Translations under genes and position numbers: made by a program
Shown: positions 1 through 64,000 of the stretch, piece by piece
Position numbering within the stretch: the stretch's first letter is position 1
How the letters are laid out: every line of letters starts with the position of its first letter
Origin: Propionicicella superfundia DSM 22317
Lineage (GTDB): Bacteria > Actinomycetota > Actinomycetes > Propionibacteriales > Propionibacteriaceae
Length of the DNA: 64,000 nucleotides
Assembly: GCF_000423465.1 (NCBI RefSeq)
Contig: NZ_KE384021.1
Location: forward strand, 497,115 to 561,114
Reading direction: 5' to 3'
The notes under the pieces: model-generated
Told to the model about the DNA's origin: nothing
The model's database searches: none
The model's input: the letters and a program-made list of their open reading frames with translations, nothing else

Positions 1-149
1 TCCACCCAGGTGCCGATGGTCTGGCCGATCGCGAACGCACGGGCCTTGGCCGTGACGTCGACGGACGCGTCCAGTTCGAGGTAGTAGGTTGCAAGCAGGA
101 AGTCCTCGTGGCGAATCGCCTCGATGGACACGTGCACGTCGAACACCAT
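1..149 (-). CDS. RuBisCO-like protein (form IV), N-terminal fragment
   Basis: Only the first 49 codons lie in the window; the gene runs off the left edge. The translated segment contains ATYYLEL followed by AKARAFAIGQTIGTWV, the pattern of the RuBisCO large-chain N-terminal domain (an alpha/beta domain ending in GTW). Known RuBisCO-like proteins act as enolases, isomerases or transcarboxylases on sugar phosphates (for example in methionine salvage or apionate breakdown) rather than fixing CO2. Active-site residues lie outside the window, so true RuBisCO versus form IV cannot be decided directly; form IV is inferred from the catabolic neighbours. It is divergent from the isomerase-like gene and probably shares its control region. 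The ATG start is the only good start in frame. Confidence 0.72.
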   Translation of the reverse strand, partial: MVFDVHVSIEAIRHEDFLLATYYLELDASVDVTAKARAFAIGQTIGTWV

Positions 150-166
150 ATTGCCGCCCTTGGTAA

Positions 167-190
167 TGGTCTGTACATGACCATACAGGT
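167..190. promoter_or_regulatory. candidate GntR operator between the divergent RuBisCO-like and isomerase-like genes
   Basis: The segment has a perfect 5-bp inverted repeat TGGTC-N7-GACCA (167-183) and an overlapping CTGTA-N8-TACAG repeat (171-188). Read on the minus strand it contains TGTATGGTC, close to the TGTATAG[TC]C element seen before the dehydrogenase, transketolase and transaldolase genes. Binding by the nearby GntR protein is inference. Confidence 0.45.
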
Positions 191-231
191 AGGGTGTGGC
201 CAGTCAAGTGCTCATGGGAGAGACTTTGCAT

Positions 232-1020
232 ATGTTGCCAAAGCAGCTGATCGGGTGTAGTTCGAAGAGCTATTTCTCACTCGCGGACGCGCGTCGTTGG
301 GCGGAGGTCGCCCGGCCCAGGATTCTGGAGGACGGCGGTGACGGCGTCTACCTGTGCGTTCCGTACCCGCTCGTCCCGCTGTTCACCGACGCGTTCGCCG
401 GTACCGCCGCCGAGGTGGGCGTCCAGGACGTGTCGCAGTACGGCTTCGGCGCGTACACCGGTGAGGTCAGCGCGGGCCTGTTGGCCGAGATGGGCGTCCG
501 CTACGTCATGCTCGGCCACCCGGAGCGCAAGCGGTACCTGCGTGAGACCGATCAGATGATCGCCAAGAAGACCATGCAGGCCGTGAACGCCGGCATCGTG
601 CCCGTCCTCATCGTGGGCGAGCCGTCGCCCGACGACGATTCGCGCCCCATCATCCAGCACCAGTGCGAGTCGGCGCTGGGCGGCCTGCCGTCGGGCGCCG
701 AGGTGCTCATCGCGTACGAGCCGGTGTGGGCCATCGGACAGCCCGAGCCCGCGCCTCCGTCCCACATCGTGAGGGTGGTCTCGATCCTGCGCGACGTCTT
801 GTCCCGATTCGACGCCGACACGCGCATCGTCTACGGCGGCAGCGCCGCGGTCGGCACGTTCAGCGACATCGCGGCCGCCGCCGACGACCCGGCAGGGGTC
901 CCCGACGGGATCTTCCTCGGGCGCAGCGGCCTCGATCCTCACGGCTTCCTCGCCACCCTCGCCGAAGTCCGCGCCGCCACGAGCAGCGCAGCCGCGAGCA
1001 GCGCCGCCACAAGCAGCTAG
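232..1020 (+). CDS. triosephosphate isomerase-like protein (tetrulose/triose phosphate isomerase or epimerase)
   Basis: A TIM-barrel isomerase homologue of 262 residues. The three catalytic residues of triosephosphate isomerase are kept: Lys12 (GCSSKSYF), His96 (LGHPERK) and Glu163 (AYEPVWAIG), and the phosphate-binding YGGS is at 201-204. The usual GHSERR is changed to GHPERK and the N-terminal GNWKMN is replaced, so it is a divergent paralogue rather than the glycolytic enzyme. Paralogues of this type (EryH, LerI) isomerise tetrulose phosphates in tetritol catabolism. The ATG at 232 is chosen because GGGAGAG lies 9 bases upstream; in-frame starts at 196 and 214 are possible. The C-terminus is an Ala/Ser/Thr-rich tail. 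First gene of a tim-aldolase-phosphatase operon. Confidence 0.8.
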   Translation: MLPKQLIGCSSKSYFSLADARRWAEVARPRILEDGGDGVYLCVPYPLVPLFTDAFAGTAAEVGVQDVSQYGFGAYTGEVSAGLLAEMGVRYVMLGHPERKRYLRETDQMIAKKTMQAVNAGIVPVLIVGEPSPDDDSRPIIQHQCESALGGLPSGAEVLIAYEPVWAIGQPEPAPPSHIVRVVSILRDVLSRFDADTRIVYGGSAAVGTFSDIAAAADDPAGVPDGIFLGRSGLDPHGFLATLAEVRAATSSAAASSAATSS

Positions 1021-1030
1021 GAGTCACGAA

Positions 1031-1888
1031 ATGCCTGTCGCCAACACCCTCGAACTCGTCCGCGCCGCCCAGGCCGGCGGGTATGCGATCCCTGCGGTCA
1101 ACATCGTCGACGAACTCTCCATGCGTGCGGTCGTCGAGGCGGCCGAGGAGGCGCGGTCCGCGATCATCCTGCAGACGTCCGTCAAGACCGTGAAGGCGTC
1201 GGGGGCCGAGCCCCTGTCCTTCCTCGCGAGCCACCTCGCCGATCGGTCCAGCGTGCCGGTCGCCCTGCACCTGGACCACTGCCCCGACCGGGCGGTCATC
1301 ACGACCGCCATCGAGGGCGGATGGTCGTCAGTGCTGTTCGACGCGTCGGACCGGCCCCTCGACGCGGCCCGTGCCGAGACGGCGGAGGTGTGCGCCGAGG
1401 CGCACGCCGCCGGAGTCACGGTCGAGTCCGAGATCGAGAACATCGTCGGGGTCGAGGACGGCGTCGGCAGCGACGAGCTCACCCATTCGTACTCCGTCCC
1501 GACGCTGCTCGAGGTGGCGCAGGAGACGGGCACGGACCTGCTCGCGCCGCAACTGGGCACGGCTCACGGGCTGTACAAGGCGGATCCGGTCCTGCGCTTC
1601 GACCGGGTGCGCGAGATCCGTGCTCTGAGCGACATCCCGGTCGTCCTCCACGGAGGCACCGGCCTGTCGCCGGCCGACTTCGGCGAGTTCATCGCCGCCG
1701 GCGTCGGCAAGATCAACATCTCGACCGCGCTCAAGCTGGCGTACATGAAGGCGTGCAAGGCCCACCTCGAAGAGGCCGAGCGCGTCGGCAAGTGGGAGCC
1801 GGTGAAGATGTTCGACCAGGTCAAGCTCGCCCTCGTGACCGAGATCGGCGCCCACATCGCGCTGTTCGGCTCGGGCGGGAAGATCTGA
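1031..1888 (+). CDS. class II fructose-bisphosphate aldolase family protein
   Basis: A zinc-dependent (class II) aldolase of 285 residues, the usual length of FbaA/GatY/KbaY enzymes. HLDHCPD at 80-86 supplies the first zinc histidine and the catalytic aspartate; GTAHG near 180 and LHGGTG near 208 give the other zinc ligands and the phosphate loop, and NISTALK follows. Enzymes of this family cleave ketose 1-phosphates or bisphosphates to DHAP (or a related ketone) and an aldehyde. The exact substrate cannot be read from the sequence; GatY/KbaY members act on tagatose bisphosphate, FBA on fructose bisphosphate. An AGGAG site precedes the ATG, and the phosphatase gene starts two bases after its stop, so they are co-transcribed. 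Confidence 0.85.
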   Translation: MPVANTLELVRAAQAGGYAIPAVNIVDELSMRAVVEAAEEARSAIILQTSVKTVKASGAEPLSFLASHLADRSSVPVALHLDHCPDRAVITTAIEGGWSSVLFDASDRPLDAARAETAEVCAEAHAAGVTVESEIENIVGVEDGVGSDELTHSYSVPTLLEVAQETGTDLLAPQLGTAHGLYKADPVLRFDRVREIRALSDIPVVLHGGTGLSPADFGEFIAAGVGKINISTALKLAYMKACKAHLEEAERVGKWEPVKMFDQVKLALVTEIGAHIALFGSGGKI

Positions 1889-1890
1889 AC

Positions 1891-2652
1891 GTGGGGAAGG
1901 CGCTGCTCCTGGATTGCGACGGCGTCCTCGCCGACACCGAGGAGTTCGGACACCTCGTGGCCTTCAACCAGGTGTTCGACGAGTTCGGATACCCGTTCCG
2001 GTGGTCGAAGGAGGAGTACGCCCGGCTGCTGAAGGTCGGTGGCGGCAAGGAGCGCGTGCGGGCCTACGCGACCGCGACGGGCGTCGACCTGGGGTTCGAC
2101 GGCGACCTCGTCGTCGCCTCGACCGCGATCCACCGCCGCAAGACCGAGATCTACATCGAGCTCGTGACGACCGGCCGGCTTCCGGAGCGTCCGGGCATCC
2201 GGCGACTCGTCGACGAGGTGCTGGACGCGGGGTGGACGGTCGCCGTGGCGTCGACGTCGGCGCTGGAGAGCGTCAGATCGGTTCTGCGGGCGGTCGTCGA
2301 TCCGGAGGCGTTCGCGAGGGTCGCCGGGATCTTCGCCGGCGACGTCGTGGAGAACAAGAAGCCCGCCCCGGACGTGTACCTTCTCGCGCTCGACGCCCTG
2401 GGGCTCGACCCCGCGGACACGGTCGTCATCGAGGATTCCGAGGCGGGCGCGGCCGCGGCCCACGCAGCGGGCCTGAAGCACCTCGTGACGCTGAGTTCGT
2501 TCACGGGTACCGACGCCTTCCCCGATGCGACCGCGGTCGTGGACTCGCTCGGCGATCCGGGGGTTCCCGTCCGGGTGCAGGACGGCCTCGATGTCCGCAA
2601 CGCGGCCGGCCTGATCGATCGCGCGAGCCTGGAACGAATCCTCGCGAGCTGA
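1891..2652 (+). CDS. CbbY-type HAD phosphatase
   Basis: A HAD-superfamily phosphatase of 253 residues with the nucleophile and acid-base aspartates in LLLDCDGVLADTEE (Asp8, Asp10), a threonine/serine motif II (VASTS), lysine motif III (KKPAPDVY) and acidic motif IV (IEDSEAG). The cap-region pattern GHLVAFN...F followed by GGKERV is typical of CbbY, the xylulose-1,5-bisphosphate phosphatase that removes misfire products of RuBisCO in autotrophs. Its presence near a RuBisCO-like gene and an aldolase suggests it acts on a sugar bisphosphate or cleans up a dead-end product. GTG start, two bases after the aldolase stop. Function within CbbY is inference; other beta-phosphoglucomutase-like phosphatases share the fold. 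Confidence 0.8.
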   Translation: MGKALLLDCDGVLADTEEFGHLVAFNQVFDEFGYPFRWSKEEYARLLKVGGGKERVRAYATATGVDLGFDGDLVVASTAIHRRKTEIYIELVTTGRLPERPGIRRLVDEVLDAGWTVAVASTSALESVRSVLRAVVDPEAFARVAGIFAGDVVENKKPAPDVYLLALDALGLDPADTVVIEDSEAGAAAAHAAGLKHLVTLSSFTGTDAFPDATAVVDSLGDPGVPVRVQDGLDVRNAAGLIDRASLERILAS

Positions 2653-2656
2653 GGGA

Positions 2657-2682
2657 CGTGGGCCCGTGTCCGCGGGCCCACG
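2657..2682. terminator. bidirectional hairpin terminator
   Basis: CGTGGGCCCG (2657-2666) pairs perfectly with CGGGCCCACG (2673-2682) around a 6-base loop. It lies in the 36-base gap between the convergent phosphatase and GntR genes. Confidence 0.7.
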
Positions 2683-2688
2683 GGCGGG

Positions 2689-3429
2689 TCAGTCGGCGCT
2701 GTAGCTGAACTGAAGCCGGATCTTGTCGCCGCGGAACACGATCCGCGAACGCTCGAAGATCGTGCCGTTGGACGACGCGATGGTCTGCGTCAGCAGCAGC
2801 AGGGGACTGTGCCGCGGCACCTGCAGCGCCCGCGACTCGGCGGACGACGCGCTGGTGATCTCGAGGGTCTCCTCGACATCGCCCATGAGCAGGCCGTAGT
2901 GCTCGGCCAGGGCGACGCAGAGCTGGACGTCTATGACGTCCACCTCCTCCAGGCCGGGCGCGAGCGCCTCGGGCACCTCGGAGGTGTGCAGGCTGATGGG
3001 CTCGCCGTTGGCCAGGCGCAGCCGCTTGATGAGGTACACCGGCGCGTTCACGTCGACGCCGAGCGCCGTGGCCGTGGTGCTGGCCGCAGGGACGACCTCG
3101 CGGGACAACAGCCGCGTGTCGGTCTGGTAGCCCTGCTGTTCGAGTTGCCGGCGAATCCCCTGGTAGCCGACAGGAGAGCGCGTCTTGATCTTCTGCGGGG
3201 CGACGAACGTCCCCTTGCCCTGCACCCGGAAGACGAGTCCCTCGTTGGCCAGTTGCGCGATGACCTGACGAGCCGTCATGCGACTGACCCCGTAGATCTG
3301 GTTCAACTCGTTCTCAGACGGTATCTTCTGAGACGGCTTCCATTCGCTGGACAGGATCTTCTGTCGGAGGATCTCCGAGAGCTGCGCGTACAGGGGGATG
3401 GCGCTGTCGCGGTCCAGCAGGGATGTCAT
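2689..3429 (-). CDS. GntR family transcriptional regulator, HutC/UTRA subfamily
   Basis: A 246-residue regulator. The N-terminal winged helix-turn-helix (about 10-75) contains IPLYAQLSEILRQKI and SENELNQIYGVSRMTARQVI, followed by GKGTFV; the C-terminal part (about 95-240) is a UTRA ligand-binding domain. Members of this group (HutC, NagR/YvoA, PhnF) usually repress catabolic genes and respond to a sugar phosphate or other small effector. It sits between the aldolase/phosphatase operon and the dehydrogenase operon, and matching candidate operators occur in front of four transcription units in this region, so it is the likely regulator of the pathway. The ATG at 3429 gives the typical MTSLLDRDSAIPLY start; a longer form to 3498 is unlikely. 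Confidence 0.88.
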   Translation of the reverse strand: MTSLLDRDSAIPLYAQLSEILRQKILSSEWKPSQKIPSENELNQIYGVSRMTARQVIAQLANEGLVFRVQGKGTFVAPQKIKTRSPVGYQGIRRQLEQQGYQTDTRLLSREVVPAASTTATALGVDVNAPVYLIKRLRLANGEPISLHTSEVPEALAPGLEEVDVIDVQLCVALAEHYGLLMGDVEETLEITSASSAESRALQVPRHSPLLLLTQTIASSNGTIFERSRIVFRGDKIRLQFSYSAD

Positions 3430-3550
3430 CGGCCACCTGGTCTCGAACTTGAGGTAAACGGTTTGAGCATACACAACATGTGCGGGGAAGCCGCGCAAGG
3501 CTTGACCGGCACGACTTGCGCACCTAACGTCGCAAGTGGCAGCACGTACC

Positions 3551-3578
3551 TGTATAGTCTTGTATAGTCAAGTATGCC
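3551..3578. promoter_or_regulatory. candidate GntR operator/promoter of the dehydrogenase operon
   Basis: TGTATAGTC occurs twice as a direct repeat (3551-3559 and 3561-3569), followed by GTATGCC. It is between the divergent gntR and E1 genes. TGTATAGT also resembles an extended -10 promoter element, so the sites could be promoter, operator or both. Confidence 0.5.
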
Positions 3579-3635
3579 ATACCGCGTCGCCGATGCGCGC
3601 GTGGCTTTGCAGAGCAAAATTCGATGGGGAGTTCA

Positions 3636-5810
3636 ATGCCGGAGATCACGCCGCTTTCTGCCTCAGCACCCTGGGTAGAGCTTCGTACCACTGATGAAGA
3701 CTGGGAGGCAGCGGATCCGAAGCTGCTTCTCAACATGCACGCGATGTTGCATCTCATCCGAGCCTTTGAGGAGGAGGTGCTCGACCTCGCCAGCCAGAAG
3801 CTGATCAACGGTCCGGCCCACTCCAGCATCGGCCAAGAGGCCGTCGCGGTCGGGTCCGCCCTTCCGCTCGTCGGCCCCGACCAGATCAACGGGTCCCACC
3901 GCGGACACCACCAGTTCCTGGCCAAGGCCATCGGCTACGTGGCGCCCGACGGCCTGGACCCCCGCGCGGAGTACTCCGACGACGTCCGCACGGTGATCTA
4001 CCGCGCCATGAGCGAGATCGCCGGGCTCAAGGCCGGATACTGCCGCGGGCGCGGCGGCTCCATGCACCTGCAGTGGAAGGAAGCCGGCTGCATGGGGACC
4101 AACGCCCTCGTCGGCGGCCAGGTTCCGTTCGCGACCGGTTTCGCCTGGGCGCACAAGGCTGCGGCCACCGACAACGTCTCGGTCACCTACTTCGGCGACG
4201 GCGCCGCGAACATCGGCTCCGCGCTGGAGTCGTACAACCTCGGTTCGGCCTGGACCCTTCCGGTCTGCTTCTTCATCGAGAACAACCAGTACGCCGTCTC
4301 GACGAGCGTCGAGGAGGCCACGGGCGATCCGCGGCTGTCCGCCCGCGGGCCGGGCTTCGGCCTGCCCTCGTGGCGCGTGGACGGCATCGACGTCCTCGCG
4401 CTGTACCTGGCGACCGAGCAGGCCGTCAGCTACATGCGCAACGGCGGCGGCGCGACCCTCATCGAGGCCGTCGCGTACCGGTACCTGCACCACAACGGCC
4501 CCTTCCCGGGCAGCGCGTTCGGCTACCGCTCGAAGGAGGAGGAGCAGGGCTGGCGGGAGCGCGACTCCATCGAGCAGGTCGAGCACTGGCTGGTGAAGCG
4601 CGGCATCCTCACCGAGGACGAGTGCAAGGCGGCGCGGAAGATCGCGAAGAGCACGATGGTGGCGGTCTCCGGCGAGATCACCGAGCCCGATCCCGAGGGC
4701 AAGCCGGGTTCCAAGCGGATCCGTCCCGAGCTGTGGCCCGATCCCGGGTTCATCGACGTCGGCATCCGCGGCGACCTGTCCGGGCTGGAGGGCGCCACGT
4801 TCAAGGAGGCGGCCGACTTCAGCGCCGACGAGCTGGAGGACAAGCGCTTCCTGGACACCATCGCCGACGGGCTCCGGCACCGCATGGAGGCCGATGATCA
4901 CGTCCTCACCCTCGGCGAGGACATCCACAAGCTCAACGGCGGATCCCGCGGCGCGACCAGAGGCCTGGCCGACGAGTTCCCCGGCCGGGTCATCGGGACG
5001 CCGATCTCCGAGAACGCCTTCACGGGCTTCGCGGGCGGCATCGCTCTCGACGGCCGCTACTACCCGATCGTCGAGCTGATGTACGGCGACTTCATCTGGG
5101 TGGCGGCCGACCAGCTCTTCAACCAGATCGGCAAGGCCCGGCACATGTTCGGCGGCGACCATGACATGGCCATGGCCATGCGCATCAAGATCGGCACCGC
5201 CACCGGCTACGGTTCCCAGCACTCCATGGACCCGGCCGGAATGTTCGCGACCTCGGTGGGCTGGCGGATCATCGCCCCGTCGACGCCGCTCGACTACGTC
5301 GGCATGCTGAACACGGCGATGCGGCTGAAGGACCCGGTCGCCATCCTCGAGCACGACGCCGACCTCTACCGCTTCGTCGGCAGCGTCCCGAAGGAGGACC
5401 TCGACTACTGCATCCCGTTCGGGAAGGCCGCTGTGCGGCGGTCCGGCTCGGCCGTCACCGTGCTGTCCTACCTGTCGATGGTGCAGCGCTGCGTGGACGC
5501 GGCGGAGCAGTCGGGCGTCGACGCCGAGGTCATCGACCTGCGGTGGCTCGACCATGCCTCTCTGGACTGGGACACCATCGGCGAGTCGATCCGCAAGACC
5601 GGCCGGGTTCTGATCGTCGAGCAGGGCTCGGAGCAGACCTCCTACGGTGTGTGGCTGGGCGACGCGATCCAGCGACGTTTCTTCGACTGGCTCGATGCCC
5701 CTGTGGAGCGGGTGAGCGGCGGCGAGGCGTCGCCGAGCATCTCGAAGGTGCTGGAGTACGCGGCCCTGGCACAGACCGAAGACATCGTGGCCGCGCTCAA
5801 GGCCTTCTGA
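3636..5810 (+). CDS. 2-oxoacid dehydrogenase E1 component, fused alpha and beta subunits
   Basis: A 724-residue thiamine-diphosphate enzyme in which the E1 alpha (about 30-340) and E1 beta (about 395-724) subunits of branched-chain/acetoin/pyruvate-type dehydrogenases are joined. The alpha part has HRGHHQFL and the ThDP motif GDGAANIG...NN; the beta part has the catalytic glutamate region GEDIH, SENAFTGFAGG, and the GSQHSMDP histidine. It would decarboxylate a 2-oxoacid and pass the acyl group to the lipoyl E2 encoded 20 bases downstream. No E3 gene is adjacent. The natural 2-oxoacid is unknown; the setting in a sugar-phosphate cluster suggests pyruvate or a pathway-specific oxoacid. The ATG at 3636 follows GGGGAG closely; an in-frame ATG at 3624 is an alternative. 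Confidence 0.87.
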   Translation: MPEITPLSASAPWVELRTTDEDWEAADPKLLLNMHAMLHLIRAFEEEVLDLASQKLINGPAHSSIGQEAVAVGSALPLVGPDQINGSHRGHHQFLAKAIGYVAPDGLDPRAEYSDDVRTVIYRAMSEIAGLKAGYCRGRGGSMHLQWKEAGCMGTNALVGGQVPFATGFAWAHKAAATDNVSVTYFGDGAANIGSALESYNLGSAWTLPVCFFIENNQYAVSTSVEEATGDPRLSARGPGFGLPSWRVDGIDVLALYLATEQAVSYMRNGGGATLIEAVAYRYLHHNGPFPGSAFGYRSKEEEQGWRERDSIEQVEHWLVKRGILTEDECKAARKIAKSTMVAVSGEITEPDPEGKPGSKRIRPELWPDPGFIDVGIRGDLSGLEGATFKEAADFSADELEDKRFLDTIADGLRHRMEADDHVLTLGEDIHKLNGGSRGATRGLADEFPGRVIGTPISENAFTGFAGGIALDGRYYPIVELMYGDFIWVAADQLFNQIGKARHMFGGDHDMAMAMRIKIGTATGYGSQHSMDPAGMFATSVGWRIIAPSTPLDYVGMLNTAMRLKDPVAILEHDADLYRFVGSVPKEDLDYCIPFGKAAVRRSGSAVTVLSYLSMVQRCVDAAEQSGVDAEVIDLRWLDHASLDWDTIGESIRKTGRVLIVEQGSEQTSYGVWLGDAIQRRFFDWLDAPVERVSGGEASPSISKVLEYAALAQTEDIVAALKAF

Positions 5811-5830
5811 GAAGCGGGGGATAAGAGAGA

Positions 5831-7132
5831 ATGGCTACCTACCTGAGAATGCCCGGAGTGTCGGCCGATGCCGATGACGCCGTCCTGGGCGAGTGGTACG
5901 TCGCGGAGGGCGACTCGGTGTCCGAAGGCTCGCCGCTGTGCGCGGTGGAGACCGACAAGGCCAACGTCGACGTCAACTCCGAGGCCGATGTCTCGGTCTT
6001 CCGGCTGCTGGCCGAGGCCGGCGCGACCGTGACCGTGGGCGATCCGATCGCCGTCCTCCTCAACGAGGGCGATGACGCCGCCGCAGGGCAGAAGCTCGTC
6101 GACGATCTTGGTGGCGGGGCGCCCGCGTCCGCGCCGGCCGAGGCCGCCGCGCCGCAGGCCGAGGCGGTCGAGGAGGCCGCACCCGCAGCGTCCGCAGCGG
6201 CAGGCGGGTCGGGCACGCGCGTCTTCAGCTCGCCGCTCGCCCGCAGGCTCGCCGCCGAGGCGGGGTTGCGTGTCGAGGACATCGCCGGCACGGGTCCGAA
6301 CGGCCGCGTCGTCCGGGCCGATGTCGAGCGTGTCGTCGCCAGCGCGCCGCAGCCTGCTGCGGCTCCGGCCCCGGTGGCCGCGCCGGCCCCGGTGGCCGCG
6401 CCGGCCCCGGTGGCTCCGGCGGTCCGGGCGGTTCCGGCCCGGGCGACCGAGGGCGGATACTCCGACACGCCGCACACCAAGATGCGCAAGGCGATCGCCT
6501 CGCGGCTGGTGGAGAGCAAGACGACCGCACCTCACTTCTACCTCAAGGCCAGCCTCGTCGTGGACGACCTGCTCGCGTTGCGCGCGCAGATCAACGCGGC
6601 GGGCGATGTCAAGATCTCGGTCAACGACCTCATCGTCGCGGCAGCGGCGAAGGCGCTGGCCGCGTTCCCGCAGATGAACGTCATCTGGACCGACGAGGCC
6701 ATCCGTCAGTTCGCCGACATCGACGTTGCGGTGGCCGTGCAGACCGATCGCGGTCTCATGACCCCTGTCGTGCGCGGCGCTGACCGGCTTGCCCTCGGGG
6801 AGTTGAGCGCCACCATCAAGGATCTGGCGACGCGGGCGGCCGACAACAAACTGCAGGCCTCCGAACTGGCCGGCGGGACCATGACCGTCACGAACCTCGG
6901 CATGTTCGGTATCGAGGAGTTCGCGGCGATCATCAATCCGCCCCAGGCTGCGATCCTGGCTGTCGGCGCTGCCACTCCGACGCCTGTGGTCGAGGACGGA
7001 GAGGTCGTCGTGAAGAGCGTCCTCAAGGTCGTCCTGTCGGTGGATCACCGGCCCGTCGACGGCGTGCTCGCCGCCAAGTGGCTCGGTGTGTTCAAGTCGT
7101 TCGTCGAGGCGCCGTTGCGGATCCTCGTCTGA
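5831..7132 (+). CDS. dihydrolipoamide acyltransferase (E2) of a 2-oxoacid dehydrogenase complex
   Basis: A 433-residue E2. Domains in order: one lipoyl domain (about 1-78) with the lipoylated lysine in VETDKAN; an Ala/Pro linker; the peripheral subunit-binding domain (about 130-170, SPLARRLAAEAGL...GRVVRADV); a second Ala/Pro linker built from an 18-bp tandem repeat; and the catalytic domain (about 215-433) ending with the active-site SVDHRPVDG. It transfers the acyl group from the E1 product to CoA. Co-transcribed with the E1 fusion. The dihydrolipoyl dehydrogenase needed to complete the complex must come from elsewhere in the genome. Confidence 0.92.
   Translation: MATYLRMPGVSADADDAVLGEWYVAEGDSVSEGSPLCAVETDKANVDVNSEADVSVFRLLAEAGATVTVGDPIAVLLNEGDDAAAGQKLVDDLGGGAPASAPAEAAAPQAEAVEEAAPAASAAAGGSGTRVFSSPLARRLAAEAGLRVEDIAGTGPNGRVVRADVERVVASAPQPAAAPAPVAAPAPVAAPAPVAPAVRAVPARATEGGYSDTPHTKMRKAIASRLVESKTTAPHFYLKASLVVDDLLALRAQINAAGDVKISVNDLIVAAAAKALAAFPQMNVIWTDEAIRQFADIDVAVAVQTDRGLMTPVVRGADRLALGELSATIKDLATRAADNKLQASELAGGTMTVTNLGMFGIEEFAAIINPPQAAILAVGAATPTPVVEDGEVVVKSVLKVVLSVDHRPVDGVLAAKWLGVFKSFVEAPLRILV
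6365..6414 (+). repeat. 18-bp tandem repeat in the E2 linker
   Basis: CCGGCCCCGGTGGCCGCG is present twice exactly and then in part, encoding the (APAPVA)n flexible linker between the subunit-binding and catalytic domains of E2. Confidence 0.9.
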
Positions 7133-7185
7133 ACGCAGGGCGGTGCGACGCGTCCGCTTGCTCCTTCCGCGTCCCCGTCCTTCTT

Positions 7186-7227
7186 GACCGATGCCCGTCG
7201 TCCTTCCGTGGACGGCGGGCATCGGTC
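7186..7227 (+). terminator. strong hairpin terminator after the E1-E2 operon
   Basis: An 18-bp stem (7186-7203 with 7210-7227; one G-T wobble) closes a 6-base loop, 53 bases after the E2 stop. A short T-rich stretch lies on its upstream side (TTCTT), so it could also work in reverse. Confidence 0.75.
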
Positions 7228-7242
7228 TGTCCCCGGCAGCGT

Positions 7243-7308
7243 CCGGCGAGCGCTCCGTTTCTGCCGGTTTCTGGCCGGTTTCCGCGGGTTTGGGAGCGTT
7301 CGGCGGGG
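7243..7308 (+). repeat. dispersed palindromic element, copy A
   Basis: Outer arms GCGAGCGCTCC and GGAGCGTTCGGC are inverted repeats about 60 bases apart, with inner TGCCGG and TTTCCGCGGG segments. It aligns over its whole length with elements near 29932, 44032 and 51908. It lies between the E2 terminator and the FMN riboswitch. Confidence 0.75.
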
Positions 7309-7383
7309 CCGGGTCTGTCGGTCGGCGGGCCGGGCGGGCCGGGTGGGACGTGAGCGTGGCGAGACCGGCGCCCCGGTGCGGGG

Positions 7384-7555
7384 TATAGTCGGCGGCGAAA
7401 CGTGCTCCGGGGTCGGTGAAACTCCGAACCGGCGGTGAAAGCCCGCGACCCGCGTCCTCACGGACGCGGCTGACCTGGTGAGATTCCAGGGCCGACGGTC
7501 AAAGTCCGGATGGGAGGCAGCACGGCGTGCGGGCGTGTGCGTCTGCACGCACGCG
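7384..7555 (+). promoter_or_regulatory. FMN riboswitch (RFN element) with promoter and expression platform
   Basis: The aptamer spans 7401-7524. P1 is CGTGCT (7401-7406) paired with AGCACG (7519-7524). The conserved FMN-aptamer strings are present: GGTGAAACTCC, ACCGGCGGT, AGCCCGCGA, GGTGAGATTCC, GCCGACGG and AAAGTCCGGATGGGAGG. A -10-like TATAGT is at 7384-7389. After the aptamer, GTGCGT (7537-7542) and ACGCAC (7547-7552) form a hairpin that is probably part of the expression platform. FMN binding should turn off the downstream riboflavin uptake genes. Confidence 0.95.
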
Positions 7556-7599
7556 GTCGTTCATCCGCGCGTCCCCGGTGCCCTGACCGGAGGAACTCG

Positions 7600-8343
7600 A
7601 TGTCGCGGACGCAGACCTGGCTGGCACCGTTGGTGCTCGCCGTCGTCCTCGTCGTGACCTGGGGCCTCGCGGTCTCCGGCGGAGGCGTGCCCCGCTACTT
7701 CCTGCCCGGTCCCGCGGACGTGGGGCGTCGCCTCGTGGCCGATCTCACGTCGCCCCAGGTGTGGCCCTACATCGGCCTGACCGTCGCGCAGGCCGTCCTG
7801 GGCGCTCTCGTCGGCGCGCTCGTGGCGCTGCCGCTCGCGGCGCTCATCCACAAGTCGCGGATCGTCGCGGCGGCCGTGAACCCGTTCCTCGGCGCCACAC
7901 AGGCGATCCCCGCGATCGCCCTGGCCCCGCTGCTCGTGCTGTGGATCGGCTACGGCCTGTGGGCGGTCGTCACGCTGTGCGCCCTCATGGTGTTCTTCCC
8001 GATCCTCATCTCGTCGGTCCACGGTCTGCGGCATGTCCCCGAGGAGATCGTCCAGGCCGCGCGCATCGACGGCGCGGGCGGGTTGCGCCTGCTGCTGCTC
8101 ATCGAGGCCCCGCTCGCCTTGGCGTCGGTCCTCGCCGGCCTGCGCAACGGGTTCACGCTGGCCGTCACCGGCGCCGTGGTGGGCGAGATGGTCATGGGCG
8201 GCAGCGGTCTGGGGATGCTGCTCACCGTGCAGCGCGACGCGGTCGACACCGCGGGCATGTTCTCGTCGATCCTCATCCTCTGTCTCATCGCCTCCGGCGC
8301 CTACACCCTGATCCACGCCATCGAACGCCGACTGCCCGTGTGA
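7600..8343 (+). CDS. ribX: riboflavin ABC transporter permease RibX
   Basis: A 247-residue inner-membrane permease of the BPD/SsuC-ThiX type with about six hydrophobic segments and the ATPase-coupling loop EEIVQAARIDGAGGLR (about 148-163). It lies directly behind an FMN riboswitch and is followed by an NMT1/THI5-like binding protein; this arrangement is that of the RibXY riboflavin transporter described in Chloroflexus and actinobacteria. The ATG at 7600 has GGAGGA upstream; extension to 7510 would read into the riboswitch and is rejected. No ATPase gene follows, so an ATPase encoded elsewhere would have to be shared. Confidence 0.85.
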   Translation: MSRTQTWLAPLVLAVVLVVTWGLAVSGGGVPRYFLPGPADVGRRLVADLTSPQVWPYIGLTVAQAVLGALVGALVALPLAALIHKSRIVAAAVNPFLGATQAIPAIALAPLLVLWIGYGLWAVVTLCALMVFFPILISSVHGLRHVPEEIVQAARIDGAGGLRLLLLIEAPLALASVLAGLRNGFTLAVTGAVVGEMVMGGSGLGMLLTVQRDAVDTAGMFSSILILCLIASGAYTLIHAIERRLPV

Positions 8344-8361
8344 CGGTCGGGAAGGAGAACC

Positions 8362-9354
8362 GTGTCCAAGCTCAAGGTCCTGTGTGTGACCCTCGCCGTG
8401 CTGTTCCTCGGTGCCTGCGCCGCCCCGGGAGGGGCGGCGACGACCACGGCGGCGCCGTCGACGACAGTGGGCCTGACCTACATCCCGAACGTGCAGTTCG
8501 CCCCCTTCTACGCCGCCGAGTCGCAGGGGTACTTCACCGCGTCGGGTGCGTCGGTCACCCTGCGCCATCACGGCTCGAACGAAGGGCTGTTCACCGCGCT
8601 GCTGGCCGGCGAGGAGGACTTCGTGCTGGCCGGCGCCGGCGAGATGATGCAGGCGCGCGCCGAGGGTGCCGACCTCATCGCGATCGCCTCCTACTACCGC
8701 GAGTACCCGGTGCGCATCATCGTCCCGGCGTCGTCGGCGTATCGGACGGCCGCCGACCTCAAGGGAAAGAGGATCGGGGTGCCCGGACGGTACGGGGAGT
8801 CGTGGTTCGGCCTGCAGGCGTTCCTGAAGGCGGGCGACCTGAGCGAGAGCGACGTGGAGATCGTCGAGATCGGGTACACCCAGCAGGCCGCCCTCACGAC
8901 CGGCAAGGTGGACGCGGTCGTCGGCTACGTCAACAACGACGCGGTGTCGTTCGAACTCGCCGGATTCGCGGTGCGCAGCCTTCCGGTGGCCGACGACGTC
9001 CCGCTCGTCAGTGCGTCGCTCGTCACCACGCGCAGCTACGCGACGGCTCATCCGGAGATCGCCAGGGCCGTCGTGGCGGGGATGCTGCGCGGGATCACGT
9101 TCGCCACCACCGAGACGGACAAGACGCTGGACATCTCGGCCACGTTCGTGCCGAACCTGACCGGCGACGAGGCCCGGGCGTCCGCGAAGGCGACCCTCAG
9201 CGCGACGGCGTCGCTGCTCACCGCCGACGGAGGGCCGACCGGCGAACTGGACGAGGCGCAGTTCCGGGAGATGGCGTCGTTCCTGTACGCGCAGGGGATC
9301 ATCTCGACGGAGGTCGACGGGGCGCAGGCCATGACGAACGCGTACGTCGGCTGA
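8362..9354 (+). CDS. ribY: riboflavin-binding lipoprotein RibY (NMT1/THI5-like)
   Basis: A 330-residue solute-binding protein of the NMT1/THI5-like family. It has a lipoprotein signal peptide with lipobox LGAC (Cys19) and then the mature domain with TYIPNVQFAPFYAAESQGYF, AGAGEMMQARAEGADL and LKGKRIGVPGRYG. It would be anchored on the outer face of the membrane and deliver riboflavin to RibX. The FMN riboswitch upstream is the main evidence for the ligand; THI5-like proteins of similar sequence can bind pyrimidines or sulfonates. GTG start with AAGGAG upstream, 18 bases after ribX. Confidence 0.85.
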   Translation: MSKLKVLCVTLAVLFLGACAAPGGAATTTAAPSTTVGLTYIPNVQFAPFYAAESQGYFTASGASVTLRHHGSNEGLFTALLAGEEDFVLAGAGEMMQARAEGADLIAIASYYREYPVRIIVPASSAYRTAADLKGKRIGVPGRYGESWFGLQAFLKAGDLSESDVEIVEIGYTQQAALTTGKVDAVVGYVNNDAVSFELAGFAVRSLPVADDVPLVSASLVTTRSYATAHPEIARAVVAGMLRGITFATTETDKTLDISATFVPNLTGDEARASAKATLSATASLLTADGGPTGELDEAQFREMASFLYAQGIISTEVDGAQAMTNAYVG

Positions 9355-9438
9355 TCGACGCGGTGGGTGCTCCGGGCGGCCGGTGACGGGGCCTCTCATG
9401 GCGGGGCTTCGGCTGTTCACCGATGCGAGGACCAGCTA

Positions 9439-9449
9439 GGCTATACATG
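9439..9449. promoter_or_regulatory. candidate GntR operator upstream of the split transketolase
   Basis: GGCTATACATG reads CATGTATAGCC on the other strand and matches the TGTATAG[TC]C element of the other three candidate sites. It is about 110 bases before the first transketolase gene, in the gap after ribY. Confidence 0.42.
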
Positions 9450-9561
9450 TGCAATCAAGTTATGCCAACTCGGCGGGATTGCACGAAATCGGTTCCTAGA
9501 CCGCCGGTCCCCGCCCGCCCAGAGCTGGTCGGAACTCGGGCGCCGGCAGATGGAGTAGCCC

Positions 9562-10410
9562 ATGACACCGACCGTCGGTGAGCTCAAGGTCCGTGCGGAA
9601 CGGGCCCGGCTGAACGTCCTGCGGATGCTGACGGCAACCCGGTCAGGTCACCTCGGTGGCGCGTTGTCCGCCATCGACATCATCACCGCGCTGTACCTGC
9701 GCGAGATGCGCGTCGACCCCGCCAACCCCAAGGACCCCCAGCGGGATCGGTTCCTGCTGTCGGCCGGACACAAGGCGATGGGCCAGTACGCGGTCCTCGC
9801 CGAGGCCGGGTTCTTCCCCGCCGAGGTGCTCGACACCTACGGCACCTTCAAGAGCCCTCTGCCCGGCCATCCCGACATGTACAAGCTGCCCGGGGTCGAG
9901 GCGAACACCGGGGCGCTCGGGCACGGGCTGCCCATCGCCTGCGGAATGGCGCTCGGGCTGCGTCTCGACGGCTCTGCCGCCCGTGTCTACACGGTCATGG
10001 GTGACGGCGAGCTGCCGGAGGGCTCGAACTGGGAGGGGGCCTCGATCGCCTCGCATCACGAGCTGGGCAACCTCGTAGCGTTCATCGACGTCAACGGGCT
10101 GCAGATCAGCGGGCCCACGGCGAAGGTCATGGACATGTCCCCGATCGGCGAGAAGTTCGCCGCGTTCGGCTGGGACGTCTACGACATCGACGGCAACGAC
10201 ATGGCCCAGATCGTCGGACTCCTCGAATCGCTGCCCAGGACCGGCGCGAAGCCGTCGGCGATCGTCGCACACACGGTGAAGGCGAAGGGCCTGTCGAACC
10301 TCGAGGGCACGGTGCCCTCCCACTACTGGAAACCCACGCCGGAGGACCTGGCCGCGGCCAAGGCCGAGATCGAGGCGCGCATCGCGGACCTGGAAGGAGC
10401 CAACGCATGA
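9562..10410 (+). CDS. transketolase, N-terminal (ThDP-binding) subunit
   Basis: A 282-residue protein corresponding to the first half of a transketolase: SGHLGGALSAIDI, the ThDP motif GDGELPEGSNWEGA...N (about 150-185) and HTVKAKGL. It pairs with the overlapping downstream gene to make a two-subunit transketolase. Split transketolases are frequent in dedicated sugar pathways (for example AptA/AptB acting on apulose 4-phosphate, or SqwG/SqwH) as well as in pentose metabolism, so the substrate is left open. ATG start with a GGAG site. Its position between a candidate operator and other sugar-phosphate genes supports a role in the GntR-linked pathway. Confidence 0.88.
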   Translation: MTPTVGELKVRAERARLNVLRMLTATRSGHLGGALSAIDIITALYLREMRVDPANPKDPQRDRFLLSAGHKAMGQYAVLAEAGFFPAEVLDTYGTFKSPLPGHPDMYKLPGVEANTGALGHGLPIACGMALGLRLDGSAARVYTVMGDGELPEGSNWEGASIASHHELGNLVAFIDVNGLQISGPTAKVMDMSPIGEKFAAFGWDVYDIDGNDMAQIVGLLESLPRTGAKPSAIVAHTVKAKGLSNLEGTVPSHYWKPTPEDLAAAKAEIEARIADLEGANA

Positions 10411-11351
10411 TCGGCGACCGTCACGACCCGAGGAAGACGTTCGGGGCGGCGGTGAGCGAGATCGCGGCCACCGACGAGCGCATCGTCATCCTGTCCGCCG
10501 ACAGTGGCGGTTCGAGCGGCTTCGGCACGTTCATGAAGGAACACCCCGAGCGCTACTTCGAGTTCGGAATCCAGGAGCAGGGCGTGACGGGCGTCGCGTC
10601 CGGTCTCGCGACGACCGGCAAGATCCCGGTGTTCTGCGCCATCGCGCCGTTCGTCACGCTGCGCAACTTCGAGCAGTTCCGCAACGACCTCGGGTACATG
10701 CGGCAGAACGTCAAGATCGTCGGCCGCAACGGCGGCTTCACCTACGCCGATCTCGGCTCGACGCACCACTCGCTGGAGGACTACGCCGTCACCCGGATGA
10801 TTCCCGGTGTCACGGTTCTCGCGCCGATGGATCCCGACGACATGCGGGGCGCCGTCAAGGCGATGCTCGCCCACGAGGGCCCCGTGTACATGCGCATCGG
10901 CAACGCGCCGATCCCCGAGATCGCCGAGCCGGCCGAGTTCGTCATCGGCAAGGCACGCCTGCTGCGGGAGGGCTCGGCGGTCACGGTCGTCACGACCGGG
11001 TACGTCGCGGCCGACGTCCTGGAGGCGGCCGACGCACTGCGGACGTCCGGTGTGGACGTCGAACTGCTCGGCCTGGGCACCGCCTGGCCGCTCGACGAGG
11101 AGGCGATCCTCGCGTCGGCCGCGAAGACGGGGCATGTCATCACGGTCGAGGAGCACTACGAGGTGGGCGGGCTCGGCGGAGCCGTCGCCGAACTGCTGTC
11201 CGGCAACGCCGTCGCGCCGCTGGACCGCATCGCCGTGCCGCAGTCGTACGTGCCGACGGGTCCGTACGCGGAGATCCAGCAGTCGCTGGGGCTGGACGCG
11301 GCGAGCCTGCAACGGCGGATCGCCGAACTGGTGGCCACGCGCAAGGGCTGA
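10407..11351 (+). CDS. transketolase, C-terminal (PYR and C-terminal domain) subunit
   Basis: A 314-residue protein matching the second half of transketolase: the catalytic glutamate in YFEFGIQEQG, FVTLRNFEQFRNDL contacting the ThDP ring, the histidines of GSTHHSLED, and a C-terminal transketolase_C domain (about 185-310). It overlaps the N-terminal subunit gene by four bases (ATGA), showing translational coupling and equal expression. Together the two subunits move a two-carbon glycolaldehyde unit between sugar phosphates. Nothing follows it on the same strand for 900 bases, so it ends this operon. Confidence 0.9.
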   Translation: MIGDRHDPRKTFGAAVSEIAATDERIVILSADSGGSSGFGTFMKEHPERYFEFGIQEQGVTGVASGLATTGKIPVFCAIAPFVTLRNFEQFRNDLGYMRQNVKIVGRNGGFTYADLGSTHHSLEDYAVTRMIPGVTVLAPMDPDDMRGAVKAMLAHEGPVYMRIGNAPIPEIAEPAEFVIGKARLLREGSAVTVVTTGYVAADVLEAADALRTSGVDVELLGLGTAWPLDEEAILASAAKTGHVITVEEHYEVGGLGGAVAELLSGNAVAPLDRIAVPQSYVPTGPYAEIQQSLGLDAASLQRRIAELVATRKG

Positions 11352-11576
11352 GCAAGCCTCCGAACCGGCGATCGACGGGGATCTCCGGGGAGGGTTCCCG
11401 AGGGCGGTGCCTGCGAGACAGGGGAGTCGTGGATCTCCTGCTCGCGGGCACCGCCCCGGCCTCTGCCCGGCGGGCGAGCAGCACGTGACCAACTCTCGTG
11501 CTCGGGAGCCGGATTCCGCGGAGAGCTGACCAATGTCGGACTCGGCGGCGCCGCGGCGGCCGTCAGAGGGACCCTT

Positions 11577-12110
11577 GCCGGTCAGGAACCAGAAGTCGCC
11601 GTCGGCGACGCATTCAGGCTCGATCCTGGCCCCGGTCTTCTCCCGGTGGGTCGCGAGTGGAAGGAGAGCCCCGCCGCTCGAATGGTCCTCGCCGAAGCGA
11701 AGCGTGTCGCCGTTCGGAAGGGTGACCTCCGCACTGGTGGCGGTGGTCCCGACAGGGAACACCACCGGAAGGTCGCCCGTGGGCGAGTACTCGTCACCTT
11801 CGCCCTCGAACACTCCTCGGACGCACCCGTTGCCGTCGGTGTACAGCCGGGTCGGGAAGGCGGCGTCGGACGCGGGGCCGATGTCGACGAACGTGCTGAC
11901 CGACGGCGCCGCTCCGCCTCCTGTGGGGCCGGCGGAGGTGGGTCCGGCAGCGGGCGCGCAACTCGTGAGCATGAGGACCGCCAGCATCGCCGCGAGACTC
12001 GTGAGCGTCCACCCTTGCGGGCGGCGGGTGGGACGTGTGAGACCGGTGGCTTCGGCTGATCCTGTCCGCCGTGGGTCGCCTCCTGGCGGTGGCGGTCGAC
12101 GAGTGCCCAT
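11577..12110 (-). CDS. putative lipoprotein; 3' end unresolved
   Basis: The start encodes a signal peptide with lipobox LTSC (Cys51 from the first ATG), then a Gly/Ala/Pro-rich spacer and a domain with DIGPASDAAFPTRLYTDGNG, GVFEGEGDE, VVFPVGTTATSAEVTLP and GDFWFLTG. Protein-like sequence ends around residue 180, but the frame has no stop there: it stays open until 10323, antisense to both transketolase subunits. A frameshift or lost stop after about 11577 is more likely than a 595-residue product. The family is not recognised. It would be an outer-face membrane lipoprotein. About 225 bases between it and the transketolase stop hold no other recognisable feature. Confidence 0.5.
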
Positions 12111-12237
12111 GCGGGGAGCCTCTCCCGATCATCCCTTCCTGTCAAGGGATGTGAGCGCTCGGCATGGAGGTGGGGTGCCGGCATGCCCGAGAACGGCAGA
12201 ACGGCCCAACCTCGTCACGGACGTCCCCACGACTTGC

Positions 12238-12243
12238 TATAAC
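12238..12243 (+). promoter_or_regulatory. -10 promoter element of a probable leaderless transcript
   Basis: TATAAC ends 6 bases before the ATG of the small membrane protein at 12250, so transcription would begin at or next to the start codon. No convincing -35 is seen. Confidence 0.4.
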
Positions 12244-12249
12244 GCATTC

Positions 12250-12837
12250 ATGACAGCCATCGGACGCCGGTCGAGAGCACCGTTCCTCCTCGTGATCGGG
12301 GCGATCTGCCTGGGGGTCGCCCTCGTCGTCGTGGTCTGGGCGGCGGCGAGGGTCCTGCGGCAACCGGACGTCGTCACCGGCGCGGGGAAGCCCGGTTCGG
12401 CGGCCGTGGGCAGCAGCGCCGCGCCAGGCGAGATCACCGCAGACCTGGAGGGGTCGCAGACCTACATCCTGTACCTGGTGTTCGCCGACGCCCCCGACCA
12501 CTGGGGCATGCGGGGCCGGCCGACGGTGACCGCACCCGACGGGACGACCCGCGACGCGGACGACGCACCCAGGACGTCGCGCGATGTACATGCCGGCGGG
12601 TACACGGCCGCGATCGCGGGCACGTTCACCACCGGCGCTGCCGGGACGTATTCGGTGACGGTCCCCGAGACGATCGAGGCCGGTGCGTCGGTGGCCGTGC
12701 TCGCGCCGCAGGAGTCGCCGCCGGACGTGCTGACCGGGGTCGTGCTGCCGGCCGTCGCGGCCTGCGTCCTCGGAATCGTCGGCATCGCGCTGCTGATCCT
12801 GGGCATCGTCCGGCGGACGCGGACGTCTGCGCCTTGA
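12250..12837 (+). CDS. membrane protein with an extracytoplasmic beta-type domain, function unknown
   Basis: A 195-residue protein with one hydrophobic segment near the N-terminus (about 11-35, LLVIGAICLGVALVVVVWAA) and one near the C-terminus (about 160-187), separated by about 120 hydrophilic residues (SQTYILYLVFADAPDHWGM...VTAPDG...GTYSVTVPE) that look like a small beta-sandwich. The topology places the middle domain outside the cell. I do not recognise the family. The ATG at 12250 is chosen because a TATAAC element lies immediately upstream; upstream in-frame sequence belongs to the divergent lipoprotein region. Confidence 0.6.
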   Translation: MTAIGRRSRAPFLLVIGAICLGVALVVVVWAAARVLRQPDVVTGAGKPGSAAVGSSAAPGEITADLEGSQTYILYLVFADAPDHWGMRGRPTVTAPDGTTRDADDAPRTSRDVHAGGYTAAIAGTFTTGAAGTYSVTVPETIEAGASVAVLAPQESPPDVLTGVVLPAVAACVLGIVGIALLILGIVRRTRTSAP

Positions 12838-12860
12838 CGGCGGCGGAGGGCGTCCCGATA

Positions 12861-12904
12861 CGCCACGGGCCCGGCCGCCGAGGCGACCGGGCCCGCGAGT
12901 GGCG
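12861..12904. terminator. bidirectional hairpin between convergent genes
   Basis: CGGGCCCGG (12866-12874) pairs with CCGGGCCCG (12887-12895), and the outer CGCCA/TGGCG (12861-12865 and 12900-12904) extends it. It separates the membrane protein gene from the transaldolase-like gene. Confidence 0.65.
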
Positions 12905-12916
12905 GAAGAGAGCAGG

Positions 12917-14227
12917 TCAGCTCTGTCCCTGGGCGGCCTTCATGAAGCGCCGCTGGTAGGAGACGACCTGGTTGGTCGAGGTGAACCGGGCGAGGTAGCC
13001 GGGCTCGGCGGTGATGACCACACGGTCGGCCATGTCCGAGTAGGCCGGGTCGGCCAGCACGGCATCGAGATCCGGGTACATCGACGGGCCCTCCATGGAG
13101 CACACGATGAGGCGCGTGTCGTCCATGTTGCAGCCGCGCAGCACCTCGAGGTTGTGACGCAGGCCGTCGAGCCCGTCCGCGCCGCCGCCTTCGATGTCGC
13201 GGTAGTTCACGATCCAGTTGGCGTCCTCGAACACGGTCTTCAGATCGACGTCGTCCTCGCCTGCGGCGTAGTAGTCGGTCTTGATCATGAACGCGCGCAG
13301 CGCCGTGAGCTCGGCCTCGTCCTGGGTCGCGGCGTACGCGCTCAGGTGCTTGGCGATCGCCTCGGACTGCACGAGGCGGTGCCGCACGAAGGAGTTGATG
13401 AAGTACGGGCGCGCCTGGAGTGCGAGCTGCGTCTGGTACGGCTCGAACATCAGCGTGAAGTTCACGCGGTAGTCGTTCTCATGCAGCTTGAGCGTCAGGT
13501 TGTGCCCCCGCAGGGCATCCTTGGTGGCCGCGGCCGAGTAGCGGGTGTCGAGACGGGCGTCGCCGGTGAGAAGCTGGCCGACGTTGTCCTTGTTGACGGG
13601 ACCGGTGTGCGGCACCTTGATGACGACGCGCCACTTGGACAGCATCTCCTTGAACTTCTCGGCCTCTTCGAGGATCTTGTTGAAGTCCTCCTCGAAGGGG
13701 TTGTTGAGCTCGACGGAGATGTCGCAGCCCGGGCCGAGGATGCGACCGAGTTCGGCCATGACCTCGTCGCGGGTCTTGTAGGCGCCGCCGACGTTGGCCT
13801 TGGGGTTGTTGATGAACAGGTCGTAGATGATTCCCGGGTTGCAGGTCAGGTTGGCCAGCAGCGGGGAGATCGGCTCGACCTCGTACGGGTTCGCGCTGTC
13901 GGCCGAGAACAGCAGCCCGGTCGGCCGCGGGGCGCCGTCTGTGTCGCGGGAGATGTCGCGGGCGAGGTCGACCTGCAGGACGCCGTCCGCAGCGAGCGTG
14001 TACTCGACGCGGAAGCCGGCGGGCGTGTGCCCGGCGGGGGTCTTGAAGTAGTCGACGACGTCCTTGAACTCTTGCGTGACGCCGATGTACTGGGCCACCT
14101 GCTTCAGGTCCAGGTACTGCTTCGGCGCGAGTTCCTGGTCGAGGACGCGGGCGACGTAGTCCTCTTCGCCCCGCACGACCGGCAGGCCGAGGGAGCGGAC
14201 ACGGGCGGTGAAGCTTGGGCTGTGCAT
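12917..14227 (-). CDS. large transaldolase-family protein
   Basis: A 436-residue protein with transaldolase signatures: LTCNPGII (127-134, the TxNPxxx motif), CDISVELNNPFEEDFNKI near 170, the Schiff-base lysine in VVIKVPHTG (Lys204), and NFTLMFEPYQTQLALQ...INSFVRHR (256-284), which parallels NLTLIFS...ISPFVGR. Typical transaldolases are 215-390 residues, and this one has extra N- and C-terminal sequence. It may transfer or cleave a dihydroxyacetone unit. A candidate GntR operator lies just upstream, which ties it to the aldolase, transketolase and RuBisCO-like genes. The substrate is unknown. The ATG gives a start with AGGAG nearby. Confidence 0.75.
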   Translation of the reverse strand: MHSPSFTARVRSLGLPVVRGEEDYVARVLDQELAPKQYLDLKQVAQYIGVTQEFKDVVDYFKTPAGHTPAGFRVEYTLAADGVLQVDLARDISRDTDGAPRPTGLLFSADSANPYEVEPISPLLANLTCNPGIIYDLFINNPKANVGGAYKTRDEVMAELGRILGPGCDISVELNNPFEEDFNKILEEAEKFKEMLSKWRVVIKVPHTGPVNKDNVGQLLTGDARLDTRYSAAATKDALRGHNLTLKLHENDYRVNFTLMFEPYQTQLALQARPYFINSFVRHRLVQSEAIAKHLSAYAATQDEAELTALRAFMIKTDYYAAGEDDVDLKTVFEDANWIVNYRDIEGGGADGLDGLRHNLEVLRGCNMDDTRLIVCSMEGPSMYPDLDAVLADPAYSDMADRVVITAEPGYLARFTSTNQVVSYQRRFMKAAQGQS

Positions 14228-14250
14228 ACGGGCAGCTCCTTTGATGCGTG

Positions 14251-14274
14251 GTTGTATAGCCAAGTCTAGACAAC
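14251..14274. promoter_or_regulatory. candidate GntR operator (best palindrome)
   Basis: GTTGTATAG (14251-14259) and CTAGACAAC (14266-14274) form a near-perfect inverted repeat with a 6-base spacer and one mismatch per arm. It contains GTCTAGAC, of the GT-N-TA-N-AC form typical of HutC-subfamily sites. It lies 24 bases upstream of the transaldolase-like start, in the divergent gap with the NagD-type gene. Confidence 0.6.
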
Positions 14275-14407
14275 CACATGCGGCCCCGTTGAGGGAACTG
14301 TCAGATTTCGCGCAACTGAGCGGATAGGGCGCGCGTCGGCGCCCAGGTGTCCCCCCGGCGCACCGCGTCAGTTTTGGTTGTGATGACAAATAGTGGACAA
14401 TGGGTGC

Positions 14408-15187
14408 ATGCGAAAGATTCGCGACATCGAATGCTGGCTCACCGACATGGATGGCGTGCTCGTCCATGAGAACGAAGCCATCCGCGGTGCCAATGAGCTC
14501 ATCAACCGCTGGGTGGACACCTCCCGGCGCTTCCTCGTCCTCACCAACAACTCGATCTTCACCCCGCGCGACCTCTCGGCCAGGCTGGAGAAGTCCGGAC
14601 TCAGCATCCCCGAGGAGAACATCTGGACGTCCGCCCTCGCGACGGCGTCGTTCCTCGAGCAGCAGTCCGGGGAGAAGACGGCCTACGTCATCGGGGAGGC
14701 CGGGCTCACGACCGCCCTCCACGAAGCCGGTTTCGTCCTCACCGACCAGGATCCCGCCTGGGTCGTGCTCGGCGAGACCCGGACCTACTCGTTCGAGACC
14801 ATCACCAAGGCGATCCGCATGGTCAGCGACGGGGCCCGCTTCATCGCGACGAACCCCGACACGACGGGTCCCAGCCGCGAGGGCATCCTCCCCGCCGCCG
14901 GTGCCGTCGCGGCCATGATCACGGCGGCGACCAATCGCAAGCCCTACATCGTCGGCAAGCCGAACCCCATGATGTTCCGCTCCGCCATGAACCGGATCGA
15001 GGCCCACTCCGAGACCACCGCCATGATCGGCGACCGGATGGACACCGACATCATCGCGGGCATGGAGGCCGGCCTCCACACCGTCCTCGTGATGACCGGG
15101 CTGACGACGGCGGCCGACATCCAGAAGTACCCGTTCCGTCCCAATCAGGTCATCGACTCGGTGGCCGACCTGATCCCCGAGATCTGA
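14408..15187 (+). CDS. NagD/AraL-type HAD phosphatase
   Basis: A 259-residue HAD hydrolase of the class IIA (NagD-like) group: LTDMDGVLVHE with nucleophile Asp13 and acid-base Asp15, FLVLTNNS as motif II, the lysine in IVGKPNP and the acidic motif IGDRMDTDI. Members dephosphorylate small sugar phosphates and nucleotides; AraL of Bacillus cleans up sugar phosphates in arabinose catabolism. It is divergent from the transaldolase-like gene across the candidate operator and is the second phosphatase of the region. The ATG at 14408 fits the family start; an in-frame GTG at 14393 is possible. Confidence 0.82.
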   Translation: MRKIRDIECWLTDMDGVLVHENEAIRGANELINRWVDTSRRFLVLTNNSIFTPRDLSARLEKSGLSIPEENIWTSALATASFLEQQSGEKTAYVIGEAGLTTALHEAGFVLTDQDPAWVVLGETRTYSFETITKAIRMVSDGARFIATNPDTTGPSREGILPAAGAVAAMITAATNRKPYIVGKPNPMMFRSAMNRIEAHSETTAMIGDRMDTDIIAGMEAGLHTVLVMTGLTTAADIQKYPFRPNQVIDSVADLIPEI

Positions 15188-15839
15188 CCCACCCGTCCGT
15201 CCTCCGGCGGCTCTCTTCGCCCACCGGCCTCCGGGCCGCACGGCGGGAGGGCCGCTTCGTCGTTCGCGGCGTCATGGATTTCTAGGACCGGACGTCGCCT
15301 CGACAGTCGTCCGCCGGGACGTCCGCAGGGTCATGATTTTGCAGGACGCCGCCGCCGGTGCCGACGGGCGGTGCGACGTCTCCGAACGTCGCGCACGGCG
15401 GTGCGGGCCACCGGCGGGACGTCCCGTCTCCCGGCGGCACGGTCGCCGTCGGGGCCGTGTTTGTCGCGGTCGAGCGTGCCGAGGCTGCTCGTCTGCCGTG
15501 GCGCGGCCCGCCCTTCGAGAGCGGGAGTGCCGGCCGCCGCTGCTGCGGCGCGATCGTCTCGGAGCCGGATTTGTCCCCGCTCGCCAGAACATTCCGCCTG
15601 CGCGGTTCGGCGGCAGCGGAATCCTGCCGGGAAGAATCGTGGCGCAATGCCTAGCACGCGCCGTCGGGCGGCGCCAGTCGCGTTCTGTGTGGAATGAGAC
15701 GGCTTGCGAAGAACGCGACGAAGCGAAACGGTATTGACGCGCAGTCGGGGGGAATGTGCATCTGTTTGCCGCGGGCGAGTCCGACGGGACATCAGCCGCG
15801 GTGTGAGCCACTCGTTCGCTCGTACTGTGGAGAGACATC
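15188..15839 (+). other. 652-base leader region before the pilin gene
   Basis: No protein-like reading frame was found here. It holds an imperfect direct repeat, GTCATGGATTTCTAGGAC (15271-15288) and GTCATGATTTTGCAGGAC (15330-15347), 14 of 18 bases identical. A possible -35 TTGACG is at 15734-15739, with no clear -10. GTGGAGAG at 15829-15836 is the pilin ribosome binding site. The region could hold a long 5' leader or an RNA; I found no match to the c-di-GMP riboswitch consensus. Confidence 0.5.
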
Positions 15840-16244
15840 ATGAATGCACTCATTCGGCGCTACCGCGATGCGGTGCGGCGCCGTTCCGAAACCGATGAGC
15901 AGGGATTCTCGCTCATCGAGCTCATCGTCGTCGTCGCGATCCTCGGCATCCTGATCGCCATCGCCATCCCCGTGTTCTCCGGCATCCAGCAGAAGGCACA
16001 GGAGAACTCCCTGAAGGCCGTCGCCGCCAACGGCGCCAACGTCGTCGCGGGAGCTCTTGCCGGTGGAAAGTCGGCGAGTGAGGCCGACCTCACGTCGTTG
16101 GTGAACACCGACGTCACCGCGGTGACGCTCGAGAACGAAGATGCGACGCTGGACGACATCTGTGTCTCGGCGACCGGGTTCAACGACCAGAAGTTCTTCG
16201 GTGGAAACGGCGCGGAGGCTGACGGATCGGCCTGCAAGGCCTGA
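15840..16244 (+). CDS. type IV major pilin (prepilin)
   Basis: A 134-residue class III prepilin. The 22-residue leader is long and basic and ends in Gly22, followed by FSLIELIVVVAILGILIAIA with the conserved Glu at mature position 5. PilD would cut after Gly22. The hydrophobic helix (about 23-45) forms the pilus core, and two cysteines near the C-terminus (CVSATG... and ACKA) probably make the D-loop disulfide. First gene of the pilus operon, followed by a very strong hairpin, which fits high expression of the major subunit relative to the genes behind it. Confidence 0.93.
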   Translation: MNALIRRYRDAVRRRSETDEQGFSLIELIVVVAILGILIAIAIPVFSGIQQKAQENSLKAVAANGANVVAGALAGGKSASEADLTSLVNTDVTAVTLENEDATLDDICVSATGFNDQKFFGGNGAEADGSACKA

Positions 16245-16281
16245 CCGGCGCCGGAGGCATGGGGCGACTCCCGGCCTCCGC

Positions 16282-16320
16282 CGCTGTGGGGCCGGGTCTC
16301 GCCGGCCCGGCCCCACAGCG
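16282..16320 (+). terminator. 15-bp perfect hairpin behind the major pilin (attenuator)
   Basis: CGCTGTGGGGCCGGG (16282-16296) pairs perfectly with CCCGGCCCCACAGCG (16306-16320) around a 9-base loop, 37 bases after the pilin stop. There is no T-tract, so partial termination or 3'-end protection is more likely than a full stop. Confidence 0.7.
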
Positions 16321-16387
16321 CCACGGAATGCGGCATCCACGAGGGAGGACGCCGCGCCCCGGGAGGCTCGGGCGACCAGGGGGAGCA

Positions 16388-16825
16388 GTGAGGACAGCAG
16401 GCGGATGCCGGGCGCGCGATGCACGCCGTCCTTCGACGGACGCGGGCTTCAGCATGGTCGAGATCATCGTCGCCATGTTCGTCCTCGCCCTCATGTCGAT
16501 CGGGCTGCTCCCGATGCTCCTGGGGGCGGTCCGCACGACCCAGTCGAACCGTGAACTGGCGGCGGCCACGACTCTCGCCGGAGCGTCGCTGGACGATGCC
16601 CGCCAGGCGGCCGAGTTGTCGAGCACCTGCGCCGCCCTCACCACGTGGAAGACCGAGGTGACCACGTCGGATCCCGTCGACGGCAATGTCGCGGAGGCGA
16701 CGGTGGGTCGCTGCCCGACCTCATTCCCCGGCACGATAGACGTGTCGGTCCGGGTCTATCCGCAGACCGATCCGGATCGCACCCTCGCCGCGCTCAGCAC
16801 GAAGATCGTCGTCGATTCCACATGA
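16388..16825 (+). CDS. type IV pilus minor pilin (PilV-like prepilin)
   Basis: A 145-residue prepilin with a 20-residue basic leader ending in Gly20 and then FSMVEIIVAMFVLALMSIG, including the Glu at mature position 5. The body has two cysteines (SSTCAALT and VGRCPTSF). It is probably a minor pilin that primes pilus assembly. The GTG at 16388 has GGGGGAG directly upstream; the longer frame to 16259 overlaps the attenuator hairpin and is rejected. The next prepilin gene follows within 13 bases or less. Confidence 0.85.
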   Translation: MRTAGGCRARDARRPSTDAGFSMVEIIVAMFVLALMSIGLLPMLLGAVRTTQSNRELAAATTLAGASLDDARQAAELSSTCAALTTWKTEVTTSDPVDGNVAEATVGRCPTSFPGTIDVSVRVYPQTDPDRTLAALSTKIVVDST

Positions 16826-16838
16826 GGTGACAACAACC

Positions 16839-17375
16839 GTGCATCGTCGCTGGAAAGCCAACTCGGACACCGCGCAGGACGGGCTGACGATCGTCGAGCT
16901 GATCGTCGTCTCGGCCGTTTCGGCCGTATTGCTGATCGTGCTGTCCGGAGTGTTCATCAACGGTCTGCAGACGAATGCCGCCTCGCTCGACCGGGACTCC
17001 ACCACAGCGCGGGCACAGACGATCGCGATGACGTTGCAGACCTCCATTCGCGACGCCGATGTGACCAGCGTCACGGTGGACGCCACACGCCTGTCGGCGC
17101 TGGTCTCCACCGAGGGTGGCTGGGTGTGCCGGACCTGGGAGCTGGCGGGCGGAGATCTCACGTACCGCGCCTCGTCGACGGCCGGGCCCGCCGTGCTGGC
17201 CACCGGTGTCAGCGGGACCCTCGACGAGAGGGGACGGGCGTTCTCCGTCGTGAGCGGGTCGGCCGGGACGGTGGAGTACGGCCTCGCCGTCGCCGAGGGA
17301 TCGGCCCGGGCCGAGGCACAGGGCTCGGTGACCGCGCAGGGCAAGGACCGCGACGGGGGAGGGGAGACATGCTGA
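16839..17375 (+). CDS. type IV pilus minor pilin (PilW-like prepilin)
   Basis: A prepilin of about 178 residues. The leader ends at Gly15 (QDG) and the mature part begins LTIVELIVVSAVSAVLLIVL, with Glu at position 5 and Leu in place of the first Phe. The remainder is a hydrophilic beta-rich domain. The GTG at 16839 is preferred because GAGGTGA lies 9 bases upstream; the in-frame GTG at 16827 would add four residues. It overlaps the next gene by seven bases. Part of the minor-pilin set in the operon. Confidence 0.82.
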   Translation: MHRRWKANSDTAQDGLTIVELIVVSAVSAVLLIVLSGVFINGLQTNAASLDRDSTTARAQTIAMTLQTSIRDADVTSVTVDATRLSALVSTEGGWVCRTWELAGGDLTYRASSTAGPAVLATGVSGTLDERGRAFSVVSGSAGTVEYGLAVAEGSARAEAQGSVTAQGKDRDGGGETC

Positions 17376-19057
17376 GATCCCGGAATCACGCCGGCCGGAT
17401 CGGTCGGCGCCGCGGGCTGCCCGGCCGCAGTGAGCGCGGATCGACGCTGATCTCGGTCGTCGTCGTGATGCTCGTGCTGACCATGGTCGGGCTGACGCTG
17501 ACCGCCCTGGTCGTGACGACGACGCAGTCGGTGGTGTCCAGTCGCGACGTCGTCCAGTCGCAGCAGGCGGCCGACGCCGGGCTCGCGGACATGGTCGCGA
17601 CGGCCCGTCGCGAGGGTGTCGACTGCGATGCCGTCGTCGACTCGGAGGACCCTCCCGCCTACCACGGCGAGGCGTCCTGCGAGGAGACCGGGGAGATCGC
17701 CTTCGAGATCACCGGCACCTCGGGCACGGCGCGGACCAGGACACGGGCCGTCTACGCCTACACCACCAACGTCACCACCGGAAGCGTCACCGGCGCCCTC
17801 GTGTCCGCCAGGCTGGCCGGCGGGGCGATCAACATCTCGTCCATCTACATCCGAAACGGCGGCGACTTCGTCATCGGGTCGGGCAATCTCGACTGCAACA
17901 ACACCACCATCGTGTCGGGCGACCTGTTCATGGCCCACGGCTCCGTCAGCCTGAGCAACACCTGCAGCATCGTCGGCGACCTCCACGCCACCGGGGACGT
18001 CACGATCAACAACAACAACCTCATCTACGGCAGCATCGTCACGCTCGGCACCTTCTACGTCCACCAGGGCACGGTGGCCGGCAGCGTCGAGGCCGTCAAG
18101 GGCGTCACGATCAACAGCGCCGGCGTCGGCGGCGACGTGACGAGCACCGGTTCCGGCACGTCCAGCGTCTACAAGGGCACGATCGGCGGATCGGTGAAGA
18201 TCGCCGGCACGTTCAGCAGCTTCCAGGACTCCACGGTCGGAGGAACCGTGCTCGCCGCCGGGACGGGGTCGAACTCGATCGCGCCGACGACGACCATCGA
18301 CGGCAACCTGCGACTGCGCGGGACGCTCGACACCTGGGGCTCGGGGCCGACCGTCAAGGGCACCAAGACGACCGGCTCGGCGAGCGTGACCGCCCCGACC
18401 ATCACTCTGCCCGAGGACCTGCAGGACGCGGGCTTCTCGTGGGTGGACTACGGCTATGCGGGCGGTGCGCTCGGCACCTATGCGCCGCTGGAGCTGACGA
18501 GCGCCCAGTGCAACTTCCAGGGCAACGCGAGTCTCACCTCGCTGATCGACTCGCTGAGCAGGCCCACGGTGGTCGACGCGCGCGCCTGCAACGACGTCAA
18601 CCTGTACGCCGTGCCGTTCAACCTCAAGACGGACGTCATCTTCGTCGCCAACAAGATCTCCTCCGCGCAGGGGCTGACCCTCACCTCGGCCGACGGCGGG
18701 GCGCACGCGTTCAGCCTCGTCGTCCCCGACAACACCGCCGACGGCACGCCGACGTGCGCCGCCGGCCAGGGCCTCATGAAGCTCGACGACGTCCACATGG
18801 CCGCCGAGATCACCGGGCTCGCCTACTCGCCGTGCGAGATCCACCTCGGGCAGAGCGCCGGCGTCACGAACGTCCGGTGGAACGGCCAGGTGTACGCCGG
18901 AAACCTGACCTGGGGCGGCAACGGCGGCTCCGCCGAGGCAGGCATGCAGCTCTACTACACGGCCGTCTCGCTGCCGTCGCTCAACGTCGAGGCCGGACCC
19001 GTCGTCTCGCCCGGCGAAGGCTCCCTGGGCGGGCTGCTCGATCGACGGGACATCTGA
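17369..19057 (+). CDS. PilX-like pilus protein with a bactofilin-like beta-helix domain
   Basis: A 562-residue protein. Residues about 24-50 (GSTLISVVVVMLVLTMVGLTL) resemble a PilX-type prepilin helix, but the Glu at mature position 5 is absent, as in GspK/PilX-like tip proteins. Residues about 165-335 are made of short repeats (GDLFMAHGSVSLSNT, GDLHATGDVTINNN, GSIVTLGTFYVHQG, GSVEAVKGVTI) spaced like a bactofilin/polymer-forming right-handed beta-helix. The C-terminal 200 residues contain cysteines and many small residues. It lies between minor pilins and pilD, so it is probably assembled at the pilus tip and exposes the beta-helix outside. Its exact role is unknown. Confidence 0.75.
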   Translation: MLRSRNHAGRIGRRRGLPGRSERGSTLISVVVVMLVLTMVGLTLTALVVTTTQSVVSSRDVVQSQQAADAGLADMVATARREGVDCDAVVDSEDPPAYHGEASCEETGEIAFEITGTSGTARTRTRAVYAYTTNVTTGSVTGALVSARLAGGAINISSIYIRNGGDFVIGSGNLDCNNTTIVSGDLFMAHGSVSLSNTCSIVGDLHATGDVTINNNNLIYGSIVTLGTFYVHQGTVAGSVEAVKGVTINSAGVGGDVTSTGSGTSSVYKGTIGGSVKIAGTFSSFQDSTVGGTVLAAGTGSNSIAPTTTIDGNLRLRGTLDTWGSGPTVKGTKTTGSASVTAPTITLPEDLQDAGFSWVDYGYAGGALGTYAPLELTSAQCNFQGNASLTSLIDSLSRPTVVDARACNDVNLYAVPFNLKTDVIFVANKISSAQGLTLTSADGGAHAFSLVVPDNTADGTPTCAAGQGLMKLDDVHMAAEITGLAYSPCEIHLGQSAGVTNVRWNGQVYAGNLTWGGNGGSAEAGMQLYYTAVSLPSLNVEAGPVVSPGEGSLGGLLDRRDI

Positions 19058-19866
19058 TGCCCGGCTGGCTGCTGTGCATCCCCGGGCTGTTCGGCCTGGC
19101 GATCGGCTCCTTCGGCAACGTCGTGGCCTACCGGGTGCCCGCGGGTCTCTCCCTGACACGCCCCAGCCACTGCCCGCACTGCGACGCACCCGTGCGGTGG
19201 TGGCAGAACGTCCCCGTGGCGTCGTGGCTGGCTCTGCGGGGGCGATGCGCGACGTGCCGCGCGCCGATCCGGTGGACCTACCCGCTCGTCGAGGCCGCGT
19301 GCGCGGCGCTGTTCGTCCTCGTGACCTGGTTCCTCTTCGCGGGCGCGCGGTCACCTGCGCCCGCCGACGTGGCCGTCGCGGTCGCCTTGTGGTGGCTCGC
19401 GGCCGTCACCGTGATCCTCACCGTCATCGACCTGGACACCCACCGGCTGCCGGACGTCATCGTCCTGCCCGGGTATCCCGTGGCCGGTGCCGGCCTGCTG
19501 GTCGCCTGCCTGCTCGGCGCCCCGTGGCCCTCGCTGGGGCGTGCCGTGGCCGGAATGGCGATCCTCGCCGGTCTCTACGGCCTCCTGAGACTGATCCGGC
19601 CGGACGGGATGGGCGGCGGCGATGTCAAGCTCGCCGGGCTGCTCGGGCTGTACCTGGGATGGTTCGGCTGGGGTGCGCTCGCCGTCGGGACGCTGGCCGG
19701 ATTCGTCCTCGGCGGGCTCTTCGGCATCGCGCTGATCGCGTTCGGGAGGGCCGGGCGCCGGTCGGCCATCCCCTACGGGCCCTGGATGCTCGCGGGCGCC
19801 TGGCTGGGGATCGTCCTGGGCGAGCCGGTGGCGACGGGCTATCTGCGTCTGGTCGGGGCGGCATGA
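19057..19866 (+). CDS. pilD: prepilin peptidase PilD
   Basis: A 269-residue membrane protein with about seven hydrophobic segments. The N-terminal cytoplasmic domain has two zinc-type pairs CPHC and CATC (the N-methylation domain), and the two catalytic aspartates of the aspartic prepilin peptidase are in VIDLDTHRLPD and GGGDVKLAGL. It cleaves prepilin leaders and methylates the new N-terminus. Its start overlaps the preceding stop by one base (TGATG), and it precedes pilM by 16 bases. Confidence 0.93.
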   Translation: MPGWLLCIPGLFGLAIGSFGNVVAYRVPAGLSLTRPSHCPHCDAPVRWWQNVPVASWLALRGRCATCRAPIRWTYPLVEAACAALFVLVTWFLFAGARSPAPADVAVAVALWWLAAVTVILTVIDLDTHRLPDVIVLPGYPVAGAGLLVACLLGAPWPSLGRAVAGMAILAGLYGLLRLIRPDGMGGGDVKLAGLLGLYLGWFGWGALAVGTLAGFVLGGLFGIALIAFGRAGRRSAIPYGPWMLAGAWLGIVLGEPVATGYLRLVGAA

Positions 19867-19882
19867 GAGAAGGGAACACCCC

Positions 19883-20887
19883 ATGGCGGGCAGCGTGATC
19901 GGTCTGGAGATCGCCGAGGAGGGCATCCGCGCGGCCGAGGTGAGCACGACGCGGACCCCGACCCTGCTCGCGGCGGGAGCCGTCCCCCTGCCCGAGGACG
20001 CGGCGAAGGACTCCGAGGTCCTCGATCCGACCGCCGTGACGCTGGCGCTGGCCCAGTTGTGGAGCCAGTGCCGGTTCTCCTCCCGGCACGTCGTCCTGGG
20101 TGTGGCCAACCGCCGCCTCCTCGTCCGCGAGTACGTCTCGCCGCGGCTCGACCGCGCCGTGCTGCGCGAGACGCTCCCGTTCGCCGTCCAGGATCTGCTT
20201 CCGGTGCCGCTCGAGCAGGCGGTGCTGGACTTCCTGCCGATCCGCGAGTCCGCCGAGGACGTGTCGGGGCTGCTGGTGGCAACCGTGGCCGACGGCATCG
20301 AGCGGCTGATCTCCACCCTGTCCATGGCCAAGCTCCGCACCGACGCCGTCGACTTCGTCCCGTTCGGCCTCGTGCGCGCGCTGAACGCCGCCGTCGGGAT
20401 CCGGCCCGAGCCGGTCGCGGTCGCGTCGATCGGCGGGCACACGACGTCCGTCGTCGTCGTGGAGGCCGGTCTGCCGTCGTTCGTCCGCATCGTGCCGGTG
20501 GACCTGACTCCGGAGCATCTGCCCGTGCCCGCGGACCAGGGCGCCTCCGCACCCGGCGGCGAGGGGCCCGCCCGCCGGATCATGCCGGAGGCCGCAGGCC
20601 CGGCGATGCCCGACTCCACGCACGCCGACCTGGCATCGCGCATCCGCAACACCCTCGACTTCCACGCCGGCCGGGAGGGCGCGACGCCCGTCGCGGCGCT
20701 CTTCGTGACCGGCGCCATGGCCACGTGGGACGTCGCGGCCGCCATCGCGCGAGAGGTCCGCATGGACATCGGCCCGCTCGCCGTCACCGACGTCGTCCGC
20801 GTCGCCAAGCCCGTGGCGGAGAAGGGCACTCCGCCGCCGAGCCTTCTCAACGCCGTCGGAATCGCACTGGGGGATCCGAAGAAGTGA
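19883..20887 (+). CDS. pilM: type IV pilus assembly protein PilM
   Basis: A 334-residue actin-like cytoplasmic protein of the PilM family. It starts with GSVIGLEIAEEGIRAAEV (the ATP-phosphate loop region) and has LRETLPFAVQDLLPVPLEQAVLDF, VDFVPFGLVRAL, and a second nucleotide-binding region ending in NAVGIALG. PilM binds the PilN N-terminus under the membrane and links the platform to the motor ATPases. It overlaps pilN by four bases. The order pilM-pilN-pilO is that of other type IVa pilus operons. Confidence 0.92.
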   Translation: MAGSVIGLEIAEEGIRAAEVSTTRTPTLLAAGAVPLPEDAAKDSEVLDPTAVTLALAQLWSQCRFSSRHVVLGVANRRLLVREYVSPRLDRAVLRETLPFAVQDLLPVPLEQAVLDFLPIRESAEDVSGLLVATVADGIERLISTLSMAKLRTDAVDFVPFGLVRALNAAVGIRPEPVAVASIGGHTTSVVVVEAGLPSFVRIVPVDLTPEHLPVPADQGASAPGGEGPARRIMPEAAGPAMPDSTHADLASRIRNTLDFHAGREGATPVAALFVTGAMATWDVAAAIAREVRMDIGPLAVTDVVRVAKPVAEKGTPPPSLLNAVGIALGDPKK

Positions 20888-21537
20888 ACATCCGTCTGCG
20901 CTCCGCACCGCCGCCGCTCGTCACCGGATCGCTGCGTGTCGACCTGCTGCCTCCCCGCGAGCGGGAGCGGCGTGCCCAGCTCACCCTGCTGCGCCGCTGG
21001 CTCGTGGCGCTCGTCGCCGCGATCGGCGTCCTCGCCGTGCTCATCGGCGGCGCCTGCCTCCTGCAGGCCGCGGCCGCGCAGCGGCTCGCCGAGGAGACGA
21101 GCCGGAGTTCGTCCCTGGACGCCGAGCTCGCGACCTATCAGGACGTGACCCGGGCGCTGTCGGAGCGCTCGGCCCTGCAGAAGTACCGCAGCGACGCGTC
21201 GGCGAACGAACTGGACTGGCCGGCCCTGTGGAAGAGCCTGAACCGGGGGCTCGCGAGCGGGGCGACCATCGTCGACTGCGCCCTGGTGCCGGGTGCCGCC
21301 CCGACCGGAGCCGATCCGTCCACGCAGGTGGGTGTCAGCGGCACGCTGACCGTCGCGAGCGCGGACCCTTCGGCCCTGTACCTGACGGTCCAGCGCCTGC
21401 GGACGGTGTCCGGGATCCTCGCGGCGGACGCCGGCGACGTCACCTTGAGCGATACCGAGCGGCGGTACACGGTCGTCGTCCTCGTCGCGGCCGACCAGAC
21501 GTTCTACACCGATCGCTACGTCGTGAAGGGACGATGA
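20884..21537 (+). CDS. pilN: type IV pilus assembly protein PilN
   Basis: A 217-residue bitopic membrane protein. The cytoplasmic N-terminus contains VDLLPPRERERR, matching the PilM-binding INLLP motif; a transmembrane helix spans about 40-62; a coiled coil and a small ferredoxin-like domain follow outside. PilN and PilO form the alignment subcomplex. GTG start overlapping the pilM stop by four bases; it overlaps pilO by four bases. Confidence 0.88.
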   Translation: MNIRLRSAPPPLVTGSLRVDLLPPRERERRAQLTLLRRWLVALVAAIGVLAVLIGGACLLQAAAAQRLAEETSRSSSLDAELATYQDVTRALSERSALQKYRSDASANELDWPALWKSLNRGLASGATIVDCALVPGAAPTGADPSTQVGVSGTLTVASADPSALYLTVQRLRTVSGILAADAGDVTLSDTERRYTVVVLVAADQTFYTDRYVVKGR

Positions 21538-22166
21538 TGAATCTGCCCAGGAAGCTGATCAACCTCATGGGCGGAGCCGTCGTGCTCGGCGTGCTCGTGG
21601 CCGGCATCACCCTGGCGGCGGTGCCCGTGTACATGGCGTCGACCGATCTGGACGCGCAGCGCGAGCAGGCGAAGTCGGCGAACGACGTGCGGGCCGTCCA
21701 GGTGGAGGTCCTGCGCAACCAGGCGACGCAGCGGGCCTCGCTCGACGCGGACGTCACGAGCCTCCAGGGCCAGATCCCGTCCAGCCGGAGCGTGGACACG
21801 ATCCTGCAGGCGGCCGTGGCCGCGGCGCGGCGGGTCGACGCGACCCTCGTGACGATGAAGGTCTCCGACTCGGCGGCCTTCGTCGTCGCCGACGGCTCCG
21901 AGCCGTCCGCCGCGCCGGCATCGGCCAAGAGCACCTCCAGCAGCAGTGCCGCGGGCGGAACCGCCACGAACCAGGCCGAGAGCGAACAGGTGCGGGTGGT
22001 GTTCACCGTCCGCGCCGCGTCCATCGACAAGGTCACCGAGTTCCTCGCCGGTCTGCAGCAGGAGCCGCGGCTGCTGCGCGTCGACATGGTGAGCGTCGAC
22101 GACACCAGCATCGGCGACCAGATGCTGGCCACGGTCACGGCCGACGCCTTCGTGCGGAACGCCTGA
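21534..22166 (+). CDS. pilO: type IV pilus assembly protein PilO
   Basis: A 210-residue bitopic protein with a transmembrane helix at about 12-33, a coiled coil at about 35-80 (TDLDAQREQAKSANDVRAVQ) and a C-terminal ferredoxin-like domain with a Ser/Ala-rich insertion. It pairs with PilN outside the membrane. No PilP or PilQ gene is present, as expected for a cell without a secretin-bearing outer membrane. Start overlaps pilN (ATGATGA). Confidence 0.85.
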   Translation: MMNLPRKLINLMGGAVVLGVLVAGITLAAVPVYMASTDLDAQREQAKSANDVRAVQVEVLRNQATQRASLDADVTSLQGQIPSSRSVDTILQAAVAAARRVDATLVTMKVSDSAAFVVADGSEPSAAPASAKSTSSSSAAGGTATNQAESEQVRVVFTVRAASIDKVTEFLAGLQQEPRLLRVDMVSVDDTSIGDQMLATVTADAFVRNA

Positions 22167-22178
22167 GGGGAGAGACCG

Positions 22179-23321
22179 ATGACCGCCGCAGAAGGGCTGG
22201 ACAGGATCCTCGTCTCGGCCATCACCCGGGAGGCGTCCGACGTGCATCTCTCGTCGGGCGCGCCGCCGCTGATGCGCCTCGTCGGCGCCCTGACGGGAGT
22301 CCCGGAGTTCCCCGAGCCGGTGCCCGCGCAGTGGCTGGAGTCGGCGCTGCTGGCGATCATGAGCCCGGCCCAGCGGCAGACGTACGAGGAGATCGGCGAG
22401 GTCGACCTGGCCTACACGCTGGGGACGGGTGCGCGCTTCCGCGTCAACATCTTCCGCCAGCTCGGCGGGGTCGCCGCCGCCCTGCGGCTCGTGCCGAGCG
22501 CCGTGTCGACGCTCCAGTCGCTGGGCATCCCGGCCATCGCGCGAGACCTCGCGCTGAAGCCGCGCGGCCTCGTCCTGTGCACCGGGCCGACCGGCTCGGG
22601 CAAGTCGACGACCCTGGCGGCGATGGTGGACGTCGTCAACCGGGAGTGCCCGCTGCACATCATCACGATCGAGGATCCCATCGAGTACCTCCACACCAGC
22701 AGGCGGGCGCTGATCCACCAGCGCGAGCTCGGCAGGGACACCCCGAGTTTCGCCTCCGCGATGCGCCACATCCTGCGGCAGGATCCCGACGTCATCCTCA
22801 TCGGCGAGCTGCGGGACCCGGAATCGATCTCCACCGCGCTGACGGCGGCCGAGACCGGTCACCTCGTCCTCAGCACCCTGCACACCCAGGGTGCGGCGAA
22901 GAGCATCGACCGGATCATCGACAGCTTCCCGGCGTACCAGCAGAACCAGGTGCGCGCCCAACTGGCCGACACCCTGCAGGGCGTCATCAGCCAGACGCTC
23001 CTGCCGCGCGCACAGGTCGCCGGGCGCGTCCTGGCGACGGAGGTGCTCGTCCACACCCCGGCGGTGGCGAACCTCATCCGCGAGGGAGAGGTCGCCCAGC
23101 TCTACTCCGCGATGCAGGCCGGGTCCTCGCTCGGGATGCACACCCTCGACCAGAGCCTCGCCGGACTGGTGGCGGGCGGCCTCGTGTCGCGGCAGGTCGC
23201 CCAGGGCGTCGCGGTGGACCCGCAGGGACTCGACCTCGTCCGGGTCCAGGTGCAGGACCTGGACGCCGAATCGTGGACCCACCACGCCGACCAGCAGGCC
23301 TACGCGAGGCGGGTGTACTAG
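22179..23321 (+). CDS. pilT: type IV pilus retraction ATPase PilT
   Basis: A 380-residue secretion-type ATPase. It begins with ILVSAITREASDVHLSSGAPP, then Walker A GPTGSGKSTT near 137-146, an Asp box (TIEDPIEYLH), Walker B (DVILIGELRD) and the His box (GHLVLSTLHTQGA). Length and the short N-terminal domain match PilT rather than PilB. It depolymerises pili and so drives retraction and twitching. Followed by pilC after two bases. Confidence 0.93.
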   Translation: MTAAEGLDRILVSAITREASDVHLSSGAPPLMRLVGALTGVPEFPEPVPAQWLESALLAIMSPAQRQTYEEIGEVDLAYTLGTGARFRVNIFRQLGGVAAALRLVPSAVSTLQSLGIPAIARDLALKPRGLVLCTGPTGSGKSTTLAAMVDVVNRECPLHIITIEDPIEYLHTSRRALIHQRELGRDTPSFASAMRHILRQDPDVILIGELRDPESISTALTAAETGHLVLSTLHTQGAAKSIDRIIDSFPAYQQNQVRAQLADTLQGVISQTLLPRAQVAGRVLATEVLVHTPAVANLIREGEVAQLYSAMQAGSSLGMHTLDQSLAGLVAGGLVSRQVAQGVAVDPQGLDLVRVQVQDLDAESWTHHADQQAYARRVY

Positions 23322-23323
23322 TC

Positions 23324-24565
23324 ATGGCGTTGCTCAAGGAGTACGCGTACCGGGCCGTGGATCCGCGCGGCGGCGCGGTGTCGAAGGGAACCATCGAGGC
23401 GGCCAGCGCGGGCGCCGTGCTCGGAAAGATCCGTGCGCAGGGCCTCCTGCCGCTGCAGGTCGAGCCCGTGGCCACCACCGGCATCCACCGCGAGATCCGG
23501 TTGCCCGGCGCGGACAAGCGGCGGGTCAAGCTGAAGCCCCTGGCCCTGTTCGCCAGCCAGTTGTCGGCCATGATCAATGCCGGGCTGCCGCTGATGCGCG
23601 CCATCACGATCGCCGTCGAGCAGACCGAGGACGCCGGGCTGCGCACGGCCCTCGTGGGCGTGCAGGCCGACCTGGAGGCGGGCCTGTCGCTGTCGGCCGC
23701 GTTCGCCAAGCGGCCCACGGCGTTCCCGTCGCTGATGGTGAACCTCGTGAAGGTCGGCGAGACCGGCGGCTTCCTCGGTCAGTCGCTGGAGCTGGTGTCC
23801 GCGACCTATCGGGCCGATGCCGAGCTCCAGGACAAGCTGAAGTCGGCGTCCACCTATCCGGCCGTCGTGCTCGTCATCGCCGTGCTGGCCGTGCTCGGCA
23901 TGGTGACCTTCATCGTCCCGGTCTTCGAGAAGATGTTCGCGTCCCTGGGCGGCGAGCTGCCGCTGCCGACCAGGATCCTCGTGGCGATCTCCCACAACAT
24001 GGTCTGGGTCCTTCCCCTGCTCGCCGTGGTCGTCGCGGCGGGCGTGTTCTGGTGGCGGCGCAACCGCGACACCGTCGCGGTCCGCCAGGTGGTGGACCCG
24101 TTCAAGCTCCGGATGCCGGTCTTCGGCAAGCTCACCACCAAAGTGGCCGTCGCCCACTTCACGAGGAACCTGTCGATGATGCTGCGCGCCGGCGTCCCGC
24201 TGCTGCAGGCGCTCGACACCGTGGGCAGGGCGTCGAACAACTACGCGATCGAGCAGGCCGTCACCGAGGTCCAGAAGTCGGTGCGGGACGGGCGCTCGTT
24301 CGCGGCGCCCCTGGCGAAGGCCGAGGTGTTCCCTCCGATCGTGGCGCAGATGACCTCGGTGGGGGAGGAGTCGGGGACCCTGCCCGACATGCTGGGCTCG
24401 ATCGCGCAGCTCTACGACGCCGAGGCGAAGACGGCCACCGAGCAGCTTGCCAGCACCCTCGAACCGATCCTGATCGTCCTGATCGGCGTTCTCATCGGCG
24501 GCATGGTCCTGACGCTGTACCTGCCGATCTTCAGCATCTACTCCCAGCTCAACGAGATGAGGTGA
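23324..24565 (+). CDS. pilC: type IV pilus inner-membrane platform protein PilC
   Basis: A 413-residue T2SS_F family protein with two copies of the cytoplasmic GspF domain (about 75-195 and 280-400) and three transmembrane segments near 170, 225 and 380. Signatures include FASQLSAMINAGLPLMRAI, VKVGETGGFLGQSLELV and MTSVGEESGTLPDML. It is the membrane platform turned by PilB and PilT. Last gene of the plus-strand pilus operon; the pilB gene faces it 47 bases away. Confidence 0.94.
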   Translation: MALLKEYAYRAVDPRGGAVSKGTIEAASAGAVLGKIRAQGLLPLQVEPVATTGIHREIRLPGADKRRVKLKPLALFASQLSAMINAGLPLMRAITIAVEQTEDAGLRTALVGVQADLEAGLSLSAAFAKRPTAFPSLMVNLVKVGETGGFLGQSLELVSATYRADAELQDKLKSASTYPAVVLVIAVLAVLGMVTFIVPVFEKMFASLGGELPLPTRILVAISHNMVWVLPLLAVVVAAGVFWWRRNRDTVAVRQVVDPFKLRMPVFGKLTTKVAVAHFTRNLSMMLRAGVPLLQALDTVGRASNNYAIEQAVTEVQKSVRDGRSFAAPLAKAEVFPPIVAQMTSVGEESGTLPDMLGSIAQLYDAEAKTATEQLASTLEPILIVLIGVLIGGMVLTLYLPIFSIYSQLNEMR

Positions 24566-24612
24566 GCGTGCGGCGGGCGTCGCCGTGATGACGCTCCGCC
24601 GTCGCATCCGCG

Positions 24613-26328
24613 TCACACCGTCACGCGGAGGACCTCCTCGATGGTGGTGAGCCCCTGCGCGACCTTGACCCAGCCGTCCTGCCGCAGCGACGTCATGCCC
24701 TGCTGCTCGGCCACAGCCCGGATCCCCTTGCCCGTCGCGTGGCCCACGACCAGTTGCTCGATCTCCTCGGTGACGACCATCACCTCGTGCAGGGCGATGC
24801 GCCCCCTGTACCCGGTGCCCGAGCAGGTGCTGCACCCGCCGGGACGGAAGAACTGCGGGTCGGCGAGCTCGCCGAACCCGAGCCGGTCCAGGCTCTCGGT
24901 CTCGACCTCGACCGGCTTGCGGCAATGGATGCACAGACGGCGGGCGAGCCGCTGGGCGACGGCGAGGCGGAGCGCCGTCGCCACGAGGTACGGCTCGGCG
25001 CCGATCTCGACGAGCCGCGTGACCGCGCTGGGCGCATCGTTGGTGTGCAGCGTCGACAGCACCAGGTGGCCGGTCAGGGCGGCCTCGATGGAGGTCACGG
25101 CGGTCTCCTGGTCGCGGATCTCGCCGACGAGCACCACGTCGGGATCGCAGCGCAGCATGGCGCGCAGTGCGTTGTGGAAGGTCAGGCCCGCCTTCGGGTT
25201 GACCTGCACCTGGCTGATCCCGGGGATGCGGAACTCCACCGGGTCCTCGATGGTGAGGACGTTCACCTCCGGCTTGGCGACGACGCTGAGGGCGGTCCGG
25301 AGCGTCGTCGACTTGCCGGATCCGGTCGGTCCGGTGACGAGGATCATCCCGTGCGGGCTGGCGATGGCGTGCTCGAAGGGCCTGCGATTCCCGGCGGACA
25401 GGGCGAGGTCGGCCATCGTCATGGAGTCGGCGGAGTTGTCGAGGATCCGCATCACGATCTTCTCGCCCCACACGGTGGGCAGCGTGGCGACGCGCAGATC
25501 CACGAGGCGCCCCTCGTGGCGGATCGACATGCGACCGTCCTGCGGGCGGCGCCGCTCGGCGATGTCGATCTGGGACATGATCTTCAGTCGCGAGATGACC
25601 CCGTCCTGGATGCTGCGGTCGGCGCGCTGCATCTCGTGGAGGACGCCGTCGATGCGATACCGCACGGTGAGGAACTGCTCGCCCGGCTCGATGTGGATGT
25701 CGCTCGCCCGGTCGTTCACGGCCTGGGAGATGAGCAGGTTGACGAATCGCACGACCGGGACGTCGTCGGCTCCGGCCTCCAGCGTCTCGGTGGCCGCGGA
25801 CGATGTGGCGGCGCTGTCCTCCAGCGCGGCGGACAGCTCGCTCAGCTCGTCGTCGGAGCGGACGTATCGCTCGAAGGCCTGGCGCAGCGCGTCCCTGCTG
25901 ACGACGACCGGCTCGATGACGAGGTCGGTGAGGCTGGCCGCGTCGTCGATGGCGATGATGTCGGTCGGGTCCACCATGCCGAGGACGAGCTCGTCGACAG
26001 CGGTGTCGGTCAGCGCCTCCATGGGGCGGCGGGGGAGCGGGCGCTGGCTCGCCGGGCGGCGGACGATGGGGATCAGCTCGTACTTGCGGCAGACCTGGCC
26101 GGGGACGAGCGCGATGATGGCCGGGTCGAGATCGACGCTGGTGAGATCGAAGAACTCGCAGCCCGTCTGCTCGGCGACGGCCTGGGCGAGCTGGTCGGCC
26201 GTGATGATCCGGCGCTCCAGCAGGTGCTGGCCGGCGTCGCGGGTGTCGCCGAACTCCGCGAGCAGTTCCGACATGGTGGTCGCGTCGATCGCTCCCGTGA
26301 GCGCGAGTGCCTCCACCAGACCCTGCAT
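24613..26328 (-). CDS. pilB: type IV pilus extension ATPase PilB
   Basis: A 571-residue extension ATPase. The N-terminal MshEN/GSPII_E_N domain (about 1-150, LLERRIITADQLAQAVAEQ) is followed by the N2D and catalytic domains with SDIHIEPG, Walker A GPTGSGKSTT, the Asp box TIEDPVEF, Walker B DVVLVGEIRD and His box GHLVLSTLHTNDA. The tetra-cysteine zinc motif (CIHC and CSTC) typical of PilB is present. It is transcribed toward pilC, apart from the main operon, so its level may be set by a separate promoter. The ATG starts the family motif directly. Confidence 0.93.
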   Translation of the reverse strand: MQGLVEALALTGAIDATTMSELLAEFGDTRDAGQHLLERRIITADQLAQAVAEQTGCEFFDLTSVDLDPAIIALVPGQVCRKYELIPIVRRPASQRPLPRRPMEALTDTAVDELVLGMVDPTDIIAIDDAASLTDLVIEPVVVSRDALRQAFERYVRSDDELSELSAALEDSAATSSAATETLEAGADDVPVVRFVNLLISQAVNDRASDIHIEPGEQFLTVRYRIDGVLHEMQRADRSIQDGVISRLKIMSQIDIAERRRPQDGRMSIRHEGRLVDLRVATLPTVWGEKIVMRILDNSADSMTMADLALSAGNRRPFEHAIASPHGMILVTGPTGSGKSTTLRTALSVVAKPEVNVLTIEDPVEFRIPGISQVQVNPKAGLTFHNALRAMLRCDPDVVLVGEIRDQETAVTSIEAALTGHLVLSTLHTNDAPSAVTRLVEIGAEPYLVATALRLAVAQRLARRLCIHCRKPVEVETESLDRLGFGELADPQFFRPGGCSTCSGTGYRGRIALHEVMVVTEEIEQLVVGHATGKGIRAVAEQQGMTSLRQDGWVKVAQGLTTIEEVLRVTV

Positions 26329-26425
26329 GATCCCCCTCGTCGGCGTGAGTCTACCGGCGGGACACGGATCGCCGCGTCCGTGGCTGTCCGCTGATTGGTG
26401 GGCGGATGTGCTGTCTCACGGGGGT

Positions 26426-27292
26426 CTATCCGGGGAGACGAAGGCCGCCGGCGGTCGTCTCGGCCAGCCCGTCGGCCAGCAGGGAGGCCACGGCGCGATC
26501 CCGCTGCACGATGTCGGGCCACGCCCCGGCGAGCCGCGCGGGGGGCACGGTGCCGCCGGCCGCATCGCGCAGCACCCGCAGGACGGCGCCGCGCGCCTGC
26601 CGGTCGCTGCCCTCGTAGCGGGCCTGGCGCGGCCGGCCGTCCCCGGTATCGGGGTACCCGGCTGCACGCCAGGCGCACCTGTCCTCCAGCGGGCAGTCGC
26701 CACAGCGCGGCGCGCGGGCCACACACACCAGCGCCCCGAGCTCCATGGCTGCGGCATTCACGATCGCGGCGCCGGCGGCGTCTCGCGGAAGGACGTCCTC
26801 CATCGCCACGAGGTCGTGCGGGGACGGTGCGCGCGGACCGCTGCGTCCGGCGACGGCCCGGGCGAGGACGCGGCGGGTGTTGGTGTCGACGACCGGGTGG
26901 CGTTCCCCATAGGCGAAGACGGCGATCGCGCGCGCCGTGTACGGACCGACGCCGGGCAGTTCCAGCAGGTCGGCGACGTCGCGCGGCACGACTCCGCCGT
27001 GGCGCTCGACGATGCGGGCGGCGGTGCGGTGCAGCCACAGCGCGCGCCGCGGGTAGCCGAGGGTGCCCCACAGGCGGACGGCGTCCGCGACAGGGGCGGC
27101 GGCGAGGGACTCGGGTGCGGGCCAGCGGTCCAGCCACTCCCGCCACGGACGAAGCACCCGGGTCACCGGCGTCTGCTGCAGCATGAACTCGCTCACGAGA
27201 ACGCCCCATGCGCCGCAGTCCGGGCGGCGCCATGGCAAGTCACGCGCGTGCGCCGCGTACCAGGCGGTCAGCGGAGCGGCGATCGTCGTCAC
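26426..27292 (-). CDS. mutY: A/G-specific adenine glycosylase MutY
   Basis: A 288-residue base-excision repair glycosylase. It has the catalytic glutamate in SEFMLQQTPVTRV (Glu35), the helix-hairpin-helix with LPGVGPYTARAI, the catalytic aspartate in HPVVDTNTRRVL, and a [4Fe-4S] cluster motif C-x6-C-x2-C-x5-C (CVARAPRCGDCPLEDRC). The C-terminal NUDIX-like 8-oxoG recognition domain is missing, as in short actinobacterial MutY proteins. It removes adenine mispaired with 8-oxoguanine. The GTG at 27292 avoids overlap with the divergent gene; an ATG at 27331 would overlap it. Confidence 0.9.
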   Translation of the reverse strand: MTTIAAPLTAWYAAHARDLPWRRPDCGAWGVLVSEFMLQQTPVTRVLRPWREWLDRWPAPESLAAAPVADAVRLWGTLGYPRRALWLHRTAARIVERHGGVVPRDVADLLELPGVGPYTARAIAVFAYGERHPVVDTNTRRVLARAVAGRSGPRAPSPHDLVAMEDVLPRDAAGAAIVNAAAMELGALVCVARAPRCGDCPLEDRCAWRAAGYPDTGDGRPRQARYEGSDRQARGAVLRVLRDAAGGTVPPARLAGAWPDIVQRDRAVASLLADGLAETTAGGLRLPG

Positions 27293-27329
27293 GGGCCCAC
27301 TGTAGGGCGCGTGGTGCGTACGGTGGAGC

Positions 27330-27926
27330 ATGGCTACCAGTGGTCACCGGGCCCCGTCGGGCCGAGCGCGGAAGGCCATCGCCGCGGTGCCGCGGCGTGG
27401 TTTCCTGCCGCGGGACGTCCGGGCGCTCGCCGGCCAGGACGCGGCGCTGCCGATCGGCGACGGCGCGACCTGCTCGCAGCCGAGCACCGTGGCGTACATG
27501 CTCGCCCTCCTCGACGCACGCCCCGGGCACCGCGTGCTGGACGTGGGCAGCGGGTCGGGCTGGACGTCCGCTCTGCTGTCGGTCCTCACGCGGCCCGGGG
27601 GAGTCGTCCATGCGGTGGAGATCGTCCCGCGTCTCGTCGAGTACGGCCGGTCGCGTCTCGTCGCCGCGGGTTTCGCGGAGGTGGCGGTGCACGACGCAGG
27701 CGACGTGCTGGGTCTTCCGGAGCACGCCCCGTACGACCGGATCCTCGTGTCGGCCGCCGCGGCGCGGGTTCCCGTCGAGTTGTGCGAGCAACTGGCGGTC
27801 GGCGGCCGGCTCGTCGGTCCGGTCGGGCACGAGATGCACCTCGTGACGCGCATGCCCGCGGGGTTCGTCGACCGGGTCGTGCCCGGCGAGTTCGTGTTCG
27901 TCCCGCTGGTCGACCCCGAGGCGTGA
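27330..27926 (+). CDS. pcm: protein-L-isoaspartate O-methyltransferase-like protein
   Basis: A 198-residue SAM-dependent methyltransferase with the PCMT pattern: an N-terminal FLPRDVRALAGQDAALPIGDGATCSQPSTVAYML (in pieces: the Ser/Gln/Pro substrate-binding region), then motif I VLDVGSGSGWTSALL, HAVEIVPRL, and YDRILVSAAA. It repairs isoaspartyl residues in aged proteins or acts on a related carboxylate. Shorter and more divergent than Escherichia coli Pcm, so the substrate is less certain. Divergent from mutY with a 37-base gap. Confidence 0.8.
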   Translation: MATSGHRAPSGRARKAIAAVPRRGFLPRDVRALAGQDAALPIGDGATCSQPSTVAYMLALLDARPGHRVLDVGSGSGWTSALLSVLTRPGGVVHAVEIVPRLVEYGRSRLVAAGFAEVAVHDAGDVLGLPEHAPYDRILVSAAAARVPVELCEQLAVGGRLVGPVGHEMHLVTRMPAGFVDRVVPGEFVFVPLVDPEA

Positions 27927-27985
27927 CCGGGCGGCGTGGCGCGCTGCGCCGCTCGGCGGGAGGGCATCCCGCCCGCGAGCCACGG

Positions 27986-28001
27986 CGGCCCGTCCGGGCC
28001 G
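27986..28001 (+). terminator. short hairpin after the methyltransferase gene
   Basis: CGGCCCG (27986-27992) and CGGGCCG (27995-28001) pair perfectly around two bases and are followed by TTAGATTT. The TAGATT at 28002-28008 could also serve as the -10 for the deaminase gene. Confidence 0.45.
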
Positions 28002-28037
28002 TTAGATTTGCCCACAGGGCACATGAAGGAGGCGCCG

Positions 28038-28472
28038 GTGAGTGAGCAGGTGCCGGGCTGGGACGAGTACTTCCTCGGGATCGCGCAGGCCGTCGCCGTG
28101 CGCGCGAAGTGCACGCGGCGCAGGGTGGGGGCCGTGCTCGTGCAGGACAAGAGGATCATCGCGACCGGCTACAACGGCGCGGCGTCGGGGGTCCCCGACT
28201 GCCTCGACGGGGCGTGCCCGCGCGGGCGGCTCTCCTACGACCAGGTTCCGGGGCTCGGCGACTACGACCGCCCGGGGACGCCGGGATTCTGCATCGCCAT
28301 CCACGCCGAGGTGAACGCCCTGCTGTTCGCCACCCGTGACACCAAGGGAGCCTGTGCCTACATCACCGATCCCCCCTGCCCGGGCTGCCGCAAGGCGCTC
28401 GCCGCGGCGGGGATCGTCCGGGTCGTGTGGCCCGACGGGACCTACGACGGCACGGAGATCATCGCCTGGTGA
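28038..28472 (+). CDS. deoxycytidylate deaminase family protein
   Basis: A 144-residue zinc-dependent deaminase of the dCMP-deaminase/ComEB group. The catalytic HAEVNALLFA supplies the zinc histidine and proton-shuttle glutamate, and PPCPGCRKAL the two zinc cysteines. The insert with two Cys (CLDGACPRG) before the active site is typical of dCMP deaminase-like proteins. It would convert dCMP to dUMP for thymidylate synthesis. The GTG at 28038 is chosen because AAGGAGG lies 6 bases upstream; an in-frame ATG at 28023 precedes that site. Confidence 0.85.
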   Translation: MSEQVPGWDEYFLGIAQAVAVRAKCTRRRVGAVLVQDKRIIATGYNGAASGVPDCLDGACPRGRLSYDQVPGLGDYDRPGTPGFCIAIHAEVNALLFATRDTKGACAYITDPPCPGCRKALAAAGIVRVVWPDGTYDGTEIIAW

Positions 28473-28526
28473 CGGCGTCCGGCGGCCGTGGGGCCCGGCC
28501 GGGTCGCTCGGGAGCACGCCGACCGG

Positions 28527-29888
28527 TCACGGGCGTAGCGTGCGGCGGAACAGGTCGCGGTCGCCGAGGGGCAGGGCCGTCTCGGGAACGGTCAGGTCGA
28601 CCTCGTAGCCCTCGCACGTGATCTCGTAGCGGAACTCGTCGGGGAACGCGTCGGAGTCGTCGGCGAGCGCCGTGAGCCGGCGTGAGGCGAGCAGGTCGGT
28701 CCACTCCGCGGCATCGGCGGCGGGCATCTCGGAGAGCGCGACGGTGCGGCGGCGGACGATGCCTGTCACGCCGCCGGACCGGGTGAGGGTGAGGGTCGCG
28801 GCGGCGCCCTCGTCGTCCGGGGCCGCGGTACGGGCCGGGTCCGCGGGGAGCACCCCGACCAGCGTCCACGCGGAGGAGATCGCCCCGGTGATCGCATGAG
28901 CGGCGCCGTACCGCGCGGTCGCCGCGGCGATCGTCAGGGCCGCGAACGAGGCGAAGTCGCTCGACGGCCGGATGTCACCGCCGGTGAGCACGTCGTACCA
29001 GACCGGACCCACCGTCAGCCAGGCTCTTCCACCGGCAGCCACGGCCGCCTCGGCGAACGCCCTGTTGGGGATCCCGGAGTTGATGTGGACCCCGCCGTTG
29101 TCGGAGGCGGTCTGCACGTAGCCGGCCATGGAGTCGGGCTGCGGGTCCGTGCCGAGCCGCGGGTCGTCATAGGCGGTCCCGGGTCGGAGCATGCTGCGCA
29201 GCGCGACGCCCTCCACACCGGGCAGCAGCAGGTCCCGGCCGATCAGCCAGTCGGCGTCGCCGGCGTCCTGGCCGAGGGAGAACTGTGCGACCAGGACGCC
29301 GAAGACGTCCGACACCGATTCGTTGAGGGCTCCCGACTGACCCGCGTAGGCGAGGCCGGCCGTGTGCTCGGTCACGCCGTGGGTGAGCTCGTGCCCGATG
29401 ACGTCGAGGGACGCGGTGAAGTCGCCGAAGATCTCGCCGTCGCCGTCGCCGAACACCATCTGCTCGCCGTTCCAGAAGGCATTGTCGTACTCCGAGCCGT
29501 AGTGGACGGTGCCGATCAACGGGAGCCCGGCGCCGTCGATCGAGTCGCGCCCGAACTGCTCGCGATAGAACCGCCACACCGTGCCGAAGCCGTCGTAGGC
29601 GTTGTCCACGGAGGCGTCGCCGGACGGCGGCGCCCCCTCGGCGCGCACGAGGCGGCCGGGCAGGGTCTCGGCGCCCTGCGCGTCGTGGACGGTGCGCCGT
29701 GGGGACGTGGCGGCCGTGACGACCGCGGCGCGTGCGGCCGGGTGGTCGGCCCGCAGCGTCCGGTCGGCCCGCAGCGTTCGGTCGGCCCGCAGCGTCGAAG
29801 CCGCGAACGCTGCCGTGCCGGGGTCGGACGACCGGGCGAGCCGGTCCAGCAGATAGGGCGGAACGACGTGGCAGGGGTGTCGGTTCAT
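28527..29888 (-). CDS. M4 (thermolysin-like) metalloprotease fused to an emfourin-like domain
   Basis: A 453-residue protein. The short N-terminal part (about 1-75) resembles a protealysin-type propeptide (MNRHPCHVVPPYLLDRLA) and includes three TLRADR repeats. The M4 catalytic domain (about 80-360) has the zinc motif HELTHGVTEHTAGL, the third ligand in NESVSDVFG, and SDNGGVHINSGIPNRAF with the catalytic His. The last 80 residues (GVTGIVRRRTVALSEMP...FRYEIT) resemble emfourin, the small protein inhibitor of protealysin-like proteases. No signal peptide is visible, as for protealysin. A protease and its inhibitor in one chain suggests built-in control of activity. Confidence 0.85.
   Translation of the reverse strand: MNRHPCHVVPPYLLDRLARSSDPGTAAFAASTLRADRTLRADRTLRADHPAARAAVVTAATSPRRTVHDAQGAETLPGRLVRAEGAPPSGDASVDNAYDGFGTVWRFYREQFGRDSIDGAGLPLIGTVHYGSEYDNAFWNGEQMVFGDGDGEIFGDFTASLDVIGHELTHGVTEHTAGLAYAGQSGALNESVSDVFGVLVAQFSLGQDAGDADWLIGRDLLLPGVEGVALRSMLRPGTAYDDPRLGTDPQPDSMAGYVQTASDNGGVHINSGIPNRAFAEAAVAAGGRAWLTVGPVWYDVLTGGDIRPSSDFASFAALTIAAATARYGAAHAITGAISSAWTLVGVLPADPARTAAPDDEGAAATLTLTRSGGVTGIVRRRTVALSEMPAADAAEWTDLLASRRLTALADDSDAFPDEFRYEITCEGYEVDLTVPETALPLGDRDLFRRTLRP
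29743..29796 (-). repeat. 18-bp tandem repeat (three copies) in the protease propeptide
   Basis: CGGTCGGCCCGCAGCGTT occurs three times with one or two changes and encodes TLRADR, TLRADR, TLRADH in the propeptide of the M4 protease. The copy number may vary between strains. Confidence 0.9.
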
Positions 29889-29931
29889 GACTCCAGCATG
29901 ACCGCTGCCACCGACATCCGGCCGAACCGAT

Positions 29932-29994
29932 CCGCCGAACGCTCCCAAACCCCCGGAAACTCGCCGAAATCCGGCAGTTACAGAGCGCTCGGCG
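29932..29994 (-). repeat. dispersed palindromic element, copy B
   Basis: On the minus strand it reads GCCGAGCGCTCTG, CTGCCGGATTTCGGCGAG, TTTCCGGGGGTTTGG and GAGCGTTCGGCGG in order, and aligns with copies A, C and D. It lies in the divergent gap between the protease and NfeD-like starts, so it is not a simple terminator. Confidence 0.8.
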
Positions 29995-30046
29995 TGGACG
30001 GGAGGCCTACCGGGCCGTGCTCCGGGCGGGGGTCCCCCATGCCCAG

Positions 30047-30052
30047 TAGACT
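30047..30052 (+). promoter_or_regulatory. -10 element of the NfeD-flotillin operon
   Basis: TAGACT lies 23 bases before the NfeD-like ATG, ahead of its GGGAGG ribosome binding site. The -35 is not clear. Confidence 0.35.
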
Positions 30053-30075
30053 TGGCCCACGACGTGGGAGGTGCG

Positions 30076-30573
30076 ATGGAGGTCTTCCTGGCCCTGGGTG
30101 GCGTGGGTATCGCCCTGCTGCTGCTGATGCTCGTGGTGGGCGACCACTTCGACGGCCTGTTCAACGGCCTCGGCGGCGGCGAGTGGTTCACCGGCGCGGG
30201 TCTGGCAGGCTTCGTCGGTGCCTTCGGTTTCGCGGCCGCCATCGTCTTCGGGCTCACCTCCTCGATGCCGGCGTCCGTGGGCACGGGCCTAGTCGTGGGG
30301 CTCGGCGTGGGAGCGATCGTGACGGTCGCCACGCTCAAGCTGCGTCGCCTGGGCGACGCGGGCGGCCCACGCACCGAATCGCTCGTGGGCACCGTGGGCA
30401 CCGTCGTGAGCGCGATCCCGTCCGAGGGGTACGGCGAGGTGAGCATCTCCGCCCACGGCTCGCTGCACAAACTCAACGCTCGCTCGACGGTTCCCATCGC
30501 CCAGGGAACCGAGGTGACCGTCACAGACGTCCTGTCCCCGACATCCGTTCGGGTCCGCCCGACCTATCGATAG
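30076..30573 (+). CDS. NfeD-like membrane protein
   Basis: A 165-residue protein with two or three hydrophobic segments in the first 90 residues (FLALGGVGIALLLLMLVVGD; GFVGAFGFAAAIVFGL; GTGLVVGLGVGAIVTVATL) and a C-terminal OB-fold-like domain (SLVGTVGTVVSAIPSEGYGEV...TVTDVLSPTSVRV) as in NfeD/YuaF. These proteins pair with flotillin or stomatin homologues in membrane microdomains. It is 12 bases upstream of a flotillin gene, the usual arrangement. The ATG at 30076 has GGGAGG in front. Confidence 0.85.
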   Translation: MEVFLALGGVGIALLLLMLVVGDHFDGLFNGLGGGEWFTGAGLAGFVGAFGFAAAIVFGLTSSMPASVGTGLVVGLGVGAIVTVATLKLRRLGDAGGPRTESLVGTVGTVVSAIPSEGYGEVSISAHGSLHKLNARSTVPIAQGTEVTVTDVLSPTSVRVRPTYR

Positions 30574-30585
30574 GAACCCGCAGCA

Positions 30586-32022
30586 ATGCCTGCTTTCATC
30601 ATCCCCATCATCGGTCTCGTCGTCCTGTTCGTCCTCCTGGGCTGGTTGGTCGTCAGCCGCTACAAGGTCGCCGGCCCGAACGAGGCGTACATCATCACCG
30701 GTCGCAAGGGCAAAGAGGTGACCAACCTCGAAACGGGCACGGTCTCGACCGACCTGTCGGGGCAGAAGGTCGTCATGGGCGGCGGCGTCTTCGTGCTCCC
30801 CTTCGTGCAACGTCTCCACGTCCTCGACCTGTCCAGCCGCCGCATTCCCGTCCAGATCCGCGGCGCCGTGTCGGGGCAGGGGATCAAACTGAACCTCGAC
30901 GGCGTTGCCATCGTCAAGGTCGGTGGCAACGAGGATTCCATCCGGGCGGCCGCCCAGCGTTTCCTCACCCAGCAGGAGGAGGTCGAGACCTTCACGCAGG
31001 AGACCCTGGCCGGCGCGCTGCGCTCGATCGTCGGCTCCTTGTCCGTCGAACAGATCATCCGCGACCGCGCCGCCTTCGCCCAACGCGTCGCCGACGAGTC
31101 CGAGTCGTCCCTCACCGGCCAGGGTCTCGTCCTCGACGCCTTCCAGATCCAGGACATCACCGACGACGGCACCTACCTGGCCGACCTCGGACGACCGGAG
31201 TCGGCCCGGGTGGGCCAGGTCGCCGCCGTCGCCGAGGCCGCCGCACGCCAGGCGGCGGAGCAGTCGCGCCTGGCGGCCGAGCAGCAGATCGCGATCGCGC
31301 ACCGGGAGCTCATGCTGAAGCAGGCCGAGATCAAGGCCGAGACGGACGCGGCCTCCGCTCGGGCCGCGTCGTCGGGTCCGCTGGCCCAGGCCGACCGGGA
31401 CCAGGCGATCCTCGCCGAACAGGAGAAGGTCGCCGTCCGGCAGGCCGCACTGAAAGAGCGTCAGCTCGACACCGAGGTGCGGCGTCCCGCCGACGCCGAG
31501 CGGTATCGCGTCGAGACGGCGGCGCAGGCCAACCGGAATGCCTCGGTGCTGCAGGCCGAGGCGCAGAAGCTCGCGGCGATCGCGCGCGCCGAGGCCGAGT
31601 CCGAGACGCTGCGGCTGACCGGTTCGGGCGAGAAGGCGCGGCGCATGGCCGAGGCCGAGGCGCTGCAGGCGGAGGGCGAGGCGAAGGGTGCGGCCATCCT
31701 CGCGACCGGCCAGGCCGAGGCCGAGGCCATGCACAAGCGGGCCGACGCCTACGCACGCTACAACCAGGCCGCGGTGCTCGAGATGCTGGTCAGCGTGCTT
31801 CCGCAGGTCGCCAAGGAAGTGGCCGCGCCGATGTCGGCCATCGAGAAGCTCACCGTCGTCTCCACCGACGGGGCCGGCGAACTGCCGAAGACCGTCACCG
31901 ACAACGTGGTTCAGATCACCGAACTGCTGAAGAACACCACCGGAGTCGATCTGCAGGAGATCATCGGCAGCTTCGTCAAGGGCAGCGGTGGCGACAGCGG
32001 CAAACCTCAGGTCACAAGCTGA
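30586..32022 (+). CDS. flotillin-like membrane scaffold protein (YqiK/FloT family)
   Basis: A 478-residue protein: an N-terminal membrane helix (about 4-25), an SPFH/band 7 domain (about 28-220, SRYKVAGPNEAYIITGRKGKE...DGVAIVKVGG), and a long Ala/Glu-rich coiled coil (about 225-400, EAAARQAAEQSRLAAEQQ, ESETLRLTGSGEKARRMAEAEA). This is the flotillin layout. It forms oligomeric scaffolds in the cytoplasmic membrane. Operonic with the NfeD-like gene and closed by a perfect hairpin terminator. Confidence 0.93.
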   Translation: MPAFIIPIIGLVVLFVLLGWLVVSRYKVAGPNEAYIITGRKGKEVTNLETGTVSTDLSGQKVVMGGGVFVLPFVQRLHVLDLSSRRIPVQIRGAVSGQGIKLNLDGVAIVKVGGNEDSIRAAAQRFLTQQEEVETFTQETLAGALRSIVGSLSVEQIIRDRAAFAQRVADESESSLTGQGLVLDAFQIQDITDDGTYLADLGRPESARVGQVAAVAEAAARQAAEQSRLAAEQQIAIAHRELMLKQAEIKAETDAASARAASSGPLAQADRDQAILAEQEKVAVRQAALKERQLDTEVRRPADAERYRVETAAQANRNASVLQAEAQKLAAIARAEAESETLRLTGSGEKARRMAEAEALQAEGEAKGAAILATGQAEAEAMHKRADAYARYNQAAVLEMLVSVLPQVAKEVAAPMSAIEKLTVVSTDGAGELPKTVTDNVVQITELLKNTTGVDLQEIIGSFVKGSGGDSGKPQVTS

Positions 32023-32047
32023 TTCGATCGCCGAACGCGGTCTTCAT

Positions 32048-32077
32048 GGCCCGGTCTCCTCGTAAGGAGACCGGGCC
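32048..32077 (+). terminator. perfect 13-bp hairpin terminator after the flotillin gene
   Basis: GGCCCGGTCTCCT (32048-32060) and AGGAGACCGGGCC (32065-32077) are exact reverse complements with a CGTA loop. It ends one base before the next possible start, so it separates the flotillin operon from the two-component system. Confidence 0.88.
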
Positions 32078-32095
32078 GTGGCACAATCCCCCCTG

Positions 32096-34282
32096 ATGGA
32101 CCGCTCCGACCTGGCCACCCGTGCCTTCGACGTGTCCGTCAACCGTGCCCTGGCGCTGTACGCGGTCGTCGCGGGGATCGCCGTGGTCGGGGTCGGGTTC
32201 GGCGAGCCGGCCTCGGTCGACGGCCCGTGGCTCGGCGTCGTCGCGCTGCTCCTGGTCGCCTGCACGCTGGGGATGGTCCTCTCGACGGCCCGGCCGCAGG
32301 CCGCCCCGGTCATCCAGGCGCTGTACGCCGCGACCGTCTTCGCGGCGCTGTCCACCTGGCAGGTCGCCTGGCACGGGTCGGCGTCGTCGGTGCGGCCCTT
32401 CCTGTGGCCGGTCATCGGCATCGCGGTGATCGCACTGGCGTGGGCCGGACGCGAGACGTGGGTCACCATGGTCGTGACGCCGGCCGCTGCGCTGGCGTGG
32501 GGCTTCCTGCGCCTCGACCAGTCGGGCGGCGCGGTCGGAGTGCTGCTCGCGACGCAGGAATCCCTCGTGCTGCTCGCCCAGGCGGTCGGGTGGTCGCTGG
32601 CACTGGGCGTCGGGCATCGCGCGGCGGAGCAGCTCGACGCGTCCACCGACCGTGCGGCCGCGATCGCCGAGCAGACGGCGATCCGCGCCTCCATGCGACG
32701 CGAGCAGCGCATCCTGGACGCGCTCCTCCACGACCGTGTGATGACGACGCTCGCGGCAGCGGGCCGGGGAACCATCAGCACCGACCGCATCGCCGAGATG
32801 GCTGCGGGAGCGCGGGATGCGCTGAGGAGCTATGACAACGGCGACCCCGCCGAGCAGCTCACCGGGCCCGAGACGGTCGAGCTGATCACCCGCCTCGTGG
32901 CCGACGCGTCGGTGAACGCGACCGTCCACGTGACCTGCGAGCCCGGAGTGTCGGTGCCGCACCACGTCGGGCTGGCCCTTGCCCGCGCCGCGCAGGAGGG
33001 GGTCCGCAACGCGGTGCGGCACGCGTCCGCGGCACACATCGCCGTCACCGGCGTGGTGGGCGGCGACGAGCGGACCGTCGAGGTCCGGCTGACGGTCAGC
33101 GACGACGGGGTCGGCTTCGACCCCTCCGAGGTGCCCGAGCGGCGCCTCGGAGTGCGTCTGGCCGTGCAGGAGCGGATGAACAGCGTCGGCGGGTCCGCCG
33201 TCGTCACGTCCAGGCCGGGGGAGGGGACGACCGTCCGTCTCACGTGGACCGGCGACGTGGACGGGACGGCGCGCGAGATCCCGTCCGACATCGCCGGAAC
33301 CCTCGGCGCGCAGGTGGACGTCGACGGGCTCGTGTGGATCGGGCGCCTCCAGACCGGTTTCATGATGGCGCTGGGCGTGGCGGACGCGGCGGTCGCGGGG
33401 CGAACGGGCGAATGGCTGACGCTCCTCCTGATGTCCGCTGCCGGCGTCCTCGCCTTCGGGCCTCGCGTGCGCGCGCGCCTGCGCGTCGGCGAGACGTCGG
33501 CGATCGCCGTGCTGCTCGCCGGGGCGTCGGCGTTGCAGGGCGCGAGCGGCGGCGGCTGGAACGCGAGCAGCATCCTGCTCGCCGTCGTGATCCTGTTCGC
33601 GGTGCGGGCCCGGGGGACCTCCCGCGGATCGTGGTCGGTGCTGGCGTTGCTCTCCGCGGCCGGCGTGCTCGCCACACTGTGGACCGGGTCGTCGCTGATC
33701 GCCCACCTCATCTCGCTGGCGGCGCTCTTCGTCGGCCTTCTGCTGGCCGACAATCTGCTGCGCTGGCTCGCCCTCGTCGGAGTGAAGGTCAAGCAGTCCC
33801 GCGCCGAGTTCGAGGAGGCGACCTCCCGCGCGGCGGGCCTCTTCTCGGCGCTGCTGCGGCGGGACGTGTGGATGGCGGGCGTCCGGGCATCGGTCGAGCC
33901 GATGCTGAAACGGCTCTCCGACACGAGCGTCCCCCTTTCCGAGAGCGAGCGGGCGCACTGCCTGCGGCTCGAGGCCCGGCTGCGGGACTCGATCACGGCG
34001 CGCAACCTGGCCGCGCCGCTCGTGGCGCAGGCGGTCGAGTCCGCGCGGGAGCGAGGGGTCTCGGTGACGCTCATCGACAACCGGCAGGGGGCTCTCCCCG
34101 AGCCCGCGCGGGAGGCGGCCCACCGGCGGCTCGCGGCCGCCGCCGACGCGTCGTCGGAGGGCAGGATCGTCGCCAGGGTGGCGCCCGAGGGTTATCGGGA
34201 TCTCGTCACGATCATGACCGACACCGACGGTGGCCATACACTCATCTCGATCGACCAAGAAGGACAGGTGACGCAGACGTGA
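32096..34282 (+). CDS. membrane sensor histidine kinase with a second membrane/cytoplasmic half
   Basis: A 728-residue protein. Residues about 10-190 hold six hydrophobic segments; then a dimerisation helix with the likely phospho-acceptor His in ILDALLHDRVMTTL (about 211) and an HATPase_c domain with an N-box-like EGVRNAVRHA, SDDGVGFDPSEVPERRLGV and GEGTTVRLTW (about 270-385). A second block of hydrophobic segments follows (about 420-555), and then a cytoplasmic region (about 565-728) that looks like a degenerate kinase lacking ATP motifs. It is coupled to the response regulator gene by a four-base overlap. The signal is unknown. GTG 32078 is an alternative start but lies at the terminator edge. 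Confidence 0.75.
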   Translation: MDRSDLATRAFDVSVNRALALYAVVAGIAVVGVGFGEPASVDGPWLGVVALLLVACTLGMVLSTARPQAAPVIQALYAATVFAALSTWQVAWHGSASSVRPFLWPVIGIAVIALAWAGRETWVTMVVTPAAALAWGFLRLDQSGGAVGVLLATQESLVLLAQAVGWSLALGVGHRAAEQLDASTDRAAAIAEQTAIRASMRREQRILDALLHDRVMTTLAAAGRGTISTDRIAEMAAGARDALRSYDNGDPAEQLTGPETVELITRLVADASVNATVHVTCEPGVSVPHHVGLALARAAQEGVRNAVRHASAAHIAVTGVVGGDERTVEVRLTVSDDGVGFDPSEVPERRLGVRLAVQERMNSVGGSAVVTSRPGEGTTVRLTWTGDVDGTAREIPSDIAGTLGAQVDVDGLVWIGRLQTGFMMALGVADAAVAGRTGEWLTLLLMSAAGVLAFGPRVRARLRVGETSAIAVLLAGASALQGASGGGWNASSILLAVVILFAVRARGTSRGSWSVLALLSAAGVLATLWTGSSLIAHLISLAALFVGLLLADNLLRWLALVGVKVKQSRAEFEEATSRAAGLFSALLRRDVWMAGVRASVEPMLKRLSDTSVPLSESERAHCLRLEARLRDSITARNLAAPLVAQAVESARERGVSVTLIDNRQGALPEPAREAAHRRLAAAADASSEGRIVARVAPEGYRDLVTIMTDTDGGHTLISIDQEGQVTQT

Positions 34283-34935
34283 GCGTCTCGATGCCGATCA
34301 AGGCGGCAGTGATCGATGACCACGAGGCCATCAGGCTCGGGATCGCGGGCGCCTTGCGATCGGAGCCGCGCATAGCCATCGTTCCGGGTGCCAGCACGGT
34401 GGAGTGCTTCCTGGGCGCCCGGAGCCGCGCACAGGTCGTCCTGCTCGACCTCCAGCTCGGAGACGACTCCGATCCCAAGACGAACACCGAGGCGCTGATC
34501 GAGGCAGGCTACAAGGTGCTCATCTACTCGATCGCCGACAATCCGCGGGCCCTCCGCCGAGCGCTGGCCGGCGGCGCACACGGCGTGTGCCGCAAGGCCG
34601 AGCCGCTGGCGCAGATGGCCGCGGGCATCCTGCTCGTCGCCGAGGGCCAGATGGTGATCTCACAGGAGGTGCTGGCCGCGATCGAGGGCGACGCGCCGTA
34701 CGTCGAGGCGAACCTCGGAGCCCGCGAGAAGGAGGTCCTGTCGCTGTACGCCGGCGGTCTGGAGATCCCGCAGATCGCGCGCCGGCTGTACATCACCGAG
34801 AACTCGGTGAAGGAGTACCTGAAGCGGATCCGGATGAAATACACCCAGGCGAACCGGCCTGCGAACAACAAGCTCGACCTGCTGAAGCGCGCCATCGAGG
34901 ACGGGATCGTCCCGCCCGTCCGGCCGCTCGTCTGA
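34279..34935 (+). CDS. NarL/FixJ-type response regulator
   Basis: A 218-residue regulator: a receiver domain (about 8-130) with acidic pair Asp13-Asp14, phospho-acceptor Asp57 in VVLLDLQLGDD and Lys in VCRKAEP, then a LuxR-type helix-turn-helix (about 148-205, LGAREKEVLSLYAGGLEIPQIARRLYI in pieces). The spacing and EYLKRIRMKY recognition region fit the NarL family. It is the partner of the kinase overlapping it by four bases. GTG start. Target genes are not evident here. Confidence 0.88.
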   Translation: MSVSMPIKAAVIDDHEAIRLGIAGALRSEPRIAIVPGASTVECFLGARSRAQVVLLDLQLGDDSDPKTNTEALIEAGYKVLIYSIADNPRALRRALAGGAHGVCRKAEPLAQMAAGILLVAEGQMVISQEVLAAIEGDAPYVEANLGAREKEVLSLYAGGLEIPQIARRLYITENSVKEYLKRIRMKYTQANRPANNKLDLLKRAIEDGIVPPVRPLV

Positions 34936-34959
34936 CGGCCGAAGGGCGGGTCCCCTCCG

Positions 34960-37284
34960 TCAGCCCGCGGCCCGCACGGACCGCTTGATGAGCGGCACCT
35001 GCAGCGGCTGCACGCTCAGCTCGGTGACACCGCACTCGATGAGTCGCGTGGTGAACGCCGGGTCGCTGGCCAGGTCGCCGCAGACGGCGATCGGGACGTC
35101 GGCGCCGAGTCCGTGATGCGCGGCCTCGATGAGGTCGAACACCGCCGGATGGGCCCCCTGCGCGAGCTCGGCCACGGTCGCGTTGCCGCGGTCGACGGCC
35201 AGCGCGTACTGCGTCAGGTCGTTCGTGCCGACGCTCACGAAATCGACCAGCGATCGGAAGTCGGAGGCGCGGACCGCCACGGCCGGCACCTCGACCATGA
35301 TCCCGACGGGCAGATCGAGCGCCTCGGGATGGGTCTCGGCGACGATGTCGAGCTGCCTGCGCACCCATCGCACCTCGTCCGGGTTCGTCACCATCGGCAC
35401 GAGCACCCGCACGGGCGTCCGCTTGGACGCCTCGACGATGGCCGCGAGCTGGTCACGGAACAGTTCGGGGACGCGACGCATCGTTCGCACCCCGCGCTCG
35501 CCGAGGAACGGGTTCTCCTCCTGCTCCTGCGGCAGGAACGGCAGCGGCTTGTCGCCGCCGACATCCCAGGTGCGGATCGTGATCATGCGCCCGCCCAGCG
35601 CCTCGCCGATGCCCACGAACACCTCGGCCTGTTCGGCGATCGACGGGGGTACGGGGTGCTCGGCGAACAGCAACTCGGTGCGGACGAGGCCCGACCCCTC
35701 GGCGCCGTATGCCTGGCCGGTGGCGGCGTCCGCCAGCGACGCGACGTTCGCCTCGACGAGGACCCGCACGCCGGACCGGGTGACCGCCGGCTCCGCGGCA
35801 TGGACCATCGCGTCCTCGTGCACGCGCAGCCGGGTGTCGGCCTGCGCCTGCCACTCGGCCAGCGCGTCGTCGTCGGGGTTGACCAGCAGCGTGTTCTGCG
35901 TCGCGTCGATCGCGACGATGTCGCCGGTGCGCAACTGCGCGGCGCCGGGCACGCCGGCGACGACCGGGATGCCGCGGCCGGAGGCGACGAGGATGCCGTG
36001 CCCGGTGCGTCCGCCGGTGAGGGTGATGAAGCCGCGGACGAGTTCGGCGTCGGCCGACTTCGCCGTCGCAGCGTCCAACTCGTCGATGACGACGATGGAC
36101 GGCTCGGTCGGGTTGGTCGGCGCCAGGGCCTGCCCGGTGAGGGCCAGCAGCATGAGGCGCTCGATGCAGCGCACGTCGGCCGCACGTTCGCGCAGGTACG
36201 GGGTCGCCAGCGACTCGAACCGCTGCGCCAGCGATTGGCATTCCACCTGCCACGCGCGGGGGGCGCTCACACCGCTGCGGATGACACCCTCGACGGCCGT
36301 GACCAGCTCCGGATCGTCGAGCATGGCCGACTGGGCCACGAAGATCGGGTCGTCGGCGTACTGGTTGAGATACGCGAGCGCCTCGGCGTGGGCGGCGGCG
36401 CTGCGTTCGAGCTCGATGGGCGCCCCTGCGTCGACATAGCCGTCGACGGAGACCGTCAGCGCCGCGCGGTGGACGGGCCCGACCGCCATGCCCGTGCCGG
36501 CGTTCTCGGTCACCGTGATCTCCTCCGCGCTGTCGGCGGCGGGGCTCTCGTCATCGATCGGATCGCCGAAGTTGACGGCAGCGAGGGCCGTGAGGGCCTC
36601 GAGCGCGGCGTCCGCGTCGGGCCCGGCCGCGTCGGCGGAGAGCTGGTCGCCCGCCAGTGCACCGAGCGCGGCGACCTGTGTCACGCTGCGTGCGCTCGCC
36701 GAGGTGCCCGAGGAGAGGTTGACGATCCGGACCGTCGCGTCGAGACCGCGCAGCGCCGCGACGAGCGCGGCGGCGGGCCGGGCGTGGAGCCCGTGCGGGT
36801 GCGGGGCGGCGAACTGGGCGGAGATGCGATCCGCGGCCGACAGTTCCTCGGCGGCGGCGACCGGTGCGGCCGCGTCACCGCCGAGATGCTGCGCCTTCGC
36901 AGACGCGCCGGCGCGCGCCTCGGCCTCCACCTCGTCCAGCGTTCCGCCCGCGGCCGCCGTGACGACGGCCGCGACGAGGCCTTCGACGAGAGGTGCCGGT
37001 GTGAGCCGGACGCGCTCGGCGACGTCGGGATCGAGGAACTCCAGAGCCAGTTCGGCGCTCAGGATCGCGCTGCCGAGGTCGAGGAAGACGAGGACGCCGT
37101 CGGGGCTGTCCACCTCGAGGATCGCCTCCTCGATCTTCGCGGCGTCGGTGCCGATGGTGACGTCATCGAGGCCCGCGGCGATCGCGATCGCGAGGTCGGA
37201 ATCCGCGGGGATCATTTCCGATGCCAGGCCGACCGCCGCCTTGGCGAGGGCATGGCTGTGTGAGACGACGACCAGACCGATCAT
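34960..37284 (-). CDS. dhaM: DhaM-HPr-Enzyme I fusion (PTS phosphodonor for dihydroxyacetone kinase)
   Basis: A 774-residue multi-domain phosphotransferase. It starts with a DhaM/EIIA-Man domain (about 1-130, VVVSHSHALA with His9), then HPr (about 150-240, HPHGLHARPAA with His167) and a nearly complete Enzyme I (about 260-774: GGRTGHGIL with His429, TELLFAEHPVPPS, VGTNDLTQYALAVDR, CGDLASDP). Phosphate would pass from PEP through EI and HPr to DhaM and then to the ADP of DhaL. No dhaK or dhaL is in the window. The Escherichia coli DhaM has only a shortened EI, whereas here the PEP-binding domain is present. The ATG at 37284 begins the DhaM motif. Confidence 0.88.
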   Translation of the reverse strand: MIGLVVVSHSHALAKAAVGLASEMIPADSDLAIAIAAGLDDVTIGTDAAKIEEAILEVDSPDGVLVFLDLGSAILSAELALEFLDPDVAERVRLTPAPLVEGLVAAVVTAAAGGTLDEVEAEARAGASAKAQHLGGDAAAPVAAAEELSAADRISAQFAAPHPHGLHARPAAALVAALRGLDATVRIVNLSSGTSASARSVTQVAALGALAGDQLSADAAGPDADAALEALTALAAVNFGDPIDDESPAADSAEEITVTENAGTGMAVGPVHRAALTVSVDGYVDAGAPIELERSAAAHAEALAYLNQYADDPIFVAQSAMLDDPELVTAVEGVIRSGVSAPRAWQVECQSLAQRFESLATPYLRERAADVRCIERLMLLALTGQALAPTNPTEPSIVVIDELDAATAKSADAELVRGFITLTGGRTGHGILVASGRGIPVVAGVPGAAQLRTGDIVAIDATQNTLLVNPDDDALAEWQAQADTRLRVHEDAMVHAAEPAVTRSGVRVLVEANVASLADAATGQAYGAEGSGLVRTELLFAEHPVPPSIAEQAEVFVGIGEALGGRMITIRTWDVGGDKPLPFLPQEQEENPFLGERGVRTMRRVPELFRDQLAAIVEASKRTPVRVLVPMVTNPDEVRWVRRQLDIVAETHPEALDLPVGIMVEVPAVAVRASDFRSLVDFVSVGTNDLTQYALAVDRGNATVAELAQGAHPAVFDLIEAAHHGLGADVPIAVCGDLASDPAFTTRLIECGVTELSVQPLQVPLIKRSVRAAG

Positions 37285-37489
37285 GGGCTGCTCCTCAGTA
37301 TCCGCTCGGGGCCGACGCGGACACAGTGCCTTGGGCCCGCCGAACGGGCCCAATCACGTCATCGTCGACGCTACTGACAGGTTTCATGTCGTACATCGTG
37401 TCAGGTTCCGCAAGGGGCCCACGGCGCGATTTCGAAATGCGCGCTTTCGCGGAATGAGACAGCACGTCTGCGCTGACAAGCGGTGGCGG

Positions 37490-37732
37490 TCAGAGACGAC
37501 GCAGGAAATCGGGGTCGTCGTCGGGCGCCGTCGGCTTCTTCGGCGGGGGCTCGACACGCGGGCGGCCGAAGATCAGCCACGCCGCCGAGCCGACGAGCGG
37601 CAGGCAGATGACCGCGGCCAGCCACAACCATCTGGGCATCAGCCGCACCTTGAAGGGGCCCGACATCGCGATGTCGACGACGCAATAGATCATCAGCATC
37701 ACGACGACCACCACGATCACGACCCGAGGCAT
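37490..37732 (-). CDS. small membrane protein with PLDc_N domain
   Basis: An 80-residue protein with two transmembrane segments (about 3-23 and 35-56) and the charged linker typical of the phospholipase D nuclease N-terminal (PLDc_N) family, here without any nuclease domain: LMPRWLWLAAVICLPLVGSAAWLIFGRPR (in pieces, the second segment). The C-terminus is Pro/Asp-rich. Stand-alone PLDc_N proteins are common beside menaquinone genes in actinobacteria; their function is not known. Divergent from menE. The 205 bases between it and dhaM hold only the dhaM promoter region. Confidence 0.8.
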   Translation of the reverse strand: MPRVVIVVVVVMLMIYCVVDIAMSGPFKVRLMPRWLWLAAVICLPLVGSAAWLIFGRPRVEPPPKKPTAPDDDPDFLRRL

Positions 37733-37786
37733 ACCCCTATTCTACGGCCGCGTCGTCGGATCCATCTCCGGGTCTACAGTGGCCGC

Positions 37787-38890
37787 GTGCAGCGGATGCG
37801 GGTGGTGGCCGCCGACGAGGTGTGGCCGGCGCTCGGCCCGGCGCTGGAGGACGGCGCCCCTCTCGCGACGGTCGCCGAGGGGGACGCGGCGGCGCTCGCG
37901 ACGCTGGCGCCCGACATCCCCGTGGCCGAGGCCGACGCGGGGATCCTCACCGTGACGTCCGGCTCGACGGGCGCGCCCAAGGCGGTCGTCCTGTCGCGCG
38001 CCGCGCTCCGGGCGGCGACCGACGCGCTGCACGACCGGCTGGGCGGAACCGGTGTCTGGACGTGTGCGCTGCCGGTCAATTTCGTGGCGGGGATGATGAC
38101 GCTGGTGCGGAGCCGGTACGCGGGGACCCGGCCGCGATTCGCCCGGCCCGATCTCGGCGACCTCGCTCCCGGGTCCGGCCGCGAGTACCTGTCGATCGTC
38201 GCGACGCAGCTTCATCGCGCCCTGGAACGGCCGGACGTGCTGGCTCGGCTGCGCGACTTCGCCGCCGTCGTCGTGGGCGGATCGGCGATCCCGCCGGGTC
38301 TCGTCGCGCGGGCCCGCGAGGAGGGGATCGCGCTCGTCACCTCGTACGGGATGAGCGAGACGTGCGGAGGCTGCGTGTACGACGGGCGCCCCCTCGCCGA
38401 CGTGGAGGTGGGCACCGACGCCGTCGGCCGGCTGTGGATCGCCGGCCCGACGCTGTTCTCGGGCTACCGGCTGCGTCCCGACCTGACGGCCGAGGCGCTC
38501 GCCGGCGGCAGATTCCGCACCGCCGACCGGGGGATCGTCGACCCCGACGGGAGGCTGCGCGTGCTGGGACGCGCCGACGACGTCGTCATCAGCGGGGGCG
38601 TCAACGTCGATCTGGCCCACCTGCAGCGGTTGCTCGACGCCGCCGCCCCCGTCCCCGTGGTCGTGCTCGGCGTGCCCGACGCAGACTGGGGGACACGGGT
38701 GGTCGCGGCGACCACCGGCCGCATCGCTCTCGCCGAGCTGCACAGACTGTTGGACGTCGCGCCGGCGGCCCTTCCGCGGGAGCTGCGGCGGTTCGCGGCG
38801 TTCCCGCGCACGGCGAATGGAAAGCTGGACCGGCAGAAGATGGCGGCGGAATGGAGTGCGACGGATGGCGACGGCAGCCCAGTGGATTGA
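37787..38890 (+). CDS. menE: o-succinylbenzoate-CoA ligase MenE
   Basis: A 367-residue adenylating enzyme, shorter than the usual 450-500 residues, as in actinobacterial MenE. AMP-binding signature ILTVTSGSTGAPKAVV near 55, VVVGGSAIPPGL, the A5 motif TSYGMSETCGG, RTADRGIVDPDGRLRVLGRADDVVISGG (in pieces, A7-A8) and the catalytic Lys in ANGKLDRQK. It activates o-succinylbenzoate with CoA in menaquinone synthesis. The neighbours menA, menC and menD support this. GTG at 37787 or ATG at 37796 are both possible starts. Overlaps menA by 26 bases. Confidence 0.9.
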   Translation: MQRMRVVAADEVWPALGPALEDGAPLATVAEGDAAALATLAPDIPVAEADAGILTVTSGSTGAPKAVVLSRAALRAATDALHDRLGGTGVWTCALPVNFVAGMMTLVRSRYAGTRPRFARPDLGDLAPGSGREYLSIVATQLHRALERPDVLARLRDFAAVVVGGSAIPPGLVARAREEGIALVTSYGMSETCGGCVYDGRPLADVEVGTDAVGRLWIAGPTLFSGYRLRPDLTAEALAGGRFRTADRGIVDPDGRLRVLGRADDVVISGGVNVDLAHLQRLLDAAAPVPVVVLGVPDADWGTRVVAATTGRIALAELHRLLDVAPAALPRELRRFAAFPRTANGKLDRQKMAAEWSATDGDGSPVD

Positions 38891-39740
38891 GGGAGTCCGT
38901 CTGCGGACTCTGCCTGCCGCGTTGTCGCCGGTCGTCGCGGGCACGGCTGTGGCCTACCATGCCGGGGCCTGGGATCCGCTCATCGCCGTGGGCTGCCTCG
39001 TCGTCGCGCTCGCCCTCCAGGTCGGCGTGAACTTCGCCAACGACTACTCCGACGGCATCCGGGGAACCGACGCCGAGCGGGTGGGCCCGCTGCGGCTGGT
39101 CGGGTCGGGAGCGGCGTCGCCGCAGGCGGTGAAGAACGCCGCGTTCTGCTGCTTCGGCGTCGCGTCGGGCGCGGGCCTCGTCGTCGTGGAGCGCAGTGGA
39201 CACTGGTGGCTGCTCGCCGTGGGCGCAGCCTGCATCCTGGCGGCGTGGTTCTACACCGGTGGCCGGCATCCCTACGGCTACGCCGGGCTGGGGGAGGTCT
39301 TCGTGTTCGTCTTCTTCGGCCTCGTGGCGGTGCTCGGGACGGTGTACGTGCAGTCCGGCGGCGTCCCGGTCGCGGCGTGGTGGGCCGCCGTCGCGGTCGG
39401 CAACCTCGCCTGCGCGGTCCTCGTGGCCAACAACCTGCGCGACATCGACACCGACATCGCCGCCGGGAAGCGGACCCTCGCGACGATCATGAAGGACGAG
39501 GGGACGCGCTGGCTGTACGCGTCCCTGGCGGTCACGGCGCTCGTGGCCGTGGCCGGTGCCGCGCTGGTCACCACGCCGTGGGCGCTGCTCGGGCTCGCCG
39601 CGGCCCCGCTGCTCGGATGGACGACGGTCGTGATCGTCCGAGGGGCGCTCGGCCGTCGCCTCATCGGCGTGCTGCGGCTCACCGGCATCGCCGAGCTGGT
39701 CGCGTCCGTCGGGCTGGCCCTCGGTCTGGTGATCGGGTGA
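38865..39740 (+). CDS. menA: 1,4-dihydroxy-2-naphthoate polyprenyltransferase MenA
   Basis: A 291-residue UbiA-family membrane prenyltransferase with about eight hydrophobic segments. The first Asp-rich motif NFANDYSDGIRGTD and the second DIDTDIAAGKRTL bind the prenyl diphosphate through magnesium, and YTGGRHPYGY lies between them. It attaches the isoprenoid chain to dihydroxynaphthoate with loss of CO2. The start overlaps menE, and its stop overlaps the next gene by four bases, indicating tight coupling. Confidence 0.93.
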   Translation: MATAAQWIEGVRLRTLPAALSPVVAGTAVAYHAGAWDPLIAVGCLVVALALQVGVNFANDYSDGIRGTDAERVGPLRLVGSGAASPQAVKNAAFCCFGVASGAGLVVVERSGHWWLLAVGAACILAAWFYTGGRHPYGYAGLGEVFVFVFFGLVAVLGTVYVQSGGVPVAAWWAAVAVGNLACAVLVANNLRDIDTDIAAGKRTLATIMKDEGTRWLYASLAVTALVAVAGAALVTTPWALLGLAAAPLLGWTTVVIVRGALGRRLIGVLRLTGIAELVASVGLALGLVIG

Positions 39741-40198
39741 GCTCCTCCCGCCGTCTCGTCGTGAGCCCCGTCGCGGTCGCCACGCTCGTGATCGCGCTCG
39801 GGTGGTTCGGGGCGGCCGTCACCGGTCTGCTCATGGCGCACGACACCTGGGGCCTGGTGCTGACCGCCGCGTTCGCGCTCGCCGGCCTCGGGACGCTCGT
39901 GCTCGCCGGGACGCTCGTGCTGCGGCTCACCGAGGCGGGGGTCTCGCCGCTGGTCGGCCGCCGGGTCGGCTGGGATCGGATCGAGGCGGTCGCGGTTCGC
40001 CGATGGCCGGGCGGCCTCGCGTCGCTCGCGGTGGAGGTCGGCCGCGGACGATCGGTGGCCCGTCGCGACCTGGACGTCGTGGGAACCGCCGCCTGGGTGG
40101 CGGCGGTCGCGACCGAACTCGCCGCCCGGGCCGGGGTCGAGGTGACCGCCGAGTCGGCCGAGCCGCCACGATCCGGCGGCGGGCGCTTCGCCTCCTGA
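39737..40198 (+). CDS. PH-domain membrane protein, function unknown
   Basis: A 153-residue protein with two membrane segments in the first 65 residues (VAVATLVIALGWFGAAVTGLL; WGLVLTAAFALAGLGTLVLA) followed by a bacterial PH (bPH_2/DUF3093-like) domain with LRLTEAGVSPLVGRRVGWDRIEAVAV (in pieces). GTG start overlapping the menA stop by four bases, so it is translated with the quinone genes. Such proteins often sit beside menA in actinobacteria, but no role in quinone synthesis is known. Confidence 0.7.
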   Translation: MSSSRRLVVSPVAVATLVIALGWFGAAVTGLLMAHDTWGLVLTAAFALAGLGTLVLAGTLVLRLTEAGVSPLVGRRVGWDRIEAVAVRRWPGGLASLAVEVGRGRSVARRDLDVVGTAAWVAAVATELAARAGVEVTAESAEPPRSGGGRFAS

Positions 40199-40252
40199 CG
40201 GCGGCGTGGTTGGCTGGGGTCAGCGAGTTGCCACCGACGGGAGGACCCACGC

Positions 40253-41299
40253 ATGGCTGACACCGGAGAGTTCGTACGCGACGCGCGCTACATCACCGAC
40301 CGCATCACCGCCGACGCCCCGCCCGGGGGGCCGACGGGGGAGAGGATCGGTGAGATGGTGTGGCCGGTCCAGCCCGGTCGCTACCGGCTGGCCGCCGCCC
40401 GTGCCTGTCCCTGGGCGCACCGGACGGTCATCGTCCGCCGGCTCCTCGGACTGGAGGGCGTCATCTCGCTGGCGCTGGCCGCTCCCACGCACGACGAACG
40501 GTCCTGGACCTTCGACCTCGACCCCGGCGGGGTGGATCCGGTCCTGGGCATCCACCGGTTGCAGCAGGCCTACTTCGCCCGCGTCCCCGACTACCCGCTG
40601 GGCATCACCGTGCCGGCGGTCGTGGACGTCCCCACCGGCGCCGTCGTGACCAACGACTTCGCACGCATCACGCTCGACTTCTCGTCGCAGTGGCGCGCCC
40701 ACCAGCGTCCCGGGGCGCCCGACCTGTACCCCGAGGCGCACCGTGACGAGATCGACGAGGTCAGCCGCCGCGTCTACACCGAGGTCAACAACGGTGTGTA
40801 CCGGTGCGGCTTCGCGACGTCACAGGACGCGTACGACGCGGCCTACGAGCGCCTGTGGACCGCCCTCGACTGGCTGGAGGAGCGGCTCGCCACACGTCGC
40901 TACCTGGTCGGCGACACCATCACCGAGGCGGACGTCCGGCTGTACCCCACGCTTGTGCGCTTCGACGCGGTGTACCACGGGCACTTCAAGTGCAACCGGC
41001 AGAAGATCGCCGAGCTGCCCGTGCTGTGGGCGTACCTGCGGGACCTGTTCCAGACGCCCGGTTTCGGGGACACGACGGACTTCGTCCAGATCAAGCAGCA
41101 CTACTACATCGTCCACACGGGGATCAACCCGACCCAGGTCGTGCCCAGGGGACCCGACCTCGCCGGGTTCCTCACTCCCCACGGCAGGGAGTCCCTCGGC
41201 GGACGCCCATGGGGGGACGGGACGCCGCCGGGGCCGGTCCCCTCGGGCGAACGGGTGCCTGCCGGGCACAACCCCCTTTCAGGGACCGACGCGGGCTGA
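40253..41299 (+). CDS. glutathionyl-hydroquinone reductase-like (Xi-class GST) protein
   Basis: A 348-residue thioredoxin-fold GST of the Xi class. The catalytic cysteine is in AARACPWAHRTVIVRRLLGL (near residue 52), followed by ITVPAVVD and NDFARITLDF (thiol-binding cis-Pro and Ser/Asn region), and an all-alpha C-terminal domain with TEADVRLYPTLVRFDAVYHGHFKCN. Enzymes of this group reduce glutathionyl- or mycothiol-conjugated hydroquinones. Actinobacteria generally use mycothiol, so mycothiolyl-hydroquinones are the likely substrates. Its place among menaquinone genes supports a role in quinone protection; this is inference. Confidence 0.85.
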   Translation: MADTGEFVRDARYITDRITADAPPGGPTGERIGEMVWPVQPGRYRLAAARACPWAHRTVIVRRLLGLEGVISLALAAPTHDERSWTFDLDPGGVDPVLGIHRLQQAYFARVPDYPLGITVPAVVDVPTGAVVTNDFARITLDFSSQWRAHQRPGAPDLYPEAHRDEIDEVSRRVYTEVNNGVYRCGFATSQDAYDAAYERLWTALDWLEERLATRRYLVGDTITEADVRLYPTLVRFDAVYHGHFKCNRQKIAELPVLWAYLRDLFQTPGFGDTTDFVQIKQHYYIVHTGINPTQVVPRGPDLAGFLTPHGRESLGGRPWGDGTPPGPVPSGERVPAGHNPLSGTDAG

Positions 41300-41389
41300 G
41301 GCCGTGCGCCGCGCCTGGTCCGGGGACACCCGGGCCCGTGTGCCGGCTGCCGATCCGGAAGCACCCGTCGTTCGCCTAGTGTTGGCCAC

Positions 41390-42373
41390 ATGATCAACGG
41401 CGTCCGGGTCTACCAGATCCCGATGAGGGTCCGGTTCCGCGGGCTGGACGTTCGGCACGGCATGCTGTTCCGCGGCCCGGCGGGGTGGGCGGAGTGGAGT
41501 CCGTTCCCCGAGTACCCGCCGGCAGAGGCCTCCGCCTGGTGGGACTGCGCCGTGGAGGCCGCCACCCGTGAGTACCCGCCGCCGGTGCGGCGCTGGGTTC
41601 CGGTGAACGTCACGGTGCCGGCCGTCGCGCCCGACGCGGCGTTCCATATCGTGAGGTCCTCGGGCTGTGCCACCGCCAAGGTGAAGGTCGCCGAGCGAGG
41701 GCAGGGCATCGCCGCCGACCTGGAGCGCGTCGAGGCCGTCCGGGCCGCGCTGGGTCCGTCGGGCCGGATCCGGGTGGACGCCAACGGCGGGTGGTCGGTG
41801 GCCGAGGCGGATCGCGGTCTGCGCCAGCTCAACCGATTCGATCTCGAGTACGCCGAGCAGCCGTGCGCGACGGTGGCGGAGCTGGCGGAGCTGCGGCTGT
41901 CGTTCGCCCGCACCGGGTACGACCTGCGCATCGCGGCGGACGAGTCGATCCGGCGTGCGTCCGACCCGCTGGAGGTGAGACGTCTGGGCGCCGCCGACAT
42001 CGCGGTCGTCAAGGTGCAGCCGCTCGGCGGCGTCCGCCGGGCGCTGGCCCTGGTGGAGAAGCTGGGGATGCCGGTGGTGGTGTCGAGCGCGCTGGAGACG
42101 TCGGTCGGGATCCGTGCCGGCCTGGCGCTGGCCGCCGCCCTTCCCGACCTGCCGTTCGCATGCGGGCTGAACACCGTTCCGCTGCTCGCCGGGGACGTGA
42201 CGGTGCAGCCGCTCGTCGCCGTCAACGGCCAACTGCCCGTTCGCGATGTCGCCGTCGATCCGGCGCTGCTCGATCGCTGGCAGGCGCCGCCCGACGTGGC
42301 TGCTGCCTGGGAACAGCGGCGCGCGACGGTCGCGCCGCCGCCGGCGTCCGCGGCCACCCCGGTACGCGCATGA
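41390..42373 (+). CDS. menC: o-succinylbenzoate synthase MenC
   Basis: A 327-residue enolase-superfamily enzyme. The KxK base is in ATAKVKV (Lys97, Lys99), the metal ligands are in RVDANGGW, EYAEQPC and AADESI, and the second catalytic Lys is in VVKVQPLGG. This matches actinobacterial OSBS, which dehydrates SHCHC to o-succinylbenzoate. The stop overlaps the menD start (ATGA). The 90-base gap upstream holds its promoter. Confidence 0.93.
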   Translation: MINGVRVYQIPMRVRFRGLDVRHGMLFRGPAGWAEWSPFPEYPPAEASAWWDCAVEAATREYPPPVRRWVPVNVTVPAVAPDAAFHIVRSSGCATAKVKVAERGQGIAADLERVEAVRAALGPSGRIRVDANGGWSVAEADRGLRQLNRFDLEYAEQPCATVAELAELRLSFARTGYDLRIAADESIRRASDPLEVRRLGAADIAVVKVQPLGGVRRALALVEKLGMPVVVSSALETSVGIRAGLALAAALPDLPFACGLNTVPLLAGDVTVQPLVAVNGQLPVRDVAVDPALLDRWQAPPDVAAAWEQRRATVAPPPASAATPVRA

Positions 42374-43995
42374 GCGCCTCGTCGTCCCTCGGCGCCGCCG
42401 TCGTGGCTCACCTGGTGGCGCAGGGGGTCACCGACATCGTCGTGGCGCCCGGGTCGCGCAGTGGTCCGCTCGCCGTGGCGGCCGCCCGGTCCGCGGCGCG
42501 GCTGCACGTACGCGTGGACGAGCGCTCGGGGTGTTTCCTGGCTCTCGGGATCGCGCGGGCGCAGGGACGTCCCGTGGCGATCGTCACGACGTCCGGCACG
42601 GCGGTCGGGAACCTGCTCCCGGCGGTCATGGAGGCCGATCACGCGGGCGTCCCGCTGGTCGTCGTGTCGGCGGATCGACCGTCCTCGCTCGTGGGAACGG
42701 GCGCGAACCAGACCACCCGGCAGGTGGGGGTGTTCGCGGGCTTCGTCCGCGACGCGGTGCGTGTCGCGTCGTCGGAGGATCCCCGTTCCTGGGGCGCGCA
42801 CGTGGCCCGTGCCGTCGTCGCCGCGGCCGGGACGCTCAGCGCCGACCCGGGCCCGGTCCATGTCAACGTCGAGCTCGCCGACCCGCTGCTCGGCACTGCC
42901 GCCGCGCCGGCGGTGTCACCTCTCGTCGCGTCTCCGCGACCCGGCCCGGCGCCGGTCGAGCTGAGAGGCGGACCGGCGACCGTGGTCGTGGCCGGGGACG
43001 CGTCTGCGGCGATCGGGATGGAGGCGGCGGCGTTCGCCGCCGTCGCCGACCTTCCGCTCATCGCCGAGCCGTCGAGCAATGCCCGCTCGGGTGCCGCGCT
43101 CTCGTGCGGCAGGCTGCTGCTCGACACCGAGCTCGGGGCGGCCGTGGAGCGAGTGATCGTCTTCGGGCATCCCACCTTGTCGCGTCCGGTGACCCGGTTG
43201 TTGTCCCGCGACGGGGTGGAGATCGTGGCCGTGAGCGGGCGCCCCACGTGGCCGGATCCGACCTGGCGGGTGCGGACCGTCGCCGGAGGTGTGCGGCTCG
43301 ACCCGGAGGACGGGGCCTGGACGTCTCGGTGGCGTGCCGCCGATGCGCTTCTCGCCGCGGACGTCGCCCGCTCGTACGGGGAGGGCGAGACGGGGTGGCG
43401 CCTCGCCGCCGGGATACTGTCGTGCTTTGCGGCCGCCGGTGACGAGGCGGGCGCCCTGTTCGTGGGGCCGTCCCAGATCGTCCGCGACCTCGACCTGGCC
43501 CCGGTTCCCGCCCGGTCGCCGCTCGTGTACGCCAACCGCGGACTCGCGGGAATCGACGGCGTGGTGTCCAGCGCGGCCGGGGTGGCGCTGGGCGCGGACG
43601 CCCCGGTGACCCTGGTGTGCGGGGATCTCACGTTCCTGCATGATTCCAACGGCCTGCTGCGAGGGTCCGGTCCCGAGCCGGTCCTGCGGATCGTGGTGGC
43701 CGACGACGACGGCGGCTCGATCTTCGCGACGCTCGAATCGGGTGCGGTCGACCCGGAGACGTTCGATCGCGTGTACCGGACGGCACAGGGCGTCGACCTC
43801 GTCGCGCTCGCGACCGGGTACGGGGTGCCTGCGCGGCGCGCGTCGGTGGACGAGGCGCTCGTCGCGCTCAGGGAGCCACCGCGCGGGATCGAGGTGATCG
43901 TCGTCCCGGTCGACGCGTCGCGGCTGCGGGAACGCGTGTCGTCGCTGCCCGGACGGGCTGCCGCGGCGGTGGCGGCGGCAGCAACCCGGTCCTGA
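42370..43995 (+). CDS. menD: SEPHCHC synthase MenD
   Basis: A 541-residue ThDP enzyme of menaquinone synthesis. It begins with the ThDP-binding PGSRSGPLAVAAAR, has the catalytic glutamate in VRVDERSGCFLALG, and the GDLTFLHDSNGLL ThDP/metal motif near residue 417. It adds a succinyl-semialdehyde unit from 2-oxoglutarate to isochorismate. Length and motifs are typical. Overlaps menC by four bases; the dispersed repeat copy C follows it. Confidence 0.94.
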   Translation: MSASSSLGAAVVAHLVAQGVTDIVVAPGSRSGPLAVAAARSAARLHVRVDERSGCFLALGIARAQGRPVAIVTTSGTAVGNLLPAVMEADHAGVPLVVVSADRPSSLVGTGANQTTRQVGVFAGFVRDAVRVASSEDPRSWGAHVARAVVAAAGTLSADPGPVHVNVELADPLLGTAAAPAVSPLVASPRPGPAPVELRGGPATVVVAGDASAAIGMEAAAFAAVADLPLIAEPSSNARSGAALSCGRLLLDTELGAAVERVIVFGHPTLSRPVTRLLSRDGVEIVAVSGRPTWPDPTWRVRTVAGGVRLDPEDGAWTSRWRAADALLAADVARSYGEGETGWRLAAGILSCFAAAGDEAGALFVGPSQIVRDLDLAPVPARSPLVYANRGLAGIDGVVSSAAGVALGADAPVTLVCGDLTFLHDSNGLLRGSGPEPVLRIVVADDDGGSIFATLESGAVDPETFDRVYRTAQGVDLVALATGYGVPARRASVDEALVALREPPRGIEVIVVPVDASRLRERVSSLPGRAAAAVAAAATRS

Positions 43996-44099
43996 GCCTC
44001 ACCGAACGCTCCGAAACCGGCACTGAGCCCCGCCGAACGCTCTCAACCTGCCGGTTCTTCGCGAATTTCCGGTGGTTCTGGAGCGTTCGGTGGGGCTCA
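43992..44099 (+). repeat. dispersed palindromic element, copy C, with a partial tandem copy
   Basis: The full element (44032-44099) reads GCCGAACGCTCTC, CTGCCGGTTCTTCGCGAA, TTTCCGGTGGTTC and GAGCGTTCGGTGGGG, aligning with copies A, B and D. In front of it, 43992-44031 repeats the left arm (GAGCC-CCGAACGCTC) once more. It fills the gap between the convergent menD and nuclease genes, and its last bases touch the nuclease stop. Confidence 0.82.
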
Positions 44100-45752
44100 G
44101 GACAGGTCGCGCAGCCAGCGTCGCAGGTGCCAGGTCGCCCGGACGTCGTCCTCGTTGTAGGCGAGCACCCGGCGCCGTGCCGCCTCCCGGCCCGTAGCGG
44201 GTCCGTGGACGGCCGCGCGGAACCACGACTGGGAGTTCAGCCCGCCCGGCTCGGGATCGCGCCACCGGAACCCCGGTCCGGAATGGGCGACGTTCTTCAG
44301 CCCGAGTCCGTGGACCCCGAAGAAATGCTCCCGCACCGACGCGAACAGGTCGACGAACCGCTCGGCGGCGAAGGCCGGCGCCCAGGCCAGCCGAGGCGTC
44401 GCGGCCGCGATGGCGGCCAGGCGGACAAGCTCGTAGTCGGAATAGTGATAGACGCGCGCATCGGTTGCGAGCACGAGATCCCGCAGCCAGGTGAGCGCCG
44501 CGAGCGCCAACTCGCCCTCGGTCTCCTCGGTCAGGTCGGCGAACCGGGCGAACGAGCGGTAGTACGGCTCGGAATCCGTCCTCCGGTCATGGACGAGGAA
44601 GCCCCACAGGTAGACGCGGCTGTCGGCGGAGGCCTCGATGTCGAGGTCGATCTCGACGGGAGCCGATGGCAACGGAATCGGGCCCGGTCGCGTCCGTTCG
44701 AGCTCGATGCCGCCGACCATCATGCGCGCCCGGCGGGCCGCGGCGCCGAGCCGCTCGTCGACGCCCGCCCGATGGGCGACGAGCGCCTGGTAGCGGGGCA
44801 GCAGCGTCGTCAGATCGGCTGCCGCGAGGTCGGCCACGGTCGTGACGCCGAGCGACCGCAGAGCCGAGATCTCATGGACGTCCAGCGGCCACTTCGCGAT
44901 GCGCAGGCTGAGGTCGTCGCCGTCCAGCATCCTCCGGCACACCGGCCACCATTGGCATCTGTCGCACTCGATGGTCCGGATCGGGGCGATCTGGCCGGGC
45001 GCATCCACCCTGGCGGCTCGGGCCGTGCGGAGCCGGAATCCGAACTCCTCCGCGTACCGCACCATGACGGACACGGCCTCGCTGCCGTCCGACACCCGCG
45101 GGCTGTCCGGGACGCACGGTTCGTCCAGCGGCATCCACGCGATGACCCCCTGCCGGTCGGTCCCGACGAGTCCGCCGAGACGGACGCCCTCGCTGGCGTG
45201 GCCCGCGGCGTCCAGCAGGTGCCACAGATGTGCGAGTTCGAGCCGGTCGCCGACGCGCGACAGCCGGGTGTCGACCCCGTCGAGCCGATGCCCCGTGCCG
45301 GGACGGGGTGCCGCGAACGTGCTCGTGAGGAGGGCGCTCTGGGGGCGCGCGTCCAGCACCCTGCGGCCGTGCACCTGGACGGCTCGATACCCGGGACGCC
45401 CGGTCGCCGCGGCACGACCGCGCACGAGGATGTCCGCCGTCCCGTGCCGGTGCCCGGCCGGGTCGGAGGGGAGCGTGGCGCCCACGATCACCCGTGCGCC
45501 GTCGGTCATCGCCCGCGAGCAGGCGTGTTCCCGCTCGGCCGCGGGCAGATGCGACAGAGGACGCAGATCGGCGACCGAGGCGGGTTCCTGCGCGGCGACG
45601 AACTCGTCCAGCAGCCGTGCGGCGGCCGCCCGGGTGGAGAAGGCGTACGACGGCAGCGGCCGCGGGGGTGGGGTCGCGAGACCGGAGGTGAAGGCATGAC
45701 GGACCTTGACCGGGCAGGTGTGGGTGGCGTCGACGCCGAGCGACCAGGTCAT
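44097..45752 (-). CDS. TM0106-family RecB-like nuclease
   Basis: A 551-residue protein of the TM0106/RecB-like family. The N-terminal half carries a predicted restriction-endonuclease-like region (GTADILVRG, YRAVQVHGRR) with a cysteine cluster (TIECDRCQWWPVCRRML, about 265-280), and the C-terminal half has an RNase H-like (RNase_H_2) domain with IDLDIEASADSRVYLWG, YHYSDYEL and AYNEDDVRATWHL. A helix-hairpin-helix (LRSLGVTTVADLA) lies between. Its function in repair or RNA/DNA processing is not established. Its ATG overlaps the menG stop by one base, so it is co-transcribed with menG. Confidence 0.82.
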   Translation of the reverse strand: MTWSLGVDATHTCPVKVRHAFTSGLATPPPRPLPSYAFSTRAAAARLLDEFVAAQEPASVADLRPLSHLPAAEREHACSRAMTDGARVIVGATLPSDPAGHRHGTADILVRGRAAATGRPGYRAVQVHGRRVLDARPQSALLTSTFAAPRPGTGHRLDGVDTRLSRVGDRLELAHLWHLLDAAGHASEGVRLGGLVGTDRQGVIAWMPLDEPCVPDSPRVSDGSEAVSVMVRYAEEFGFRLRTARAARVDAPGQIAPIRTIECDRCQWWPVCRRMLDGDDLSLRIAKWPLDVHEISALRSLGVTTVADLAAADLTTLLPRYQALVAHRAGVDERLGAAARRARMMVGGIELERTRPGPIPLPSAPVEIDLDIEASADSRVYLWGFLVHDRRTDSEPYYRSFARFADLTEETEGELALAALTWLRDLVLATDARVYHYSDYELVRLAAIAAATPRLAWAPAFAAERFVDLFASVREHFFGVHGLGLKNVAHSGPGFRWRDPEPGGLNSQSWFRAAVHGPATGREAARRRVLAYNEDDVRATWHLRRWLRDLS

Positions 45753-46450
45753 CACGCCCACCCGCGGTGGATGGCGACCACCCCCAGTGCGAGGTTCTGC
45801 CATGCGAGGTCGTGCCAGCCGGCGTCGGCCATCGCGTCGGCGAGATCCCGCTGGGCCGGCCACGCGAGGATGGACTCGGAGAGGTAGCTGTACGCGTCGG
45901 GATCGCTGGAGAGGCGGGCGAACGCGGGGATCAGCAGCCGCAGGTACTGGTGGTAGACGGCCCGGAACGGCGCCCAGGTGGGGGTCGAGAACTCGCAGAT
46001 CACGATGCGCCCGCCCGGCTTGGTGACGCGCCGCAGCTCCCGCAGCGCCGCAGCGGTGTCCTCGACGTTGCGCAGCCCGAATGACATCGTGACGGCGTCG
46101 AAGGTGTCGTCGGGGAAGGGCAGCGCGAGGGCGTCGGACTGGAGGAACGGCAGCTCCGGCCGGCGGAGCTTCCCGACCTGCAGCATCCCCAGGGACAGGT
46201 CGGCCGGGACGACGTGCGCGCCGGCCTCGGCGAGGGGGCCGCTCGAGGCGCCGGTGCCGGCGGCGAGGTCCAGCACGTGTTCGCCGGGCCGCGGATCGAT
46301 CGCCTCGAGCACCGAGATTCGCCACTGCCGCTCGGCGCCGAGCGTCGTCAGCAGGTTCATGAGGTCGTACCTCCGTGCGACCTGGTCGAACATCGCCTCC
46401 ACGTCGGCGCGCCGCTTCGCGAGCGTCGCGCGTGTCTGCCCATGTGCCAC
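45752..46450 (-). CDS. menG: demethylmenaquinone methyltransferase MenG/UbiE
   Basis: A 232-residue SAM methyltransferase of the UbiE family: [20 protein letters not shown] at the N-terminus, motif [36 protein letters not shown] and [15 protein letters not shown]...[15 protein letters not shown]. It carries out the last methylation of menaquinone. The GTG at 46450 gives the usual family start; extension to 46801 is implausible because it would overlap the divergent ABC gene. Transcribed with the TM0106-type nuclease gene behind it. Confidence 0.92.
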
Positions 46451-46506
46451 GGCGCAACTCTGCCACGTCCGCGACTCGGCCACACACAGAGGTGTGGTGG
46501 TGGGCC

Positions 46507-46531
46507 GTATCCTTGGCGCGGATACAAGGAG
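46507..46531 (+). promoter_or_regulatory. inverted repeats covering the ribosome binding site of the ABC ATPase gene
   Basis: GTATCC (46507-46512) and GGATAC (46520-46525) are exact inverted repeats, and the overlapping CCTTG (46511-46515) and CAAGG (46525-46529) can pair with part of the AAGGAG ribosome binding site. It could be an operator or an RNA hairpin that limits translation. Confidence 0.35.
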
Positions 46532-46535
46532 TGCA

Positions 46536-47183
46536 ATGGCGAGACAGGGCCCCGTCCTGCGGGTGAAGGATCTGAAGAAGTCGTTCGGGCCGGTGACGAT
46601 CATCGAGAGGTTCAGCCTGGACGTCCGGGCAGGCGAAGCGGTCGCGCTGACCGGCCGCAACGGCTCCGGGAAGTCGACGCTGCTGCGGTGCATCATCGGC
46701 GCGGACCGGGTGGATGAGGGGACGGTCGAGCTCAACGGCATCAAGATGAGCGAGACGAATCCGGATATCCGGCGCGAGTTGGCGACCGTCATCGACGACA
46801 TGGACTTCTTCCCCGACCTCAGTGTCGTGGAGCACCTCGATCTGCTCGCCCGAGCGCACGGCGTCGCCGATCCCGAGACCGTCGTGGACGAGGTGCTCGA
46901 CGAGGTGCAGCTCGTCCCGCAGTCGGGTCAGCTTCCCGGGACGCTGTCGTCCGGACAGCGCCGCCGCCTCGCGCTGGCGACGGCGTTCATCCGGCCCAGG
47001 TCGCTGCTCATCCTCGACGAGCCGGAGGCGCGGCTCGACGTCGAGGGGGTCGCCTGGCTCGCCGGCCGGCTGAAGGCCGAGCGGCAGCGCGGGCTGGCGA
47101 TCGTGATGGCCAGTCACGAGCCGACGCTCGTCGACGCGGTGGCGACCCGGACGCTGCGGCTGGGGGCCGACGCCGGTGAGTAA
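46536..47183 (+). CDS. ABC transporter ATP-binding protein
   Basis: A 215-residue ATPase with Walker [12 protein letters not shown] near 44, the signature [13 protein letters not shown], Walker [13 protein letters not shown] and switch His in ASHEP. The preceding Q-loop has [12 protein letters not shown]. It pairs with the membrane protein overlapping it by eight bases, so it powers an exporter-type complex of unknown substrate. Divergent from menG with an 85-base control region. The short length and lack of a C-terminal domain fit ABC-2-like exporters. Confidence 0.9.
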
Positions 47184-48882
47184 GCGCGCCCGGAAGAACG
47201 CGAAGGCGGCGGGCACTCCGCCACCGGCCCCGGCGGTCACCGAGCCGGTGCCGGTCGAGCTCCCGACCGAGTTCTACTTCCCGCCCGACGACCCGCCGAT
47301 CCCCGTCGACGAGCGCGACCTGCTCGCGGTCATGCGCGACTGGCGGCATGGCCGGGCGACGCGAACGATCATGCAGGTGATCAGCGACGGCTATATCGCC
47401 GTCCTGTCGCTGCTCGTCCTCGGCGCGATGCTGGCCGGGGCGCTGCTGCGGACGCAGTCCCTCGTCGCCGTCTGCACGACCTCGTCGTGCCTGACCGCCC
47501 GGACCCTGCTGCCATGGGTCGTCCTGTTCGCGGTGTTCGCCCTGACCCTGTCGGCCGCTCACCTGTTCGGGCCCGTGCTCGCCTCGGCAGCCGAAGGCTC
47601 GTGGCTCATGGATGCCCCGATCCGCCGCCGCCGGCTGCTCACGAAGCGCCTTGTTCTTCCGCTCGTGCTCGCGTTCGCCGTCGGGCTGCTGCTGGGCGTC
47701 CTCGTCGCGCTGCTGTCGGGCAACGACACGGCGAGCATCGCCGTGTGGGGCGGCGCGACCGGTCTCGGGGCGCTGGGGCTGATGGCGTTCGCCGCCGCCG
47801 CGCAGGCACGCGAGGCGCGAGGTGCCGTCCGGATCGCACGGACGTCCGCCGCGGCACTCACCGCGGTCGCCGGCGCAGCGGTCGTCTCCGTCGCGGCGGG
47901 GTGGGTTCACCTCTCCCTGGCCCCCGATGCCCTGCTGCCCGTCGTGGCCGGGGTCGGGGTGGCGGGGGTGGCGCTCGCCGTCGCCGGGACCATGTACGCC
48001 ACCACGCATCTCGGCGAGATCCGCCGTGCCCGACTCGTGTCGGGAGGCTCGCTCGTGAGCGGCATGCAGGGTGCCGCGTTCGCGCTCGACCTCGGGCTCG
48101 TCCGCGACATCCTGGTCGACCGGGAGTCCGCCGAACGGGGTCACGTCAAACCGGTGAAGGGTCGCGGCACCGGGATCGCCGCGCTCGTCTGGCGTGACGT
48201 CGAGCGGCTGTACCGCTGGCCGCGGGCACTGCCCGGGCTGGCGTTGAGCCTGCTGGTGCCCTACGCGCTGGACGCCCTCGGCGCCTCCGTCGTGAACCCG
48301 CTGCTGTCCGGACTGGCGCTCATCGTCGTCCTCGTGCCGTTCCTCGGCAGCCTGCGCGTGCTGACCCGGACGAAGGGTCTGGCGCGGACGCTGCCGTTCC
48401 CCACGACGACGATCCGGACGGCCGCGATGGTCGTCCCGGCCATCCTCGCGGTCGTGTGGGGCCTCGCGGCGACGCCGGCGTTCTGGGGGATCGGCGCGGC
48501 TGGCCAGGAACGGACGCTCGCCGACGCCGTGCTGGTGTCCATGGCCACCGCGCTGGCCGGCCTCATGGGCGCGGTGCGCTGGGTCACAGCGAAGCCCGTC
48601 GACTTCAACACCCCGATGCTCGCCACCGGGGCCGGCGCCATGCCGCCCACGCTGGTGTTCAACCTGTTCCGCGGGCTCGACATGGTCGTCCTCATCTGCG
48701 CCCCCGTGCTGCTCGGATGGGGGGCAGGCTGGTCGCTCGGCCTCGTCGCGGTCGTCTTCGTGTTCCTGCGCGGCACCTTCGACATGGACGAGTTGAAGGC
48801 TCAGCAGGAGCAGGCGATGCGCGAGCAGCAGGCGCTCAAGTCCGAGAAGGACAAGATCAGGGTCTCGCGCCCCCGGCGCTGA
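47176..48882 (+). CDS. multi-pass ABC transporter permease-like protein (DUF6297-like)
   Basis: A 568-residue membrane protein. A Pro-rich cytoplasmic N-terminus (about 1-45) is followed by around twelve hydrophobic segments from residue 65 to 530, and a charged C-terminal helix (LKAQQEQAMREQQALKSEKDK). I see the layout of the actinobacterial DUF6297 family, which is always next to an ABC ATPase. GTG start inside the ATPase gene end. Substrate unknown. Confidence 0.75.
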   Translation: MSKRARKNAKAAGTPPPAPAVTEPVPVELPTEFYFPPDDPPIPVDERDLLAVMRDWRHGRATRTIMQVISDGYIAVLSLLVLGAMLAGALLRTQSLVAVCTTSSCLTARTLLPWVVLFAVFALTLSAAHLFGPVLASAAEGSWLMDAPIRRRRLLTKRLVLPLVLAFAVGLLLGVLVALLSGNDTASIAVWGGATGLGALGLMAFAAAAQAREARGAVRIARTSAAALTAVAGAAVVSVAAGWVHLSLAPDALLPVVAGVGVAGVALAVAGTMYATTHLGEIRRARLVSGGSLVSGMQGAAFALDLGLVRDILVDRESAERGHVKPVKGRGTGIAALVWRDVERLYRWPRALPGLALSLLVPYALDALGASVVNPLLSGLALIVVLVPFLGSLRVLTRTKGLARTLPFPTTTIRTAAMVVPAILAVVWGLAATPAFWGIGAAGQERTLADAVLVSMATALAGLMGAVRWVTAKPVDFNTPMLATGAGAMPPTLVFNLFRGLDMVVLICAPVLLGWGAGWSLGLVAVVFVFLRGTFDMDELKAQQEQAMREQQALKSEKDKIRVSRPRR

Positions 48883-48908
48883 ACGGGGGCCTCCCGCGCG
48901 GGGGTGAG

Positions 48909-50630
48909 TCAGAACACCTGGCGGAGATTCGCCCGCGTCAGGTCGACGAGCTCGTCGCCGCGGCCCGACAGCAGGGTGCGTAGCGCGTAGAGGGCGAATC
49001 CCTTGGCCTGGTCGAGTTTGACCGACGGGGGGATCGTCAGCTCCTGGCGTTCGGTCACCACATCGACCAGCGCGGGCCCGTCGTACGCGAACGCCTCGGT
49101 GAGGGCGTCGCGGAGCCCGTCGGAGTCGTCCACCCGGAAGCCCTTCAATCCGGCGGCGCGGGCGATGGCGGCAAGGCTCGGATTCTGCAGCTCGGTGGTC
49201 TCGTTGACGAACCCGGCGGCCTTCATCTCCAGCTCCACGAAGTTCAGCGACGAGTTGTTGAAGACGATGATCTTCACCGGAAGGCGGTTCTGGGTCAGCG
49301 TCAGCAGCTCGCCCAGCAGCATCTCGACGCCGCCGTCGCCGGACAGCGCCACCACCTGCCGCCCGGGGAAGGCCGCTGCCGCGCCGACACCCTGCGGCAG
49401 CGCGTTCGCCATCGAGCCGTGGATGAAGGATCCGATGAGCCGGCGCTTTCCGTTCATCCTCAGGTAGCGGGCCGCCCAGATCACCGGCGAGCCGACATCG
49501 GGGATGAAGACGGCGTCGTCGGAGGCGAGCTCGTCCACGAGCCTGGCCACGTACTGCGGGTGCAGCGGCTGGCCGGGCTTGCGGGGCGTGGCCAGCTCGT
49601 CGAGCTTCGTCCGGGTCTTGGCGTAGTGGGCGAGCGAGTCCTCGAGATGGGTGCGGTCGGAGCGACGGCCCAGCAGGGGCAGCAGCGCGTCGATCGTGTC
49701 GCCCACGTCGCCCACCAGCCCGAGGGTCACCGGGATCCGGCGTCCGAGGTGCTCGCCCCGCAGGTCGACCTGGATGACCTTCGCCTGCGCGGGCAGGAAC
49801 GGGCGGTACGGGAAGTCGGTCCCGAGCATCAGCAGAGTGTCGCAGTTCTCCATCGCCCGGTAGCCGGAGGCGAAGCCCAGCAGGCCGGTCATGCCGACGT
49901 CGAACGGATTGTCGTGCTCGACGAACTGCTTGCTGCGCAGCGTGTGGACGATCGGTGCGGCGAGGGCGTCGGCGAGCGCCACGACCTGGTCGTGGGCTCC
50001 TTCGGCGCCGGCCCCGGCCAGGATCGTCACCTTCTGGCCGTCCGACAGCAGGGACGCCGCCTGCCGCACCTCGTCCGCGGAGGGGACGATGCGCGGGCTG
50101 CTGGCCCTCACGGCGGTCACGGTCGTGTCGACCGCGTCGGACAGCGCGACGTCCCCGGGGATGACGACCACCGCGACGCCCCGGCGTTCGACGGCGGTCT
50201 GCATGGCGGTCCGCAGGATGCGTGGCAACTGGATCGGCGAGGCGGCGTACTCGACGTAGACCGAGCACTCGCGGAACAGCTCCTGCGGATGGGTCTCCTG
50301 GAAATAGCCGCTGCCGATCTCGGACGTCGGGATGTGCGCGGCGATCGCGAGGACCGGCACGCGGGAGCGCTGGGCGTCGAACAACCCGTTGATGAGGTGC
50401 AGGTTGCCCGGGCCGCAACTGCCGACACAGACCGCGAGCTCGCCGGTCAGCGCCGCCTCGGCACTGGCCGCGAACGCCGCGGCCTCCTCGTGCCGGACGT
50501 GAACCCAGTCGATGCCCGACCCGCGCAACGCGTCGGTGAAGCCGTTGAGGGAATCCCCGGGGATTCCGTAGACCCGCTCGACCCCGCTCGCGACGAGCGT
50601 GTCGACCATGTTCTTGGCGACCGTGACCAT
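48909..50630 (-). CDS. poxB: pyruvate dehydrogenase (quinone) PoxB
   Basis: A 573-residue ThDP- and FAD-dependent enzyme. It starts MVDTLVASGVERVYGIPGDSLNG, has the catalytic Glu in VRHEEAAAFAASAEA, the FAD domain around 190-340 (LAGAGAEGAHDQVVALADAL), and the ThDP motif GDGGVEMLLGELLTLTQNRLPVKIIVFNN (in pieces, about 437-465). It oxidises pyruvate to acetate and CO2 and passes electrons to menaquinone. The C-terminal membrane-binding helix region is present. Its position beside the menaquinone genes fits. Convergent with the ABC permease gene. Confidence 0.92.
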   Translation of the reverse strand: MVTVAKNMVDTLVASGVERVYGIPGDSLNGFTDALRGSGIDWVHVRHEEAAAFAASAEAALTGELAVCVGSCGPGNLHLINGLFDAQRSRVPVLAIAAHIPTSEIGSGYFQETHPQELFRECSVYVEYAASPIQLPRILRTAMQTAVERRGVAVVVIPGDVALSDAVDTTVTAVRASSPRIVPSADEVRQAASLLSDGQKVTILAGAGAEGAHDQVVALADALAAPIVHTLRSKQFVEHDNPFDVGMTGLLGFASGYRAMENCDTLLMLGTDFPYRPFLPAQAKVIQVDLRGEHLGRRIPVTLGLVGDVGDTIDALLPLLGRRSDRTHLEDSLAHYAKTRTKLDELATPRKPGQPLHPQYVARLVDELASDDAVFIPDVGSPVIWAARYLRMNGKRRLIGSFIHGSMANALPQGVGAAAAFPGRQVVALSGDGGVEMLLGELLTLTQNRLPVKIIVFNNSSLNFVELEMKAAGFVNETTELQNPSLAAIARAAGLKGFRVDDSDGLRDALTEAFAYDGPALVDVVTERQELTIPPSVKLDQAKGFALYALRTLLSGRGDELVDLTRANLRQVF

Positions 50631-50736
50631 CCGCTTCTCCCTTTTCTCGATTCTCTTCTACCAGTGCGCCGAAGACGGTCGGCGCGGGCCTGGGGCGCGG
50701 CGTGTCGCGGACCTGCGTCGACGGCCGGGCCCGCGG

Positions 50737-51315
50737 TCAGCGGACGACGGCGAAGCCGCCGGTCCAGCCGATCGACTCGGAGACGGCGAGGGTGAGCTGC
50801 AGGAAGCCGAGCGCCTCCAGCTCGTGCGCACGGGCCAGCGTCCCGGCGTCGACGGCTGCGACTCCGCCTGCCCGGACCGCGTCGGCGAGCGTCTGCTTGG
50901 AGGCCGCGTCGTCGCCGGCGATGAGGACGGTCGTCGTGGTGCCGCCCACGGACTTGCTCGCCAGCGTCGCCGCGAAGGTCGTGTTGAACGCCTTGAGGAC
51001 GTGATTCCGCGGGAGCCTGGCCGCGATCTCGGCGGCCGCGGAGCTCCCGGCCGGGACCACCAGCGAGTCGAACGTCTCGAAGTTCAGCGGGTTGGTGATG
51101 TCGACGACGGTCTTGCCGGCGAGCCGGTCGCCGTAGGCGGTGATGACGGCGTCGACGGCCGGGTAGGGCACGGCGAGGACGACGACATCGCCGTCGACCG
51201 GCGCGGTCCCGACCTGCTCGTGGGCGATGTAGGCGACGTCCGAGCCGCCGTCGGCGAGGACCCCTCCGATCGCGGTGGCCATCGTGCCGGTGCCGATGAT
51301 GGTGAAGCGTGCCAT
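50737..51315 (-). CDS. NADPH-dependent F420 reductase-like oxidoreductase
   Basis: A 192-residue Rossmann-fold protein of the F420-reductase (NADP_F420) family: FTIIGTGTMATAIGGVLADGG at the N-terminus, VVVLAVPYPAVDAVI, TVVDITNPLNFE and VLKAFNTTFAATL. Related proteins act with NADPH and F420 or another electron carrier. It is divergent from a marR gene and shares two perfect operator palindromes with it, so it is the likely MarR target. Substrate unknown. Confidence 0.85.
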   Translation of the reverse strand: MARFTIIGTGTMATAIGGVLADGGSDVAYIAHEQVGTAPVDGDVVVLAVPYPAVDAVITAYGDRLAGKTVVDITNPLNFETFDSLVVPAGSSAAAEIAARLPRNHVLKAFNTTFAATLASKSVGGTTTTVLIAGDDAASKQTLADAVRAGGVAAVDAGTLARAHELEALGFLQLTLAVSESIGWTGGFAVVR

Positions 51316-51352
51316 GACTGCTTTCCTCCTGTGGGTGGCCTCGAGCCAGTTG

Positions 51353-51400
51353 GTTGCATCTGCAACTATCACCGTACGCGGCGATAGTTGCAGATGCAAC
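51353..51400. promoter_or_regulatory. two MarR operators in a divergent promoter region
   Basis: GTTGCATCTGCAAC (51353-51366) and GTTGCAGATGCAAC (51387-51400) are each palindromes of the form GTTGCA-N2-TGCAAC. The two are also arms of a perfect 18-bp inverted repeat (51353-51370 and 51383-51400) with 12 bases between. They lie between the start codons of the oxidoreductase and marR, where a MarR dimer would block both. Confidence 0.85.
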
Positions 51401-51419
51401 TATTTGCTACGATGGGCCC

Positions 51420-51893
51420 ATGACCGCGACGCGACTGAACGAGGGCGAGCGCGTTGCCGTGGCGCGACTGCAGGCGCTGCTCGAACTGCTGCCGGCGGCG
51501 CTGGACCGGGCGCTGCAGCCCGCCGGGCTGACCGCGTTCGAGTTCGCACTGCTCGAGGCGGTGGCCGAGGCCGAGGACGGACGCGTGCGCCTCACTGCGC
51601 TCGCACTGCGCACCAACGCGTCCCTGCCGCGGGTGTCGCGTGTCGTCACGGGCCTGGAGCGCAAGGGTCTCGTCGGGCGTTCGCCCTGTCCCCTCGACTC
51701 ACGGGCGACCAATGCCGCACTCACCCCCGCGGGGGTCGAGGCGTATCGCGCGGGCCGCGACCTCTACGACGAGGCGGTCAGGGCGATGATCCTCGAGGGG
51801 CTCGATGGCTCGGACGTCGCCGATCTCGCCCGGCTCGCCCTGGCCATCCTGACCAGGCTCGACCCCGACGGTCGCCTGGCGATCACCGCCTGA
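51420..51893 (+). CDS. MarR family transcriptional regulator
   Basis: A 157-residue winged-helix regulator: FEFALLEAVAEAEDGRVRLTALA (start of the helix-turn-helix), NASLPRVSRVVTGLERKGLVGRSP (recognition helix and wing), and DSRATNAALTPAGVEAY. These are the MarR signatures. It is divergent from the oxidoreductase gene and sits 20 bases after the second operator, so it probably represses itself and that gene and is released by a small toxic or oxidising compound. The inducer cannot be read. Confidence 0.9.
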   Translation: MTATRLNEGERVAVARLQALLELLPAALDRALQPAGLTAFEFALLEAVAEAEDGRVRLTALALRTNASLPRVSRVVTGLERKGLVGRSPCPLDSRATNAALTPAGVEAYRAGRDLYDEAVRAMILEGLDGSDVADLARLALAILTRLDPDGRLAITA

Positions 51894-51907
51894 GGCTCTC
51901 CCACCCC

Positions 51908-51973
51908 GCCGAGCGCTCTGCTTCTGGCGGTTTCTCGCGGAATTCCGGCAGTTGGGGAGCGTTCGGCGCGGCG
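51908..51973 (+). repeat. dispersed palindromic element, copy D
   Basis: It reads GCCGAGCGCTCTG, CTGGCGGTTTCTCGCGG, AATTCCGGCAGTTGG and GAGCGTTCGGCGCG and aligns with copies A, B and C. It fills the gap between the convergent marR and menF genes. Confidence 0.82.
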
Positions 51974-51975
51974 GG

Positions 51976-53250
51976 TCAGGCTCGGCCGGCGGGTCGTCCC
52001 GTGGGCAGGCCCAGCGCCGTGTACATCGGAGCCAGCTTGTGGCCGGTCTCGGCGAGTTCCTCGCACGGGTCGGACTCGGCGACGATCCCGGCTCCCGCGT
52101 ACACCCTGATGCGGGTCGGGTCGCCGGCCGCGAGCTCTCCCGAACGCAGCGCGATCGCCCACTCCCCGTCGCCGCGGGTGTCGATCCAGCCGACGGGCCC
52201 GGCGTAGTGGCCGCGGTCCATGTGCTCGATCTCGGCGATGGCGGCACGGGCCGCGTCGGTCGGCGTGCCGCAGACCGCCGCGCTCGGGTGGAGCCGGGCG
52301 ACGAGGCCCAGGGCCGTGATCCCGGGCCGGCACACGCCGGTCACGTCGCTGGCGAGGTGGAAGACGTTCGGCAACTGCAGCACGTATGGGGCATCGGGGA
52401 CGTTCATCCCCGAGCACAGCGGGGCCATCGCCTCGGCCACCGACGCGACGGCCAGTTCGTGCTCGATGAGGTTCTTGCCGGAGCGGGCCAGGGACGCCGC
52501 CAGCCGCAGATCCTCCTGCTCGCCGCCGTTGCGCGGGATCGTTCCCGCCAGGACACGGGAGGTCGCCAGCCCGCCCTGCCGTCGGACGAGCATCTCGGGC
52601 GAGCCGCCGACGAGGCCGCCCATGAGGTAGGTCCAGGTGCTCTCGTACTCGCGCGCCAGCACCGCGGCCGGGGAGCGGAGGTCGACGGGCCCGTCGCAGA
52701 TCACGGTCTCGCCGCGCGCCAGGACGACCTTCGACAGGACGCCCACCGCGACCCGGGATCGGCCCTCCTCGACCGCGGACGCCCAGTCGTCGGCCGCCAG
52801 GCCGAACGGCTCGGTGTCGAGGACCCGCGGCGCGACCGGGGGCGTGGCGGCCCCGGGAACCTCCATGATCGGTTCCCGCTCGTCGGTGAGGACGGTGAGC
52901 CAGGAGACGTCGCCGCGCCGGCCGAGAATCGTCCGCGGCACGATCACGCGGGCGAGGCGGCCGGTGTTTCCCGCATCGAAGGGGAAGCTTGCGAGGGCCA
53001 GCGGACCGGTTCCCCAGGCATCGGGCAGTTCCGTGTCATGGCCGAGCCGCTCGCTGAAGCCGGTCCACCAGGCGTCCGCCTCCGCGATGGTCACGTCGCT
53101 GATCTCGACCGCGGTCCCCAGGGCGACGAAGCCCTGGCCGCGACGGATCCAGGCCGAGCCTCCGGCGGGCAGCCGATCCAGGAGCGGACCGGGGTCGGGG
53201 ACCTCGACGGTGCGCGCTCGCCATGTACGCCCGGCATCGAGAGGAACCAC
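51976..53250 (-). CDS. menF: isochorismate synthase MenF
   Basis: A chorismate-binding enzyme of about 424 residues. The C-terminal MST domain has KVVLARGETV, ATSRVLAGTIPRNGG, LIEHELAVASVAEAM, LHPSAAVCGTPTDAA, EIEHMDRGHYAGPVGW and RVYAGAGIVAESDPCEEL, the full set for isochorismate synthases. It makes isochorismate, the first step of the menaquinone branch, and so feeds MenD. The start is uncertain: GTG at 53250 or 53271. Convergent with marR. Confidence 0.92.
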   Translation of the reverse strand: MVPLDAGRTWRARTVEVPDPGPLLDRLPAGGSAWIRRGQGFVALGTAVEISDVTIAEADAWWTGFSERLGHDTELPDAWGTGPLALASFPFDAGNTGRLARVIVPRTILGRRGDVSWLTVLTDEREPIMEVPGAATPPVAPRVLDTEPFGLAADDWASAVEEGRSRVAVGVLSKVVLARGETVICDGPVDLRSPAAVLAREYESTWTYLMGGLVGGSPEMLVRRQGGLATSRVLAGTIPRNGGEQEDLRLAASLARSGKNLIEHELAVASVAEAMAPLCSGMNVPDAPYVLQLPNVFHLASDVTGVCRPGITALGLVARLHPSAAVCGTPTDAARAAIAEIEHMDRGHYAGPVGWIDTRGDGEWAIALRSGELAAGDPTRIRVYAGAGIVAESDPCEELAETGHKLAPMYTALGLPTGRPAGRA

Positions 53251-53556
53251 CCGCGCAGAATAGACCCGCACCCGGTTACCTGCGAGTCGGCCGGGCGGCG
53301 GGGGGCCAGGCGGCCGGGTGGTTACCGCCGTCAGGCGCAGACCTCCCAGGCGGGTCGGGCGGGCGCCCGGAGGGGATTTCGTCCGAGTAATTCGTTGACG
53401 TTTGACTTGCGTAAATACAGGGGTTTTGGGCCGATGTGCGGCGTGAGCCCTCCTGCGGGGGAATGCGTGGGCAGAAAATGACCTTGCCGACCAAATCTGT
53501 CTAGACTGACGAACGTTCGCAGCGGCCCCGAGGGCCGTCAGATGGGAGGTGCTGGC
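53251..53556. other. 306-base divergent promoter region of menF and menJ/nuo
   Basis: No gene is seen. TTGACG (53397-53402) and TTGACT (53403-53408) resemble -35 hexamers; TAGACT (53502-53507) within GTCTAGAC may be a -10, though the spacing to a -35 is not clear. GGGAGG at 53544-53549 is the ribosome binding site of the menJ-like gene. The GTCTAGAC string matches one arm of the candidate GntR site near 14251, probably by chance. Confidence 0.45.
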
Positions 53557-54855
53557 ATGGCTGAGCCCGGCCGAGTGGCTAAGGGAGCAGCCGAACCGGT
53601 ACTCGCCGACGCGATCGTCGTCGGGGCCGGCCCGGGAGGGTCCGCCGCAGCGCGACACCTCGCCGACCGGGGCCTCGACGTCGTCCTTCTCGAAAAGACG
53701 CGATTCCCGCGCGAGAAGGTGTGCGGCGACGGCCTCACCCCCCGGGCGACGCGCCAGCTCATCCGGCTCGGCATCGACACGTCCGCCGAGTCGGGCTGGC
53801 TGCGGAACAAGGGGCTGCGCATCTACGGCGGGGGCACCGACCCGTTCGAGATGCCGTGGCCCGAACTCACCGACTTCCCGTCGTACGGGCTCGTACGCCC
53901 CCGCGCGGACTTCGACGACCTCCTCGCCAAGCACGCCGTCGCCGGCGGCGCCCACCTGTACATGGAGACGGCCGTCACCGGCCCCATCCTCGACGAGCGC
54001 ACCGACCGGATCGTCGGGGTCACCACGAAGGACGGCCGCGAGTTCCGGGCGCCGTTCGTCGTCGCCGCCGACGGCAACTCGGCTCGCCTGGCCATCGGAA
54101 TGGGCATCCAACGCCGCCCCGACCGCCCGATGGGCGTCGCCGTGCGCACGTACTATCGCAGCCCGCGCCACGACGACGAATGGCTCGAGTCGTGGCTGGA
54201 GCTGTGGGACGGCGCACCGAACCAGTCCAGCCTCCTGCCGGGGTACGGCTGGATCTTCGGCATGGGCGACGGCACCTGCAACGTCGGGCTCGGCATCCTC
54301 AACACGTCCCCCGCATTCGGCAAGGTCGACTACAAGGACCTGCTGCTGCGCTGGCTCGCGAACACCCCGCCCGAGTGGGGATTCACCGATCCCGCCAACC
54401 AGATCGGCACCGTTCAGGGGGCAGCCCTGCCGATGGCGTTCAACCGGCAGCCGATCTACACGCGCGGCCTCCTCCTCGTCGGGGACGCGGGGGGCATGGT
54501 GAACCCGTTCAACGGCGAGGGCATCGCCTACGCCATGGAGACCGCCGAACTGGCCGCGGACGCGATCGCCGAGGCGCACTATCGGGGCGCAGGGACGACG
54601 AGCGCCGAGCGCGCCCTCGCGGGGTACGAGGCCGCGGTGAAGGCCGAACTCGGCGGGTACTACCGGCTCGGCACGATCTTCGTGAAGCTCATCGGGCATC
54701 CGAAGATCATGCATCTCTGCACGACCTACGGACTGCCGCGGAAGACGCTGATGCGCTTCGTCCACAAGCTGCTGGCCAACCTGACCGACAAGCGTGACGG
54801 CGACGTCATGGACCGGGTCATCAACGCCATGACGAGGATCGCTCCGTCGGCATGA
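53557..54855 (+). CDS. menJ: geranylgeranyl reductase family flavoprotein, probable menaquinone reductase MenJ
   Basis: A 432-residue FAD-dependent reductase: ADAIVVGAGPGGSAAARHLAD for the ADP of FAD, LLEKTRFPREKVCGDGLTPR, VRPRADFDDLLAKHA, and GLLLVGDAGGMVNPFNGEGI. The family reduces double bonds in isoprenoid chains; the mycobacterial member MenJ saturates one bond of the menaquinone tail. A gene of this type directly before nuoA is common in actinobacteria. It is 25 bases before nuoA, so it is part of the complex I operon. The menaquinone substrate is inferred from this position. Confidence 0.85.
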   Translation: MAEPGRVAKGAAEPVLADAIVVGAGPGGSAAARHLADRGLDVVLLEKTRFPREKVCGDGLTPRATRQLIRLGIDTSAESGWLRNKGLRIYGGGTDPFEMPWPELTDFPSYGLVRPRADFDDLLAKHAVAGGAHLYMETAVTGPILDERTDRIVGVTTKDGREFRAPFVVAADGNSARLAIGMGIQRRPDRPMGVAVRTYYRSPRHDDEWLESWLELWDGAPNQSSLLPGYGWIFGMGDGTCNVGLGILNTSPAFGKVDYKDLLLRWLANTPPEWGFTDPANQIGTVQGAALPMAFNRQPIYTRGLLLVGDAGGMVNPFNGEGIAYAMETAELAADAIAEAHYRGAGTTSAERALAGYEAAVKAELGGYYRLGTIFVKLIGHPKIMHLCTTYGLPRKTLMRFVHKLLANLTDKRDGDVMDRVINAMTRIAPSA

Positions 54856-54880
54856 TCAAGAGGAAGGAACCGGAGATCGG

Positions 54881-55240
54881 ATGAGTCCATACATTCCCCT
54901 GCTCGGGCTGCTGGCGCTGACCGCCGGGTTCTTGGCCATCGCAATCCTGCTCAGCGTGAACGTCGGGCCCGCGCGGTACAACCGGGCGAAGTACGACAGC
55001 TATGAGTGCGGCATCGACCCGACCCCGCAGCCGGCCGGCGGCGGACGATTCCCGGTGAAGTACTACGTCACCGCGATGCTGTTCATCGTCTTCGACGTCG
55101 AGATCGTGTTCCTGTACCCGTGGGCCGTCTCGTTCGACATGCTCGGGCTGTTCGCGCTCGTCGAGATGGCGCTTTTCGTCGCCACCGTGTTCATCGCCTA
55201 CATCTACGTGCTGCGGCGCGGCGGGCTGGACTGGGAATAG
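54881..55240 (+). CDS. nuoA: NADH-quinone oxidoreductase subunit A
   Basis: A 119-residue membrane subunit with three transmembrane helices (about 5-27, 62-83 and 90-112). The loop YDSYECGIDPT carries the conserved Cys region at the quinone cavity, and MLFIVFDVEIVFLYPWA is a hallmark of NuoA. First complex I gene, close behind menJ. Confidence 0.95.
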   Translation: MSPYIPLLGLLALTAGFLAIAILLSVNVGPARYNRAKYDSYECGIDPTPQPAGGGRFPVKYYVTAMLFIVFDVEIVFLYPWAVSFDMLGLFALVEMALFVATVFIAYIYVLRRGGLDWE

Positions 55241-55270
55241 GCCGGCGGGCGAGGGAGGAGTTGAGCTTTC

Positions 55271-55828
55271 ATGGGCATTGAGGACAAGATCCCGCAGGGA
55301 GTCGTCCTGACCACCGTCGAGGGCCTGTTCGGCTGGATGCGGCAGGCGTCCTTCTGGCCGGCGACGTTCGGTCTCGCCTGTTGCGCGATCGAGATGATGG
55401 CCTACGGCGCCCCGCGGTTCGACGCCGGACGCTGGGGCCAGGAGGTGTTCCGCGCCTCTCCGCGGCAGGCCGACCTCATGATCATCTCGGGCCGGGTGAG
55501 CCAGAAGATGGCGCCGGTGCTGCGTCAGGTGTACGACCAGATGCCCAATCCGAAGTGGGTCATGGCGATGGGGGTGTGCGCCTCGTCGGGCGGCATGTTC
55601 AACAACTACGCGATCGTGCAGGGCGGCGACCACATCGTGCCCGTCGACATGTACGTCCCCGGCTGTCCGCCGCGTCCCGACATGCTCATCGACGCCATGT
55701 TCAAGCTCAAGAAGAACATCGTCGCGAAGCGCCCCATCGGCGCTCACGAGGTCGAACTGCAGGAGGCGGCGGAGAAGGCCGCGCTGGAGGCGCCCGCGAC
55801 GATCGAGCTGAAGGGGCTCATGCGATGA
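55271..55828 (+). CDS. nuoB: NADH-quinone oxidoreductase subunit B
   Basis: A 185-residue hydrophilic subunit. The N2 [4Fe-4S] cluster ligands are in [24 protein letters not shown] and [11 protein letters not shown], and SRADLMI-like [12 protein letters not shown] lies between. N2 passes electrons to menaquinone. Overlaps nuoC by four bases. Confidence 0.96.
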
Positions 55829-56586
55829 GCGACGACAAGGCTGCCGAGAAGACGATCAGCGAGAAGGTCACCGATCCCGAGGCCGCCCCGAAGGAGGGCG
55901 TCGAGCGCGAGGACGCCCAGCCCGGAGCCGAGCTCGAGACCGCCGGCGAGACCTTCGAAGGACGCGTCCGCACGGGCATGTGGTCCGACGGCTCGGGCGA
56001 CACGTCGGGGTACGGCCGCATCACCCGCGTCGTCGCGCCGCCGCAGGCGACCGAGGCTCCGCTCGGCGAATGGTACGACGACGCCGCCCGGCGGCTGTCG
56101 GTGCTGGTGCAGGACCCGATCCTGAAGGCCGTCGTCGATCGCGGCGAACTCACGCTCTACGTCCCCCGCGAGAAGATCGTCGAGATCCTGCAGCAACTGC
56201 GCGACGACGCGCACCTGCGGTTCGAGTCGTTCTCCGGGGTGTCCGGGGTGCACTACCCCGAGGCGACGGGCGAGGAGTTCCACGTCGTCTACCACCTGCA
56301 GTCGATGACCCACAACCGTCGGCTGCGCGTCGAGGCGACCGTGCCCGACGCCGATCCGCACATCGCGTCGGTCGTGCCGGTGTACCCGGCCGCCGACTGG
56401 CACGAGCGTGAGACGTGGGACATGTTCGGCGTGATCTTCGACGGTCATCCGTCGCTCACCCGCATCCTGATGCCGGACGACTGGGTCGGGCATCCGCAGC
56501 GCAAGGACTACCCGCTGGGTGGCATTCCCGTCGAGTACAAGGGAGCGGTCGTGCCGCCCCCGGATCAGCGGAGGACGTACCGATGA
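55825..56586 (+). CDS. nuoC: NADH-quinone oxidoreductase subunit C
   Basis: A 253-residue peripheral-arm subunit. The first 80 residues are an acidic low-complexity extension ([18 protein letters not shown]) seen in actinobacterial NuoC; the core domain then has [22 protein letters not shown] and [24 protein letters not shown] (in pieces), the conserved 30-kDa signature. It bridges NuoB and NuoD. Overlaps nuoD by four bases. Confidence 0.94.
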
Positions 56587-57932
56587 CAGCACAGTCCAGC
56601 GACTTCTACGCCGCGCCCGGGTCCGAGCCCACCGAGGGCCGTGTGTACACCGCGATGGGCGGCGGAGACTTCGACGCCATCGCCCAGGAGCAGGCCGAGC
56701 GCGGCGACGAGACGCTCGTCATCAACATGGGCCCCCAGCACCCGTCGACCCACGGCGTGCTGCGCCTCATCCTCGAGTGCGACGGCGAGACCGTCGTCTC
56801 CATCCGGCCGGGCATCGGCTTCCTGCACACCGGCATCGAGAAGAACATGGAGTTCCGGTCCTGGACGCAGGGGACGGCCTTCGTGACCCGCATGGACTAC
56901 GTCGCCCCGCTGTTCAACGAGACCGCGTACTGCCTGTCGGTGGAGCGGCTGCTCGGCATCGAGGACCGGATTCCCGAGCGCGCCCAGGTCATCCGCGTCC
57001 TGATGATGGAGCTGTGCCGGATCGCGTCCCACCTCGTCGCGGTCGGGACGGGCGGGATGGAGATCGGCGCGCTCACGGTCATGACGATCGGCTTCCGCGA
57101 GCGCGAGATGATCCTCGACTTCTTCGAGGCCGTCACCGGCCTGCGCATGAACCACGCCTACATCCGGCCCGGCGGCGTCGCCAACGACCTGCCCGAGAAC
57201 GCGCTGTCGCATCTGCGCGAGCTCGTCGCCTGGCTGCACAAGCACCTGCCCGAGTACGCGGCGTTCTGCAACGAGAACCCGATCTTCAAGCTCCGCATGT
57301 CGGGCGTCGCGTACCAGGACCTCACCGCCTGCATGGCGATGGCGGTCACCGGACCGGTGCTGCGCTCCACCGGGTTCGACTGGGACCTGCGCAAGAAGCA
57401 GCCCTACTGCGGCTACGAGACCTACGAGTTCGACGTTCCGACCTGGGACACGTGCGACGCCTACGGGCGCTTCCGGGTGCGACTGGCCGAGATGTGGGAG
57501 TCGCTGCGGATCGTCGAGCAGTGCGCCGAACGCCTGGAGGCGTCGGTCGGCCAACCGGTCATGGTGGACGATCCGCTCATCGCCTGGCCCGCGCAGCTCA
57601 CGCTCGGCCCCGACGGCCAGGGCAACTCCAACGAGCACATCCGCCACATCATGGGCGAGTCGATGGAGGCGCTGATCCATCACTTCAAGATCGTGACCGA
57701 AGGCTTCCGCGTTCCTCCCGGCCAGGTGTACGTGCCGATCGAGTCCCCGAAGGGAGAACTCGGCTGCCATGTCGTGTCCGACGGCGGCACGCGACCGTAC
57801 CGGGCGCATGTCCGCGACCCAGGGTTCAACCATCTGCAGTCCGTCCCGATCCAGTGCGAGGGCGGCATGATCTCCGACGTCGTGGTGGCGGTCGGTTCCC
57901 TCGATCCGGTGATGGGAGGTGTCGACCGGTGA
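56583..57932 (+). CDS. nuoD: NADH-quinone oxidoreductase subunit D
   Basis: A 449-residue 49-kDa subunit. [15 protein letters not shown] contains the quinone-headgroup histidine, and [42 protein letters not shown] and [11 protein letters not shown] are all conserved. The quinone site is formed with NuoB. Overlaps nuoE by four bases. Confidence 0.96.
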
Positions 57933-58702
57933 GCGATCTGTCGAACACGGGCGTCGGCGGGACGGAGTCCGCCCACGCGGGCGAGCAGGGACACGGCTTC
58001 GAATCGTTCTTCCCGGACTCCGGGGGCGTGGACCAGTCCGACGCGTCGACGAACATCGACGACGAGACGATTGCCGAGTTGCGCGAGCTCGCGGGCCGTT
58101 ACCCGCAGGCCCGCTCGGCGTTGCTGCCGATGCTGCATCTCGTGCAGAGCGTCGACGGACGGATCTCGCCGCGCGGCATCGAGGTGTGCGCCGAGATCCT
58201 CGGCATCACGACCGCGCAGGTCTCGGGAGTGGCGACGTTCTACACGATGTACAAGCGTCGTCCGGCCGGCAAGCACCATGTCGGCGTCTGCACGACGGCG
58301 CTGTGCGCCGTGATGGGCGGCGACTACCTCCTCGACCACGTCTGCTCCAAACTCGGCATCCGGCCCGACGAGACGACGCCCGACGGGACGTTCTCGCTGG
58401 AGCGGATCGAGTGCAACGCAGCCTGCGACTACGCGCCGGTGATGATGGTCAACTGGGAGTTCATGGACAACATGACCCCCGAGAAGGCCGACGAACTGCT
58501 CGACAGGCTGGCGGCCGATGAGCCCGTCGCGTCCAGCCGGGGTGCGACGATCACGAGCTGGCGGGAGGCCGAGCGCGTCCTCGCCGGGTTCCCCGACGGA
58601 CGTGCCGACGAAGGCCCGACGGCCGGCGAGGCGTCCAAGCTGGGCCTGAACATCGCCGCCGAGCACGGCTGGGCGGCACCGACCGCGGAGGAGGCGAAAT
58701 GA
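57929..58702 (+). CDS. nuoE: NADH-quinone oxidoreductase subunit E
   Basis: A 257-residue thioredoxin-like [2Fe-2S] subunit. The ligands are in [13 protein letters not shown] and [16 protein letters not shown]. It has an extra N-terminal tail of about 45 residues and a C-terminal extension beyond the usual 165 residues, as in other actinobacteria. It makes up the NADH-oxidising tip with NuoF and NuoG. GTG start overlapping nuoD. Confidence 0.94.
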
Positions 58703-60021
58703 CCGATCCGCTGACTCCTGTCCTCACGGCCAACTGGGGCGACGAGCAGGCGTGGAAGCTCGCGAGCTACGAGCGCCGCGGCGGATACCAGGGGATGCGC
58801 GCCGCATTGCGGATGACGCCGCCCGAGGTCATCTCCCTCGTGAAGGACTCCGGGCTCCGCGGACGTGGCGGCGCCGGTTTCCCGACGGGCATGAAGTGGA
58901 GCTTCGTGCCGCAGGACAACCCCAACCCGAAATACCTCGTCGTCAACTCCGACGAGTCCGAGCCGGGCACCTGCAAGGACATGCCGCTCCTGCTGGCCTC
59001 CCCGCACACCCTCGTCGAGGGCATCGTCATCGCCTCGTATGCGATCGGCGTGTCGCACGCGTTCATCTACTGCCGTGGCGAGGTGCTGCACGTCATCCGC
59101 CGCCTGCAGCAGGCCGTTCGCGAGGCGTACGCCGCCGGATATGCGGGATCGAACATCCTGGGCAGCGGGTTCGATCTGGAGATCACCGTCCATGCGGGCG
59201 CCGGTGCGTACATCTGCGGCGAGGAGACGGCCCTGCTCGACTCGCTGGAGGGGCGCCGCGGGCAGCCCCGGCTGCGGCCGCCGTTCCCCGCTGTCGCGGG
59301 CTTGTACGCGTGCCCGACGGTCATCAACAACGTCGAGTCCATCGCGTCCGTCCCTGCCATCGTGAAGAACGGCAGCGAGTGGTTCAAGCAGATGGGCACC
59401 GAGAAGTCCAACGGCATGACGATCTACTCGTTGTCGGGGCATGTGGCGCGGCCCGGGCAGTTCGAGGCGCCGTTGGGCGTCACGCTGCGCACCCTGCTGG
59501 AGCTGTCCGGCGGGATCCGCGCCGGGCACCAGTTGAAGTTCTGGACGCCGGGAGGCTCGTCGACGCCGATCCTCACCGACGAGCACCTCGATCTGTCCCT
59601 CGACTACGAGGGCATGGCCGGGGCCGGGACGATGCTGGGCACGAAGGCGCTGCAGATCTTCGACGAGACGACGTCGGTGGTGCGGACGACGCTGCGCTGG
59701 GTCGAGTTCTACAAGCACGAGTCGTGCGGCAAGTGCACCCCGTGCCGAGAGGGCACCTGGTGGCTCGTGCAACTGCTGCACCGGTTCGAGGCCGGGACGG
59801 CGGTCGACGGAGACGTCGACAAGCTGCTGGACGTCTGCGACAACATCGGCGGCAAGTCGTTCTGCGCGCTCGCCGACGGAGCCGTCGCATGCGTGACCAG
59901 CGCGGTGCGGCACTTCCGGACCGAGTTCGAGGCCGGCTACAGCACGCCCGCCTGGGAGCTGTTCCCGTACCGCGAGAGCGCGCTGTTCGAGGTCCGCGAG
60001 CGTGAGGGGGCAGGAGTATGA
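58699..60021 (+). CDS. nuoF: NADH-quinone oxidoreductase subunit F
   Basis: A 440-residue flavoprotein subunit. [16 protein letters not shown] forms the NADH site, [12 protein letters not shown] and [17 protein letters not shown] the FMN site, and [15 protein letters not shown] with a later Cys ([10 protein letters not shown]) binds the N3 [4Fe-4S] cluster. It oxidises NADH. Overlaps nuoE and nuoG by four bases each. Confidence 0.96.
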
Positions 60022-62420
60022 GCGTCCAGGCCAAGCCCACCGAGGTCGCGGAGCGGCCGCCGAGCGTCACCGTGACGATCGACGGCATCGCCGTCGAGGT
60101 GCCCAAGGGAACGCTGGTCATCCGCGCCGCCGAGATGATCGGCATCGCGATCCCGCGGTTCTGCGACCACCCGCTGCTCGACCCGGTCGGCGCATGCCGG
60201 CAGTGCATGGTCGAGGTTCCCGACATGGGCAACGGCCGCGGCATGCCGAAGCCGCAGGCGTCCTGCACGCTGGAATGCGCCGACGGCATGAAGGTCGCCA
60301 CGCAGCGGACCAGCGAGAAGGCCGAGAAGGCCCAGCGCGGCATGATCGAGCTGCTGCTGGTCAACCACCCGCTCGACTGCCCGATCTGCGACAAGGGCGG
60401 CGAATGCCCGTTGCAGAACCAGGCGATGAGCACCGGCAACGGCGAGTCGCGGTTCGACGGCCTGAAGCGCACCTACCCCAAGCCGGTCAACGTGTCGGCG
60501 CAGATCCTCCTCGACCGTGAGCGGTGCGTGCTGTGCGCCCGCTGCACCCGGTTCAGCGAGCAGATCTCCGGCGACCCCTTCATCGCCCTCGTCGAGCGCG
60601 GCGCGCTGCAGCAGATCGGCCGGTACGAGACCGAGCCGTACGACTCCTACTTCTCCGGCAACGTCGTCCAGATCTGCCCCGTCGGTGCGCTCACGAGCGC
60701 GGCGTACCGGTTCCAGTCCAGGCCGTTCGACCTGGTCAGCACCCCGGTCACCTGTGAGCACTGCGCCTCCGGCTGCCAGTTGCGCACCGACCATCGCCAC
60801 TTCCAGGTCAAGCGGCGCCTTGCGGGCGACCTGCCCGAGGTGAACGAGGAGTGGAACTGCGACCGGGGCCGGTTCGCGTTCGTCTCCGGGCGCGGCTCCG
60901 ACCGGCTGACCTACCCGCTGATCCGTGAGAACGGCGAGTTGCGCCCGGCCTCGTGGCCCGAGGCCATCGACGCGGCCGTCGCCGGACTGCGGCGGATCGG
61001 GACGTCGGCGGGCGTCGTGACCGGCGGACGACTCACGCTGGAGGCCGCGTACGCGTACTCCAAGTTCGCCCGCACCGTTCTGGGAACCAACAACGTCGAC
61101 TTCCGGGCCCGGCCGCACACCTCCGAGGAGGCCGAGTTCCTCGCGGCGCTCGTCGCGGGCCGCCGGCTGGGGGAGGGCGTGACCTACGCCGATCTCGAGA
61201 CGGCCGCCAAGGTCATCTGCGTGGCGTTCGAGCCCGAGGACGAGTCGCCGATCGTCTTCCTGCGGCTGCGGAAGGCGGCGCGCAAGAAGAAGCTCGCGAT
61301 CCAGGTCGTGTCCCCGTACCGCTCGCGGGGCACCGAGAAGATGCTGGCCGAGCACGTCCCGGCGATCGGAGCCGAGGCGATCTCGGGGCTGACCGCCGAC
61401 GCCGGCACGATCATCCTCGTCGGTGAGCGGGCGGCACAGACCCAGGGGATGCTGTCCGCGGTGGCCGAGCTCGCCGCTCGCACCGGAGCGCGCCTCGCGT
61501 GGGTGCCCCGGCGTGCCGGTGACCGCGGCGCGATCGAGGCCGGCTGTCTGCCGAACCTGCTGCCGGGCGGGCGCCCGGTCGCCGACAACGCCGCCAGGGT
61601 CGACGTGGCCGCCTCGTGGGGGGTCGACAGGCTTCCCGCCGGCGAAGGACTCGATGCCGATTCGCAGTTCGCCGCCGCGAGCGACGGACAGCTCAAGGGC
61701 CTGATCGTGGCCGGTGTCGAGCCGGCCGATTTCGCCTCCCGCGACGCCGTGCTGGCCGGTCTGGAGGCCGCCGAGTTCGTCTTGAGCCTCGAAACGAGGG
61801 CGTCCGAGGTGACCGAACGCGCCGACGTGGTGCTGCCCGTCGCCCTGCTGGAGACGCACGCGGGCACCTTCCTCAACTGGGAGCACCGGCCCGGGCCGGT
61901 CGAGGCCGTGGTCAAGAGCCGACACACCCCGATGACCGATCTGCGGATCCTCGCCGCTCTCGCCGATGCGGTCGGCACCCCGCTCGGCATCCGCACCGTG
62001 GCATCCGCACAGGCGGAGATCGCCGAGCTCGGCGTATGGGAGGGGCCCCGCCCCGCCACACCCGTCCTGCCGACCGCCCCGCGGGGCGGCGAGGTGACTC
62101 TCACGTCGTGGCGGCAGCTCATCGACGGCAGCAGGGCCAATGACGGCGAACCGGCCCTGCTCGAGACGGCCCGGCCGGTCGTCGCCCGCGTCAGTCCTGC
62201 GACGGCGGAGCGGCTCGGGCTCGGCGCGGAGCTGCGGCTGTCGTCGGCGACGGGATCGCACGATTTCGCGGTCGTCACGGATCCGTCCATGGTGGACGAC
62301 GCCGTGTGGATCCCGGGCAACTTCTTCGACGGCAGCCTCGGGACGCTGGGAGTCGTTCCCGGCGAGGCCGTCACGGTCGTCCCGGCATCCGAGTTGGTGT
62401 CGGCAGGAGGTAACGCATGA
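60018..62420 (+). CDS. nuoG: NADH-quinone oxidoreductase subunit G
   Basis: An 800-residue iron-sulfur subunit. N-terminal [2Fe-2S] ligands in [21 protein letters not shown] (in pieces) and ASCTLEC; the His-Cys3 N5 cluster in [20 protein letters not shown]4 ligands in [12 protein letters not shown] and ICPVGALTS; and a further [10 protein letters not shown] set as in NuoG with the N7 cluster. The rest is a molybdopterin-oxidoreductase-like domain without cofactor. Longest gene of the operon; overlaps nuoH by four bases. Confidence 0.95.
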
Positions 62421-63769
62421 GCCCGCTCGATCTGTCCCTCTTCGGCACCGACCCCTGGTGGCTCGTGCTGCTGAAGGTCGTCGTGCTGTTCGTGCTGCTG
62501 CTCGTCTGGACGATCTTCAACGTCTGGTACGAGCGCCGGCTCGTCGGCAAGATGCAGCACCGCCTCGGCCCGATCATGAACGGCCCCTTCGGCCTGTTCC
62601 AGGCGCTCGCCGACGGCGCGAAGCTGCTCCTCAAGGAGGACTTCCGGCCCTCGAAGGCGTCGGGCTTCCTCTACACGCTGGCCCCGATCATCTCGGGCAC
62701 GGCCGCGTTCACCGCGTGGGCGGTCATCCCGTTCGGCGGCGAGGTCGAGATCTTCGGGGTGCGAACGCGGCTGCAGTTGACGGACATGCCGGTGTCGACC
62801 CTGGTCATCCTGGCCGTGGCGTCGGTCGGCATCTACGGCTTCGTGCTGGCCGGCTGGTCGTCGTCCAGCCCCTACTCGCTGCTCGGCGGTCTGCGCTCCA
62901 GCGCTCAGATGATCTCCTACGAGCTGTCCATGGGCCTGTCCTTCGTCGCGGTCTTCCTCTACGCCGGCACGATGTCGACCTCCGAGGTGGTCGAGGCGCA
63001 GGCGCGCCCGCTCGCTCCCTTCGGTCTCGACATCGGTCTGCAGCAGTGGTACTGGCTGCTGCTGGCGCCCAGCTTCGTCATCTACGTCATCTCGATGGTC
63101 GGCGAGACGAACCGCGCCCCGTTCGACCTGCCCGAGTGCGAGTCCGAGCTCGTGTCCGGTCACCTCACCGAGTACACGGGTTTCCGCTACGCCATCTACT
63201 TCCTCGCCGAGTACATCAACATGGCGACGGTGTCGGCCGTTGCCACGACGCTGTTCGTCGGCGGGTACCACGCGCCCTGGCCCATCAACGTCCTGCTCCC
63301 GGTCCTCGACCAGGGCTGGTTCGGGCCGCTGTGGTTCGTCATCAAGGTGCAGCTCTTCATCTCTCTGTTCGTGTGGCTGCGCGGCACCTTGCCGCGGTTC
63401 CGCTACGACCAGTTCATGGATCTCGGCTGGAAGTGGATGATCCCCATCTCGGTGGTGTGGGTCATGGCCATCGCCACCATCCGCATCGTCCTCACCGACG
63501 AGCAGGTGCGCACGGGCCCGCTGCCGTGGATCGTGGCCGCGATCGTCGTGGTCGTCCTCGTCGCCCTGCTCATCGCCGGGCGTGAGCCACCGGAGACGGA
63601 GACCGAGGAGACGGACATCGGCGAGCCGTTCGACGCGTTCGCCGGAGGCTTCCCCGTCCCGCCGATGGCCGGTCAGGTGCTGCCGGAGTTCGCCGGCGTG
63701 ATGCGGGCGCAACCCGCCGAGGAGCCTGCGCCCGCGGCGGCGGACGCCGCGAAGGAGGCTGATTCCTGA
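62417..63769 (+). CDS. nuoH: NADH-quinone oxidoreductase subunit H
   Basis: A 450-residue membrane subunit with eight transmembrane helices. It has the quinone-site motif [32 protein letters not shown] and [19 protein letters not shown] (conserved E-rich loop). The C-terminal 60 residues form a hydrophilic extension ([15 protein letters not shown]...[12 protein letters not shown]) that short NuoH proteins lack. One-base overlap with nuoI (TGATG). Confidence 0.95.
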
Positions 63770-64000
63770 TGGGACTGTTCGACGCCTGGGCGGGGTTCGG
63801 GATCACGTTCCGGACCATCTTCCGCAAGACGTTCACCCAGGACTACCCGCTCAAGCCGAAGGTCACAGCCCCGCGGTTCCACGGCCGGCACCAGCTCAAC
63901 CGGTGGCCGGACGGGCTGGAGAAGTGCGTCGGCTGCGAGCTGTGCGCGTGGGCGTGTCCGGCGGATGCGATCTACGTGGAGGGCGCCGACAACACCGAGG
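63769..64000 (+). CDS. nuoI: NADH-quinone oxidoreductase subunit I, N-terminal part
   Basis: The first 77 codons of the gene are present; it is cut by the window end. They include the amphipathic N-terminus ([20 protein letters not shown]), [19 protein letters not shown] and the first [4Fe-4S] motif [16 protein letters not shown]. It carries clusters N6a and N6b between NuoG and NuoB. The operon presumably goes on with nuoJ-nuoN outside the window. Confidence 0.94.

Follow-up and report, generated by a model that had tools for sequence, protein, structure and literature searches.

A protealysin-like M4 protease and an emfourin domain joined in a single chain in Propionicicella superfundia and its relatives

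The gene and its domains

The window, the whole 64,000-nucleotide stretch of Propionicicella superfundia DSM 22317 that was analysed, carries on its minus strand a frame that is open throughout and translates to 453 residues. This single chain opens with a short propeptide, followed by an M4 catalytic unit; a linker of 21 residues then leads to the emfourin domain at the C-terminus. We took the start to be the ATG at 29888, the nearest ATG ahead of the conserved propeptide motif; a GTG farther upstream, at 30524, would give an alternative, longer frame of 665 aa. Start codons of relatives were picked by the same nearest-ATG rule and so provide no independent support for the ATG at 29888. The features are as follows.

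28527..29888, minus strand: whole gene, protealysin-like M4 protease with a C-terminal emfourin domain, 453 aa plus stop
29709..29888, minus strand: protealysin-type propeptide, residues 1-60, with PPYLL at 10-14; the end at residue 60 is an estimate
29367..29618, minus strand: Peptidase_M4 N-terminal catalytic domain, residues 91-174 (Pfam)
29379..29393, minus strand: HELTH zinc motif, residues 166-170 (motif scan)
29307..29324, minus strand: NESVSD, residues 189-194 (motif scan), which we take to be the region of the third zinc ligand
28851..29360, minus strand: Peptidase_M4_C helical domain, residues 177-346 (Pfam)
29073..29096, minus strand: GGVHINSG, residues 265-272 (motif scan), presumably the region of the catalytic histidine
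28788..28850, minus strand: linker, residues 347-367, with low model confidence at 353-358
28542..28787, minus strand: emfourin domain, residues 368-449 (PF20242, E 3.1e-14)
28761..28781, minus strand: R-S-G-G-V-T-G loop, residues 370-376, with its R, G, G and G conserved whether the emfourin is fused or free
28638..28640, minus strand: Asp417, in all 189 aligned emfourin domains and, we assume, a candidate zinc-binding residue

The catalytic unit is recognized by Pfam as Peptidase_M4 (E 7e-30, 104.9 bits against a cut-off of 22.4) and Peptidase_M4_C (E 2e-44, 151.6 bits against a cut-off of 24.4), and the HExxH, NExxSD and GGVHxNSG motifs are all intact. Two NCBIfam M4 models also match the protein, both far under cut-off. 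By sequence, 2vqx, the protealysin precursor, is the nearest solved structure (residues 7-346, E 4e-105); residues 4-347 of the AlphaFold model superpose on it with a Z score of 42.8 over 296 residues at 54% identity. At the N-terminus, the PLN_propep match (residues 6-33) reaches 16.6 bits, under its 28.1 cut-off, and P10, P11 and L13 are invariant across 21 aligned fused proteins, the window's own among them. A hydrophobic signal peptide is not evident in this N-terminal sequence by eye. Judged by its sequence, the protein belongs to the protealysin-type M4 proteases. When the three catalytic motifs are sought in relaxed form, all 67 fused frames have them (a set in which some loci appear twice), and a strict scan flagged only three: one begins at a contig edge (L127), one has a variant propeptide motif (L129) and one has HEYTH, a valid HExxH (L084).

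The sequence-only reading had proposed that an M4 protease is fused here to an emfourin-like domain and that a profile search of the C-terminal region should recover emfourin. Both points stand: PF20242 matches the C-terminal domain with 53.6 bits against a cut-off of 27 (a separate genome search agrees), and the M4 and PF20242 domains, all above their Pfam cut-offs, lie in a single frame. In NCBIfam, no model matched the inhibitor domain.

We aligned 189 emfourin domains after removal of 11 duplicate loci, with some genomes nonetheless entered twice: 62 fused, 100 encoded separately just after an M4 gene, and 27 others with the M4 gene absent just upstream within the stretch examined. None of these domains, whatever the arrangement, lacks G373 or D417. 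All 62 fused domains also keep R370, G372 and G376, for which the figures among the separate domains are 86%, 99% and 99%, respectively. The R-x-G-G-x-x-G loop and the invariant Asp of free emfourins are therefore both kept wherever the domain is fused. The GG loop and Asp are likewise common to the window's domain and the emfourins of Klebsiella, Caballeronia and Mesorhizobium, and when the solved emfourin 6zyg is aligned, its Asp falls in the D417 column. Reportedly, a study from 2023 proposed that the emfourin aspartate binds the catalytic zinc and that a second loop, of hydrophobic residues, also blocks the enzyme; D417 and the GG loop of the window's domain would fit the zinc-aspartate mechanism.

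Many columns outside the loop and the Asp differ between fused and free emfourins. At position 425, for example, 59% of fused domains have Cys, whereas 78% of separate domains have Val. Residues 6 and 425 are the only cysteines of the window's protein, and a redox switch between them was considered and rejected because they seldom co-occur: among 59 fused proteins, 12 have both, 44 only one and 3 neither. In profile comparisons with 6zyg, the fused domains alone gave a weak match (E 0.05, though ranked first) and alignment A4 gave E 0.21. Alignment A3 gave E 1.3e-15, which says little about the window's domain because A3 contains a close Klebsiella relative. 6zyg was not among the matches listed for a single-sequence search with the window's domain.

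The four neighbouring genes that were scanned encode a deaminase, an NfeD-like protein, a flotillin and a PCMT. The NfeD-like (under cut-off) and flotillin/SPFH genes, at 30076-32019, are divergent from the protease gene. Among 231 loci, most with short flanks, the window's neighbour genes matched their own genome alone. Elsewhere in the window, an FMN riboswitch occurs at 7398-7527 on the plus strand (100 bits).

Occurrence and origin of the fusion

At an E threshold of 0.001, the window's gene is the only M4 match (PF02868) and the only PF20242 match in its 98%-complete genome. Within the family, the Propionibacteriaceae, PF20242 is found in 58 of 198 genomes with one match each, and frame analysis places 50 of these emfourins in an open frame shared with an M4 domain. 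In G608 the emfourin immediately follows the protease as a gene of its own, six have no M4 nearby, and that of G563, at a contig edge, is not assignable. Searching the 198 genomes for M4_C returned 60 matches in 58 genomes. Fifty-two are fused to emfourin, namely the 50 above together with G553 and G560, both overlooked by the Pfam search but recovered with a custom emfourin profile; one is the separate pair; three have no emfourin detectable by Pfam or the custom profile (G549, G551 and the second M4 of G557); three were left unjudged (G024 and G576 at contig ends, G045:C136 with a short frame); and one (G573) is under cut-off. Given these proportions, the fusion is the rule within the family and not an oddity of one genome. 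Fused forms also occur in four more families of the class (f3, f9, f11 and f110). Linkers range from 12 to 86 residues across the 67 fused frames and, by eye, most of them abound in Pro, Ala and Gly. A chance match, read-through or an assembly error is excluded by the above-cut-off Pfam score, the single open frame and the presence of the same fusion in dozens of other assemblies.

In a scan of named genomes, we analysed the best 80 of 585 confirmed loci. Eight are fused, from Propionicimonas, two Propionibacteriaceae, two Knoellia, Intrasporangium, Nostocoides and Actinotalea; at least two of these (L128 and L135), and probably L124 too, are also counted in the family set. Two loci have no detected emfourin. 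In the other 70, emfourin is a separate gene directly downstream on the same strand, with 14 to 153 bases between the protease stop and the beginning of its domain, which agrees with the earlier statement that emfourin is usually a separate neighbouring gene. Because the free versions lie directly downstream so consistently, the enzyme and its inhibitor seem to work as a pair. The parts were already known, and their single-chain form is a real, recurrent variant of a known protease-inhibitor pair.

Other arrangements of emfourin-like domains also came to light. Six proteins of the window's family (L100, L101, L102, L104, L105 and L106) join an emfourin-like C-terminus to an N-terminal region bearing W-P-D-S-C-L-G. 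None of the six genomes has an M4 match, and the PF20242 scores are low (26.9 to 32.5 bits); these proteins may be distant emfourin relatives with another target. Stand-alone emfourins occur in another family, f2 (L008, L009, L012-L015, L017, L018, L020, L021, L025, L026, L029, L030 and L108), with no M4 in the stretches examined and 3 to 11 M4 matches elsewhere in all 15 genomes. This suggests that the f2 emfourins could inhibit distant M4 enzymes in trans.

A quick tree was built from 82 M4 domains, a thinned subset of 174. It places all 49 fused rows within one 54-row set (SH-aLRT 98), the rest of which comprises 2 separate rows and 3 labelled ‘none’. A ‘none’ row reflects the limit of detection, since for L122, which was so labelled, Pfam identifies the neighbouring gene as an emfourin. 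The fused label requires at fewest 5 changes, compared with 25.7 in shuffles, and several inner forks are open. The pattern is compatible with a single origin of the fusion.

Some gene pairs have overlapping ends. There are two such protease-emfourin pairs in f3, another family of the order: in one (L259), a possible GTG start overlaps the protease stop, and in the other (L264), an ATG lies inside the protease gene but in a different reading frame. On a Klebsiella plasmid, the emfourin start and the protease stop overlap by 4 bases. Such pairs are plausible half-way states on a route to fusion.

Two viral contigs encode related proteases. The protealysin-like protease at L206:2689-3852 shares 64% identity with the window's protease over the best segment and pairs with it on the tree (SH-aLRT 85); emfourin was not detected there, and the protease adjoins a gene that reads by eye as lysozyme-like. 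On the second contig, a weak emfourin match (L210:3893-4144, Pfam E 0.0037, under cut-off) follows a protealysin-like protease.

Placement and role of the tethered domain

AlphaFold predicts the full chain with a mean pLDDT of 90.2 and a pTM of 0.75, with linker residues 353-358 under 50. The input was a 76-row alignment (A2) with 9 fused rows, including the window's own and one shortened by a contig end. The chain from residue 61, with the propeptide removed and alignment A5 as input, has a mean pLDDT of 92.8 and a pTM of 0.77. Both domains fold with high local confidence, and their mutual position is not fixed in either run. A docked domain would have been expected to raise the pTM clearly once the propeptide was gone, and no such rise was found between the two runs. 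The prediction thus speaks against a firmly docked emfourin domain, an argument weakened by the few fused rows, and docking is neither supported nor excluded by the models. 6zyg is not among the best 50 fold matches listed for either model, which have M4 entries at the top; the emfourin domain was modelled only inside the whole chain, where M4 entries dominate such matches.

So, is the tethered domain a brake? Because the inhibitor loop and the Asp are kept in all 62 fused domains and the fusion is recurrent, we favour, with a probability of roughly 0.6, the reading that this protealysin-like zinc protease is a latent chain with two brakes, of which emfourin is the in-cis one. The conserved residues suggest that the tethered domain may inhibit its own chain, and the variable, Pro-, Ala- and Gly-rich linkers are as would be expected of a tether. 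In the precursor, the propeptide would cover the active site first, as in protealysin, by similarity to 2vqx alone. With the propeptide gone, the emfourin domain would occupy the active site from its flexible linker. The joining of two genes into one chain would provide exactly one inhibitor per enzyme and could protect the cell that makes it. Emfourin is a picomolar inhibitor, and such an inhibitor tethered to the enzyme would lock it for good, so release or weakening would be needed: activity would then require that the linker be cut, the domain degraded or its affinity reduced. The brake seems dispensable in some members of the family, as three M4 matches have no detected emfourin.

A more specific proposal, which we put forward tentatively and at somewhat less than even odds, is a two-lock zymogen in which the propeptide acts first and the tethered emfourin next. 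The enzyme would remain silent in the cell that makes it and gain activity only at sites where the linker is cleaved or the domain is destroyed. If true, the fusion of an enzyme-inhibitor gene pair would have given rise to a metalloprotease that carries, in cis, a non-canonical zinc-binding inhibitor. It is speculative to place the action outside the producing cell or inside another one, because a signal peptide is not evident and the four scanned neighbour genes are not delivery genes.

The linkers bear on a different function. Their variability in length and composition would suit cutting, and a separate inhibitor protein is the usual state elsewhere, so the domain could act mainly in trans, or as an intramolecular chaperone and C-terminal propeptide that aids folding or brief latency, and then be clipped at the linker to work as a free emfourin, as in other bacteria. 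However, inspection of the linkers by eye reveals no conserved cleavage site, and were cutting required, separate genes would do the same job; we consider this unlikely. The fused domain might instead have lost inhibition and now serve as a substrate- or partner-binding module or a structural cap. The many columns that distinguish fused from free domains, such as position 425, and the lack of firm docking in the AlphaFold models could be read this way, but retention of the conserved loop residues and the Asp without exception among fused domains makes this loss of function rather improbable. Accidental loss of a stop codon, with function unchanged and the product kept as harmless, is easy to envisage from the short gaps in the 70 separate pairs among the best 80 of 585 loci and from the overlapping pairs L259 and L264, but is very improbable given fusions in five families and the single supported set that holds all fused rows of the tree.

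Comparison with known systems

The proposed in-cis brake can be set against the protealysin-emfourin pair of Serratia. According to PMC9505478, the emfourin there binds protealysin 1:1 in the region of the active site, the two genes share one operon, protealysin cleaves FtsZ and RecA, and the pair is proposed to be an antibacterial effector with its immunity protein. Since a tethered inhibitor goes wherever its enzyme goes, the fused pair argues that emfourin here serves first of all to hold the cell's own enzyme in check. By fixing a 1:1 ratio, the fusion makes the alternatives of an own-enzyme brake, an immunity protein against neighbouring cells and a maturation aid directly testable. Structural studies of how thermolysin-like enzymes are blocked by emfourin also gain natural constructs with enzyme and inhibitor in one chain. 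In the literature searched, with the founding emfourin papers outside that search, no emfourin-M4 fusion was met.

Protealysin of Serratia proteamaculans (2vqx) shares with the window's protein the catalytic domain and the overall fold, including the N-terminal part of the precursor. The match to 2vqx stops at the catalytic domain, and PMC9505478 describes emfourin as a separate gene in the operon, whereas here it is in the same chain. To the emfourin / M4in family (PF20242; 6zyg) the window's domain is linked by the above-cut-off match, the GG loop and the invariant Asp. It differs in being covalently joined to its presumed target, and the profile of fused domains matches 6zyg weakly (E 0.05). 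The usual emfourin layout, a separate gene beside the protease, is replaced here by a domain within the protease frame; this is no bar to membership because gene layout is not a defining property of the domain. The closest parallels are the M4-emfourin gene pairs of Streptomyces, Caballeronia and others (in two of the plasmid records compared, the second gene is annotated ‘protealysin inhibitor emfourin’). These have the same two parts in the same order as the window's chain, but as two proteins from two genes, where Propionicicella superfundia encodes one.
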